In this document: positions 1 through 43,879 of the stretch, in pieces
Position numbering within the stretch: the first letter of the stretch is position 1
How the letters are laid out: the number at the start of each line of letters is the position of its first letter
DNA from: Zetaproteobacteria bacterium
GTDB taxonomy: Bacteria; Pseudomonadota; Zetaproteobacteria; Mariprofundales; Mariprofundaceae
DNA length: 43,879 nucleotides
Direction: 5' to 3'
Assembly (NCBI GenBank): GCA_002753275.1
Contig: PEAA01000002.1
Coordinates: forward strand, 106,940-150,818
The notes under the pieces: model-generated
Database searches by the model: none
What the model saw: only the letters and a program-made list of their open reading frames with translations
Told to the model about the DNA's origin: nothing
Translations under genes and position numbers: made by a program

Positions 1-706
1 CCGATGCTGCACCCGAACCCATCATCGCCATGCCACGCGTTTCTGTCATGACCGCTTTTACATCAGCAAAATCGACATTCATAATCCCTTCAAAAGTAAT
101 GATGTCGGAGATTCCTTTAACTGCTTGAAGCAGGACATTGTCTGCAACTTTAAAGGCTTCAAGCATTGCAGTGTTTTGCCCAACAGCTGCCAAAAGTTTT
201 TCATTGGGAATGGTGATCAGCGTATCGACATGTTTGGAGAGTTCTTCAATGCCCGCTTCCGCTTGTTTCATGCGCCGGCGGCCTTCAAATCGGAATGGTT
301 TGGTTACAATTGCAACAGTGAGTGCACCCGCTTCTTTGGCCAATTCAGCGACAACAGGCGCTGCACCGGTCCCTGTCCCCCCCCCCATACCTGCAGTAAT
401 AAAGACCATATCTGTTCCACGAAGCGCTTCGAGAATCTGCTCGCGCTCGTTGAGCGCCGCCTCACGACCAACATTGGGATTGGCACCCGCTCCTAGGCCG
501 CGGGTGATATCTGACCCCAGTTGGATACTTACCGAAGCTTGACTGCGGTTGATCGCTTGTGAGTCGGTATTGGCAACGACGAATTCAACACCATTAATAT
601 GGTGTTGAATCATGTTGTTTAAGGCGTTTCCGCCGCCGCCGCCAACGCCAATGACTTTAATTTTGGCATTTTGACCTGCAGTATCATCGATAGTGAACGA
701 TGGCAT
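1..706 (-). CDS. ftsZ: Cell division protein FtsZ (partial, 3' end outside window)
   Basis: Tubulin-like GTPase that polymerises into the cytokinetic Z ring. The first 235 codons are present and the frame is open to the window edge. Visible motifs are the N-terminal glycine-rich nucleotide loop GVGGGGNA (about residues 20-27), NTD near 45-47, and the tubulin signature GGGTGTG at residues 107-113. The signature is encoded across a run of ten identical bases (C on the + strand, 377-386) and stays in frame. The ATG at 706 is preceded by AGGAG with about six bases of spacing. It lies 38 bases after ftsA as the last visible gene of the dcw cluster. Identity is certain; only the C-terminal half is unseen. 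Confidence 0.98.
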
Positions 707-744
707 AACTCTCTCCTATGTAACGGTGACTCTATGGGCGTGGA

Positions 745-1998
745 TTAAGCGTGTGAGTCGCTACCAAACCATTGTAAAATGCGTTTTACAGTTGAATCTT
801 TTTTCTGGGTCTCTTTTCCACTTGCGCGTTTGTTGTTGTTGCGTTGATGTTTATAGCGTTGACCATACAAAATTAAACCAGTGCTTGTGGCAAACTCTGG
901 ATTAGAAACTACATCTTGCAAACCACCAATTCCAATGGGGGGGCCAACACGGATAGGCATATTGTCAAAATTATCTTCAGCCAGCTCAACAATTCCTTCG
1001 AGGAGGCTACTTCCGCCTGTTAAAACGATGCCTGCGGCAATGCGGTCCCTAAATCCTGAACGCTCGAGCTCTTCACGAACCATTTCAAAAAGCTCTTGCA
1101 CACGCGGCTCGAGAATTTGAGCCATCACTTGACGCTGAATGGATTGCGGTTCGCGGCCGCCGACACAAGGAACCTCAATAACATCGTTGGGGGGGACCTT
1201 GTTCACCATGCAGGCACCATGCTTCATTTTGAGTTTATCGGCCTCTTTTTTGGAGGTGCGCAGACCAATCACCAAGTCATTGCTTAAATGGTCACCACCT
1301 ACGGGAATGACCGCAGTGTGGAAAACAGCGCCGTCGATAATGATGGCCATATCGGTTGTTCCACCACCAATGTCGAGCAGTAGTACGCCCATATCGCGTT
1401 CATCTTGGGTTAATACGGCTTCCGCAGAGGCAATTTGATTCACGACTGTATCGACAATTTCAAGATTGCAGCGATGGCAGCATTTGATAATGTTTTGTGT
1501 CGATGAGATGGCACCGGTAATCATATGAATATTGGCTTCCAATCGGACGCCATTCATTCCGATAGGATCTTTAATACCGTCTTGATCATCGACAATGTAT
1601 TCTTGAGGCAGAATGTGAAGAATTTTTCGATCGGCAGAGATGTTTTGTGCGCTGGCACTTTCAATGGCGCGATTGACATCTTCAATGGTAATTTCACCGT
1701 TGCGTGTCTTCACAAACCCATGTTGGTTAAAGCTTTGAATATGGTTGCCGGTAATACCGACATACGCAGAGTGAATATCAACCCCTGACATCATCGATGC
1801 TTCTTGCACAGCATGGGTGATGGCTTGGATCGTCTCTTCAATATTGATGATTGCACCTTGGCGCATTCCCGTAGATGGGTGGCAACCTAAACCGATAACA
1901 TCGAGCTTACCATCAGGCGATGATTCAGCGACCACACAGGTAATATTACTGGTGCCAATATCAAGTCCGACAATAACCGGTTGTTGATTTTTACTCAT
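745..1998 (-). CDS. ftsA: Cell division protein FtsA
   Basis: Actin-fold ATPase that tethers FtsZ filaments to the inner membrane. The 417-residue protein starts with the phosphate-1 motif (VGLDIGTSN) and has the phosphate-2 motif LLDIGGGTTD and the adenosine motif IVLTGGSSLLEG. The C-terminus ends in an amphipathic stretch (VKRILQWFGS) that fits the membrane-targeting helix of the family. Length is normal for FtsA. The start codon directly follows the ftsQ stop with no intervening base, so translation is probably coupled. It sits in the conserved order ftsQ-ftsA-ftsZ. Confidence 0.98.
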   Translation of the reverse strand: MSKNQQPVIVGLDIGTSNITCVVAESSPDGKLDVIGLGCHPSTGMRQGAIINIEETIQAITHAVQEASMMSGVDIHSAYVGITGNHIQSFNQHGFVKTRNGEITIEDVNRAIESASAQNISADRKILHILPQEYIVDDQDGIKDPIGMNGVRLEANIHMITGAISSTQNIIKCCHRCNLEIVDTVVNQIASAEAVLTQDERDMGVLLLDIGGGTTDMAIIIDGAVFHTAVIPVGGDHLSNDLVIGLRTSKKEADKLKMKHGACMVNKVPPNDVIEVPCVGGREPQSIQRQVMAQILEPRVQELFEMVREELERSGFRDRIAAGIVLTGGSSLLEGIVELAEDNFDNMPIRVGPPIGIGGLQDVVSNPEFATSTGLILYGQRYKHQRNNNKRASGKETQKKDSTVKRILQWFGSDSHA

Positions 1999-2796
1999 TT
2001 AGATCGCTCCCTCCAGTGGTGCGGGCCGTAAAAATAAGCGTTGCTTCAAACGAATGTCGACACGCCATAACTGTGATTTCCAACGGTGATTTTCCAGTAA
2101 TTTAACCAACATTGCAATTTGTTTCAACGGCTCTTTTTTTTGCAGAAGCCACTGTTCACCGTGAAGGAGGTTGATCTTTAAAAAATCATCTTCAAAAATA
2201 AACTCGCTGATGCGTTGATAGAGACGAGGATATTGTTTTTTCACATCGGATAGAGCCATTGTAGCGTCGAGGAGCTCTTCAGCTTTCATTCTTAAAATGG
2301 GGGTGTTGACCAATAGATCAGGGCGCGTTGATTGGTAAAAAAAAGCGGTATTATCGGTTAAGTAGGTCATATCTTTGTCAACCCAAATGGCAATTGGTTC
2401 ACGCGGTGTGATGTGAATATTGATCTGGTTAGGTAAGTTGCGGCGTACTGTAACCTCAGCAAGGTCTGGGATTTCATTTAGAAGGGTTGCGCGAATCTGT
2501 GCAGGACGGGTTTGCCAAAAACCTTGGTGTTCAAAAGCCTGCATGGTGGCGGCGATTTGAGCTTCAAAAAGTTCGGAAGCCTCGCTTTCGTCCACTTGCC
2601 ATGTGGTGAGCACCATCTTTTGATTGCCCCAATAGCTTGCGTAACCCAAGAGGGTGATGAAAGCCATGGCGATGAGCAGGGTTGTGTAGGATTTTCTCCA
2701 GGGCGCATGGAAGCGCAGTTGCCGCCAGCGCTCTTGCCAACTTTTTTTTCTTGCGATCGGCTTGGGGATCGGCTTGTAGGTGTTGGCTCTAGCCAT
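1999..2796 (-). CDS. ftsQ: Cell division protein FtsQ
   Basis: Bitopic divisome protein that links early and late division proteins. It has a basic cytoplasmic tail rich in Pro and Lys/Arg (residues 1-37), one membrane helix (about 38-57) and a periplasmic part of about 200 residues. The periplasmic part should hold the POTRA and beta domains; the segment with VTVRRNLPNQINIHITPREP (about 135-155) fits the end of POTRA and the start of the FtsQ domain. Sequence conservation is weak, as usual for FtsQ, so the call rests on topology, length (265) and position between ddl and ftsA. Its start overlaps the end of ddl by 8 bases. Confidence 0.9.
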   Translation of the reverse strand: MARANTYKPIPKPIARKKSWQERWRQLRFHAPWRKSYTTLLIAMAFITLLGYASYWGNQKMVLTTWQVDESEASELFEAQIAATMQAFEHQGFWQTRPAQIRATLLNEIPDLAEVTVRRNLPNQINIHITPREPIAIWVDKDMTYLTDNTAFFYQSTRPDLLVNTPILRMKAEELLDATMALSDVKKQYPRLYQRISEFIFEDDFLKINLLHGEQWLLQKKEPLKQIAMLVKLLENHRWKSQLWRVDIRLKQRLFLRPAPLEGAI

Positions 2797-3688
2797 TCAA
2801 GAGCACCTGCGTTTGTCGATGCGCCGTGGCCAACAATGTTAAACATAAGTCATTAAAATTGATGCCTGCAGCAGCAGCAGCTTTGGGCAACAAACTCGAT
2901 GGTGTCATCCCTGGAATGGTGTTGATCTCTAAAATCACCGGCTCGCCACCATCGGCAAGGATCATATCCACACGCGGTGCACCTGCACAGAAGGTGGCCG
3001 CTGTCGCCTGTTTTGCGACCTCCATACAACGGCGATGCGTTTCTGGGGGGATGCGTGCCGGGCAGAAATATTCGGTAGCCCCTTGGGTATATTTGGATTC
3101 AAAATCATAAACCCCCGAGCGCGGTGCAATCTCTACTGCCGGAAGGGCTTGCCCATCAAGAACACTTACGGCGACTTCAACACCATGTACGGGCATCTCC
3201 ACCATCCAGTCAATGGCGGGATCGAGGTTTAATTGTAGCCATTCATCATGTGTGTTGATGCGATGGAGCCCAATGCTTGATCCTTCGCTGCTTGGTTTAA
3301 TGATGGCAGGGTAGCGAATAGGGCCCTGTTCTCCGAGGGGAATATCGACAGGTGTTTTTAGACCCGCAGCGTTGAGGAGCTGTTTACAAACCCGTTTGTT
3401 CATATTGATAGATGAGGCCAAAACCCCCGAGCCAGTATAGGGAATCCCCATGCTTTCGAGCATTCCTTGTACGCAACCATCCTCACCAAGAGGGCCATGG
3501 AGAGCAACAAAGGCGATGTCGATGGCGTGTGCACGAATCTCTTGATCCCACTCTTGTTGTAGATCAATTCCTACAGCATTGATTCCTGACGCTAACAATG
3601 CCTGTAGCACCGCATTGCCAGAAACAAGTGATATTGCGCGTTCATTGGATTGTCCTCCCATGAGGACACCTACTTTTTTATGTTGCAT
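2789..3688 (-). CDS. ddl: D-alanine--D-alanine ligase
   Basis: ATP-grasp enzyme that joins two D-alanines for the peptidoglycan pentapeptide, acting in the cytoplasm. It begins KVGVLMGGQSNERAISLVSG, typical of DdlB, and has the ATP/Mg motif EINTIPGMT near the C-terminus. I chose the ATG at 3688 because AAGGAG lies six bases upstream and the protein then has the usual length (299 residues). The frame is open further upstream, but that would extend deeper into murB. It overlaps the end of murB by 11 bases and the start of ftsQ by 8, so it is part of the tightly packed dcw operon. Confidence 0.96.
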   Translation of the reverse strand: MQHKKVGVLMGGQSNERAISLVSGNAVLQALLASGINAVGIDLQQEWDQEIRAHAIDIAFVALHGPLGEDGCVQGMLESMGIPYTGSGVLASSINMNKRVCKQLLNAAGLKTPVDIPLGEQGPIRYPAIIKPSSEGSSIGLHRINTHDEWLQLNLDPAIDWMVEMPVHGVEVAVSVLDGQALPAVEIAPRSGVYDFESKYTQGATEYFCPARIPPETHRRCMEVAKQATAATFCAGAPRVDMILADGGEPVILEINTIPGMTPSSLLPKAAAAAGINFNDLCLTLLATAHRQTQVLLNG

Positions 3689-4592
3689 GATCATCTCCTT
3701 GCCATACATCGATGAAACGAACCTCGGGTTCAAGGGTTATGGAAAATTGTTGTGCGACACGCATTTGAATCAGTGCAATAAGAGCACGAACATCGGCAGA
3801 TGTTGCGCCACCTTCATTAACAATAAAATTTGCATGAACGGAGGAGATGCGTGCTTGGCCAATTTGATGACCTTTCAGTCCCACTGCTTCAATTAAGCGG
3901 GCGGAGAAATCACCGGGTGGATTTTTAAAAACCGAACCGCAGTTGGGCTGAGAAAGAGGTTGGGTTGCGCTACGCTTTTGTCGAAAGCCGCGCATGCGTT
4001 GACGAATCTCTTCGGGTTCATCTGCGGGAAGCTCAAACTCGGCACTTAAAATGATTGATGATTGGGGAAGTTGGGTGTGGCGATACGACATTTTTAGATC
4101 TTGGCGCATGATCTGGTACGATGTGCCTTGGCGGTTAAGAAGCGTAATGGCCAGAAGATGGTCAGAGAGCTGTTGGCCAAAGGCACCAGCATTCATCGCG
4201 ACCCCACCACCTAAATCGCCTGGGACTGTGGCCATAAATTCAAGTCCTGTTAAGCCATGGTTGGCACACATTTGTGACAATTTTCCCATGCGAACACCCG
4301 CTTGTGCCGTAACATGATGCTGTGATATTTCTGCGAAATTACAATTGCCTAAGTCCAGGACCACTCCGCGAATGCCGAGATCATGAACAAGAAGATTGCT
4401 GCCGCGGCCCAATGGCATGATCGGTATCTCTGCCGGGATGTTGCCGATGGATGCGATGAGATCTTGCTGGGAGTGAGGTTTAAAAAAATAATCGGCAACC
4501 CCACCAATTTGTAGCGTGGTATGTGCAGACATGGGGACATCATGGTTTAATTGCCCGTGATTCTGAAGTTTGTTGATCCAAGAAGGGGTCAT
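3678..4592 (-). CDS. murB: UDP-N-acetylenolpyruvoylglucosamine reductase MurB
   Basis: FAD-dependent reductase that makes UDP-N-acetylmuramate. FAD-binding PCMH-type motifs (TLQIGGVADYF, LPLGRGSNLLV) are near the N-terminus, GDLGGGVAMNAGAFG is central, and GSVFKNP holds the proton-donor serine. The C-terminal LEPEVRFI supplies the conserved glutamate. The 304-residue length is that of the short MurB type, without the extra loop of the E. coli enzyme. Its place between murC and ddl is common in alphaproteobacteria and related lineages but not in enterics, where murB is outside the dcw cluster. Confidence 0.97.
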   Translation of the reverse strand: MTPSWINKLQNHGQLNHDVPMSAHTTLQIGGVADYFFKPHSQQDLIASIGNIPAEIPIMPLGRGSNLLVHDLGIRGVVLDLGNCNFAEISQHHVTAQAGVRMGKLSQMCANHGLTGLEFMATVPGDLGGGVAMNAGAFGQQLSDHLLAITLLNRQGTSYQIMRQDLKMSYRHTQLPQSSIILSAEFELPADEPEEIRQRMRGFRQKRSATQPLSQPNCGSVFKNPPGDFSARLIEAVGLKGHQIGQARISSVHANFIVNEGGATSADVRALIALIQMRVAQQFSITLEPEVRFIDVWQGDDHAT

Positions 4593-4598
4593 TGGTGA

Positions 4599-5990
4599 TT
4601 ATGTGTTGACGGGGGTGGATTTACTTAATTCTTGCCGCAATTCGCGCGCCAGCCCGCCAATCGACCCTGCTCCGAGAAGAAGGACAATATCTCCCTGTTG
4701 TAGGGCATGAATGGCATCATGGCGTGCTTGGCTAAGATTGTTGCAAAAACGCGCATTGCGATGCCCTCGAACCATGAGATCATGGCTTAATTTTTCAGAT
4801 GAAATGCCCTCGATCGGAGACTCGCTTGCAGCATAAATGGGTAAAATTAGCACTTCATGACATGCGTCAAATGCCCCTAGAAACTCTTCCATGAGGTCGC
4901 GGGTGCGTGTGTAGCGATGGGGTTGAAAAATAACCAAGCGTTTTTTGTCTTGCCAGCAGTGCCGAGCAGCTTCAAGCGTTGCTAAGATTTCTTTGGGGTG
5001 ATGGGCGTAATCATCAACCAATACGCCATCAAGGTAGGGTGTACACTGAAAACGGCGCTGTATTCCTGAAAAACTGCGAAATGCCATTTGAATGACATCT
5101 TCGGTAATACCAAGGTCTAGCAACACGGCCGTTGCCGCCATGCAGTTTTCGGCATTGTGTAGCCCAGGCATGGGCAGTTCAATTGCCAAATCATCGTTCT
5201 GTTTACGACGGTGGATGGTTAAAAACTGGGTATGTCCTTGTACGGTTTGTTCGCTCAATGAAAGGTCTGCTTGAGGAGACTGTCCGTAGGTTGTGACCCG
5301 TTTGTGTAAGTTTTCACGCAGCTTGGCCACATTGGGGTGTTCATGATGCAATACAACCAATCCATAAAAAGGGGTGCGTTGCACAAATTGTTCGAAGGCG
5401 CCCATGAGATGGTCAAAATCACCATAATGGTCGAGGTGTTCTGGGTCGATATTGCTCACGACTGTCATGGTGGGCGAGAGGCGTAAAAAAGATCCGTCGC
5501 TCTCATCTGCTTCTGCGACCAACCATGGGCTTTCACCAAGGCGAACATTACTGCCGCTGGCCATGAGCCTGCCTCCAATCACATAAGTGGGGTCAAGCCC
5601 CGCGCACTCCATGCCATGGGCAATCATGGAGGTGATGGTTGTTTTACCATGACTGCCGGCAACGGCGATGCCTTGTTTCATACGCATCAGTTCAGCCAGC
5701 ATCTCTGCGCGTGGAATGACGGGAATTTCTTGTTGATAGGCGGCCAAAATTTCAGGATTTTGTTTGTGAATCGCTGATGATACCACCACGACCTGTGCCT
5801 GCCCCAAATGCGTGGCATCGTGGCCAATAAAGACGGGAATACCCAGAAGTCGAAGATGTTGAACATTGGGGCTATCTGCAGCATCTGAACCTTGCACTTG
5901 GAATCCTTGGTTGTGTAGCAATTCAGCGATGCCGCTCATGCCAATGCCGCCAATGCCCGTGAAATGGATATGTTGAATGCGTTTTTTCAT
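4599..5990 (-). CDS. murC: UDP-N-acetylmuramate--L-alanine ligase MurC
   Basis: Mur ligase that adds L-alanine to UDP-MurNAc, the first amino acid of the stem peptide. The N-terminal nucleotide fold has HFTGIGGIGMSG (residues 9-20). The ATP P-loop GSHGKTT lies at 112-118, and the central domain has EADESDGSFL and NIDPEHLDHYG. Further down are VDDYAHHPKEI and FQPHRYTRT. The 463-residue length is normal. It overlaps murG by four bases (ATGA) and ends six bases before murB. Confidence 0.98.
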   Translation of the reverse strand: MKKRIQHIHFTGIGGIGMSGIAELLHNQGFQVQGSDAADSPNVQHLRLLGIPVFIGHDATHLGQAQVVVVSSAIHKQNPEILAAYQQEIPVIPRAEMLAELMRMKQGIAVAGSHGKTTITSMIAHGMECAGLDPTYVIGGRLMASGSNVRLGESPWLVAEADESDGSFLRLSPTMTVVSNIDPEHLDHYGDFDHLMGAFEQFVQRTPFYGLVVLHHEHPNVAKLRENLHKRVTTYGQSPQADLSLSEQTVQGHTQFLTIHRRKQNDDLAIELPMPGLHNAENCMAATAVLLDLGITEDVIQMAFRSFSGIQRRFQCTPYLDGVLVDDYAHHPKEILATLEAARHCWQDKKRLVIFQPHRYTRTRDLMEEFLGAFDACHEVLILPIYAASESPIEGISSEKLSHDLMVRGHRNARFCNNLSQARHDAIHALQQGDIVLLLGAGSIGGLARELRQELSKSTPVNT

Positions 5991-7117
5991 AAAGAGGGGT
6001 CCAAGGATGATGATGTTGTTGAAATATAGTGTGCAATAGCTTGAAGTTGCTTCTCTTTTGCGTCAAGTGGTGCTAAAGAATATGCGCACGCACCCATCGC
6101 CAGGCGATGGTCATGCTCATGGAGAAGCTGAGTGAGTATTTCGGCTAAACGCGCATGAGTGAATTGATACTGGGGCAGTAATATTGCGGCTTGATGATCG
6201 CTTAAGGTTTTTGCATTAAAGGTTTGATGGTCATCGGCGGCATGCGGCAGTGGAACGAAAATGGTTGCAATGCCAACGGCTGCGGCTTCGCACAGCGTCA
6301 TGGCACCGCTGCGGGCGATGAGAATGTCTCCACTGGCATAAAAGGCAGCCATATTGGTGCAAAAGGGTAAAACTTCCGCCTCTACGCCGGCATGATGGTA
6401 CGCTTGTGCCACTGATTCTAAGGCGCCCTCTTGCTTTCCGGTAATGTGGGTGACGGTGAAAAGCGTGCCTTGTGCTTTGAGTTGTGCACATGCTTTGGGA
6501 ACCGTTTCATTGAAAATTCTGGCTCCTTGGGAGCCTCCCGTAATCAAAATGCGTAGGGGATGATGCGTGATTCGTTGTGGGTAAAGGGTTAATAGCTCTT
6601 TGCGAATAATGTTGCCGGTGACGACACAGTTTGCGGAAGGGGGGAGGTGATGTTTCGCTTCGCTAAAGCCAAGAAGAACCCCTTGGCAAAAGCGTGAAAG
6701 GGTTCGATTTACAAGGCCTGGATAGCCATTTTGTTCGTATAGAAGGATGGGTACACCACGGGTGATGGCCGCGAGAATGCCTGTGACGCTTGCATAACCG
6801 CCTACACCGATCATGAGGGCTGGTTTCTCTTTCCAATGGTTACGAATGGTCCAGATTGCATGGGGTAGTTCCCATGCCAGCACACGAATCTTTTGCCAAA
6901 CGCTAGCTCCTTGAATGGAGTGCATCGGTAGAAGTAAGATCTCTTCTCCGCGCTCGGGCATAAGTTTGGCCTCAAGCCCGCGCTTGGCACCAATAAAGGT
7001 GACCTTGATGGAGGGGTATTGGGTGCGAATGGCATCGGCAAGTGCCAGTGCAGGTATGACATGGCCTCCGGTTCCACCACCGGCAATGATAATATGGGGG
7101 TCGGTTGATTTATGCAT
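5987..7117 (-). CDS. murG: UDP-GlcNAc:lipid I N-acetylglucosaminyltransferase MurG
   Basis: GT28 family glycosyltransferase that converts lipid I to lipid II at the cytoplasmic face of the inner membrane. The glycine-rich N-terminal loop AGGGTGGHVIPALALA and a second G-loop ITGGSQGARIFNE are present. The C-terminal donor site reads RSGAMTLCEAAAVG followed by FVPLPHAADDHQ. The length of 376 residues is slightly longer than the usual 355-365 because of a short tail. It overlaps ftsW by 8 bases and murC by four. Confidence 0.97.
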   Translation of the reverse strand: MHKSTDPHIIIAGGGTGGHVIPALALADAIRTQYPSIKVTFIGAKRGLEAKLMPERGEEILLLPMHSIQGASVWQKIRVLAWELPHAIWTIRNHWKEKPALMIGVGGYASVTGILAAITRGVPILLYEQNGYPGLVNRTLSRFCQGVLLGFSEAKHHLPPSANCVVTGNIIRKELLTLYPQRITHHPLRILITGGSQGARIFNETVPKACAQLKAQGTLFTVTHITGKQEGALESVAQAYHHAGVEAEVLPFCTNMAAFYASGDILIARSGAMTLCEAAAVGIATIFVPLPHAADDHQTFNAKTLSDHQAAILLPQYQFTHARLAEILTQLLHEHDHRLAMGACAYSLAPLDAKEKQLQAIAHYISTTSSSLDPSL

Positions 7118-8270
7118 GGGATTGTGCCCGAGATTTCTTGACGGGCTTGCCCGCCGCGGTGCTGGCTAATGCTTGTTGCCGAGAGATTCCGAGTAAAATA
7201 CCAATTAAAATACTGTTGCCGATGAGCGCACTGCCACCATAAGAGATAAAAGGGAGTGGCATGCCTTTGGTGGGAAAAAGTCCCATGACCACGCCCATGT
7301 TAATGATGGCTGAAATTGCGATTAACAGCGTGCAGCCAAGGGCCATTAATCGCTCAAACATCTCTTTCGAGCGTAAACAGATACGGAATCCGCGCCAAAT
7401 CAAAATCGCAAACAGTGCGATGAGTAGGAAGATTCCCAGTAAACCCAGCTCTTCGGCAATCACTGCGGCAATAAAATCGGTGGAAGCTTCAGGAAGATAA
7501 AAAAGTTTTTGTATTCCTTGTCCCAGTCCTGTCCCTTGAATGCCACCAACACCAAAGGCAAGCATTGATTGAATCAATTGATAACCACTACTGTAGGGAT
7601 CTGCCCATGGATCAATAAAACTTACCAATCGCAGCATGCGGTAGGGCTCAAAAATGACCGCAGCACCAATCGCAGGAATGGTCAATGCAATCAGTAAAAA
7701 GAGGTGGCGAACGGGGATACCACCGACAAGCCAGAGACAAAAACAACTGCTCAAGAGCAGCATGGTGTTGCCAAAGTCTGGTTGTAGCATCAGTAAGGTC
7801 AAACCACCACTTAAAACCACCAACATGGGTAGAATCCCATGTTTAAATGTGCGTAGCTTTTCTGGATTACTCGAAATAAAAAAGGCCATGTATAGGATGA
7901 GGGCGGGTTTGAACAGCTCAACGGGTTGAAAGCTAAATCCCATGATGGAGTACCAACGGGTTGCCCCATTGGTTTCGTGCCCGATGATGAGTAACAAGCT
8001 CATGATGATCATCATGACAAATAGAATGGGAACACTGTAGGATTTAACTTTTTGAATATCTATGTGAGAGACAACCACGATGATGAGTAGCCCTAAAGGC
8101 ATGTAAAAGACCCAGTTGCGAATCATGCGCAGAGGATTGTCATAGCGTACACTGGAGACATCAAGGCTGGCACTGCCGACCATAATGAGTCCAAAGCACA
8201 TGAGGGCAAGTGTTGTTCCTACAATCCAAAGATCGATGCCGGGATGTTTTTTTGAAAAATAGTGTTTCAT
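7110..8270 (-). CDS. ftsW: Peptidoglycan glycosyltransferase FtsW (SEDS family)
   Basis: Polytopic SEDS glycan polymerase of the divisome, working with FtsI. About ten membrane helices are visible across 386 residues. The conserved loop EASTDFIAAVIAEELG carries the catalytic aspartate, and the late motif LPFISYGGSAL matches the family signature. Position between murD and murG is the classical one. It overlaps murD by four bases and murG by eight. Confidence 0.97.
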   Translation of the reverse strand: MKHYFSKKHPGIDLWIVGTTLALMCFGLIMVGSASLDVSSVRYDNPLRMIRNWVFYMPLGLLIIVVVSHIDIQKVKSYSVPILFVMMIIMSLLLIIGHETNGATRWYSIMGFSFQPVELFKPALILYMAFFISSNPEKLRTFKHGILPMLVVLSGGLTLLMLQPDFGNTMLLLSSCFCLWLVGGIPVRHLFLLIALTIPAIGAAVIFEPYRMLRLVSFIDPWADPYSSGYQLIQSMLAFGVGGIQGTGLGQGIQKLFYLPEASTDFIAAVIAEELGLLGIFLLIALFAILIWRGFRICLRSKEMFERLMALGCTLLIAISAIINMGVVMGLFPTKGMPLPFISYGGSALIGNSILIGILLGISRQQALASTAAGKPVKKSRAQSHA

Positions 8271-9607
8271 GGGGTCAGTTGGCGGACGGCAGCGGTAAAT
8301 TGTTGCCCCCGCTCTGCATAATTTTTGAATTGATCCTGGCTTGCCGCTGCAGGGGAGAGCAGAACAGGCAACGGTTTGTTCAAGTTTGCGGCATCGATAA
8401 CGGCTTGTGCCAAGGTATGTGAAAGCGTGTACGAAACACCTGCTTCGGTGAGCATCGTAGCGTAGGCTTCAGGTTCCAGGCCGATGATAAAAGCGTGTGC
8501 GACATGGTTGCGCACAGTAGGAATCAATGCATCCAGTGCGAGACCTTTGCGTAAGCCTCCGCAAATCCACAACGATTGCGGAAAGCTTCGCAGTGCCGCT
8601 AAGGCTGCATCGGGGTTGGTGGCTTTGGAGTCATCATACCAGTCACGGTGACGCACATGGGCAACATGCTGTAGGCGATGGGGAAGCCCTTTGAATGAGG
8701 TCAGTTGTGCGTTAATGATGGTGGAATCGACCCCAAAATCGGCGGCCGCTTGCGCCGCAACGGCAAGGTTAATGTGTTGATGGGCGCCATTGATACAGAG
8801 TTGATCACAAGCCAGCCATTTTTTTTCACCCGCGTGTGACCAAAAGAGGTGCATAGCGCCACGGTGGGGTGCTATGCCGCAAGCAAGTTGATTCTCACCA
8901 TCTTCGCTGGCATGACCAAAACGGAGTACGCATGCGCCACGGCGCACAAGTTGATCGGCAAGCGCATCCCAGTGGCACTCATTGGGGAGCAGCGCCCGAT
9001 CTCCGTAGCCTTGTCGTGCAAACATACTCACCTTGGCCGCTTCATAGATGGCAGGGGTGGCGTGCATGTCGGCATGGTCGGGTTGAATGTTAAGGAGGAC
9101 GGCCCACTGTGGATGAATATTTTGGCTGCGCTCAAGTTGAAAACTGGAGAGTTCGAGAACCACCCGTTGAGGACTTTTTTCCATTAAATCTAGCATGGGC
9201 GTACCAATGTTTCCGCCCGCTTCGATTCCACCTGTTAAGGTGCTAAGGAGCTGTGCAATCATGTGGGTGGCCGTGGTTTTGCCATTGGTGCCGGTGACGG
9301 TGAGTAGGGCGCCATGGTAGTGGTGCAGAAACAGGTCCAAGTCACCATGCATGATCGCTCCTTGATCACGCAGTTCGACGAGCACTGGGTGCATCCAGGG
9401 GATTCCAGGGCTGAGTAAAATACGGTCAAAGTCGTGTAGCGAATCGAGGGTTAGAGGCCCCAGATGGAGTGGTGTGCTGATGGTTTCCGGTCTGTTTGGC
9501 ATGCGTTCATCAAAGCCTTCGCAGCGATGCCCTTGCGCGGTTAAAAAACGGGTTAATGAGAGCCCTGTGGCGCCCATTCCAATAATGGCAATATGTTCTG
9601 TTTTCAT
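8267..9607 (-). CDS. murD: UDP-N-acetylmuramoylalanine--D-glutamate ligase MurD
   Basis: Mur ligase that adds D-glutamate to UDP-MurNAc-L-Ala. The N-terminal fold IIGMGATGLSLTRFL, the P-loop GTNGKTTATHM and ELSSFQLERS are present. A later motif, WYDDSKATNPDA, is typical of MurD. The length of 446 residues is normal. The start codon shares one base with the mraY stop (TAATG), and its end overlaps ftsW by four bases. Confidence 0.97.
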   Translation of the reverse strand: MKTEHIAIIGMGATGLSLTRFLTAQGHRCEGFDERMPNRPETISTPLHLGPLTLDSLHDFDRILLSPGIPWMHPVLVELRDQGAIMHGDLDLFLHHYHGALLTVTGTNGKTTATHMIAQLLSTLTGGIEAGGNIGTPMLDLMEKSPQRVVLELSSFQLERSQNIHPQWAVLLNIQPDHADMHATPAIYEAAKVSMFARQGYGDRALLPNECHWDALADQLVRRGACVLRFGHASEDGENQLACGIAPHRGAMHLFWSHAGEKKWLACDQLCINGAHQHINLAVAAQAAADFGVDSTIINAQLTSFKGLPHRLQHVAHVRHRDWYDDSKATNPDAALAALRSFPQSLWICGGLRKGLALDALIPTVRNHVAHAFIIGLEPEAYATMLTEAGVSYTLSHTLAQAVIDAANLNKPLPVLLSPAAASQDQFKNYAERGQQFTAAVRQLTP

Positions 9608-10677
9608 TAGCGTAACTTCAGCGTTGAGATGGCAATAAGTGCAAGAATGAACGATATAATCCAGAAACGGACAATGACTTTCGGCTCAGGCCACCCTTTG
9701 AGCTCATAGTGATGATGAATCGGAGCCATGCGAAAGACCCTTTTTCCGGTCAATTTGAAAGAGGCGACTTGAATCATCACCGAGACCGCTTCAAGCACAA
9801 ACACTCCACCGGCAATCGCCAATAAAAATTGCTGATGTACGGCACAAGCGACAAAGGCGAGTGCACCGCCAAGTGCAAGCGCACCGACATCACCCATGAA
9901 AACCTGGGCAGGATAGGTGTTAAACCAAAGAAATCCGATACATGCACCAATGAGTGCACTGCAGAAAATTGTTAATTCACCCGCAAGCGGTTCATGTGGA
10001 ATCATCAGGTAGGTCGAGAAGTTCACATGGCCTGCTATATAGACCACAAATGCCAGTGCGGCGGCAACCATGATGGTTGGTGTCACGGCCAAACCATCGA
10101 GGCCATCAGTAAGATTGACGGCATTGGAGGTGCCAATAAGCACAAAAATAACAAATGGCATATAGAACCAGCCCATATCCCATTGTGTTTTAAAGAAGGG
10201 GATATCCACAATAGGGTCGGTATATTGCATCAAGCCATAGGCAGCAATGCCACCAAAGAACAATTGTAAGATGATTTTCCAACGCCCCGCCAACCCTTTT
10301 GAATTGCCCTTGGAAATTTTCAAATAATCATCCAGCCAGCCAATCAGTGCATAACCCAAGGTCAGCGTTAATCCCAACCAGATGAGAGGGTTGGTTAAAT
10401 CGGCCCAGAGTAGGGTCGAGAAAGTAAAGGCAACGAGAATGAGTAGCCCGCCCATGGTGGGGGTTCCCTGTTTGCTGAAGTGGGATTGCGGTCCATCCTG
10501 CCGAATGGGCTGACCTTTTCCTTGTGTTTTTTTCAACCACCGAATGAACATGGGGCCAAAGATCCAGCAGAAGATCAGTGATGAGATCAAGGCGTAGATA
10601 CTGCGGAAAGTGATGTATTGGAAAAGGTTGAAGATCGGGTATTGATCGGCAAATGGATAGAGTAAGTTATAGAGCAT
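9607..10677 (-). CDS. mraY: Phospho-N-acetylmuramoyl-pentapeptide transferase MraY
   Basis: Integral membrane enzyme that transfers phospho-MurNAc-pentapeptide to undecaprenyl phosphate, giving lipid I. Around ten membrane helices are present, with the aspartate-rich motifs NLTDGLDGLA and FMGDVGALALGG and the histidine motif MAPIHHHYELKGW. The ATG at 10677 was chosen because AAGGAG lies six bases upstream and the protein then starts MLYNLLYPFADQYP with 356 residues, the family standard. A longer frame would reach further into murF. The chosen start overlaps murF by 11 bases. Confidence 0.97.
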   Translation of the reverse strand: MLYNLLYPFADQYPIFNLFQYITFRSIYALISSLIFCWIFGPMFIRWLKKTQGKGQPIRQDGPQSHFSKQGTPTMGGLLILVAFTFSTLLWADLTNPLIWLGLTLTLGYALIGWLDDYLKISKGNSKGLAGRWKIILQLFFGGIAAYGLMQYTDPIVDIPFFKTQWDMGWFYMPFVIFVLIGTSNAVNLTDGLDGLAVTPTIMVAAALAFVVYIAGHVNFSTYLMIPHEPLAGELTIFCSALIGACIGFLWFNTYPAQVFMGDVGALALGGALAFVACAVHQQFLLAIAGGVFVLEAVSVMIQVASFKLTGKRVFRMAPIHHHYELKGWPEPKVIVRFWIISFILALIAISTLKLR

Positions 10678-12025
10678 GCGGGCTCCTTGGCAGGGTGAGT
10701 TGTTGAACGATTGTGTCAAAGTTCATGCTGTGTGACGCTTTAATCAGCACGGTATGATTGGGGTGTGGCCAGGTAGGATGCTCTTGCATCCAAGAGCAGA
10801 CCGCAGCACTGTTCTCAAACCATAAGGCATGGGGCTGTTGTTGGTGAAGGTGTTGCATCTGCGGGCCTACAAGCAGCAGTTGATGGAGAGGAGGAAGCTG
10901 AAGGGTTGCATGCGCGCCTTCACTGCTGTCACCAAGTTCCGCCATGTCACCCAGGATGGCGATGCGTTCGCCGGCGAGGTTGCCCAAGGTATCTAGGGCT
11001 GACTGCATAGAGGCGGGATTGGCATTGTAACAATCATTGAGAATGTGCGAACCATGGATGCCATTTATGGCTTGCATGCGTCCTGCAACGGCTCGCCAAT
11101 GTTGTAATGCGTCAGCCACCTTGATAAGGGTAAACTGAAATTGTTCAATCAAAATCGTGGCGACCAACGCCATGTTGGCGCACCAGTGATCAGCGGGAAG
11201 AGAGAGGGTGATCTCGGCCTGCTGACCAAGATAGTGAAGGTGCAAGGTCTTATCGCAGCGTTGCCATTGTACCCCATGGTTGTCATCCATACTGATGCAT
11301 CGCCGCTGCATCGCTTGGTCGAGCAAAGGCGCGACACCATAACCCAAGTAATTGATGGATGATGCAGCGGTAGTCAGCAGTTTTGCTTTCTCTTGCGCAA
11401 TGGCATGCAGAGTTCCGAGTCCTTGGCTATGGGCTGCGGTCACGCCTGTTAAGATTGCAATGTCGGGCGTAACAATTTTGGCAAGATGATCCATTTCACC
11501 TGCTTCACTGATGCCACATTCAATCAAGGCGACCTGGCAATCCTCTGGGGTTGCCAATAGCGTCATGGGGACACCAATACGGTTGTTAAGGTTGGCTTGG
11601 GTTGCATGGACGCGGAGCCCGTGTTGCCGCAAGACATGCTCAAGCATGCTGCGAATGGTGGTTTTTCCGTAGGAGCCTGTCAGCGCAATGACTTTACAAT
11701 GGCGTAATTTTTCACGCCAGGCGTGGGCAAGGTCCCCATAAGCTATTAAGGTGTTTTCGACCTCTAGCATGGGGGTGTTGAGTTGTTGCCATGATTGAAT
11801 GCCGCGATGATCGCCGATGAGGGCTGAGATCTTACCCTCGAGACCATGTGCAAATTGATGTCCATCAAAGCGTTCGCCGCGTAGTGCGATGAAGGTGCTT
11901 GCGGGCGAGGCCTCGCGAGAATTGGTGGTAAGGGCTTCAATACGCGCAGGGCTCCCTTTGAGCCAGCGTCCACCGGTGGCGAGAGTGACTTCATTCGCAC
12001 TGAAAGAGGCAGCGTTTTTTATCAT
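10667..12025 (-). CDS. murF: UDP-MurNAc-tripeptide--D-alanyl-D-alanine ligase MurF
   Basis: Mur ligase that adds the D-Ala-D-Ala dipeptide made by Ddl. The P-loop GSYGKTTIRSML, the AHSQGLGTLHAIAQEKAKLL segment (positions consistent with the central domain) and the signature NDCYNANPASMQ followed by ILGDMAELG are typical of MurF. I chose the ATG at 12025, which overlaps the murE stop as ATGA and gives 452 residues. The frame stays open upstream into murE, but those codons read nothing MurF-like. Confidence 0.96.
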   Translation of the reverse strand: MIKNAASFSANEVTLATGGRWLKGSPARIEALTTNSREASPASTFIALRGERFDGHQFAHGLEGKISALIGDHRGIQSWQQLNTPMLEVENTLIAYGDLAHAWREKLRHCKVIALTGSYGKTTIRSMLEHVLRQHGLRVHATQANLNNRIGVPMTLLATPEDCQVALIECGISEAGEMDHLAKIVTPDIAILTGVTAAHSQGLGTLHAIAQEKAKLLTTAASSINYLGYGVAPLLDQAMQRRCISMDDNHGVQWQRCDKTLHLHYLGQQAEITLSLPADHWCANMALVATILIEQFQFTLIKVADALQHWRAVAGRMQAINGIHGSHILNDCYNANPASMQSALDTLGNLAGERIAILGDMAELGDSSEGAHATLQLPPLHQLLLVGPQMQHLHQQQPHALWFENSAAVCSWMQEHPTWPHPNHTVLIKASHSMNFDTIVQQLTLPRSPHAL

Positions 12026-13521
12026 GATTTCTTCTGCAGAAGATATTTTTTTGCCATTACGGCATCCGACCATGGCAAACGCACATCGCCAATCTCCATA
12101 TACTCTTCATGCCCTTTGCCTGCGATGAGCAGCATATCGCCTTCACGCATTTGCAAAATGGCATCCGCGATAGCCATTTCACGGTCAGGGATAATATGCA
12201 CGGGGGGCTTTGCGCTGATCCCTTGTTGAATGTGTGCCAAAATATCATGGGGGTTTTCGTGGCGCGGGTTATCATTGGTAAGCCAGATGATGTCGGCATG
12301 GTTGGCGGCAACTTCACCCATGATTGATCGCTTCTGTTTATCGCGATTACCACCACAGCCAAAGAGCACCATCAACCGTCCTTGGGTCCATGCTTTGGCT
12401 GTCAATAGACTTCGTTGCAGTGCTTCAGGTGTATGGGCATAGTCGATATAGACTTGCCAATCGTTCACGGTGACCGCTTGCATTCTTCCTTTGGGTGCCG
12501 TAATACCATTCAATACGAAGGGGATATCATCAAGAGGGAGGTGCCATTGTGTGCAGAGAAGCAGGGTGGCAGCCGCAAGGTTTTCAGCATGAAACTGACC
12601 TGCGGGGATGTTTTCAATGACAAGGGTGCGATGGGTGAATTGAATCTCCATGCTATGTTTATCGAGCTGTTTCCAGCGTAAATCGACGGCATGCGGATGA
12701 TCATGGTGGGCATACCAATAGACTTTTTTCCCTGGTTTAACATGCGTGCGAATGTCGGCATGATCCGCGTTGCAAATGGCAACGCCTCCGTGGGCCAGTA
12801 CCTGTGCAATAAAGGAGGCTTTGATGGCCAAATAATTTGCGTAGCCGCCATGATCCTCAAGATGATCATGGCCGATGGATGACCAGATTGCGCTTTGAAA
12901 AGGGATGCCGGCAATGCGTTGCTGTTCGATTCCATGGGATGAAACCTCCATCACCAGTGCTTCAATATGGTGACGATGGGCGGCGGCAAGGAGCCTGTGG
13001 TTGTTGAGCAGTGATGCGGTCGTGTTGCCAATATCTTCGATTTCATGGCTATTACGAACCCAGCCTAGGGTGCCGGAAGACCATATTTGGCCATGCAAGC
13101 GCTCTAAAATTTCACGAATCATCCATGTAATACTGGTCTTTCCATCGGTACCTGTGGTGCCAATACAATGGGTAGCTGTATATTCCGTATGAAACCAACG
13201 GCGCAATAGATCGCCGAGTTGCGCAAGGTTTTTTAGGGTGAAATAGGGAGGTTCGTGGTCATTTGCTGGGGGCGTATGTTGCTCTTCAATCATAATGATG
13301 GCCTTGGCACCCAAGGCCAGCGCTTGTTCACAGTAGGCTTGTTGATGCGTGTTTGCACGGGGCATACATAAAAATGCATCGCCAGGCTTAACCAAGCGTG
13401 AATCTTCATGAAGGTTGTGAATCAATAGATCGGGGGGAATGGATAGATCATTGAGTAGCCGTGCCAATGGCATGGGGGCGGGTTGGGTCAGTTTGGCAAG
13501 TTTATTTAGCGTTTCATTCAT
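12022..13521 (-). CDS. murE: UDP-MurNAc-L-Ala-D-Glu--meso-diaminopimelate ligase MurE
   Basis: Mur ligase that adds the third stem-peptide residue. The P-loop region GTTGTDGKTSITWM is present, along with EVSSHGIEQQRI and VYIDYAHTPEAL. The specificity motif reads DNPR (in TNDNPRHENP), the form known for meso-diaminopimelate enzymes and not for lysine enzymes; this supports a Gram-negative cell wall. The ATG at 13521 has GGAGA about nine bases upstream and gives 499 residues. It overlaps the end of ftsI by 8 bases. Confidence 0.97.
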   Translation of the reverse strand: MNETLNKLAKLTQPAPMPLARLLNDLSIPPDLLIHNLHEDSRLVKPGDAFLCMPRANTHQQAYCEQALALGAKAIIMIEEQHTPPANDHEPPYFTLKNLAQLGDLLRRWFHTEYTATHCIGTTGTDGKTSITWMIREILERLHGQIWSSGTLGWVRNSHEIEDIGNTTASLLNNHRLLAAAHRHHIEALVMEVSSHGIEQQRIAGIPFQSAIWSSIGHDHLEDHGGYANYLAIKASFIAQVLAHGGVAICNADHADIRTHVKPGKKVYWYAHHDHPHAVDLRWKQLDKHSMEIQFTHRTLVIENIPAGQFHAENLAAATLLLCTQWHLPLDDIPFVLNGITAPKGRMQAVTVNDWQVYIDYAHTPEALQRSLLTAKAWTQGRLMVLFGCGGNRDKQKRSIMGEVAANHADIIWLTNDNPRHENPHDILAHIQQGISAKPPVHIIPDREMAIADAILQMREGDMLLIAGKGHEEYMEIGDVRLPWSDAVMAKKYLLQKKS

Positions 13522-15403
13522 GTAGCCAGATCTCCACTTGATCACCGGGATGCAGGGATTCGATTTTTTTAGGTTTTTGTTGAGCGACCCAGCCAGAGCC
13601 ATGGGTGATCAATTTAATCTGTTGCGTATGGGCCAATACGCGGGCTTCGCGCAAAGAGAGCTGTAAAAACGAAATGGTAGGTGCATTATCCGTGGTGTTG
13701 ACGGGCGCTGTTTTTACTTCGATGGATGGTGGTGGGGGCATCATGCCTTGCGCTGGGGAGACACCTAAATAGGGCAGGGCGTTGGCGGCAATATTGCGAA
13801 AAACAGGTGCAGAGACGCTCCCTCCATAGATGCTCTTTGCAGGCTCATCAATCACGACGGCGATAATCAGTTCAGGGCGATCTGCCGGAACAATCCCCGC
13901 AAAAACGGCTGTGTAGCGATCTTTGGCATAGCCTCCATGGCGATTGGCTTTTTGTGCAGTACCTGTTTTCCCTGCAACGCGGTATCCCATTGGAATCGCT
14001 TGTGTACCGGTGCCATCACGCAAGGTGGTCGCCTCAAGCATGGTGAGTACCTGGCTTGCCGTTTTGCTGGAGAAAACCTCGGTGCGGAGGCTTTGCATTG
14101 CATTATGTTGGTTTTTCAAAATATGGGGTGGAATATAGACACCTCCATTGGCAAAAACATTAAACGCTGATGCCAGTTGCAGGGTGGTGACCGCAATACC
14201 TTGGCCAAAGGCGATGTTGGCGGTTTCGACGGGGCCCCATGATTCTGGCGATGGCGATATACCATTGGATTCGCCAGTAAATGCGATAGGACTTTTCATG
14301 GTTAATCCCGATTGATCAAGAATACGGTAGAGCGCATCTGCACCGACATCCTTGGCCAATTTGGCTGCACCAATATTGCTGGAGCGAACCAGTAAACGGG
14401 TGAGGTCGATCACCCCCTCTGGATGGTCATCATGGATCACATAATCAGCAACACGGTAGTGGCCATTTTCACAATCGATTAATGAAGTTGGCTTCCACCG
14501 TTTGCTCTCCAGTGCCGCTGCAATGGTAAAAGGCTTCAGTGTAGAGCCTGGTTCGAAGACATCGGTCACGGCACGGTTACGCCATTGGTCGGGTTTGAAT
14601 TTCTTAAAGTTGTTAGGGTTGTAGGCTGGCCAACTGACCATGGCAAGAATGGCACTGTCTTTGGGGCGAATGACGACAACAGAACCTCCTTTGGCACCAT
14701 TGTCACGCACAGCATCGGCGAGTGCCGCAAACGCCATACTCTGAATGCCGCTGTCAATGGTGAGTTCGAGATCTTCTCCAGCAATGGTGGATTGAATCCA
14801 GTTTGAGCCAGGGAGTAGATGTCGTGCCGCATCTTTGCGTACTTCGCGAATCCCCATCTGCCCTTGCAGCGTGCTGTTAAACTTGCGCTCAAGTCCTTCA
14901 AGGCCATTGCCATCAATACCGACAAAGCCAAGAAGATGCCCGACCTCTGCCCCGCGTGGATAGAAGCGTTGCCACTCGCTCTCTTCACGAATACCCGGGA
15001 GGTTAAGCGCGTTAATTTGTGTCGCGACTTCAGGGGCGACATGGCGATCTAACCAGACGAAGCCTTTGCGTTTGGCGAGCCGTTTGTACAGAGATTTGCT
15101 TGAAACCCCCAAGATTTTGGCGATTTGAGGAATCGATTGTGGGGGAATATCTTCAGCGATGGCTGCGATTGATGGCACACGAATACTCTCCGCAAGGGTG
15201 TGTCCAGCTGCATCCAAAATCGCACCACGCGGAGCGATCACTTGATATTGTACAGTGCGTTGTCGCTCTGCCTTTTTACGATATTCCTCATGCTTGAACG
15301 CTTGCAGATCAACGGCACGAATGATGATTAGCAGAAACAAAAAAACAATAAGCCCTGCAATGAATTCAAGGCGGCGCTTGATGTAGAGGGACTCGTTATT
15401 CAT
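13514..15403 (-). CDS. ftsI: Septal peptidoglycan transpeptidase FtsI (PBP3) with C-terminal PASTA domain
   Basis: Class B penicillin-binding protein that cross-links septal peptidoglycan. It has a short cytoplasmic tail, a membrane helix (about 14-29), a PBP dimerisation region, and a transpeptidase domain with the active-site motifs STLK at 287-290, SSN at 341-343 and KTG at 479-481. A proline-rich linker (556-573) then leads to a region (about 574-627) that reads as one PASTA domain (SLREARVLAHTQQIKLI, then HPGDQVEIWL). E. coli FtsI has no such domain, so the protein is longer (629) than enteric PBP3. The ATG at 15403 overlaps ftsL by eight bases; an upstream GTG at 15427 is possible but has no ribosome site. 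Confidence 0.95.
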   Translation of the reverse strand: MNNESLYIKRRLEFIAGLIVFLFLLIIIRAVDLQAFKHEEYRKKAERQRTVQYQVIAPRGAILDAAGHTLAESIRVPSIAAIAEDIPPQSIPQIAKILGVSSKSLYKRLAKRKGFVWLDRHVAPEVATQINALNLPGIREESEWQRFYPRGAEVGHLLGFVGIDGNGLEGLERKFNSTLQGQMGIREVRKDAARHLLPGSNWIQSTIAGEDLELTIDSGIQSMAFAALADAVRDNGAKGGSVVVIRPKDSAILAMVSWPAYNPNNFKKFKPDQWRNRAVTDVFEPGSTLKPFTIAAALESKRWKPTSLIDCENGHYRVADYVIHDDHPEGVIDLTRLLVRSSNIGAAKLAKDVGADALYRILDQSGLTMKSPIAFTGESNGISPSPESWGPVETANIAFGQGIAVTTLQLASAFNVFANGGVYIPPHILKNQHNAMQSLRTEVFSSKTASQVLTMLEATTLRDGTGTQAIPMGYRVAGKTGTAQKANRHGGYAKDRYTAVFAGIVPADRPELIIAVVIDEPAKSIYGGSVSAPVFRNIAANALPYLGVSPAQGMMPPPPSIEVKTAPVNTTDNAPTISFLQLSLREARVLAHTQQIKLITHGSGWVAQQKPKKIESLHPGDQVEIWLHE

Positions 15404-15671
15404 CAAGAGGAATGACTTGATCAGCACGGGGAGGGGCCATGCCGAATGCTTTGGCTTTCTTTCGAAGTTGTTCGGGTTGAATCAGGCTTGATCGTTCAAT
15501 CGCAAGTTGTTGCATGTCATGAAGTAAGCGCTCTTTTGTTTGCCGTGCTTGATCCATTTGATTTGAGATTTCATTACGCTTGTGGCTTATCCATACCTTT
15601 CCTGCTGCAAAAGCGATAAAGAGCGCGAGAAGGGTGAGAATAAAAAGCGTCTTCCATGTCGATTTAGTCAT
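15396..15671 (-). CDS. ftsL: Cell division protein FtsL
   Basis: Small bitopic divisome protein that forms the FtsQLB complex. The 91 residues hold one membrane helix (about 7-27) followed by a coiled-coil-like stretch with regular hydrophobic spacing (about 30-75). Sequence similarity is too low to identify FtsL by itself; the call rests on topology, length and position between rsmH and ftsI. The ATG at 15671 overlaps the rsmH stop by eight bases; an upstream in-frame start would extend into rsmH and place an implausible basic tail before the helix. Confidence 0.88.
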   Translation of the reverse strand: MTKSTWKTLFILTLLALFIAFAAGKVWISHKRNEISNQMDQARQTKERLLHDMQQLAIERSSLIQPEQLRKKAKAFGMAPPRADQVIPLDE

Positions 15672-16596
15672 GGTTCTTTTCAGCAACGCGGAGCATCGAT
15701 GAACGGCTTCGCGGGTTCGCTGTGATTTCATCTTCGGAGGGGCGAATCGGTTTTTTTGAGATCCAGTGCATTGAAGGGGTTAAGCCACAGGCACAGATTG
15801 GAAATGTGGGTGGGCATTGGCAAGGGTTTACGCGCTTCTCAATCAAGTCGCGAACGAGACGATCTTCCCCGGAATGAAAAGAGATGACAGCTAAGCGCCC
15901 TCCAGGTTTTAATAGATCCATGGCGGCATTGAGCGCACGCTCAATTTGTCCCATTTCATCGTTGACCCAGATCCGTAGTGCTTGAAATGTGCGGGTTGCA
16001 GGGTGGGTGCTGCCGTAACGGGCATTTTTCGGCACGCTATGAAAACAGATGTTTTCAAGTTGTTGGGTCGTGTGAAGATCATTTTGATGAAATGCGTGTA
16101 AAATGTTTTTGGCAATTCGACCCGCAAACCGTTCATTGCCATATTGTCGGAGAATATCCGCCAATTGCTTTTCAGAGATGTGGGCAAGTTTGTGCGAGAG
16201 AGGAATACCGTGCTCGCAGTCCATGCGCATATCCAAAGGGCCATCATGAACAAAGGAGAATCCGCGTGAAGGGGTGTCAAATTGTGGGGAAGAGACGCCA
16301 AGATCAAAGCCAATGCCATCAACAGCATGCCAACCAAGCAGCTCGGCGACCTCATGAATTTCAGAAAAAGGCGATTGAACAATATGAAAACGATTATCGG
16401 CTTGCTGGAGGGATTTACCCACGCCAATGGCTTCAGGATCGCGGTCGATGGCAAGAAGAGACCCGTTTTCTGATAATAAATTCAACACCATTTTCGCGTG
16501 ACCACCGCGGCCAAAGGTGCAGTCAATATAACAGCCTTCAGGATTGGTGACCCATGCCGAGATAAAGGGTTCGCTAAGAACAGGAATGTGTGACAT
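15664..16596 (-). CDS. rsmH: 16S rRNA (cytosine(1402)-N4)-methyltransferase RsmH
   Basis: S-adenosylmethionine-dependent enzyme that N4-methylates C1402 in the ribosomal P site (formerly MraW). The N-terminal motif HIPVLSEPFISAW and the SAM loop CTFGRGGHAKMVL are typical, followed by GIGFDLGVSSPQFDTPSRGF. The late motif VISFHSGEDRLVRDL is also diagnostic. The length of 310 residues is normal. The start codon shares one base with the mraZ stop (TAATG), as expected for the second dcw gene. Confidence 0.97.
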   Translation of the reverse strand: MSHIPVLSEPFISAWVTNPEGCYIDCTFGRGGHAKMVLNLLSENGSLLAIDRDPEAIGVGKSLQQADNRFHIVQSPFSEIHEVAELLGWHAVDGIGFDLGVSSPQFDTPSRGFSFVHDGPLDMRMDCEHGIPLSHKLAHISEKQLADILRQYGNERFAGRIAKNILHAFHQNDLHTTQQLENICFHSVPKNARYGSTHPATRTFQALRIWVNDEMGQIERALNAAMDLLKPGGRLAVISFHSGEDRLVRDLIEKRVNPCQCPPTFPICACGLTPSMHWISKKPIRPSEDEITANPRSRSSMLRVAEKNHD

Positions 16597-17027
16597 TAAA
16601 AATCAAGTCGGGCTTGTTGTAAGGCGATGACATCTTCCATTAACTTCACATCGCGTCGTTCAACATCCCAAATTTGGAATCGACCGCTGCCGCCAGCAAA
16701 TGTGACATGTTTGATGAGCCCGGCATGTTTTCGGAGGGTGTGGTTGATAAGAATTCGCCCCTGTTTATCTGGTTGTGTGGTGACGGCAGCGGAGATGACA
16801 ACACGCTCATAGGCACGGATTTCAGGGGAATTTTGCGGCTGAGTATGAAATTTTTGTACATGGCGATACCACTCATCTTGCGGGTAAACACGCAAACAGC
16901 CATCAAAGTCGCGGGTGATGACGATGGTCTCATGCGTGTATAAATTGCGTAATACATCACGATAAGCTGCAGGAATACTAATGCGCCCTTTTTCATCCAT
17001 ATTGACTTGATGTTCGCCTTCAAACAT
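16596..17027 (-). CDS. mraZ: Transcriptional regulator MraZ
   Basis: AbrB-like ring-forming DNA-binding protein that in E. coli represses its own dcw operon. Both half-repeats are visible: MDEKGRISIPAAYRD near the N-terminus and QPDKQGRILINHTLRKHAGL in the second half. I chose the ATG at 17027 because GGAG lies six bases upstream and the product starts MFEGEHQVNMDEKGR with 143 residues, the family standard; a GTG four codons earlier lacks a ribosome site. It is the first gene of the dcw cluster, and a TGGGN operator-like repeat lies just upstream. Confidence 0.97.
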   Translation of the reverse strand: MFEGEHQVNMDEKGRISIPAAYRDVLRNLYTHETIVITRDFDGCLRVYPQDEWYRHVQKFHTQPQNSPEIRAYERVVISAAVTTQPDKQGRILINHTLRKHAGLIKHVTFAGGSGRFQIWDVERRDVKLMEDVIALQQARLDF

Positions 17028-17043
17028 AGCTTGCTCCACTTAT

Positions 17044-17068
17044 TGGGGTGAATCCCCACAATTACCCA
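17044..17068 (-). promoter_or_regulatory. mraZ: Candidate MraZ operator (TGGGN repeats)
   Basis: Read on the minus strand, TGGGT-AATTG-TGGGG-ATTCA-CCCCA lies between the predicted transcription start and mraZ. MraZ of E. coli is known to bind TGGGN repeats at ten-base spacing in this position. Here two direct repeats keep that spacing (17064-17068 and 17054-17058), and a third element one turn further (17044-17048) is inverted, forming a perfect dyad with the second. Binding is inferred. Confidence 0.6.
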
Positions 17069-17079
17069 CAACGAAAGCA

Positions 17080-17107
17080 ATCATGCGATGATGGTGGGGT
17101 TTGTCAA
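17080..17107 (-). promoter_or_regulatory. Candidate sigma-70 promoter for the dcw cluster
   Basis: On the minus strand a perfect -35 TTGACA (17102-17107) is followed after 16 bases by CATGAT (17080-17085), which matches four of six -10 bases. Transcription would begin near 17073, just before the MraZ-like repeats, and give a leader of about 45 bases to mraZ. Confidence 0.55.
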
Positions 17108-17347
17108 TATAGATTTCATGTTGTTATGCGTTAATTGTTTGTTATTTATGTGATTTATTGCTTGTTGAGCAGGTCGAATGGCGTGTAGGTGGACCTTTGA
17201 AAAAAGGAGAATAATTTTTAAGTAGATATGTGGGTAAGAAAGTGTAATTTGCATGCTGCGTTAACGGTTTATGGGATGTTTTATACTATCGTAGCCGCTT
17301 TTGTGTGAAGCCTTCGATGTGCGTAAATTGATGTTAAGGGGGCGTAG
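17108..17347. other. Intergenic region between divergent mraZ and the CHASE-GGDEF-EAL gene
   Basis: The whole gap between the two start codons is 320 bases (17028-17347); its left part holds the dcw promoter and operator. The remainder is AT-rich and has no open frame worth calling. On the plus strand TATACT at 17282-17287 is a good -10 for the downstream gene, with only a weak -35 (TTAACG at 17261-17266, spacing 15). AAGGGGG just before the ATG at 17348 is the ribosome site. Confidence 0.5.
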
Positions 17348-20300
17348 ATGGGAGCAAGCAATCAACATATTTCAGTCAATACGCATTGGGCCTGGGTGGT
17401 GCTTTTTGTATTGTTGCTCTCAACTTTTGGAGCGTTTAAATATTCAGAGTCTTTGACCAACAACAGTGATGCTCTTCGTTTTCAAGCCAAGGTTTCATTG
17501 GCAGAATATGATATCGTGAAGCGTATGCAGCGTTATGTGCAAATATTGCGAAGTGGTATCGCTTTTATGAAGTCCAGTGAAGAGGTCAATCGTGCGGAGT
17601 GGAAAGAGTTCGTCGCATCATTGGAGGTAGATAACCTGCTTCCTGGTGTGCAAGGCATTGGTTTTTCAGTGATGATTGCGAAGGAAAATCTTCTTGCCCA
17701 TGAGGCCTCTGTTCAGAAAGAAGGATTTCCTGATTATCATGTTTGCCCCGAAGGTGAACGGGATCTTTACAGCGCCATCCTTTTTTTAGAGCCTTTTGAT
17801 TGGCGCAATCAGCGTGCTTTTGGTTATGATATGTATTCAGATTCTGTGCGTCGAGAAGCGATGGACCGTGCCCGTGACAGCGGTGAGGCCGCATTGTCGG
17901 GGATGATTACCTTGGTACAAGAGACCGATCGCAATGTGCAACCTGGATTTCTTGTTTATCTTCCTTATTATAAGAAAGAAGCACCGATCTCAACAGTTGA
18001 AGAGCGCCGCGCTGCGCTGGTGGGCTTTGTCTATAGCCCTTTTCGCGCGCTTGATATGATGCAAGGGATTTTTCCTGATATTGAAGATAGAGATATGAAT
18101 ATTATCGTTTATGATGGAGATAAATTTTCAGCGCACAAATCTGCGATTCTTTATCAGTCAAAAGAGGATGATCATCTTTCGGAATTTAAGACAAGTCGGA
18201 AAGTGACGATTGCGGGTCATACCTGGACCGTTGAATACCGCAGCAGTAAAGCCTTTGATGCAAAACATCAGCATACGCAAGGAGTTGTAATTCTGTTGTT
18301 GGGTGGTTTTGTGAGTTTCTTGGTCTTTTTTATGTTGCGTCAGAATGCAATGCAACATGAAAAAGAGGCGCGAAAGGCCCATGTTTTGGCAGTACAAGAG
18401 TTTCGAGCACGCAGTCGCAGTCAAGTGTTGCAGCAGTTGATTAATGGTGATGTTCTTGAAAAGGTGCTTGAAAGTATTGTCTTGGCATTGCAGAAAGCTA
18501 ATCCTGAAATGCTTTGTAGTATTTTATTGGTGGATAATAAGGCCAAACGGTTGCGTGTCGGAATTGCGCCCAGTTTGCCAGAGTCTTATCATCAATTTGT
18601 TGAATCATTGGAGATTTCATCGGAGAGCTCTCCTTGTGCGCGTGCTGTTTATACAGGGGAGCCGGTGATCGAAGCCAACATTATGCATCATCCCCTATGG
18701 ATAGAATCGCGTGCGTTGGCAGAGGCATTGGGCCTTGCATCATGTTGGTCTTATCCGATCTACTCTTCGACAGGCGAGGTCGTCGCTGTTTTTGTGATTT
18801 ATCATCAATACCTTCATACACCTCATGATGATGAGGTGCGCTTGATTAAGGATGAAGCGCGACTGGTAGCATTGGCCATTGAAAATACGCATAGACAAGA
18901 AGGGCTGCAATTGGCGGCCAAAGTCTTTGGAAATGCTAATGAAGGGATTTTGATTACGGATGCAGCGAGTGCCATTATTGATGTCAATGGTGCCTTTAGT
19001 GCTATTACTGGTTATAGCCGTGATGAGGTGTTGGGAAAAACACCGCGGATTTTGAGTTCAGGTCAGCAGAGCCGTGGCTTCTATGAAGATATGTGGTCTT
19101 CTGTGAATGAGAAGGGCTCATGGATGGGGGAGATTGTCAACCGGCGTAAGAATGGTGATCTGTACTCTGAGTATTTGAGTATCTCGGCTGTGAAAGATAC
19201 CAATAATCATGTCCTTTATTACATTGCACTTTTTACCGATATTACGCAAAAAAAGCTTTCAGAAGAGCTGATTTGGCGGCAAGCCAATTATGACACTCTA
19301 ACGGGGGTTCCTAATCGACGGATGTTTAATGATCGATTGCAAAATGCGATTGAATTGGCGCAACGCAATGGGACAAAAGTTGCGGTGATTATGATTGATC
19401 TTGATCGATTTAAAGAGGTTAATGATTCACTCGGACATGATATGGGCGATATTTTGTTGAAAGAATCGTCGATGCGTATGCAGCATTGCGTGCGCAAGTG
19501 CGACACGGTTGCTCGTTTGGGAGGGGACGAATTTGTCATCATTTTGGAGCAGGTGAAGCATGTTGATGATGTGGCGGCGATTGCCAATCATTTGTTACGA
19601 GAATTGGCAAAGCCTTTCTTCTTGGGGGATGAACAGGCATATATTTCAGGAAGCCTTGGTATTACTTTGTACCCTGATGATAGCCAGGATGCCAACCAAT
19701 TGTTGCGTAATGCGGATCATGCAATGTATGCATCCAAGCGTGCGGGTAGAAACCGTTTTCACTATTTTACCGAAGATATGCAGGCAGAAGCGCTCGATAA
19801 ATTGCGCTTGATTGCGGATTTGCACCGCGCTGTGGAGCACGACCAATTTATGATTGATTGCCAGCCGATGATCGATATGCGTTCAGGGATGGTTACAAAG
19901 GCTGAGGTGTTGATCCGTTGGAATCACCCTTCTGATGGGGTGCTTTATCCCGATCAATTTATTCACTTGGCTGAAGAGTCAGGCGTGATTCATCAAATTG
20001 GTGATTGGGTGTTGCAAGAAGCTGTCGCATTGGCGACCAGTTTACGAAAGAGCTGCCATGAAGATTTTCAAGTAAGCGTCAATATCTCACCCGTACAATT
20101 TATGGGGGAGCAAAGTTTTGCTGGGTGGCAAGAGCTGATTGTTGCCGCCAACCTTAATCCTAACGCTATCATTCTTGAGATTACTGAAAATGTCATGATG
20201 GAGCGTTTGGATATCGCGGCAAGCCATCTGCTTGATTTCAAGAAACATGGTTTACAGGTTGCAATGGATGATTTTGGTACGGGTTATTCTTCGTTGGCTG

Positions 20301-20575
20301 TTTTGAAAAAGTTTGATGTTGATTATTTAAAGATTGACCGGGTATTTGTAGAAAATTTAATTGCGTACAATGAAGATTTAGTGCTATGCGAAGCGATTAT
20401 TATGATGGCTCACCAGTTGGGTCTTCGTGTCATTGCTGAAGGGGTTGATTCACAGAAGAAATTTGATCTTCTCAAGGAGATGGGGTGTGATTTTGTGCAA
20501 GGTGATTTGATAGCTGAGCCTATGCATGTTTTTGATTTTCCTGAGTGGTTAGTGAAAATGGCGCGAAAGCAGTAA
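17348..20575 (+). CDS. Membrane CHASE-GAF-PAS-GGDEF-EAL cyclic-di-GMP signalling protein
   Basis: Large 1075-residue sensor predicted to make and/or break down cyclic-di-GMP. Order: membrane helix (about 14-31), periplasmic CHASE-type ligand domain (about 45-300), second helix (about 312-332), GAF (about 365-510), PAS (about 526-640), GGDEF (about 643-805), EAL (about 815-1065). The GGDEF motif at 725-729 is intact and has an upstream RxxD inhibitory site (RKCD). The EAL motif reads EVL (Glu853), and the other catalytic signatures (NISPVQF, EITE, DDFGTGYSSL, LKID, AEGVD, QG) are present, so both activities are plausible. It diverges from mraZ, and its 3' end overlaps kdsB by 27 bases in antiparallel fashion. 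Confidence 0.92.
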   Translation: MGASNQHISVNTHWAWVVLFVLLLSTFGAFKYSESLTNNSDALRFQAKVSLAEYDIVKRMQRYVQILRSGIAFMKSSEEVNRAEWKEFVASLEVDNLLPGVQGIGFSVMIAKENLLAHEASVQKEGFPDYHVCPEGERDLYSAILFLEPFDWRNQRAFGYDMYSDSVRREAMDRARDSGEAALSGMITLVQETDRNVQPGFLVYLPYYKKEAPISTVEERRAALVGFVYSPFRALDMMQGIFPDIEDRDMNIIVYDGDKFSAHKSAILYQSKEDDHLSEFKTSRKVTIAGHTWTVEYRSSKAFDAKHQHTQGVVILLLGGFVSFLVFFMLRQNAMQHEKEARKAHVLAVQEFRARSRSQVLQQLINGDVLEKVLESIVLALQKANPEMLCSILLVDNKAKRLRVGIAPSLPESYHQFVESLEISSESSPCARAVYTGEPVIEANIMHHPLWIESRALAEALGLASCWSYPIYSSTGEVVAVFVIYHQYLHTPHDDEVRLIKDEARLVALAIENTHRQEGLQLAAKVFGNANEGILITDAASAIIDVNGAFSAITGYSRDEVLGKTPRILSSGQQSRGFYEDMWSSVNEKGSWMGEIVNRRKNGDLYSEYLSISAVKDTNNHVLYYIALFTDITQKKLSEELIWRQANYDTLTGVPNRRMFNDRLQNAIELAQRNGTKVAVIMIDLDRFKEVNDSLGHDMGDILLKESSMRMQHCVRKCDTVARLGGDEFVIILEQVKHVDDVAAIANHLLRELAKPFFLGDEQAYISGSLGITLYPDDSQDANQLLRNADHAMYASKRAGRNRFHYFTEDMQAEALDKLRLIADLHRAVEHDQFMIDCQPMIDMRSGMVTKAEVLIRWNHPSDGVLYPDQFIHLAEESGVIHQIGDWVLQEAVALATSLRKSCHEDFQVSVNISPVQFMGEQSFAGWQELIVAANLNPNAIILEITENVMMERLDIAASHLLDFKKHGLQVAMDDFGTGYSSLAVLKKFDVDYLKIDRVFVENLIAYNEDLVLCEAIIMMAHQLGLRVIAEGVDSQKKFDLLKEMGCDFVQGDLIAEPMHVFDFPEWLVKMARKQ

Positions 20576-21301
20576 TGCCTCGACACGATCGGCATCATGA
20601 GGGGTATCAACGCCAATACAGTTGTAATCACCACATGTCACCGCAATCGTATAGCCATGATGGAGGACGCGTAACTGCTCAAGTTGTTCAGCTTGCTCAT
20701 TGGCGCAGGGGGTGAGTGAGGGATAATCGCATAAAAAATCTTTTTGATAGGCATAGAGGCCGACATGTTGGAGCGCAGGTGCTGCTGCGTTGGTGTTACG
20801 CACAAAGGGGATGTTCGCACGGCTAAAGTAGAGGGCGTGATTCTTTGCGTTGCAAACAACTTTGACGACATTGGGGTCATTGAGATCTTCACTTCGATGA
20901 ATGGGATGCGCCAAGGTTGCCATGGGAAGTTGTGGATCATTTTCAAAAGGGTTGATAACGGCATGAATCGCAGCAGGATCGATTAAGGGTTCATCCCCTT
21001 GAACATTGATCACGACATCACACGCCACATCGGCCATCGCTTCCGCAAGTCGCTCGGTACCACTCTGGTGATCGGGTGATGTGAGGCAGATCGTTGCGCC
21101 AAATGTTTCAGCAACCGTTGCAATCCGTTTGTCATCGGTGGCAACAATCACTTGCCCTAATTGCGTGGCTAAGGCGCGTTCGATCACATGACCAATCATC
21201 GGTTTTCCTGCAATTTGATGCAGTGGCTTACCTGGGAAACGGGATGAATTGAATCGGGCTGGAATACCAATAGCGATGCGTAAAGGGTGCGTTTTTGCCA
21301 T
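20549..21301 (-). CDS. kdsB: 3-deoxy-manno-octulosonate cytidylyltransferase (CMP-Kdo synthetase)
   Basis: Activates Kdo with CTP for lipopolysaccharide inner-core synthesis in the cytoplasm. The N-terminus IGIPARFNSSRFPGKPL is the classic nucleotide-binding signature of KdsB. VINVQGDEPLI, YFSRANIPF and GLYAYQKDFL follow in the expected order. The length of 250 residues is normal. It is the last gene of a three-gene operon (methyltransferase, hldA, kdsB); its start shares one base with the hldA stop (TAATG). Its last nine codons lie antisense to the end of the neighbouring plus-strand gene. Confidence 0.97.
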   Translation of the reverse strand: MAKTHPLRIAIGIPARFNSSRFPGKPLHQIAGKPMIGHVIERALATQLGQVIVATDDKRIATVAETFGATICLTSPDHQSGTERLAEAMADVACDVVINVQGDEPLIDPAAIHAVINPFENDPQLPMATLAHPIHRSEDLNDPNVVKVVCNAKNHALYFSRANIPFVRNTNAAAPALQHVGLYAYQKDFLCDYPSLTPCANEQAEQLEQLRVLHHGYTIAVTCGDYNCIGVDTPHDADRVEALLLSRHFH

Positions 21302-22218
21302 TAATGGGCCTCGATCTCTTGCCAGCTTGCGGTAGCTGTTCCCACTTTTCCAACGACAACACCGGCGGCGCGGTTGGCTGTTTGCGCAGCTTGTAGAGGT
21401 GTATCACCGCGGCAGAGGCAGGCCGTAAAGACAGCAATGACTGTATCGCCAGCACCGGTAACATCAAAGACATCTCGGGCGGCTGTGGGAATATGGTGGC
21501 ATTGCAAACCATCATAGAGGGTCATGCCACGCTCGGAACGGGTAATCAGTGTATAGGTCAGTTGCAGACGATCGTGCAATGTTTTTGCGATTTGTTCGAC
21601 ATTGTGATCATCATTGATCGCTTTCATGCCCGCCATGTCAGCGGCCTCATGAAGATTGGGGGTAATCACATTGGCCCCTTTGTAGGCCTCGGTATGCTCC
21701 GGTTTTGGGTCAATAGCAATCAGTTTTCCACGCAGTGATGTGATAAGTTGCCTTAACATTTCTGCACTGAGTACCCCTTTACCATAATCAGAGAGAATAA
21801 AGGCATTGGCATGGGAGGACAAGGTTTGCACCTGTTGCCATAACCATTGATGACTTTCTTCTCCGAGCTTTTGAACCCACTCACGATCATAGCGTACCAA
21901 TTGTTGATGGCGGGCAATAATACGGGTTTTAATGGCTGTTGGGCGGGAATTGCTTTTGATTAAAACGCCACGCGCATCGACACCCATCCCATTTAATTGC
22001 GTTTTGACCCATTGTCCGGGTTCGTCATCACCAATGACGCCAATCATCGCTGTTGGGGTGAGCAGGGTGTGTAGGTTACGAATAACATTGGCAGATCCAC
22101 CCAATCGTCGATCGACTTGATTGACCGAGACGACAGGGACGGGAGCTTCTGGAGAGATGCGCGTGACATCACCCCAAATAAATTCATCGACAATAATATC
22201 ACCAATGACAGGAATCAT
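21301..22218 (-). CDS. hldA: D-glycero-beta-D-manno-heptose-7-phosphate kinase (single-domain HldA type)
   Basis: Ribokinase (PfkB) family enzyme that phosphorylates heptose 7-phosphate at C1 in ADP-heptose synthesis for lipopolysaccharide. The start VIGDIIVDEFIWGDVTRISP, then LGGSANVIRNL, and the C-terminal anion-hole motif DVTGAGDTVIAVF are characteristic. At 305 residues it has only the kinase domain; the adenylyltransferase half of bifunctional HldE is absent, so a separate hldC-like gene must lie elsewhere if the pathway is complete. It overlaps the methyltransferase gene by four bases and kdsB by one. Confidence 0.93.
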   Translation of the reverse strand: MIPVIGDIIVDEFIWGDVTRISPEAPVPVVSVNQVDRRLGGSANVIRNLHTLLTPTAMIGVIGDDEPGQWVKTQLNGMGVDARGVLIKSNSRPTAIKTRIIARHQQLVRYDREWVQKLGEESHQWLWQQVQTLSSHANAFILSDYGKGVLSAEMLRQLITSLRGKLIAIDPKPEHTEAYKGANVITPNLHEAADMAGMKAINDDHNVEQIAKTLHDRLQLTYTLITRSERGMTLYDGLQCHHIPTAARDVFDVTGAGDTVIAVFTACLCRGDTPLQAAQTANRAAGVVVGKVGTATASWQEIEAH

Positions 22219-23159
22219 GGGTTGAAGTTCGCTTCAAGAACGCGGACAAACGCTTTGGCATGACGGATTTCATCAAGATAACTTAATATTTTACTTATGC
22301 GTCGGCGTAGATAGTTGCCGCGCATGTGGTAACAGAGCGTACCATATTGATGGATCGCTTGGTGGATGCGCTGGGCTTCAGCAGTATCCCATTTAGGCGA
22401 AGGTACCGTAGCTGATTTTTGGAAAAGAATTTGAATGTCGGGTTCATCTTCCGAACTAAAAATTTTGACAACTTCAAATCCAGCCATCTGAGCCATTTGA
22501 ATTAAGGTGTGGTGGGTGAAATTGTAGATGTGCGCAAAATGAAAAAGACGGTCAAAGGTGGCAAAAGGCGCTGATAAGTTTGGGCATTCGATATAAAGGG
22601 TACCATCGTTACGCAATAAACGGGCGATGGTTCGGAGCGCTTTAAGCGGTTCACGAAAATGTTCGATGACATGAATCAAAAGTACCGCATCATGTTGTTG
22701 TGTTGCCTTTAAATCATAAAGGTTGGTATTTTCAACATGGGCATGGAGCACGGATTGGGTGTAGGCATTGAACTCATGGTTAGGTTCCGTTCCGGAAGCG
22801 TTGATGCCATGGGTTTCAAATACCTTAACCGTGCAGCCAATGCCCGCTCCAACCTCAAAAACATCGGCATGGCGTGGTAAAAATGGGCTGACCTGTTGAT
22901 AAATGCGCTCGCCATTGTGCCACGCGCGCATAATGCGCCGAGGGTTTGGGACGGCATCGCCATGGTAATCTTTTCGATAATCTTCGGCATAGTAATCTCT
23001 TAGAGCTTGTTCGCTGGGAAGCGGCATATGCGTGACCAAGCCACAGTTATCGCAGACCGCGGTAATCAATGCTTTTCCATGTCGGTCGTGTTCAGATAAG
23101 GGTGTAAATTGAGAGCCTTGGCAAAGGTTGCACAGCTGCTGTTGGTGATGAGCGTTCAA
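22215..23159 (-). CDS. Class I SAM-dependent methyltransferase with N-terminal zinc ribbon
   Basis: Predicted methyltransferase of the Methyltransf_23-like group. An N-terminal four-cysteine zinc-binding region (Cys10, Cys13, Cys36, Cys39) is followed by a Rossmann fold whose SAM loop is FEVGAGIG (about 101-108). HDAVLLIHVIEHFREPL fits motif II and the helix after it. The start is TTG at 23159, with GAGGAGG about five bases upstream and no nearby ATG. It heads an operon with hldA and kdsB, so a role on a lipopolysaccharide or capsule sugar is a reasonable inference, but the substrate cannot be read from the sequence. Confidence 0.85.
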   Translation of the reverse strand: MNAHHQQQLCNLCQGSQFTPLSEHDRHGKALITAVCDNCGLVTHMPLPSEQALRDYYAEDYRKDYHGDAVPNPRRIMRAWHNGERIYQQVSPFLPRHADVFEVGAGIGCTVKVFETHGINASGTEPNHEFNAYTQSVLHAHVENTNLYDLKATQQHDAVLLIHVIEHFREPLKALRTIARLLRNDGTLYIECPNLSAPFATFDRLFHFAHIYNFTHHTLIQMAQMAGFEVVKIFSSEDEPDIQILFQKSATVPSPKWDTAEAQRIHQAIHQYGTLCYHMRGNYLRRRISKILSYLDEIRHAKAFVRVLEANFNP

Positions 23160-23261
23160 AGAGCCTCCTCTTGTTTCGGGCGCGGATAGTCTCCAAATTG
23201 ATCAAATGTTGCAAGTTTGATGCACGCAATGCCACCGATTTGATGCAATGCGTGCGCTTGG

Positions 23262-25646
23262 TTATGCGAGAATTTGTTTTAATACACGGATCAATTGATG
23301 TGATTCATAAGGCTTTTCTAAGAATGCACTTGGGGGTGTTTTAGGAAATTCGGACTGAATATCTGCCTGTGCATATCCAGATGAGATGATCACCTTCGCT
23401 TGCGGATTCATGGCAAGAATTTTCTCAAAGCACTCCGCCCCCGACATCATCGGCATGGTCATATCGAGAATCACGGCATCAATGTTGCGATGTTCATTGG
23501 CATAAATTTCAAGCGCTTCCATGCCGGAAAAAGCTTGGATGGAGGTGAAACCAATATCTTCAAGACGAGCCTGCAAGATGCGATTGACCAATTCATCATC
23601 ATCAACAATTAATATGTTACCGCTGATATTGTGTTCATCATCTGAATTTTCATGATGATGGACTTGGATGGATTTGTTCGAAATAGGGAAGGAGGCCGTC
23701 ATAATGCTTCCTTGCCCCTCAATCGAATCAATTTTTAAGACGCCATGATGGTGCTTGATAATGCCTAACACCGCGGACATGCCGAGACCACGCCCTGTGA
23801 ACTTGGTGGTGAAAAAAGGGTCAAAGATTTTGGACAACACATGTTCGGACATGCCGCTGCCATTGTCTTCAACACGAAAAGCAACATAGCGCCCGCAGTT
23901 GGCATCCAATTTGTGGCGAGAGCGGTCAAGATATTGCTCATCAATCATATGGGTGAAAGTAGAGACGGTGATGCGACCATTGACATGGTGAATCGCATCG
24001 GAGGCGTTAACAACCATATTTAATAAAACTTGTTCGATTTCAGCGATGTCAAGATCGGCGGGGGGTAGATTGGGGTCAAGTTTGAAATCAACATGGGCCT
24101 TTTCGGCCGAGGCAGAGAGCACACTTTCGATAGGTTCAATGAGATCATTGAGGGTAATCGTTGTTGAGGCGATGCGTCCAGAACCGGCATAGGAGAGCAT
24201 CTGTTTGGATAAACGACTTGCTTGCTTGGCTGCTGAGAGGGCGTCTTTGACGAGTTTATTGACCTCGAGAACAGGGACTTTACGCGCAATCATTTCAAGA
24301 TTGCCAATAATAGGCGTTAGCAAATTGTTAAAATCATGGGCCACGCCACCTGCCAGCAGGCCAAGGGATTCAAGCCGTTCATGTTGCGCTTTTTCGAGTT
24401 CGCCCATGATGCGCTGATTTTCTTGCAGAAGGTTGATGTGTTTTTCCATATCTGTGACAAAAATGGCCGCACCAATGAGATTGTTGTCGTTGTCAAACAT
24501 TGATGAGCCTGAAAGAATAACAGAGATGCGCGAACCATCTTTTCGGTGCAGATGAGAGAGCATGTACTCTTCACCACCATTGGCGGTTAAGAGTCCACCA
24601 TAGCCTGTGGCGCTGAGAACATGCCATGAAATATCACGATGGATGTCACGGATAACCGCAAGCGCATAAGGTTCATCGTCAATAGAGACATACATTAAAC
24701 CAATCTCAGAATCAAAAGAATCACCATTGCTGCGCTCAGAGATAAAAGCACGACCAAGCCCCATGGGACGATCACTGGGGTTGGAGAAAAAGTAGCTGAA
24801 GTATTCATCGTGCTGTGGCCGAATAGATGCTGGCATCAGCTGGGTGATAGGCTGGTTTTTTAGCCCATCGCGTTCAAATTGAAAGGTTGCTTCGGCATGC
24901 CTGTTAGCGCAGACGATATTTCCAGTTTGATCAACAAGAATCAGTGAAATCGGTGCCTTCTCCATGTTGGCAAAGGCTCTGCTTTTGTCGCTGTTGAACT
25001 GCTTTTGAAGTTTTTCAGCTGCCGATTTAAAGACGCGACTACTGAATGGCTCAATATGTTCGTCATCAATCAACGATTCCATGGTTCGATTGCTCAGTTC
25101 ACCATTTTCATAGCCCAGTAACTCGAGTAGCGCGGGGTTTGATGTTTTGATGACGCCTTCTTTGTCGATGGTCATTAAACCATCCGACATGTGTTCAGTG
25201 ACTTTATGAAGGTGACTACCGAGATAACGGTTTGCCTCTGCAAGAGCCGTTTGTTGATGGTGTAGATGTAAAAAAACGCGAATTTTATTGATGAGAATCT
25301 GTTTGCTAATAGGTTTGATAAGGAAATCAAACGCACCGATATCAAAGCCTTGCTCAACATAAATTTCATTATGATCGCCGGCGGTGATAAACAAAATCGG
25401 CGTGTTGTCATGAATGGGGTCTTTTTTGATCTCTTTGGCCAATTCAAAGCCAGTCATGACGGGCATGTGAACATCAATAAGAAGTAAGCTTGCGCGATGT
25501 TGGCGTAAATAATGAAGCGCCTCTGCTCCTGATGGGAAAATGACAACATCCCAACCCGAAGACTCAAGCATCATTTCGAAAATTTGACGATTGGTGGCGT
25601 TGTCATCGACAACGAGAACACGATCTTGCACGCTTGATGTTAACAA
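23262..25646 (-). CDS. Hybrid sensor histidine kinase (REC-PAS-PAS-HisKA-HATPase-REC)
   Basis: Soluble 794-residue phosphorelay protein. It has an N-terminal receiver with phospho-acceptor Asp58 (LLIDVHMP), PAS-like regions (about 150-210, 225-340 and a partial third before the kinase), and a HisKA helix with phospho-acceptor His437 in GGVAHDFNNLLTPI. The HATPase N box (NMVVNASDAIHH) and G boxes (RVEDNGSGM, GRGLGMSAVLG) follow, and a C-terminal receiver has Asp728 (VILDMTMP). No membrane helix is present, so it senses a cytoplasmic signal or partner. The start is TTG at 25646 with GGGAGGGG about seven bases upstream. No dedicated output gene is adjacent. Confidence 0.93.
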   Translation of the reverse strand: MLTSSVQDRVLVVDDNATNRQIFEMMLESSGWDVVIFPSGAEALHYLRQHRASLLLIDVHMPVMTGFELAKEIKKDPIHDNTPILFITAGDHNEIYVEQGFDIGAFDFLIKPISKQILINKIRVFLHLHHQQTALAEANRYLGSHLHKVTEHMSDGLMTIDKEGVIKTSNPALLELLGYENGELSNRTMESLIDDEHIEPFSSRVFKSAAEKLQKQFNSDKSRAFANMEKAPISLILVDQTGNIVCANRHAEATFQFERDGLKNQPITQLMPASIRPQHDEYFSYFFSNPSDRPMGLGRAFISERSNGDSFDSEIGLMYVSIDDEPYALAVIRDIHRDISWHVLSATGYGGLLTANGGEEYMLSHLHRKDGSRISVILSGSSMFDNDNNLIGAAIFVTDMEKHINLLQENQRIMGELEKAQHERLESLGLLAGGVAHDFNNLLTPIIGNLEMIARKVPVLEVNKLVKDALSAAKQASRLSKQMLSYAGSGRIASTTITLNDLIEPIESVLSASAEKAHVDFKLDPNLPPADLDIAEIEQVLLNMVVNASDAIHHVNGRITVSTFTHMIDEQYLDRSRHKLDANCGRYVAFRVEDNGSGMSEHVLSKIFDPFFTTKFTGRGLGMSAVLGIIKHHHGVLKIDSIEGQGSIMTASFPISNKSIQVHHHENSDDEHNISGNILIVDDDELVNRILQARLEDIGFTSIQAFSGMEALEIYANEHRNIDAVILDMTMPMMSGAECFEKILAMNPQAKVIISSGYAQADIQSEFPKTPPSAFLEKPYESHQLIRVLKQILA

Positions 25647-25724
25647 AGTGAATCCCCTCCCAACCCATATCTGTCGTCAATAGGATCGAAAACTTTGCCC
25701 AATTGTCAACAGATAAATTGAGTC

Positions 25725-26804
25725 TTAATCTCGGTTATTACTGTTTTCGGCTTGAAGTTGCCCGCATGCGGCCGAGATATCCATCCCCCTCGATTCACGC
25801 ACAACGGTGACAATGCCCGCTTCCACCAAGCGTTGTCGAAATTGCGACACAGTCTCAATACTTGGGCTTTTGTAAGCGGTGTCGTGAAAGGCATTGAAAG
25901 GGAGTAGATTGATGGTGCAGCCAAGGTGGTTGATCCATGCAATGAGTCGTTCGGCATCCGCCAAAGAGTCATTGACGCCTTGTAGCATTACATATTCGAT
26001 GAGTACCCGTTTGTGATCATAGGCCGCAATGTAATCGGTGACTGCGCGCATTAGTGTAGCGAGGGGGTATTTTCGGTTGATGGGCATGATTTGGTCGCGT
26101 GTGGCATCATCGGTGGCATTGAGCGAGACCGCAAGGTTGCAAGGGAGTCTCTCTTCAATCATGCGGTAGATGCCGGGAACAATCCCTGAGGTTGATAGTG
26201 TCACGCGTCGAGGAGAGAAGGCCATGCCCTTGGGATCTGTCACAATACGAACAAAGCGAGAGACCTCGTCATAGTTGTGCAGGGGTTCGCCCATGCCCAT
26301 AAGAACAAGATTTCGGGGCATTTGTCCGCTGATTTGTGCAGCAAGGAAGATTTGACTCACCATCTCTGCCGCACGCAATTGTCGTTTAAGTCCAAGTTGG
26401 GCGGTTAAACAGAAGCCGCAGCCCATTGCACAACCGACTTGTGTTGAGATGCATTGAGTGAGTCGATTGGCAGTGGGGATGTGTACCGTTTCAATATCGC
26501 TGCCATCTTCCATACGAAATAGGAATTTCCGCGTGCCATCTTGGGATTGTTGATCCGATATTGCTTGTGCTGCAATGGGTTGTGTTTGTTGCGCGAGCCA
26601 ATGGCGAAAGTTGTGTGGGAGCCCTTCAATGTGTGCAATATCCAAATTGCGATGGCGATAAATGGCGGCATTGAGTCGCTCCGCATGGGATGGTTTGATC
26701 TGTTGATCGCGGCAAAGTTGTTCTATTTCAGAGAAAAGCATGCCGTGTAGTTGCAGCGTTGAAGTTTGAGGCTCGGCACTTACGATCGAAAGGGGGGAGG
26801 TCAT
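25725..26804 (-). CDS. rlmN: 23S rRNA (adenine(2503)-C2)/tRNA methyltransferase RlmN
   Basis: Radical-SAM enzyme that methylates C2 of A2503 in 23S rRNA and A37 in some tRNAs. The iron-sulfur motif CAMGCGFC gives the CX3CX2C cysteines 125, 129 and 132. The motif LVLMGMGEPLHNY and a late cysteine (about 347, in SAACGQL) that forms the methyl-carrying intermediate are present. The length of 359 residues is normal. It lies downstream of the ferredoxin gene, but a terminator separates them. Confidence 0.97.
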   Translation of the reverse strand: MTSPLSIVSAEPQTSTLQLHGMLFSEIEQLCRDQQIKPSHAERLNAAIYRHRNLDIAHIEGLPHNFRHWLAQQTQPIAAQAISDQQSQDGTRKFLFRMEDGSDIETVHIPTANRLTQCISTQVGCAMGCGFCLTAQLGLKRQLRAAEMVSQIFLAAQISGQMPRNLVLMGMGEPLHNYDEVSRFVRIVTDPKGMAFSPRRVTLSTSGIVPGIYRMIEERLPCNLAVSLNATDDATRDQIMPINRKYPLATLMRAVTDYIAAYDHKRVLIEYVMLQGVNDSLADAERLIAWINHLGCTINLLPFNAFHDTAYKSPSIETVSQFRQRLVEAGIVTVVRESRGMDISAACGQLQAENSNNRD

Positions 26805-26845
26805 GGGGTATTTTTATTGGATGTGGTTGATAGATCTGCGGCAAT

Positions 26846-26868
26846 AAAAAAAGGGGCTTTCGCCCCTT
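26846..26868 (-). terminator. Rho-independent terminator of the ferredoxin gene
   Basis: On the minus strand AAGGGGC-GAAA-GCCCCTT forms a 7-bp GC-rich stem with a four-base loop (26851-26868), followed by an uninterrupted T tract (A run 26846-26852 on the plus strand). It starts 24 bases after the ferredoxin stop codon. Confidence 0.9.
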
Positions 26869-26891
26869 GATTTAAATCAATGCCATGCAAA

Positions 26892-27236
26892 TTAAAGGCC
26901 GTATTTCGCTTTGTTGGCAGCAATTTCTTCAGAAGATGGAGAGTCGTGATCTTTGGCTTCTGCAAGTTCGAAATCATCACGATCAGTATCACAACGCTCA
27001 TTTAGTGCGATGTTGCCTTCGAATACTTCAGGAACATCCTCTTCAGGATAGATGGCTTCCCACGGGCATTCAGGCTCGCACACAGCGCAGTCGATGCACT
27101 CTTCAGGCGAGATGTAGAGCATGTTTGGATACTCAGCGCTGACCTCTTTGGGTTGATAAAAACAGTCAACAGGGCAAACCGCAACACACGCAGTATCGAC
27201 ACAGTCCTGACATAATTGGGTTACAACAAAAGCCAT
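26892..27236 (-). CDS. fdxA: 7Fe ferredoxin ([3Fe-4S][4Fe-4S], FdxA type)
   Basis: Low-potential electron carrier. The cysteine pattern matches Azotobacter ferredoxin I: Cys9, Cys17 and Cys57 would bind the 3Fe cluster, and Cys21, Cys47, Cys50 and Cys53 the 4Fe cluster; Cys12 and Cys25 match the free cysteines of that protein. A few extra residues sit in the loop between the two cluster motifs (about 28-40), and an acidic tail follows (about 62-105). GAGG lies six bases before the ATG. It is transcribed alone and ends at a strong terminator. Confidence 0.95.
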
Positions 27237-27402
27237 ATTAAACCTCGTCCGTTATGAAATAAGTTTGGCTAACTATATCGCTAAGTTTTCCTCTTTCCAC
27301 TCTTTCATGATACCCTTATAGGGGGTGTTGGCTTATGCGGGGCCTTTGTCGAAGCATTGAAATGCGTAAAGAAACATTTTTTGCTGGGAGGTTTCACCAG
27401 GC

Positions 27403-29274
27403 TTAAACCGTCTCGCGGGGTTGATGGCTCCAGTGCTCAATACGGTTTCTGCCATTTTTCTTGGCTTGATAGAGCGCACTATCCGCTTGGCTTAGTAAGG
27501 TGTCGAAGTTGTTTTCATGCTCTGTTTGTTCAAAGTGTTTGAATTGTGCCAGTCCAAAGCTGGCCGTTAATGTGATCGACTGGTCTTGCCATATGACCGA
27601 GGATCGTTCAATTTGATTGCGCATCCGTTCAGCAATTATGGTTGCCGATGCAAGTGAGGTGTGGGGTAAGACAATGGCAAACTCTTCGCCGCCAATGCGT
27701 CCAATAAAGTCTTCTTGGCGAAGATTCTTTGCTAAGAGTGTGGCGACATGAATCAGTGCGGCATCGCCGCCGGCATGGCCATAGCGATCATTGATGAGTT
27801 TGAAAAAATCAATGTCGATCATCATTGCAGAGAGTTCAGAATCATAACGCAACGACCGTTGAAGTTCGCGATCGCCTGCCTCGAAAAGAGCTCTGCGATT
27901 GGCAACACCTGTTAGCGCATCTGTTCGTGCCAATGATTCAGCATGTTGGCGGGCCTGCTCCAAGGCAAGGGTGCGCTCCTTCACTTTTGTTTCGAGACGC
28001 TCGTGTTCATTTTCAAGTTGTATGAGTTGTTCGTTTTGAAGCGTTAACTTGTCGTGTTGAAGGATGTTAATGCGATCCGCCAAGGCAAATGATAAGAGAA
28101 TCCCTTCGATAAAGAGGCCAATTGCAGGCGTGAGCATGACAAATGAATCCAAATGAATCACACCCGTGTGGCGCAGCAACGCTATGAAAATTGAGAGGCT
28201 CCATGCGCTCCATGCGGCAATATAAAAGCGGGCATCGATATATCCTTTGAGATATTGCCAAATACCAAAGAGGGGCATGGTTAGTGAGATGGTGGCAACA
28301 ATCACAAGACATTGCAATGCAACCATACGGAAACCCACGGCACCAATGATAAGGCTGACGGTGCTAATGAGCATCAGCGCGATGAAAAAACGATCGCTCC
28401 ATGGCGAGCGTTCCTTGGTGTGAAGAAATGTGCGCGAAAATTGGCATGCTGTGATGATTAGCAGGTTGGAAAATAGAATAGGGGCAAAGTCATTGAACCA
28501 TAAATTATTGCCCCACACATAGTGGTTTCCAATTCCGGTGAGTGCAAAAAGTGTGGGCAGTGGCATGAGAGCATAAATGGTGTACCAAAGGTATTCATGC
28601 ATGCGTGTCGAGTAACCAATGAAAAGATTATACAAAAATAGCGTGATGGAAATTCCGATGAAAAGTCCCATCAACATCGTCCATTGTGAATAAAATTGCG
28701 CATGGGTGTCCTGCGTCCATGCGCGTAAGCCTACTTCGGCAAATATTGCAGATGCGTTGGAGAAATGAATGAGGATCTGTTGTTGCTGTAGCGCGAGCGT
28801 TGTGATTTCAACGGTATTGTTTTCAAAGGGAAGTTGTTGTTCTCTCCATGAGGTATGGTCACCCACGGAAATGGGATGTTGATCATCAATGTAAATCGTG
28901 ATCCAGTCCCATTGCGGTTGCATGAATTCCAGATACCAGCGGATTGTCTCAGATGTTGGGTTGTGGACATTGAGGAGTAGCCAAAAGTCACTTTTTGTTA
29001 GACCTAAATGGGTTTGATTGTGCGGGAGCGTTTTAAAGAGATTGGCGACGGCAGGTTTTTGTATGTCGGTAATGGTATATTGATGGAGAGGGTCTTCCAG
29101 ATACAGGATGTTTTGGTTGGCGTGAATGCCTGAAATTGTTTGGGATAGTGTGAGGGGTAAAAGCTGCGAGGATGGATTGGCCGTTGCTACGCTTGGAAAT
29201 GCAATGCCTATGGCCAAGCAGAGCAAAAGCCCTGTGATTTTCCACGAAAACTTGTGCAGGTCCTGTTTCTTCAT
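27403..29274 (-). CDS. 7TMR-DISM diguanylate cyclase
   Basis: Membrane cyclic-di-GMP synthase of 623 residues. A signal peptide-like N-terminus (hydrophobic about 13-30, then ATAN) is followed by a periplasmic domain of the 7TMR-DISMED2 type (about 40-170). About seven membrane helices follow (about 190-390), then a coiled-coil linker (about 395-450) and a GGDEF domain. The active site reads GGEEF at 528-532, an active variant, with an RxxD inhibitory site (RQED) five residues before it. No EAL domain is present. The ATG at 29274 with GAGGA close upstream was preferred to one six codons earlier, which has no ribosome site. Confidence 0.92.
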   Translation of the reverse strand: MKKQDLHKFSWKITGLLLCLAIGIAFPSVATANPSSQLLPLTLSQTISGIHANQNILYLEDPLHQYTITDIQKPAVANLFKTLPHNQTHLGLTKSDFWLLLNVHNPTSETIRWYLEFMQPQWDWITIYIDDQHPISVGDHTSWREQQLPFENNTVEITTLALQQQQILIHFSNASAIFAEVGLRAWTQDTHAQFYSQWTMLMGLFIGISITLFLYNLFIGYSTRMHEYLWYTIYALMPLPTLFALTGIGNHYVWGNNLWFNDFAPILFSNLLIITACQFSRTFLHTKERSPWSDRFFIALMLISTVSLIIGAVGFRMVALQCLVIVATISLTMPLFGIWQYLKGYIDARFYIAAWSAWSLSIFIALLRHTGVIHLDSFVMLTPAIGLFIEGILLSFALADRINILQHDKLTLQNEQLIQLENEHERLETKVKERTLALEQARQHAESLARTDALTGVANRRALFEAGDRELQRSLRYDSELSAMMIDIDFFKLINDRYGHAGGDAALIHVATLLAKNLRQEDFIGRIGGEEFAIVLPHTSLASATIIAERMRNQIERSSVIWQDQSITLTASFGLAQFKHFEQTEHENNFDTLLSQADSALYQAKKNGRNRIEHWSHQPRETV

Positions 29275-29379
29275 ATTCCTCGCCGAGCCCATGTGTTTAG
29301 CAGAGATATTATAAGGGGGCTTTCGTCAGGGTCAAGAGTGTTTTAAATCATGTGGTTGCGTTATGAGCGAGGGTTCATC

Positions 29380-29407
29380 TTGTTATTTTCTTGGTGGTCG
29401 CAATAAT
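29380..29407 (+). promoter_or_regulatory. Candidate sigma-70 promoter for fabI-aroC
   Basis: TTGTTA (29380-29385) and AATAAT (29402-29407) are spaced by 16 bases and match four and five consensus positions respectively. Transcription from about 29414 would give a leader of roughly 50 bases before the GTG start at 29465. Confidence 0.45.
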
Positions 29408-29464
29408 GGAGCCCGATTTTATGACTATTTTCTAATCATGTTTAAGCGCAAGGGGGATCATCCA

Positions 29465-30253
29465 GTGGGTATTCTTGAAGGCAAAAAAGGTTTAATTCTT
29501 GGAATTGCAAACAATAAATCGATTGCCTGGGGTGTGGCGCAAGCAGCAACGCGTGAAGGTGCAGAGTTAGGTTTTAACTATTTAGGAGACTCGTTGGAAA
29601 AGCGCGTTCGTCCATTGGCAGAGTCCGTGGGTTCAACGCTGATTGAGCCGCTTGATGTGACCGATGATGCGCAAATGGATGAGTTTTTTGCCAAGGTCGA
29701 GGCGCAGTGGGGTACGCTTGATTTTTTGGTGCACTCGATTGCATTCGCCAACAAAGATGCGCTGCACAATCCTTTTTCAACAACCACGCGTGAAGATTTC
29801 CATCTTGCCTTGGATATTTCCGCTTATTCGTTTATTGCTGTTGCCCAGCGCGCTGCAAAAATCATGAACCCTGGTGGAAGCTTGGTGACCATGTCTTATT
29901 TGGGTGCCGTGCGTGCGGTGCCTGGTTATGGGGTGATGGGCGTCGCCAAGGCCGCGCTTGAGGCTTCAACCCGCTATTTGGCGCAAGATTTGGGCGAGCA
30001 TGGTATTCGTGTGAATGCAGTCTCTGCAGGTCCTATTCGTACCTTGGCAGCTTCTGCAGTTGGCGACTTTAGAAAGTTGATGGAAAAGAGTGCGCGAGGC
30101 TCAATGCTCGGTCGCAATGTGACGCAGGAAGAGGTCGGTAATACAACCGCTTATTTGTTGTCGGACCTCTCTTCAGGCGTGACGGGTGAGGTGCATTATG
30201 TTGATAGCGGTTTCCATATAGGTGCAGGTGATCCTGGCATCGCACAAGATTAA
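29465..30253 (+). CDS. fabI: Enoyl-[acyl-carrier-protein] reductase (NADH) FabI
   Basis: Catalyses the last reduction of each fatty acid elongation cycle. It is a short-chain dehydrogenase with the FabI-specific cofactor region LILGIANNKSIAWGVAQ. The catalytic residues are Tyr145, Tyr155 and Lys162, spaced exactly as Tyr146, Tyr156 and Lys163 of E. coli FabI. I chose the GTG at 29465 because AAGGGGG precedes it and the product (VGILEGKKGLILG, 262 residues) aligns with the family. The frame is open to 29363, but those 34 codons show no FabI character. It is followed after three bases by aroC. Confidence 0.95.
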   Translation: MGILEGKKGLILGIANNKSIAWGVAQAATREGAELGFNYLGDSLEKRVRPLAESVGSTLIEPLDVTDDAQMDEFFAKVEAQWGTLDFLVHSIAFANKDALHNPFSTTTREDFHLALDISAYSFIAVAQRAAKIMNPGGSLVTMSYLGAVRAVPGYGVMGVAKAALEASTRYLAQDLGEHGIRVNAVSAGPIRTLAASAVGDFRKLMEKSARGSMLGRNVTQEEVGNTTAYLLSDLSSGVTGEVHYVDSGFHIGAGDPGIAQD

Positions 30254-30256
30254 TTC

Positions 30257-31336
30257 GTGTCTGGTTCTAGTTTGGGTCAAGTTTTCCGTGTAACGACTGC
30301 GGGTGAATCGCATGGGGCTGCGCTTGTTGCGATTGTTGAAGGGTGTCCCGCAGGTGTTGTGCTCTCAGAGGCAGATATTCAACCCGATTTGGATCGTCGA
30401 AAGCCTGGACAGTCTAAATACACCACCCAGCGTAAAGAAGATGATGTGGTCGAGATATTGTCTGGTGTTTTTGAAGGGGTGACGACGGGATGCCCAATCG
30501 GCTTGCTGATTCGTAATACCGATCAGCGTAGTAAAGACTATTCTGACATTGCAGATAAATTTCGCCCGGGTCATGCCGATTACACCTATTTTAAGAAATA
30601 TGGCTTGCGAGACTATCGAGGTGGTGGGCGATCTAGTGCCCGAGAAACGGCGGTGCGTGTGGCCGCGGGGGGCGTTGCAAAGAAGTTTTTAGCAGGCATG
30701 GGCGTGCATATTCAAGGATGGGTCGATCAAATTGGTCCGGTGCGCATTGATTCTGCGCGCTTTGATTTGGATGAAATTGCGCGTAACCCTTTCTTTTGTC
30801 CCGATGCTGAGGCCGCTGTGAAAATGGCAGGCTATATGGATGCTTTACGAAAAACGGGCGACTCCATAGGTGCGGGAGTCAGCGTTCAAGCCACGGGTGT
30901 TATCGCTGGTTTAGGCGAGCCTGTTTTTGATCGTTTGGATGCGGATGTCGCTAAAGCAATGATGTCAATTCAAGCGGTGAAGGGTGTTGAAATTGGCGAT
31001 GGTTTCGCATGTATTGAGGCCAAAGGTTCTGAGTTCGGTGATGCGATCCGGAACAGTGGTTTCCTTTCCAATCATGCGGGTGGAATTTTGGGGGGGATCT
31101 CAAACGGAGATGCGATCTTGGCTCGAATGGCGCTTAAGCCAACCTCTTCGATTTTGCAACCGCGTCCGACCATTGATATTCATGGTGATGAAACGGAGAT
31201 TGTTACCAAAGGACGCCATGATCCGTGTGTAGGTATTCGAGCAGTGCCCATTGCAGAGGCAATGTTGGCCTTGGTTCTTGCCGATCATGCATTGCGTAAC
31301 CGCGCCAGTCGAGCCTCTTCTTTCCCTACATTGTAG
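30257..31336 (+). CDS. aroC: Chorismate synthase AroC
   Basis: FMN-dependent enzyme that converts 5-enolpyruvylshikimate 3-phosphate to chorismate, the last common step to aromatic amino acids. [21 protein letters not shown] near the N-terminus, [10 protein letters not shown], then [19 protein letters not shown] and the GGISNG motif are signatures. The length of 359 residues is normal. The start is GTG three bases after the fabI stop, with no clear ribosome site, so it is probably translated by coupling to fabI. Chorismate feeds the tryptophan genes further downstream. Confidence 0.96.
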
Positions 31337-31408
31337 CTGTCGTGCTTGATCGCTGAGGTCGAGCAAGTAGAGCCAATATTGATCTGAATCACTACATCCC
31401 TGTAGTTA

Positions 31409-31452
31409 TTCATGACGAAAGGAAAAAAAGAAATTTTTCCTTTCGTCATGAA
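31409..31452. repeat. Perfect 19-bp inverted repeat, six-base loop
   Basis: The arms 31409-31427 and 31434-31452 are exact reverse complements around the loop AAGAAA. The inner part of the stem is A5/T5 and the outer part contains CATGACG. It lies about 70 bases after the aroC stop. It lacks a T tract after the stem, so it is not a canonical terminator, but a bidirectional terminator or a small mobile repeat are possible. Confidence 0.85.
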
Positions 31453-31556
31453 ACCAGTCACTTGCAGCTTATGGTTTTGGCAGGCCATTCATGGTCTGCA
31501 CAGATGCTCTGATTTATTCAGAGTATCCCCAAGTTTGTAGATTGTTGAGTGTTGGT

Positions 31557-31585
31557 AAAAAAGTTGAAAACATGGGGTTTCCCCA
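31557..31585 (-). terminator. Possible terminator of mlaA
   Basis: On the minus strand TGGGG-AAA-CCCCA (31573-31585) forms a short stem followed by a T-rich stretch (TGTTTTCAACTTTTTT), starting 27 bases after the mlaA stop. The stem is only five base pairs, so the call is moderate. Confidence 0.45.
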
Positions 31586-31612
31586 GGGCTTGATTCGTTA
31601 ATGCCAAGGTCA

Positions 31613-32431
31613 TTACGGATTGAACACGCCGGTTGGGATCGGCATGGAGTTGGGGAGTGTACTGCTGTTTTCACGATTTTGTGGATCATCAGCCCATTCA
31701 TCAAATTCAGCATCGGGATCTTTTTTGCTGATTGCAGGCGGATGTCCATCGTAGATAAGATGAAGTCGGTTCTGACGCCATGCCTCACGGGTGAATACAT
31801 AAGGATCCAACGAGAGTTCGTCTCGCATCTCTGATGCCGATAAAAGCCCCGCGCGCACATTGACATACTTTAGAATATACATTGGCATGGTGACGGTTGA
31901 TGCGACGACCGTCGAAAGCCAGAACATACCATCGGTGATGGATGATGTGATAAAGTCTGGCGTTTTACGCAGGGAGTTGGGGCCCAAAACTGGGTAAACA
32001 ATGTAGGCGCCTTCACCTACGCCCCAAACCGCCAGTGTTTGGCCAAAGTCTTCATAATGCTGATCGTAGCCAATTTTGCTGGCGATATCCATGATGCCGC
32101 CCATGCCAAGTGTGGTATTGATGAAGAAACGAGTAACATCTTCACTTCCTTGAACGACTTTGCCTTGCAAAAGATCATGTAAGATGGTGTTGAGGTACAT
32201 CCAGTGGTTGAAAAAGTTGGTGACGCCATTGCGCATGGTTGGTGTGGTGATGATGACATAACCTTCTGCAATGGGCTTGAGTGTGTAGTTGTCAATGAGC
32301 GTGTTCACTGCATCAATAGGACGATTGATCGGCTCCAATGGGTCATAGTCATTGTTGGTGGTAGCGCAGCCGCTCAAAAGCAGGAAAATAGCCGTAAAAA
32401 GACAGCGCAGGAAACGGTAGGGATTACGCAT
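31613..32431 (-). CDS. mlaA: Outer-membrane lipoprotein MlaA (VacJ)
   Basis: Component of the Mla system that removes misplaced phospholipids from the outer leaflet of the outer membrane. It has a lipoprotein signal peptide with lipobox LSGC (Cys22), then the family start DYDPLEPINRPIDAVN and a conserved core through FINTTLGMGGIMDIASKIG, then VYPVLGPNSLRKTPDF. The acidic proline-rich tail (about 235-272) is variable. No mlaBCDEF genes are adjacent, which is common for mlaA. Confidence 0.93.
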   Translation of the reverse strand: MRNPYRFLRCLFTAIFLLLSGCATTNNDYDPLEPINRPIDAVNTLIDNYTLKPIAEGYVIITTPTMRNGVTNFFNHWMYLNTILHDLLQGKVVQGSEDVTRFFINTTLGMGGIMDIASKIGYDQHYEDFGQTLAVWGVGEGAYIVYPVLGPNSLRKTPDFITSSITDGMFWLSTVVASTVTMPMYILKYVNVRAGLLSASEMRDELSLDPYVFTREAWRQNRLHLIYDGHPPAISKKDPDAEFDEWADDPQNRENSSTLPNSMPIPTGVFNP

Positions 32432-32526
32432 GTTTGCAATAAATTGTAGGAAACAAAATCATGATGCCACGAACCCTAATGGAAACTGTTGTCAAATGAA
32501 AATAGGCGTGTGAACTTTGCAATGGC

Positions 32527-33093
32527 TTAAACCCAGCTTTCAGCATCGATGGGTGATTGAGGCGTCTCATGGATATGGTTGATCATTTTGCGCAAGAGAT
32601 GCCAGTCAAATTGTACGCCAGGATCCCATTTCCGCGTAGGTGCGATTTCTTGATGACCCACGATGCGTTCTTGGGTGATTTGCGGAAAGTGGTGCATGAG
32701 CTGTTGGCAAAGTTGTGTCAGGGAACTGTATTGTTTGGAGGTGAAAGGGGTGCGCTGATCGCCAATGAGTTCAATGCCAATCGAATAATCATTACAGTTG
32801 CTGCGACCTTGCCAAGATGATTCACCGGCATGCCAAGCACGCATGCGTAGTGGAACAAATTGTGTAATATTACCTTGACGATCGATGACAAAATGACTTG
32901 AGACCTCAAGGTTTGCTAGCTCTTTGTTGCAGGAGAGGTTGTGCTGTGTGATGGTTCCTAAGAAAAGAGATTCAATATAATCGCTATGGAACTCACCATC
33001 TGGAATGCTGATTGCGTGAATGACGATAAGGTCAGGCGTGGTGTTTTGGGGGCGTTCATTGTAAAATGGGGATGGGGAATAACGGTATGCCAT
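32527..33093 (-). CDS. ampD: 1,6-anhydro-N-acetylmuramyl-L-alanine amidase AmpD
   Basis: Cytoplasmic zinc amidase (Amidase_2) of peptidoglycan recycling; it releases the stem peptide from anhydro-muropeptides. The zinc ligands are visible in LIVIHAIS (His) and in GHQEIAPTRKWDPG (His and, ten residues on, Asp), the same spacing as in Citrobacter AmpD. RAWHAGESSW and NDYSIGIELIG are also typical. There is no signal peptide, which fits AmpD rather than periplasmic AmiD. I chose the ATG at 33093 (188 residues); a TTG five codons earlier is possible and neither has a good ribosome site. Confidence 0.93.
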   Translation of the reverse strand: MAYRYSPSPFYNERPQNTTPDLIVIHAISIPDGEFHSDYIESLFLGTITQHNLSCNKELANLEVSSHFVIDRQGNITQFVPLRMRAWHAGESSWQGRSNCNDYSIGIELIGDQRTPFTSKQYSSLTQLCQQLMHHFPQITQERIVGHQEIAPTRKWDPGVQFDWHLLRKMINHIHETPQSPIDAESWV

Positions 33094-33180
33094 GGTGTGA
33101 ATATGCAAGGTGTTGAATGATGGCGCAAGGATTGTGTCGTTGTTTGAAGGGCTTTCGTGTGGCTATAGAGGCTTCTTTTT

Positions 33181-33208
33181 TTGTTAATTAAGCCGCAGCG
33201 GTTATAGT
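33181..33208 (+). promoter_or_regulatory. Candidate promoter of trpFBA-accD-folC
   Basis: TTGTTA (33181-33186) and TATAGT (33203-33208) are 16 bases apart. The expected start of transcription falls at or next to the trpF ATG at 33215, which has no ribosome site, suggesting a leaderless message. Confidence 0.5.
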
Positions 33209-33214
33209 TCGCAG

Positions 33215-33865
33215 ATGACTCTTTTTCGAACACGGTTAAAAGTGTGTGGTATAACCCGTCAATCGGATGCAATGGCGGCATCATTGATGGGGGTTGATGC
33301 GTTAGGATTTGTTTTTTACAAACCTTCTCCGCGGTACGTTTGCCCGGAAAAAGCGGCTGAAATTATAAGAGGGTTGCCGCCATTTGTGACGAGTGTAGGT
33401 CTCTTTGTTAATCCCACGCAGTCGGAGATTGATGATGTGTTGCGTATTGCGCCCTTGCACAATATTCAGTTGCATGGCGATGAGTCTCCGCAGTTTTGTC
33501 AGGCGCAAAGTCTTCCGATTATTAAATCATTGGCTATCGAAACGGTGAATGATTTGAAGCATGCCCATGACTACCCTTGCGCATTATTGTTGGATACAAA
33601 AGCACCCAAAGGGGTTTATGGAGGGACTGGCAAGGCGTTTGATTGGGATGTGTTGAGTCACTTTGATCATGATTATCCATTGCTTTTGGCTGGTGGTTTG
33701 AGGCCTGATAATGTCGTAGAGGCGATGAGTAAACGGATGTGGTTTGCACTTGATGTCTCTTCCGGCGTAGAGTCTTCCGCTGGAATCAAGGAATCTGCGC
33801 TTATTTCTCAATTTCTTATGGCGATGCGCCAATCTTTGATGTCCACCCAAGGAGTGACGCTTTGA
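33215..33865 (+). CDS. trpF: Phosphoribosylanthranilate isomerase TrpF
   Basis: TIM-barrel enzyme for the third step of tryptophan synthesis. The catalytic cysteine is in LKVCGITR (Cys11), the catalytic aspartate is in [16 protein letters not shown], and the phosphate-binding end reads [14 protein letters not shown]. The 216 residues match the family. There is no Shine-Dalgarno sequence before the ATG and a promoter lies directly upstream. The stop overlaps the trpB TTG start. trpC, trpD and trpE are not nearby. Confidence 0.96.
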
Positions 33866-35085
33866 GCTTAGATCGATCAATGTATGATTTGAATATTACC
33901 CACGCCCCAGATTTGATGGGACATTTTGGTGTTTTTGGTGGTATGTTTGCTGCAGAAACATTGATGGGCCCCCTGCAGGAACTTAAGGATGCATTTCAAT
34001 CGGCATGGGCTGATCCACAATTCCATGCGGAGCGTATGGATCTTTTGGAACATTATGTCGGAAGGGCAACGCCACTTTATCATGCGAAACATCTCTCAAA
34101 CGCTGTCGGTGGTGCACAGATTTATCTTAAACGCGAAGATTTAACCCATACGGGTGCACACAAAATTAATAATACCATAGGCCAAGCTCTGCTTGCCAAG
34201 CGGATGGGGAAAAAACGGGTCATTGCTGAAACCGGTGCAGGGCAGCATGGGGTTGCAACCGCGACTGTCGCGGCGATGTTCAATATGGAGTGTGATGTCT
34301 ATATGGGGCGGGAAGATACGATTCGCCAGGCGCCCAATGTATTTCGTATGAAGTTGTTGGGGGCCAATGTGATACCGGTCGATTCTGGCTCCGCAACTTT
34401 GAAAGATGCCTTGAATGAAGCGTTGCGCGATTGGGTTGCGTCATGTGAGCATACATTTTATATTATTGGTACGGTGGCAGGGCCGCATCCGTATCCGTTG
34501 ATGGTGCGGCAGTTTCATGCGGTGATAGGGCAAGAGGCGAGGGCGCAAATGTTACAACAAACAGGTAAATTGCCCGATGTTGCTGTTGCCTGTGTGGGTG
34601 GTGGTTCCAATGCGATGGGATTGTTGCACCCATTGCGGGATGACCCTGTGCGCTTGGTCGCTGTTGAGGCGGCGGGATATGGTTTGAATTCGGGGCAACA
34701 TTCGGCCTCATTGCTTCGTGGTAAAAAAGGAATCTTGCATGGAAATTTAACCTATTTGCTTGAAGATGATGAAGGTCAAGTGGAGGGGACGCATAGTATT
34801 TCCGCTGGGCTGGACTATCCTGGTGTAGGCCCTGAGCTTGCAGCGATGTTTGATCAAGGTGTGCTTGATCTTGATAGTGCGACCGATAAAGAGGCGTTGG
34901 CGGCCTTTCAGCAATTAACCAAAACAGAAGGAATTATACCTGCATTGGAGTCGAGTCATGCGCTGGCGGCTGGGATGCGCATTGCTGCAACGATGAGAGA
35001 AGAGCAATCGGTGTTGATTAATTTGTCAGGGCGCGGGGATAAAGATATGAATACGGTGATGAAATTGCTGGGAGAGCAGGTATGA
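33862..35085 (+). CDS. trpB: Tryptophan synthase beta chain TrpB
   Basis: PLP enzyme that condenses indole with serine. The Schiff-base lysine is Lys101 in [26 protein letters not shown], the phosphate-binding GGGSNAMG and the C-terminal [12 protein letters not shown] are signatures. The start is TTG at 33862, overlapping the trpF stop, because AAGGAG lies seven bases before it; the next ATG (33880) has no ribosome site. The total length of 407 residues is normal, and trpA overlaps the end by four bases. Confidence 0.97.
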
Positions 35086-35897
35086 GTCATGATCGTTTAA
35101 GTACACTTTTTGCTCGTTGTAAAACCGATGGACGGGCTGCGTTGGTTGGCTATTTGACGGCGGGTGATCCATCCGTTTCGTTGTCCGAACAATTATTGCT
35201 TACTTTGGCGGAACAGGTTGATGTGATCGAAATTGGCATGCCGTTTTCTGATCCTATGGCTGATGGTCCGGTTATTCAGGCTGCTAGTGAGCGGGCGCTT
35301 GCTGCGGGTACAAAAATGGATGATGTTTTTGAATTGGCTGCGAAAGTGCGTGCTGCAAGAGCGGATATTGGCATTGTGCTGATGGGCTATGCCAATACCC
35401 CTTACGCGCTGGGCTTTGATCAATTTGCTTTAAAGGCAGCAGCAGCAGGGGTTGATGGTGTTTTGTTGGTTGATATTCCTGCCGAAGAGAGCGCAATTTG
35501 CGATGAAGCGTTTAGACGGAATCATCTGCATCGTATTTTTTTGCTTTCACCGACATCATCAGATTACCGGATTGCGTTAGCAGCCAAACATGCTTCCGGG
35601 TTTATTTATTATGTCTCTTTAAAAGGTATTACAGGGGCTGAAATGGGTGCGGTTGGAGATATTGATGCACAGGTAAAAAGAATTCGTAAGTTTACGGATT
35701 TACCCATTTGCGTTGGTTTTGGGATTAAAACCCCCGCACAAGTTTCTCAGGTTGGAGCTTTTGCAGATGGTGTTGTAGTAGGTAGCCATTTTGTCAACCA
35801 GATTGCACAGTTTCATGGCAATGAGATGATTACAGTTCAGGCATTAAAAGAGGTTGCCACTTCCATGCGTAGCGCATTGGAATCACATTCAGCTTGA
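35082..35897 (+). CDS. trpA: Tryptophan synthase alpha chain TrpA
   Basis: TIM-barrel subunit that cleaves indole-3-glycerol phosphate and passes indole to TrpB. The catalytic Glu50 ([11 protein letters not shown]) and Asp61 (ADGPVIQ) are in place, and the phosphate loop reads [13 protein letters not shown]. The 271-residue length is standard. It overlaps trpB as ATGA, keeping the stoichiometric coupling typical of this pair. Confidence 0.97.
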
Positions 35898-35907
35898 GGT
35901 TTTCAAT

Positions 35908-36786
35908 ATGAGTTGGTTAACAGATTGGATGAATAGTCCAAGGAAGATTTTAGCATCGGGGAAAAAAGAGTCCCCAACACCGGAAGGGATGTGGCTGCAA
36001 TGCCCAGGATGCAAAGAGACGCTTTATAATAAAGAGTTACATGGCTATTTAATGGTTTGCCCCCGTTGTAATGAGCATTTGCGCATTGAAGCGAGCAAGC
36101 GAGCAGAGTTTTTGTTTGATGAAGCGAGTTATCAAGAGTTTGATTTGGATCTGAAACCCGCAGATCCATTGGGCTTTAAAGATCAAAAACGCTACAAAGA
36201 TCGTGTGAAAGATGCTGTTAAAAAAGCGGGCAATGAAGATGCGATGCGTAACTATTTGGGTGAGATTTGCGCGCAAAAAGCCTCGGTGTCGATTTTTGAT
36301 TTTGCATTTATGGGCGGGTCAATGGGCTCTGTTGTGGGCGAGAAGATTGCGCGAGGTATGGAGCGGGCAGTGGAAAATCGCTGTCCTTATCTTCTCATTA
36401 CGGCATCGGGAGGGGCTCGAATGCAGGAAGGGATTCTCTCATTGATGCAAATGGCAAAAACTTCGTCGGTTGCAAATCAGTTGAAAGATCAAAAACTCCC
36501 CTTTGTTTGTTTGTTGACAGATCCAACAATGGGAGGGGTTTCAGCTTCGGTAGCATGGTTAGGAGATGTGATTTTGGCTGAGCCGGGAGCATTGATTGGC
36601 TTTGCAGGGCCTCGGGTGATCCAAGAGACCGTAGGTGAAAAATTACCAGAAGGCTTTCAGCGTGCTGAGTTTTTACAAGAGCATGGATTGATTGATGCAA
36701 TTGTTAATCGTGGCGATCAACGAGATTATTTATCGATGACTTTTCGCCATTTGATGCAACGCCCTTTTGCCAATAAAACCTTATAA
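35908..36786 (+). CDS. accD: Acetyl-CoA carboxylase carboxyltransferase subunit beta AccD
   Basis: Carboxyltransferase beta subunit for malonyl-CoA synthesis. The N-terminal zinc ribbon has CPGC and CPRC pairs (about residues 32-54), followed by a crotonase-fold domain with TASGGARMQEG and DPTMGGVSAS and then AGPRVIQETVG. I chose the ATG at 35908, with GAGG eight bases upstream and 292 residues, over an earlier frame start that lies inside trpA. The order trpFBA-accD-folC is common in Proteobacteria. Confidence 0.97.
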   Translation: MSWLTDWMNSPRKILASGKKESPTPEGMWLQCPGCKETLYNKELHGYLMVCPRCNEHLRIEASKRAEFLFDEASYQEFDLDLKPADPLGFKDQKRYKDRVKDAVKKAGNEDAMRNYLGEICAQKASVSIFDFAFMGGSMGSVVGEKIARGMERAVENRCPYLLITASGGARMQEGILSLMQMAKTSSVANQLKDQKLPFVCLLTDPTMGGVSASVAWLGDVILAEPGALIGFAGPRVIQETVGEKLPEGFQRAEFLQEHGLIDAIVNRGDQRDYLSMTFRHLMQRPFANKTL

Positions 36787-36799
36787 ATATTTTTGACCT

Positions 36800-37948
36800 A
36801 TGGATAAACCTCGCAGTGTCGAAGGGTGGTTGTCGCAACTGGGACAACCTTCTGCGGATCGAGATTATTTGCCAGGGCATGCGCGCGTGTTGTCATTGTT
36901 GCAAAGTTTATCGTTACGGCGCCCCAAGTGGCGGGTTCGCGTGGTTGGCACCAATGGTAAAGGATCAACATCGTGGATGGTTGCCTCAGCTTTTGCATCG
37001 CTGGGGATGAAAGTTGGTCTTTATACCTCGCCCCATATTCTTGCATTTAATGAGCGTATTCGCATTGATGGAATTCCTGTTGAGAGCGAAGTTCTAAATG
37101 GGGTGGTCGAGCGATTGATGCCACGGGCACTTACAATTGGTGCCTCCTATTTTGAGGTTGCAACGGCGGCTGCCTTGGTTATTTTTTCTGCAGAGCAAGT
37201 GGATGTAGAGATTCTTGAGGCTGGTGTTGGTGCGCGTCTTGATGCGACTACTGCTGTTGATGCTGATATTGCTGTGATTACGCCCATAGGCTTGGATCAT
37301 CAAGGTTGGCTCGGTGACAGCTTGGAGCTGGTGGCATATGAAAAGTCATTTGCTATGGAAGGGTGCCGGTGGGTTGTTTCTTCCCCTCAGGATGAAGTTG
37401 TTGAGATGCTATTACATACGGTTAGAGCAGACCTTACGATTGCCGTTGATGTGGAAGTCCAGCCGAAGATGTGGGGGCTGCATCAGCAACAAAATGCTTC
37501 GTTGGCATTGCAAGTGATGCGCTTGTTAATGAAGGATGAGATGATTTCAACGGCGCTGGATGATCGAATCAAGCGGGCAATTGAGCAAACTGTTGTTCCA
37601 GGGCGGATGCAGAAGATTGTGTACAAGGATGAGGCTATTGTATGGCTTGATGCTGCACATAATATGCATGCGATAATGGCCTTGGTGAAAGGGTTTAAGG
37701 AGAGCGGTTTGTTCTTTGATGTCATTCTTGTGCAAACAAGAGAAGACCGTAATTTGGATGATGCGATCGATATGTTATCTCCATTTGCTGGGCAAGTTGT
37801 TTTTCCTCGTGCCAAAGATGGCGAGCATGTCGCGAGTGTGATCGCTGCATTAAAGGATGTATTGGGTCATGTTCCACAGGGCGAGATTTTGGTTTTGGGT
37901 TCATTTATTACAGTCGCAGCGGCAATGCAGTGTCTCACTGAAATTTAA
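36800..37948 (+). CDS. folC: Bifunctional folylpolyglutamate/dihydrofolate synthase FolC
   Basis: Mur-ligase-fold enzyme that adds glutamate to dihydropteroate and folates. The P-loop is GTNGKGST at 50-57; YTSPHILAFNERIRIDG, ITPIGLDHQGWLG and WLDAAHNMHA follow in order. At 382 residues it is shorter than the usual 410-440; the C-terminal domain is compact but ends cleanly, so I read it as a short form. There is no clear ribosome site, and the start lies 13 bases after the accD stop. Its stop codon lies inside a 12-bp inverted repeat. Confidence 0.93.
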   Translation: MDKPRSVEGWLSQLGQPSADRDYLPGHARVLSLLQSLSLRRPKWRVRVVGTNGKGSTSWMVASAFASLGMKVGLYTSPHILAFNERIRIDGIPVESEVLNGVVERLMPRALTIGASYFEVATAAALVIFSAEQVDVEILEAGVGARLDATTAVDADIAVITPIGLDHQGWLGDSLELVAYEKSFAMEGCRWVVSSPQDEVVEMLLHTVRADLTIAVDVEVQPKMWGLHQQQNASLALQVMRLLMKDEMISTALDDRIKRAIEQTVVPGRMQKIVYKDEAIVWLDAAHNMHAIMALVKGFKESGLFFDVILVQTREDRNLDDAIDMLSPFAGQVVFPRAKDGEHVASVIAALKDVLGHVPQGEILVLGSFITVAAAMQCLTEI

Positions 37949-37968
37949 AGTTGATGTAAATTTCAGTG
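37936..37968 (+). repeat. 12-bp perfect inverted repeat at the folC stop codon
   Basis: CACTGAAATTTA (37936-37947) and its exact reverse complement (37957-37968) flank a nine-base loop; the folC stop lies in the left arm and at the loop edge. CACTG can also pair with CAGTG just upstream (37928-37932), giving two mutually exclusive hairpins. No T tract follows, so it may stabilise the mRNA 3' end rather than terminate. Confidence 0.75.
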
Positions 37969-38087
37969 CTGATGATTGATTGCCGCTGTTGGGAAGTACG
38001 ATGATTCTTTGAATAAGATTTGCGGTTGAAGCAAGGAGGGGGGGGGACCCTGCTTGGGTGAATGAGATAAACAAGGGGAGGTAATTA

Positions 38088-38396
38088 ATGGAGAAGTGTA
38101 GCCAGTGTGATGCTGATGTTGAGGTAGGCAAAAGACTGTGTGAGCATTGTCGTATGATGATGTTGAAAAAAACAGAAGCGACATGGAAACGGCAAATTCG
38201 CTTCTATACAGTTTTAATGGTCATCGGGGTTGTTATTTTAAGTTTTGCCGTTCCCGAGATGCGATCATCCTCTGGAGAGCCATCGCGAGAGCTTTATGTG
38301 GTTTCCGCTATGGGCGGTCTCTGTTTGATGGGTGGTTTTTTTGGTTTGGCTTTGGCACTTTTTTTTAGTCTTTGGCATGGAAAAAGTAAAAATTAG
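38088..38396 (+). CDS. Small zinc-ribbon membrane protein, function unknown
   Basis: A 102-residue protein I do not recognise. The N-terminus has a compact zinc ribbon with two cysteine pairs (Cys4, Cys7, Cys18, Cys21), then a basic linker and two membrane helices (about 39-57 and 71-94) joined by a short polar loop. GGGGAGGT seven bases before the ATG is a strong ribosome site, which supports real expression. It follows folC by about 140 bases, across a nine-G run (38038-38046). In enteric bacteria folC is followed by dedD and cvpA; this protein resembles neither. Confidence 0.75.
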   Translation: MEKCSQCDADVEVGKRLCEHCRMMMLKKTEATWKRQIRFYTVLMVIGVVILSFAVPEMRSSSGEPSRELYVVSAMGGLCLMGGFFGLALALFFSLWHGKSKN

Positions 38397-38437
38397 AAAA
38401 AAATCCCCCACCTGCATGTTTTGCTTCAGGTGGGGGA
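38394..38437 (-). terminator. Rho-independent terminator of the membrane protein gene at 38447
   Basis: CCCCCACCTG (38405-38414) pairs perfectly with CAGGTGGGGG (38427-38436). On the minus strand the stem is followed by a T-rich tract (ATTTTTTTCTAATTTTT), so it ends the minus-strand gene. On the plus strand no T tract follows. Confidence 0.85.
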
Positions 38438-38446
38438 AAAGGGTGG

Positions 38447-39835
38447 TTATTGACGCTTTTTCACAATAACACCATCAGGTTGTAGTACCGTTGTCTCAAA
38501 GGTATGGCTAATCGCTGCAACATTTCGTGCGAGTTTCTGTTGATGAATGTTTTGAGGGTCAAAGGTAATATGGGTGACTCCGGAAATTTGTTGAGTAAAC
38601 TTGGCTTGGTCTTCAAGGGCTGGAGGAAGAGGTAAAACATCGCGCCTACAGGCTAATAGTGTGCGTGCCGGCCATTGACTGGCTGCAACAAAGGGGACAT
38701 TGGGATTCTCAGCATCGATTGCGAGCTCTGCAATTAATTGGTCAATGCCATTCTTAAGCTCTTTTTTGTTCACTGCTTGATAATCGCGTAATGCGATCAT
38801 CGAGGTGGTGGCTATGATCATGATCGTGACCAGTGAAATTCCACGCTTTCCGAGAATGCCATTGCTGTTGAGTTGTTGGTTGTAAGAGATGATGACGGGA
38901 AAAATGAGATAAAGTGTCGTGGCATAAAATATAAATGCCCAAGTGTGATCAGGGTTGAAGACCCCAATAATCGACGCAAGTATCAATATAAGTCCCAGTA
39001 GGTCGATGCTCTTTCTCCATGCGTGGATAGAGACTGCAACTCCAAATAGGATCGTAATTGTAAGACCAATGCCCCATCCATCGTGACCATGAACCAATGG
39101 TGAGCCACGCAGGGAATCACTTAATGTGATGAGGAAGTTGGTTGGCGACGATTCAAGTTCATGCCATCCCCAGCGAAGAAATAGGAATAGGGTTGATGCT
39201 GCCATCACAGAGAGGGTCAGGTAGCGTTGTTTGTTGCTCGCGGGTTTGTTGCGCCAAGTTTGCCATGCCAATGCAATAGGAATGGCAAGCCCGAGAGGGT
39301 GGATGGTTACGCAAAGCGCGCTAAGCAAGACGATAAGAAAAAACCAACTAGGAAGTTCTCGTGGAGAGGCATCGAGTGCATTTTTAAGGATCTGTATTAA
39401 GATGAATGCAGCCAAGATATAGATACCTCCACCAATGGCATCGGTTTGCATTAAGGCAATAGGACTAATCATTAATAATCCCGTGGCAATCATCGCAGGT
39501 TCTTCACCATAGGTTGTTTCTGCCCACCGATACATCATCAGCCCTGTACCAAAGAGAATGAGCATCGTGTACACTTTTGCAGCCGCTAAGCTTCCAGCCC
39601 AATGTAAATCGAGAGGAACAAAAATAATTGCCCGTAGATCGGGAACACCATACATGCCAACGGGGCTGGCAATCTGGTGTATGATTGACCAGTTCAACAG
39701 CAATGCATGCGCAGCGCCTTCTTCAATTCCAAGAGCATCGTAACGAAATAGCGCCATGTAAATCCACGCTAAGATGCAGAGCGCAGCTAGGCCTAAGTGT
39801 CGTGGAGCAATAGCATTTTTTATGGAGTTTATCAT
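38447..39835 (-). CDS. Polytopic membrane protein, possible GT-C glycosyltransferase-like
   Basis: A 462-residue protein with about ten hydrophobic helices (first about 15-30, last about 330-350) and a C-terminal soluble domain of about 110 residues. The first loop carries GIEEGAAHALLLNW, which recalls the acidic loop motif of GT-C enzymes such as ArnT and PMT, but the usual Asp-Glu is Glu-Glu here and no other family motif is certain. Such enzymes use polyprenyl-linked sugars at the periplasmic face. AGGA lies six bases before the ATG. It stands alone between nsrR and its own terminator. Function is an inference. Confidence 0.6.
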   Translation of the reverse strand: MINSIKNAIAPRHLGLAALCILAWIYMALFRYDALGIEEGAAHALLLNWSIIHQIASPVGMYGVPDLRAIIFVPLDLHWAGSLAAAKVYTMLILFGTGLMMYRWAETTYGEEPAMIATGLLMISPIALMQTDAIGGGIYILAAFILIQILKNALDASPRELPSWFFLIVLLSALCVTIHPLGLAIPIALAWQTWRNKPASNKQRYLTLSVMAASTLFLFLRWGWHELESSPTNFLITLSDSLRGSPLVHGHDGWGIGLTITILFGVAVSIHAWRKSIDLLGLILILASIIGVFNPDHTWAFIFYATTLYLIFPVIISYNQQLNSNGILGKRGISLVTIMIIATTSMIALRDYQAVNKKELKNGIDQLIAELAIDAENPNVPFVAASQWPARTLLACRRDVLPLPPALEDQAKFTQQISGVTHITFDPQNIHQQKLARNVAAISHTFETTVLQPDGVIVKKRQ

Positions 39836-39905
39836 GAGTCATCCTACAGCAGAGAATATAATGTGCTTATAGTAACCAACCAATAGAGTGTGGCAATGAG
39901 TTGCG

Positions 39906-40349
39906 CTATTTTTGCGTTGAGGAGTGTAGAATTTGAATGATCTGTTCGGGTTGATTTAATGCATCGGCCAATGTGTGTCGATCAAGAACATCCATGAAGG
40001 CTTTTCTTGCCTGGAACAGTACATGCTTGAGAGAACATGGTGCAATGATAGGACATGTGTTGGTCTCTTTGTCGAAGCATTCTAAAATATTCATGTGGGG
40101 TTCGGTTTCCCGAACCAATTGGCCAATATTGATCTCTTTCGGAGGTCGTGCCAATTGCATCCCTCCATTTTTCCCTCGTGTTGTTGAGATCCATTCGCCT
40201 TGCCCAAGTTTGTGTACCACCTTTACAAGATGGTTGCGCGATATTCCGTATGCCGTAGAGATTTCAGTGATTGTACAACGCTTCTCTGGATGAAGGGCGA
40301 GATAGAGGAGGACGCGCAATGTATAATCGGTGTAGAGGGTTAGCTGCAT
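39906..40349 (-). CDS. nsrR: Rrf2-family transcriptional regulator, NsrR-like
   Basis: Iron-sulfur repressor of the NsrR type, known to sense nitric oxide. A winged helix (TITEISTAYGISRNHLVKVV) is followed by three cysteines, 91, 99 and 105 (ECFDKETNTC, then PIIAPC). Asp8, a fourth cluster ligand in Streptomyces NsrR, is also present. The C-terminal CSLKHVLFQARKAFMDVLD run resembles NsrR more than IscR. The first two cysteines are two residues further apart than usual. MQLTLYTDY matches the family start; a TTG two codons earlier is possible. It diverges from the globin cluster, so control of those genes is likely. Confidence 0.88.
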   Translation of the reverse strand: MQLTLYTDYTLRVLLYLALHPEKRCTITEISTAYGISRNHLVKVVHKLGQGEWISTTRGKNGGMQLARPPKEINIGQLVRETEPHMNILECFDKETNTCPIIAPCSLKHVLFQARKAFMDVLDRHTLADALNQPEQIIQILHSSTQK

Positions 40350-40355
40350 CTCCAA

Positions 40356-40395
40356 AAGATATATTAGTTTGACATCATTTGTCCAGTGGTATTAA
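40356..40395. promoter_or_regulatory. Divergent nsrR/globin promoters with candidate NsrR operator
   Basis: On the plus strand TTGACA (40369-40374) with TATTAA (40390-40395, spacing 15) could drive the globins. On the minus strand TGGACA (40380-40385) with TATATC (40358-40363, spacing 16) could drive nsrR almost without a leader. AAGATATATTA-G-TTTGACATCAT (40356-40378) has the 11-1-11 layout of known NsrR sites; the left half fits the consensus AAGATGCATTT at eight positions, the right half poorly. A protein bound here would cover both promoters. Confidence 0.4.
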
Positions 40396-40452
40396 GGTTG
40401 CACCCGCATACAGGCATTAGGGGTATGTTTAATTATTCTGTGGAGGAATCAT

Positions 40453-40818
40453 ATGAGTACAGTATACGAACAGTTGGGTGGCGAAGCTGCCATCAATGCA
40501 GCAGTTGATCTTTTTTATCGTAAGGTTCAAGGCGATGCATTTATCAATCGTTTTTTTAAGGGCGTAGACATGTCTCGTCAAGCGTCAAAACAGAAAGCAT
40601 TTTTGACCATGGTGACTGGTGGTCCTAATAGCTATACTGGTAAAGATATGCGTGAAGGTCATCGCCATTTGGTGAAAATGGGTCTGAACGATGCACATTT
40701 TGACCATGTGATTGCCCACTTGCGTTCAACCTTAGCGGAGCTTGGCGTTGGTCAAGATTTGATTGATACCGTGATAGGTGTTGCTAACAGCGTTCGTAAT
40801 GATGTGTTGGATCGTTAA
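40453..40818 (+). CDS. glbN: Group I truncated hemoglobin (soluble, single domain)
   Basis: A 121-residue 2/2 hemoglobin of the TrHbN/GlbN group, a class known to convert nitric oxide to nitrate with bound oxygen. It starts TVYEQLGGEAAINAAVDLFY, has B10 Tyr22, a Lys-Gln-Lys stretch on helix E, the FLTMVTGGP turn, and the proximal heme ligand His70 in MREGHRHLV followed by LNDAHFDHV. GGAGG precedes the ATG. It is the first gene divergent from nsrR and is followed after three bases by the membrane-anchored double globin, so the two are probably co-transcribed. Confidence 0.95.
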   Translation: MSTVYEQLGGEAAINAAVDLFYRKVQGDAFINRFFKGVDMSRQASKQKAFLTMVTGGPNSYTGKDMREGHRHLVKMGLNDAHFDHVIAHLRSTLAELGVGQDLIDTVIGVANSVRNDVLDR

Positions 40819-40821
40819 GTT

Positions 40822-41688
40822 ATGCATTTAGAGACATTTATTCCAGCATTTTTGCTGTTTGCGGTATTTGGCTTTATCTTGCCGTTATGGCTTTCAGGAT
40901 TGGCAGACCGTGGACGCATTCATCAGAAATTTGTTGCGCCTGAAAAAGAGAAAAGTCTTTATGAGAAGCTTGGTGGAGATGCTGCGGTTAATGCAGCTGT
41001 TGATCTTTTTTATCGTAAGGTCTTGGCTGATGCTTATGTCAAAGGCTTCTTTAAAGGTGTGGATATGTCACGCCAGTCGGCGAAGCAAAAAGCTTTCTTA
41101 ACCATGGTGTTTGGTGGCCCTAGTAAATATACTGGTAAAGATATGCGCGAAGGTCATCGTCATTTGGTGAAAATGGGCTTGAATGATTCTCATTTCGATC
41201 ATATTTTGGTTCATTTGCGTTCAACCTTGGCTGAGCTTGGTGTCGGCGAAGATTTGATTGCACAAGTTGCTGCGCTTGCAGAAACAACCCGTGATGATGT
41301 GCTTGATAAAGGCGCGGGATCATCGTTGTCTTTGTATGAGCAGTTGGGCGGCGATGGTGCTGTGAATGCTGCTGTAGATCTTTTCTATCGCAAAGTTCTT
41401 GCAGATTCGCATGTTAAAGACTTTTTTAAGGGTGTCGACATGTCTCGGCAGTCAGCAAAACAGAAAGCATTTTTAACGATGGTTTTTGGCGGTCCAAGCA
41501 AATATACAGGAAAAGATATGCGTGAAGGGCATAAACATTTGGTGAAAATGGGCTTGAACGATTCTCATTTTGATCATATTTTGGTGCATTTGCGTTCAAC
41601 CTTGGCTGAGCTTGGAGTGGGTGATGATTTGATTGCTCAAGTTGGTGCTTTGGCAGAAACGACGCGTGGGGATGTTCTTAATAAGTAA
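40822..41688 (+). CDS. Membrane-anchored tandem double truncated hemoglobin
   Basis: A 288-residue fusion: an N-terminal membrane helix (about 5-27), a short basic linker (28-44), globin domain A (45-163), a six-residue joint, and globin domain B (170-288). Both domains keep the heme ligand (His112, His237) and B10 tyrosine (Tyr64, Tyr189). By eye they match at 109 of 119 positions. The positive charges after the helix predict that both globins face the cytoplasm. I know of no standard family with this architecture. It would place two heme centres at the inner membrane, where NO reacts with respiratory oxidases; that role is inferred from the nsrR neighbour. Confidence 0.92.
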   Translation: MHLETFIPAFLLFAVFGFILPLWLSGLADRGRIHQKFVAPEKEKSLYEKLGGDAAVNAAVDLFYRKVLADAYVKGFFKGVDMSRQSAKQKAFLTMVFGGPSKYTGKDMREGHRHLVKMGLNDSHFDHILVHLRSTLAELGVGEDLIAQVAALAETTRDDVLDKGAGSSLSLYEQLGGDGAVNAAVDLFYRKVLADSHVKDFFKGVDMSRQSAKQKAFLTMVFGGPSKYTGKDMREGHKHLVKMGLNDSHFDHILVHLRSTLAELGVGDDLIAQVGALAETTRGDVLNK

Positions 41689-41754
41689 GAAATGCTTGCC
41701 ACGATCAACCGTGGTGATATTCTAGCGGCAGATATTGCTTCTGGGAGGATTCTT

Positions 41755-41862
41755 ATGCATTTTGAAACATTTTTGCCTGCATTCCTAATGTTTGTCGCTT
41801 TAGGATTTGTGCTACCTTTGGTATTGTCAGGTATTGCTGATAAGGCACGAAACGGTAAATAA
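41755..41862 (+). CDS. 35-residue membrane peptide, stand-alone copy of the globin anchor
   Basis: The product starts MHFETFLPAFLMF and ends SGIADKARNGK, one membrane helix with a basic cytoplasmic end. It is clearly homologous to the first 31 residues of the double globin (MHLETFIPAFLLF, then SGLADRGR). The GGGAGG ribosome site six bases before the ATG is strong. The frame is open to an ATG at 41692, but that start has only a weak site. It lies 66 bases after the double globin and ends at a strong terminator, so it is the last gene of the globin operon. It could dimerise with the anchor or mark the same membrane partner. Confidence 0.8.
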   Translation: MHFETFLPAFLMFVALGFVLPLVLSGIADKARNGK

Positions 41863-41883
41863 AACGAACGATTATGTTGAATG

Positions 41884-41916
41884 AAAGCCCGGTTGGTCAT
41901 CCAATCGGGCTTTTTT
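41884..41916 (+). terminator. Rho-independent terminator of the globin cluster
   Basis: AAAGCCCGGTTGG (41884-41896) pairs with CCAATCGGGCTTT (41901-41913) around a TCAT loop, with one G-U pair, and runs straight into a T tract. It lies 21 bases after the peptide stop. Confidence 0.92.
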
Positions 41917-41929
41917 ATTGAGGTTGTTT

Positions 41930-42916
41930 ATGGCGGATAATGTTTATCAAAAAGCGATTGATCAAAGAGGGCTGAAAACCTTGGTTGTTTGGTTAGGTTG
42001 GCTCATCTCATCGGTGGCTGTGTTTGCACTGTTATATCGTGATGCGGATATGTTGCAGTTTGTGATGCAAGATAAGACACGAATGACTTGGGTGATCTTG
42101 GGTATGTTTTTTCTAGGAGTGTTGATTAGTTTTTATCATGTGAGCATTTTGACCGCCGAGTGGTTTCGCGCCTACCGATTGGAGGGGCGTATCAAGGAGC
42201 AGGGGTTGCTCTCGATGAAGTCGGATTATGGGCATCGCTGTGTCGATTGTTATTTAAATTCACTTCGCCTGGTTCTTGAGAGGAGTGGCCCTCTGGATCT
42301 TGAGGGGCTTGCTGCTGTTGAATTTGCTGGCCAGCGTCGGATGAGTCAGTTTGTTGGATTGATTGGTAATCTTCTGATTACACTGGGGTTAATTGGCACC
42401 GTGTTTGGCATGACGCTCATTATGACGGGCTTAAATGGTGCACTCAATGCGATTGGTGAAGATCAACATCAAATGATTGACAGTTTGAGTCGGGCGATGT
42501 CGGGGATGGGGATTGCTTTTTATACAACGCTGCTTGGTTCAGTTTTGGGTGGGATTTTGTTGCGGGTGTTTGCGTGGATTACAGATGCATCCGTCGAGAG
42601 TTTGCAAGATAAAATGGTTCGGGCTGTGATGGTGTATGGTGCAAGCGATTTGAATCCGCTTGCAGATCAAGAGATGAGGACGCGAGAGCGTGAGTTAGGC
42701 CACTTGCAGAGCCGCGCGGAGTTAACGAAGATTGCCTTGGAGGCGAGTCGGCAAGAGATGGAGTCGCTCACAGAAACCATGGAGAAGATGCATGCTACCA
42801 TTAAAGAGGCGGCTGCAGATGACTCGATGTATAAGTTGGCAGCACAGCATGCCAAATATGTGCGCTCGGTGAGTCTTTGGGGTCGTATTTTAGATCGCAA
42901 TCGAAATAAACAGTGA
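41930..42916 (+). CDS. MotA/TolQ/ExbB-family proton channel protein
   Basis: A 328-residue inner-membrane protein with four hydrophobic segments (about 17-36, 54-75, 142-167, 190-216). The third carries LGLIGTVFGMTL and the fourth GIAFYTTLLGSVLG, the two most conserved parts of the TolQ/ExbB/MotA pore, including pore-facing threonines. A charged coiled-coil-like cytoplasmic tail (about 248-297) follows. ATG 41930 is preceded by TGAGG. Its partner, ten bases downstream, has the TolR/ExbD-like helix. Such pairs use proton motive force to move or rotate an attached domain. It is not a close match to TolQ, ExbB, MotA or ZorA, so no symbol is given. Confidence 0.85.
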   Translation: MADNVYQKAIDQRGLKTLVVWLGWLISSVAVFALLYRDADMLQFVMQDKTRMTWVILGMFFLGVLISFYHVSILTAEWFRAYRLEGRIKEQGLLSMKSDYGHRCVDCYLNSLRLVLERSGPLDLEGLAAVEFAGQRRMSQFVGLIGNLLITLGLIGTVFGMTLIMTGLNGALNAIGEDQHQMIDSLSRAMSGMGIAFYTTLLGSVLGGILLRVFAWITDASVESLQDKMVRAVMVYGASDLNPLADQEMRTRERELGHLQSRAELTKIALEASRQEMESLTETMEKMHATIKEAAADDSMYKLAAQHAKYVRSVSLWGRILDRNRNKQ

Positions 42917-42926
42917 GCTTGTAGTT

Positions 42927-43718
42927 ATGCGTAAAAGTCGTAAGTCTGTTCAAGATAATATCTACGAAATCTTCTCGGATATGGCTTTGTTGATGTTGTC
43001 CGCATTTATTTTTCTATTTGCTGTGATGGTGATTAATACCCAGTTACATAATGGCAGCGGTGGTGGTTCGGATGCTTCACAGCAAGAATTGGAGCAGTTA
43101 AAAGAGTTGCTGGCGGCAGCTGAGTCGCGAAATGAGCGGTTACAAGAAGAGATGGTGATGCTTGCCGGCAGTGATCTGAAGCAGCAGGAAGAGCGGATTT
43201 TAGAGACAGCGGGCTTGTCGAAAGGACAGGGGCGTAAAGATTTTGATCTGTTTGTTAAAGGGTTGCGGGATCTTCCGGGGCCAGATGTTCATCTTCTTGT
43301 TGATGGAACAGGCTCAATGCATGGCGTGACAACATTTTTGATACCTGTATTGCGGGTGATTGCCATTCGCTCAGGGAAGTACCTTTCTGGTGTAACTTGG
43401 TATGCCGATTCGAAGTCGGGTACCTATACTGGCACCATGGGAGAGATGTTTGATCGCTTGATGCAGGAAGCCCCTTTTGTTGGAACTGATGAGACGATTG
43501 GACATGCTTTTCGTGATGTGGCTAAGAATGCGACGGTTCCTGGGGCTTATATCTTGATTGGTGATGAGCCACCCACGGATAAGATTCATTATAGTGAAAT
43601 TCCTGCACCTGTTTTTACATTGCCGTTGGGAGTGGATAATAGCTCGGTGACGAAAGTTGCTTTTCGTAAGATTTCAGACCAAACAGGGGGGCGGATGTTG
43701 CAGCTCCGTTTCGAATAG
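42927..43718 (+). CDS. TolR/ExbD-like single-helix protein with C-terminal von Willebrand A domain
   Basis: A 263-residue protein. A basic start is followed by one membrane helix (about 18-37) with an aspartate at its cytoplasmic edge (Asp18 in FSDMALLMLSAF), the position of the proton-carrying residue in MotB, TolR and ExbD. A coiled coil (about 50-95) follows, then a VWA domain (about 118-263). The metal-site motifs are complete: Asp126-Thr128-Ser130 (VDGTGSM), a threonine region at FVGTDET, and Asp213 in ILIGDEPPTD. The coiled coil and VWA domain should be periplasmic. VWA domains usually bind another protein through a metal ion; the target is unknown. Confidence 0.85.
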   Translation: MRKSRKSVQDNIYEIFSDMALLMLSAFIFLFAVMVINTQLHNGSGGGSDASQQELEQLKELLAAAESRNERLQEEMVMLAGSDLKQQEERILETAGLSKGQGRKDFDLFVKGLRDLPGPDVHLLVDGTGSMHGVTTFLIPVLRVIAIRSGKYLSGVTWYADSKSGTYTGTMGEMFDRLMQEAPFVGTDETIGHAFRDVAKNATVPGAYILIGDEPPTDKIHYSEIPAPVFTLPLGVDNSSVTKVAFRKISDQTGGRMLQLRFE

Positions 43719-43864
43719 GCCGCTTTTTTCTCTAATGGATATCGATTGTTCGCATGGAGTTGACACTTTTGCATGAAGGGCTAGTTTCGCCGATGATTAA
43801 AGAACATTAATCTTTTTTAAGTTGTATTTTAAGGTATCGAATAAAGAGAGGGAGGAGTAACTGA

Positions 43865-43879
43865 ATGAAGAGTTCAATC
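43865..43879 (+). CDS. Start of a further gene (partial, cut by window edge)
   Basis: AGGGAGGAG lies about seven bases before an ATG at 43865, and the frame (MKSSI) is open to the end of the window. A 146-base AT-rich gap with no clear coding frame separates it from the VWA gene. Only five codons are visible, so nothing can be said about function. Confidence 0.45.

Follow-up and report, generated by a model that had tools for sequence, protein, structure and literature searches.

An NsrR-like regulator opposite truncated globins with a predicted membrane tether in Zetaproteobacteria

The truncated globins encoded in the stretch of zetaproteobacterial DNA that we analyzed (43,879 nucleotides, hereafter the window) most likely destroy NO at the membrane. 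Together with their regulator they would form an NO-inducible, NO-scavenging globin module of the dioxygenase type that clears NO at or near the cytoplasmic membrane, a reading drawn from sequence comparison to which we assign a probability of roughly 0.7. The textbook truncated globin is a soluble protein that stands alone, often with no known role or electron donor. In the natural cluster described here, such globins are linked to a putative NO sensor, to a reductase of their own, and to the membrane, and this across a class of marine iron oxidizers, so that experiments can ask directly whether the globins of these microaerophiles store O2, assist an oxidase, or act as NO enzymes. Isolates of Mariprofundus with the single-tether form exist, and the effects of tethering and of doubling can be studied on variants that nature provides, namely the tandem that evolved twice and the tether that is replaceable.

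Layout of the cluster and the tandem globin

The source genome (1.86 Mb in 55 contigs) has Mariprofundus as its nearest named relatives. In the window, the gene of a 147-aa Rrf2 regulator lies on the minus strand (39906..40349; Pfam Rrf2, 8.8e-37), with its likely start at the ATG at 40349. Facing it on the plus strand are the genes of GlbA (40453..40818), a soluble group I truncated globin of 121 aa (PF01152, 3e-19; PDB cyanoglobin, 1.6e-29), and of GlbB (40822..41688), in whose 288 aa a tether helix is followed by two TrHbN domains. The tether segment comprises residues 1–35 (40822..40926) and is defined by a match to the ANC profile and by a homologous free peptide; domain 1 (40951..41310) matches the globin profile with its pocket residues intact, and domain 2 (41329..41685) is 92% identical to it. 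An earlier note on this DNA, made from the sequence alone, had placed the reading frames of the globin cluster where we found them and had identified their products as TrHbN, in agreement with the matches of GlbA and both GlbB domains to Pfam Bac_globin (PF01152; 69.8 and 133.8 bits against a gathering score of 21), which cover two stretches of GlbB (E 4.5e-39). Moreover, each of the 79 zetaproteobacterial domains checked has B10 Tyr, CD1 Phe, E7 Gln, E10 Lys, E11 Gln, and F8 His, so the proximal histidine and B10 tyrosine are indeed kept in all three domains of the window, as the note had read them.

GlbB has one hydrophobic segment (maximum KD19 of 2.38 at residue 6), and the same hydropathy measure found none in GlbA. 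An AlphaFold model of GlbB, built from an alignment of 12 loci, shows a helix at residues 3–33 and then two truncated-globin folds, with moderate confidence (pLDDT 73). When this model was submitted to Foldseek, the leading matches were all group I TrHbs (6cii, 3aq9, and 1dly; TMt about 0.8), and the best PDB match was THB1 of Chlamydomonas reinhardtii, a globin reported to ligate its heme by a distal lysine and to have NO dioxygenase activity (PMC4304232). GlbB is thus predicted to be a membrane-anchored globin with one N-terminal hydrophobic helix ahead of the globin part, and both hydropathy and the model bear out the membrane helix previously proposed for the tandem protein. The fusion of a helix to two TrHbN domains was likewise confirmed by domain search and by AlphaFold.

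For a class-wide comparison, we searched 78 zetaproteobacterial genomes for close homologs of TrHbN, which were present in 44 and absent from 34. The usual gene order is a divergent NsrR-like regulator, a soluble globin, a tethered single globin, and a 2Fe-2S/FAD/NAD reductase, followed downstream by multicopper or cytochrome c genes in some cases, the free peptide, sometimes gpmI, and genes for MotA/ExbB-like and VWA-like proteins. A tethered globin is found in 35 of the 44 globin-bearing genomes, and the two-domain GlbB in only two of the 78, namely the window genome and G060, whose loci L059 and L009 carry the same helix-globin-globin architecture. The two domains differ by a dN of 0.068 and a dS of 1.54 in the window (at 92% identity) and by a dN of 0.036 and a dS of 0.57 in G060; both pairs are under purifying selection, that of the window strongly so. 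In the globin tree the window domains are sisters (support 100/99) and both G060 domains fall inside the tethered clade of Mariprofundus (99/96), which indicates that the doubling occurred twice independently. We also considered a sequencing or assembly artefact, and discarded it because the window domains differ at saturated synonymous sites and a second genome has the same architecture independently. In the class, a single tethered globin is the norm; the tandem form is uncommon and evolved on two occasions.

Some observations concern the surroundings of the cluster. Next to the regulator, the window encodes a 462-aa multi-helix protein (38447-39835) that resembles a glycosyltransferase by eye and neighbors NsrR in many relatives; a Pfam search with it returned no match. 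In genus g11 (loci L083, L085, L079, L091, and L094 of G056, G052, G058, G063, and G064), the globins and their MEQQ-type anchors resemble those of genus g4, and from this likeness a horizontal transfer of the entire cluster is probable. Locus L094 encodes a single soluble globin (L094:7960-8319) with a GlbB-like C-terminal half, which looks like the outcome of a GlbA/GlbB recombination with the tether deleted.

Regulator, operator, and the link to NO

The regulator carries D8 and the cysteines Cys91, Cys99, and Cys105, as read from its sequence. NsrR was its best named NCBIfam model and RirA the second, and since the NsrR score (138 bits) is below the equivalog cut-off of 182 bits, we call the protein NsrR-like. 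In the gap between regulator and globins we identified a conserved promoter/operator, AAGATATATTAGTTTGACATCATTTGTC (40356..40383, plus strand), with a putative NsrR-like half site overlapping the −35 box TTGACA. The block AAGATATATT-N3-TTGACA is held at a constant distance in nearly all relatives; with three mismatches allowed it occurs in 30 of the 78 genomes, at one site each except for two in G059, and the reversed control block was found in 0 of the 78. The published NsrR consensus is gATGyAT-N5-ATrCATc (PMC1274295). Positions 40358-40376 agree with it at 11 of 14 positions, a score that, taken within the window only, does not exceed chance (8 matches against 10 expected), so it is the conservation that counts for the operator. 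The NsrR linkage claimed earlier stands on this class-wide conservation and on the divergent Rrf2/NsrR-like gene that faces the globins.

Where the globins are missing, the regulator changes partners. In four genomes without globins (G045, G049, G053, and G054) the genes opposite this regulator are those of Hcp and a ferredoxin-type reductase, and two others (G057 and G020) have a heme-copper oxidase/NOR-like set with SCO in that place. Established targets of NsrR include Hcp and nirK (PMC1274295), and genes for NirK-like proteins and cytochromes adjoin the regulator or the cluster in some relatives; one of them (L067:2240-3190) matches 4kns with 8.7e-100. We take 4kns to be the NirK of Nitrosomonas europaea. 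The link of the cluster to NO appears strong on this account, as the conserved operator marks the locus and the regulator of relatives without globins has Hcp or a heme-copper oxidase as its partner instead; the same two lines of evidence favor the NO role that the note had proposed. In globin-less genomes of the Mariprofundus group (loci L184, L185, L187, and L189), the same NsrR stands opposite Hcp and an MmoC-like 2Fe-2S reductase. At L067:1098-6311 and similar loci, genes for a NirK-like protein, a two-domain multicopper oxidase, and cytochromes c lie beside the NsrR-globin cluster in an arrangement that resembles Nitrosomonas ncgABC-nirK. A search of the window genome for the multicopper oxidase gene adjacent to NirK gave no match.

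In the mechanism that we propose, NsrR bound to the operator overlapping the −35 box would block transcription, and NO, by destroying the Fe-S cluster of NsrR, would release GlbA and GlbB. GlbA would act in the cytosol, and GlbB would be held by its single N-terminal helix with the N terminus out and the C terminus in, an orientation predicted from the positive-inside rule that would leave its globin domains in the cytoplasm. NO crossing the membrane would then meet the O2-loaded heme of GlbB and be converted to nitrate, after which, in most relatives, the 2Fe-2S/FAD/NAD reductase of the same operon would re-reduce the heme. The doubled GlbB of the window may function more like a trap of high capacity.

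In another explanation, the globins of this microaerophilic iron oxidizer would gather O2 at the membrane and pass it to the oxidases. Zetaproteobacteria are microaerophiles, a membrane tether would suit this function, and it was one option of the earlier note as well as the reading favored in a 2013 genome paper on iron-oxidizing bacteria (PMC3770913). That paper puts it in broad terms for the trHbN of such bacteria, lists three of them in M. ferrooxydans PV-1, and attributes a possible terminal-oxidase role to the trHbN of the relative ES-1. We nevertheless consider it unlikely, as the control by NsrR and the swapping of its partner to Hcp or a heme-copper oxidase point elsewhere, O2 carriage needs no dedicated NADH-type reductase in the operon, and 34 of the 78 genomes are without close TrHbN homologs. 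Moreover, the invariant E10 Lys, if it is a heme ligand, would oppose simple O2 storage. The regulator and the neighboring genes give this explanation no support either, and the suggested location next to respiratory oxidases found no support, in that nothing in the operon or in the globin-bearing relatives points to an oxidase partner.

Reductase, tether, and free peptide

The weak point of the proposed NO-scavenging role is the electron donor. A Fer2-FAD-NAD reductase gene lies 3′ of the globins at 35 loci of relatives, and the window operon has none, GlbB being directly followed by the free peptide. The earlier note was right about the globins and NsrR, and missed both the usual reductase of the operon and the single-tether norm. 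The only good homolog of the reductase in the window genome is on contig C16 (52% identity), downstream of a glycosyltransferase and with no globin nearby. The idea that it is a relocated copy of the operon gene found no support, as it groups weakly with the copy of the globin-less G020 (93/59) and outside the operonic clade. The window genome has lost the operon reductase, by which NO control and a dedicated reductase were uncoupled, and the reduction of the globin heme would have to come from the C16 paralog or from another donor. A globin-reductase NO dioxygenase system encodes the cognate reductase with the globin, and its absence from the window operon is the main weakness of that label for the window's own cluster.

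The free peptide (41755..41862, plus strand; 35 aa) is a membrane peptide of the ANC type that starts at the ATG at 41755, behind GGGAGG, and not at 41692. It belongs to no known family in Pfam, NCBIfam, or PDB. It had been counted as a member of the globin unit; it is instead an independent conserved gene that goes with the downstream genes of a MotA/TolQ/ExbB-like protein (41930..42916, plus strand; PF01618, 3.3e-8), its usual neighbor, and of a single-helix protein (42927..43718, plus strand) without a Pfam match, whose VWA-like reading comes from its DGTGSM motif only. The peptide also precedes (gpmI)-MotA-VWA at globin-free loci (L099-L102 and L106-L108), and is present in f3 (G077), whose only globin is soluble; on these grounds we discarded the idea that it is a leftover of the duplication. 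The MotA/ExbB-like protein is found in 42 of the 78 genomes, with the VWA-like gene adjacent at nearly all loci. At 41930-43718 of the window, the helix of the single-helix partner carries an Asp at its beginning (FSDMALLMLSAFIFLF). The pair is of the motor type with a VWA-like domain, and it is conserved alongside the globin cluster. A defence-system reading of MotA/VWA was set aside, since there were only weak ZorA matches and none for VWA.

The tether of GlbB is recognizably a homolog of the free peptide, which matches GlbB residues 1–32 at 66% (E 2.5e-8, genome-level search). Among the 35 genomes with a tethered globin, 33 have a peptide-like tether and the other two (G059 and G061) an unrelated helix, so that tethering itself seems to be selected. 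Within a genome, the tether and the free peptide agree better than permuted pairs do (84% against 46%, p<=5e-5), also within the MH type (81% against 66%, p<=5e-5) and the MEQQ type (p<=0.0015); the own match ranks first in 19 of 27 genomes, the window being the worst at rank 6. Recent gene conversion was rejected as the cause because codon identity is barely raised (0.47 for own and 0.43 for cross pairs); older gene conversion may lie behind the match. The match hints at a shared docking partner. The tether could be a captured copy of the free peptide, both being matched by plugging into one membrane complex, possibly with the MotA/ExbB-like and VWA proteins, a doubtful reading in our opinion. 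If true, the NO-induced globin would be docked on a machine of the proton-channel type rather than being a free membrane NO dioxygenase.

A further step would make GlbB a redox or NO/O2 sensor that docks through its tether on the complex of free peptide and MotA/ExbB-VWA and modulates it. The match of tether and free peptide within genomes, in both the MH and the MEQQ types, is what it would predict, as is the unrelated tether of G059 and G061, which are without MotA and the peptide. Globin and MotA/VWA also co-occur (39/5/4/30), in raw counts that ignore kinship and are uncorrected for phylogeny; the window pair matches poorly, and in f2 genomes the peptide, the globins, and MotA are on different contigs. 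We regard such a sensor as quite improbable. Least probable of all, and barely credible to us, is a peroxidase or general heme/ROS defence under a regulator that senses Fe-S stress and not NO: peroxidase activity is reported for another TrHb (PMC4319818), the Rrf2 family includes iron and ROS sensors, and RirA scored second, but N-oxides are what Hcp and NirK, as partner genes, indicate.

Comparison with known systems

The globins of the cluster share their fold, B10 Tyr, E7/E11 Gln, and F8 His with the group I TrHbs cyanoglobin, THB1 of C. reinhardtii, and HbN of Mycobacterium tuberculosis. They also share the lysine at E10 with THB1, whose distal lysine we take to occupy that position. Those proteins are single and soluble, unlike GlbB with its predicted single-helix tether and, in the window, two domains in series. 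The search of open-access papers returned no description of a tandem or membrane-anchored bacterial TrHbN, and the tethered, doubled form appears to be undescribed so far. In a sample of 399 genomes of the phylum, we found no tethered TrHbN outside Zetaproteobacteria and eight genomes with single untethered ones. A separate contig scan worked with short near-identity patterns, which bring only close relatives within reach. Outside the class, a TrHbN genome (G218, L178:4420-6545) has an Rrf2 regulator and a similar 2Fe-2S/FAD reductase near its globin; this module is possibly convergent or transferred.

Cable bacteria also have TrHbN domains, one or two per chain, in the pentaheme cytochrome fusions published as lPHCtX (PMC11976967); these, however, are exported multiheme fusions proposed to be oxidases, with neither a tether helix nor NsrR. 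Loci L026, L028, and L025 in our data are multiheme cytochromes of cable bacteria fused to one or two TrHb domains. With ncgABC-nirK of N. europaea and hcp-hcr of enterobacteria, both controlled by NsrR, the cluster shares the regulator family and, in relatives, neighbors of the Hcp and NirK types, whereas the effector here is a pair of truncated globins. The flavohemoglobin Hmp is likewise an NsrR-linked globin, and its FAD/NAD reductase has a counterpart in the operon of the relatives. Compared to Hmp, the 2/2 globin and the reductase are separate proteins here, a 2Fe-2S domain is added to the reductase, a membrane tether is predicted for one globin, and the window operon is without a reductase. 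The parts of the cluster are of known kinds, and what is new is the tethered TrHbN, its NsrR-linked pairing with a reductase, and the tandem form.
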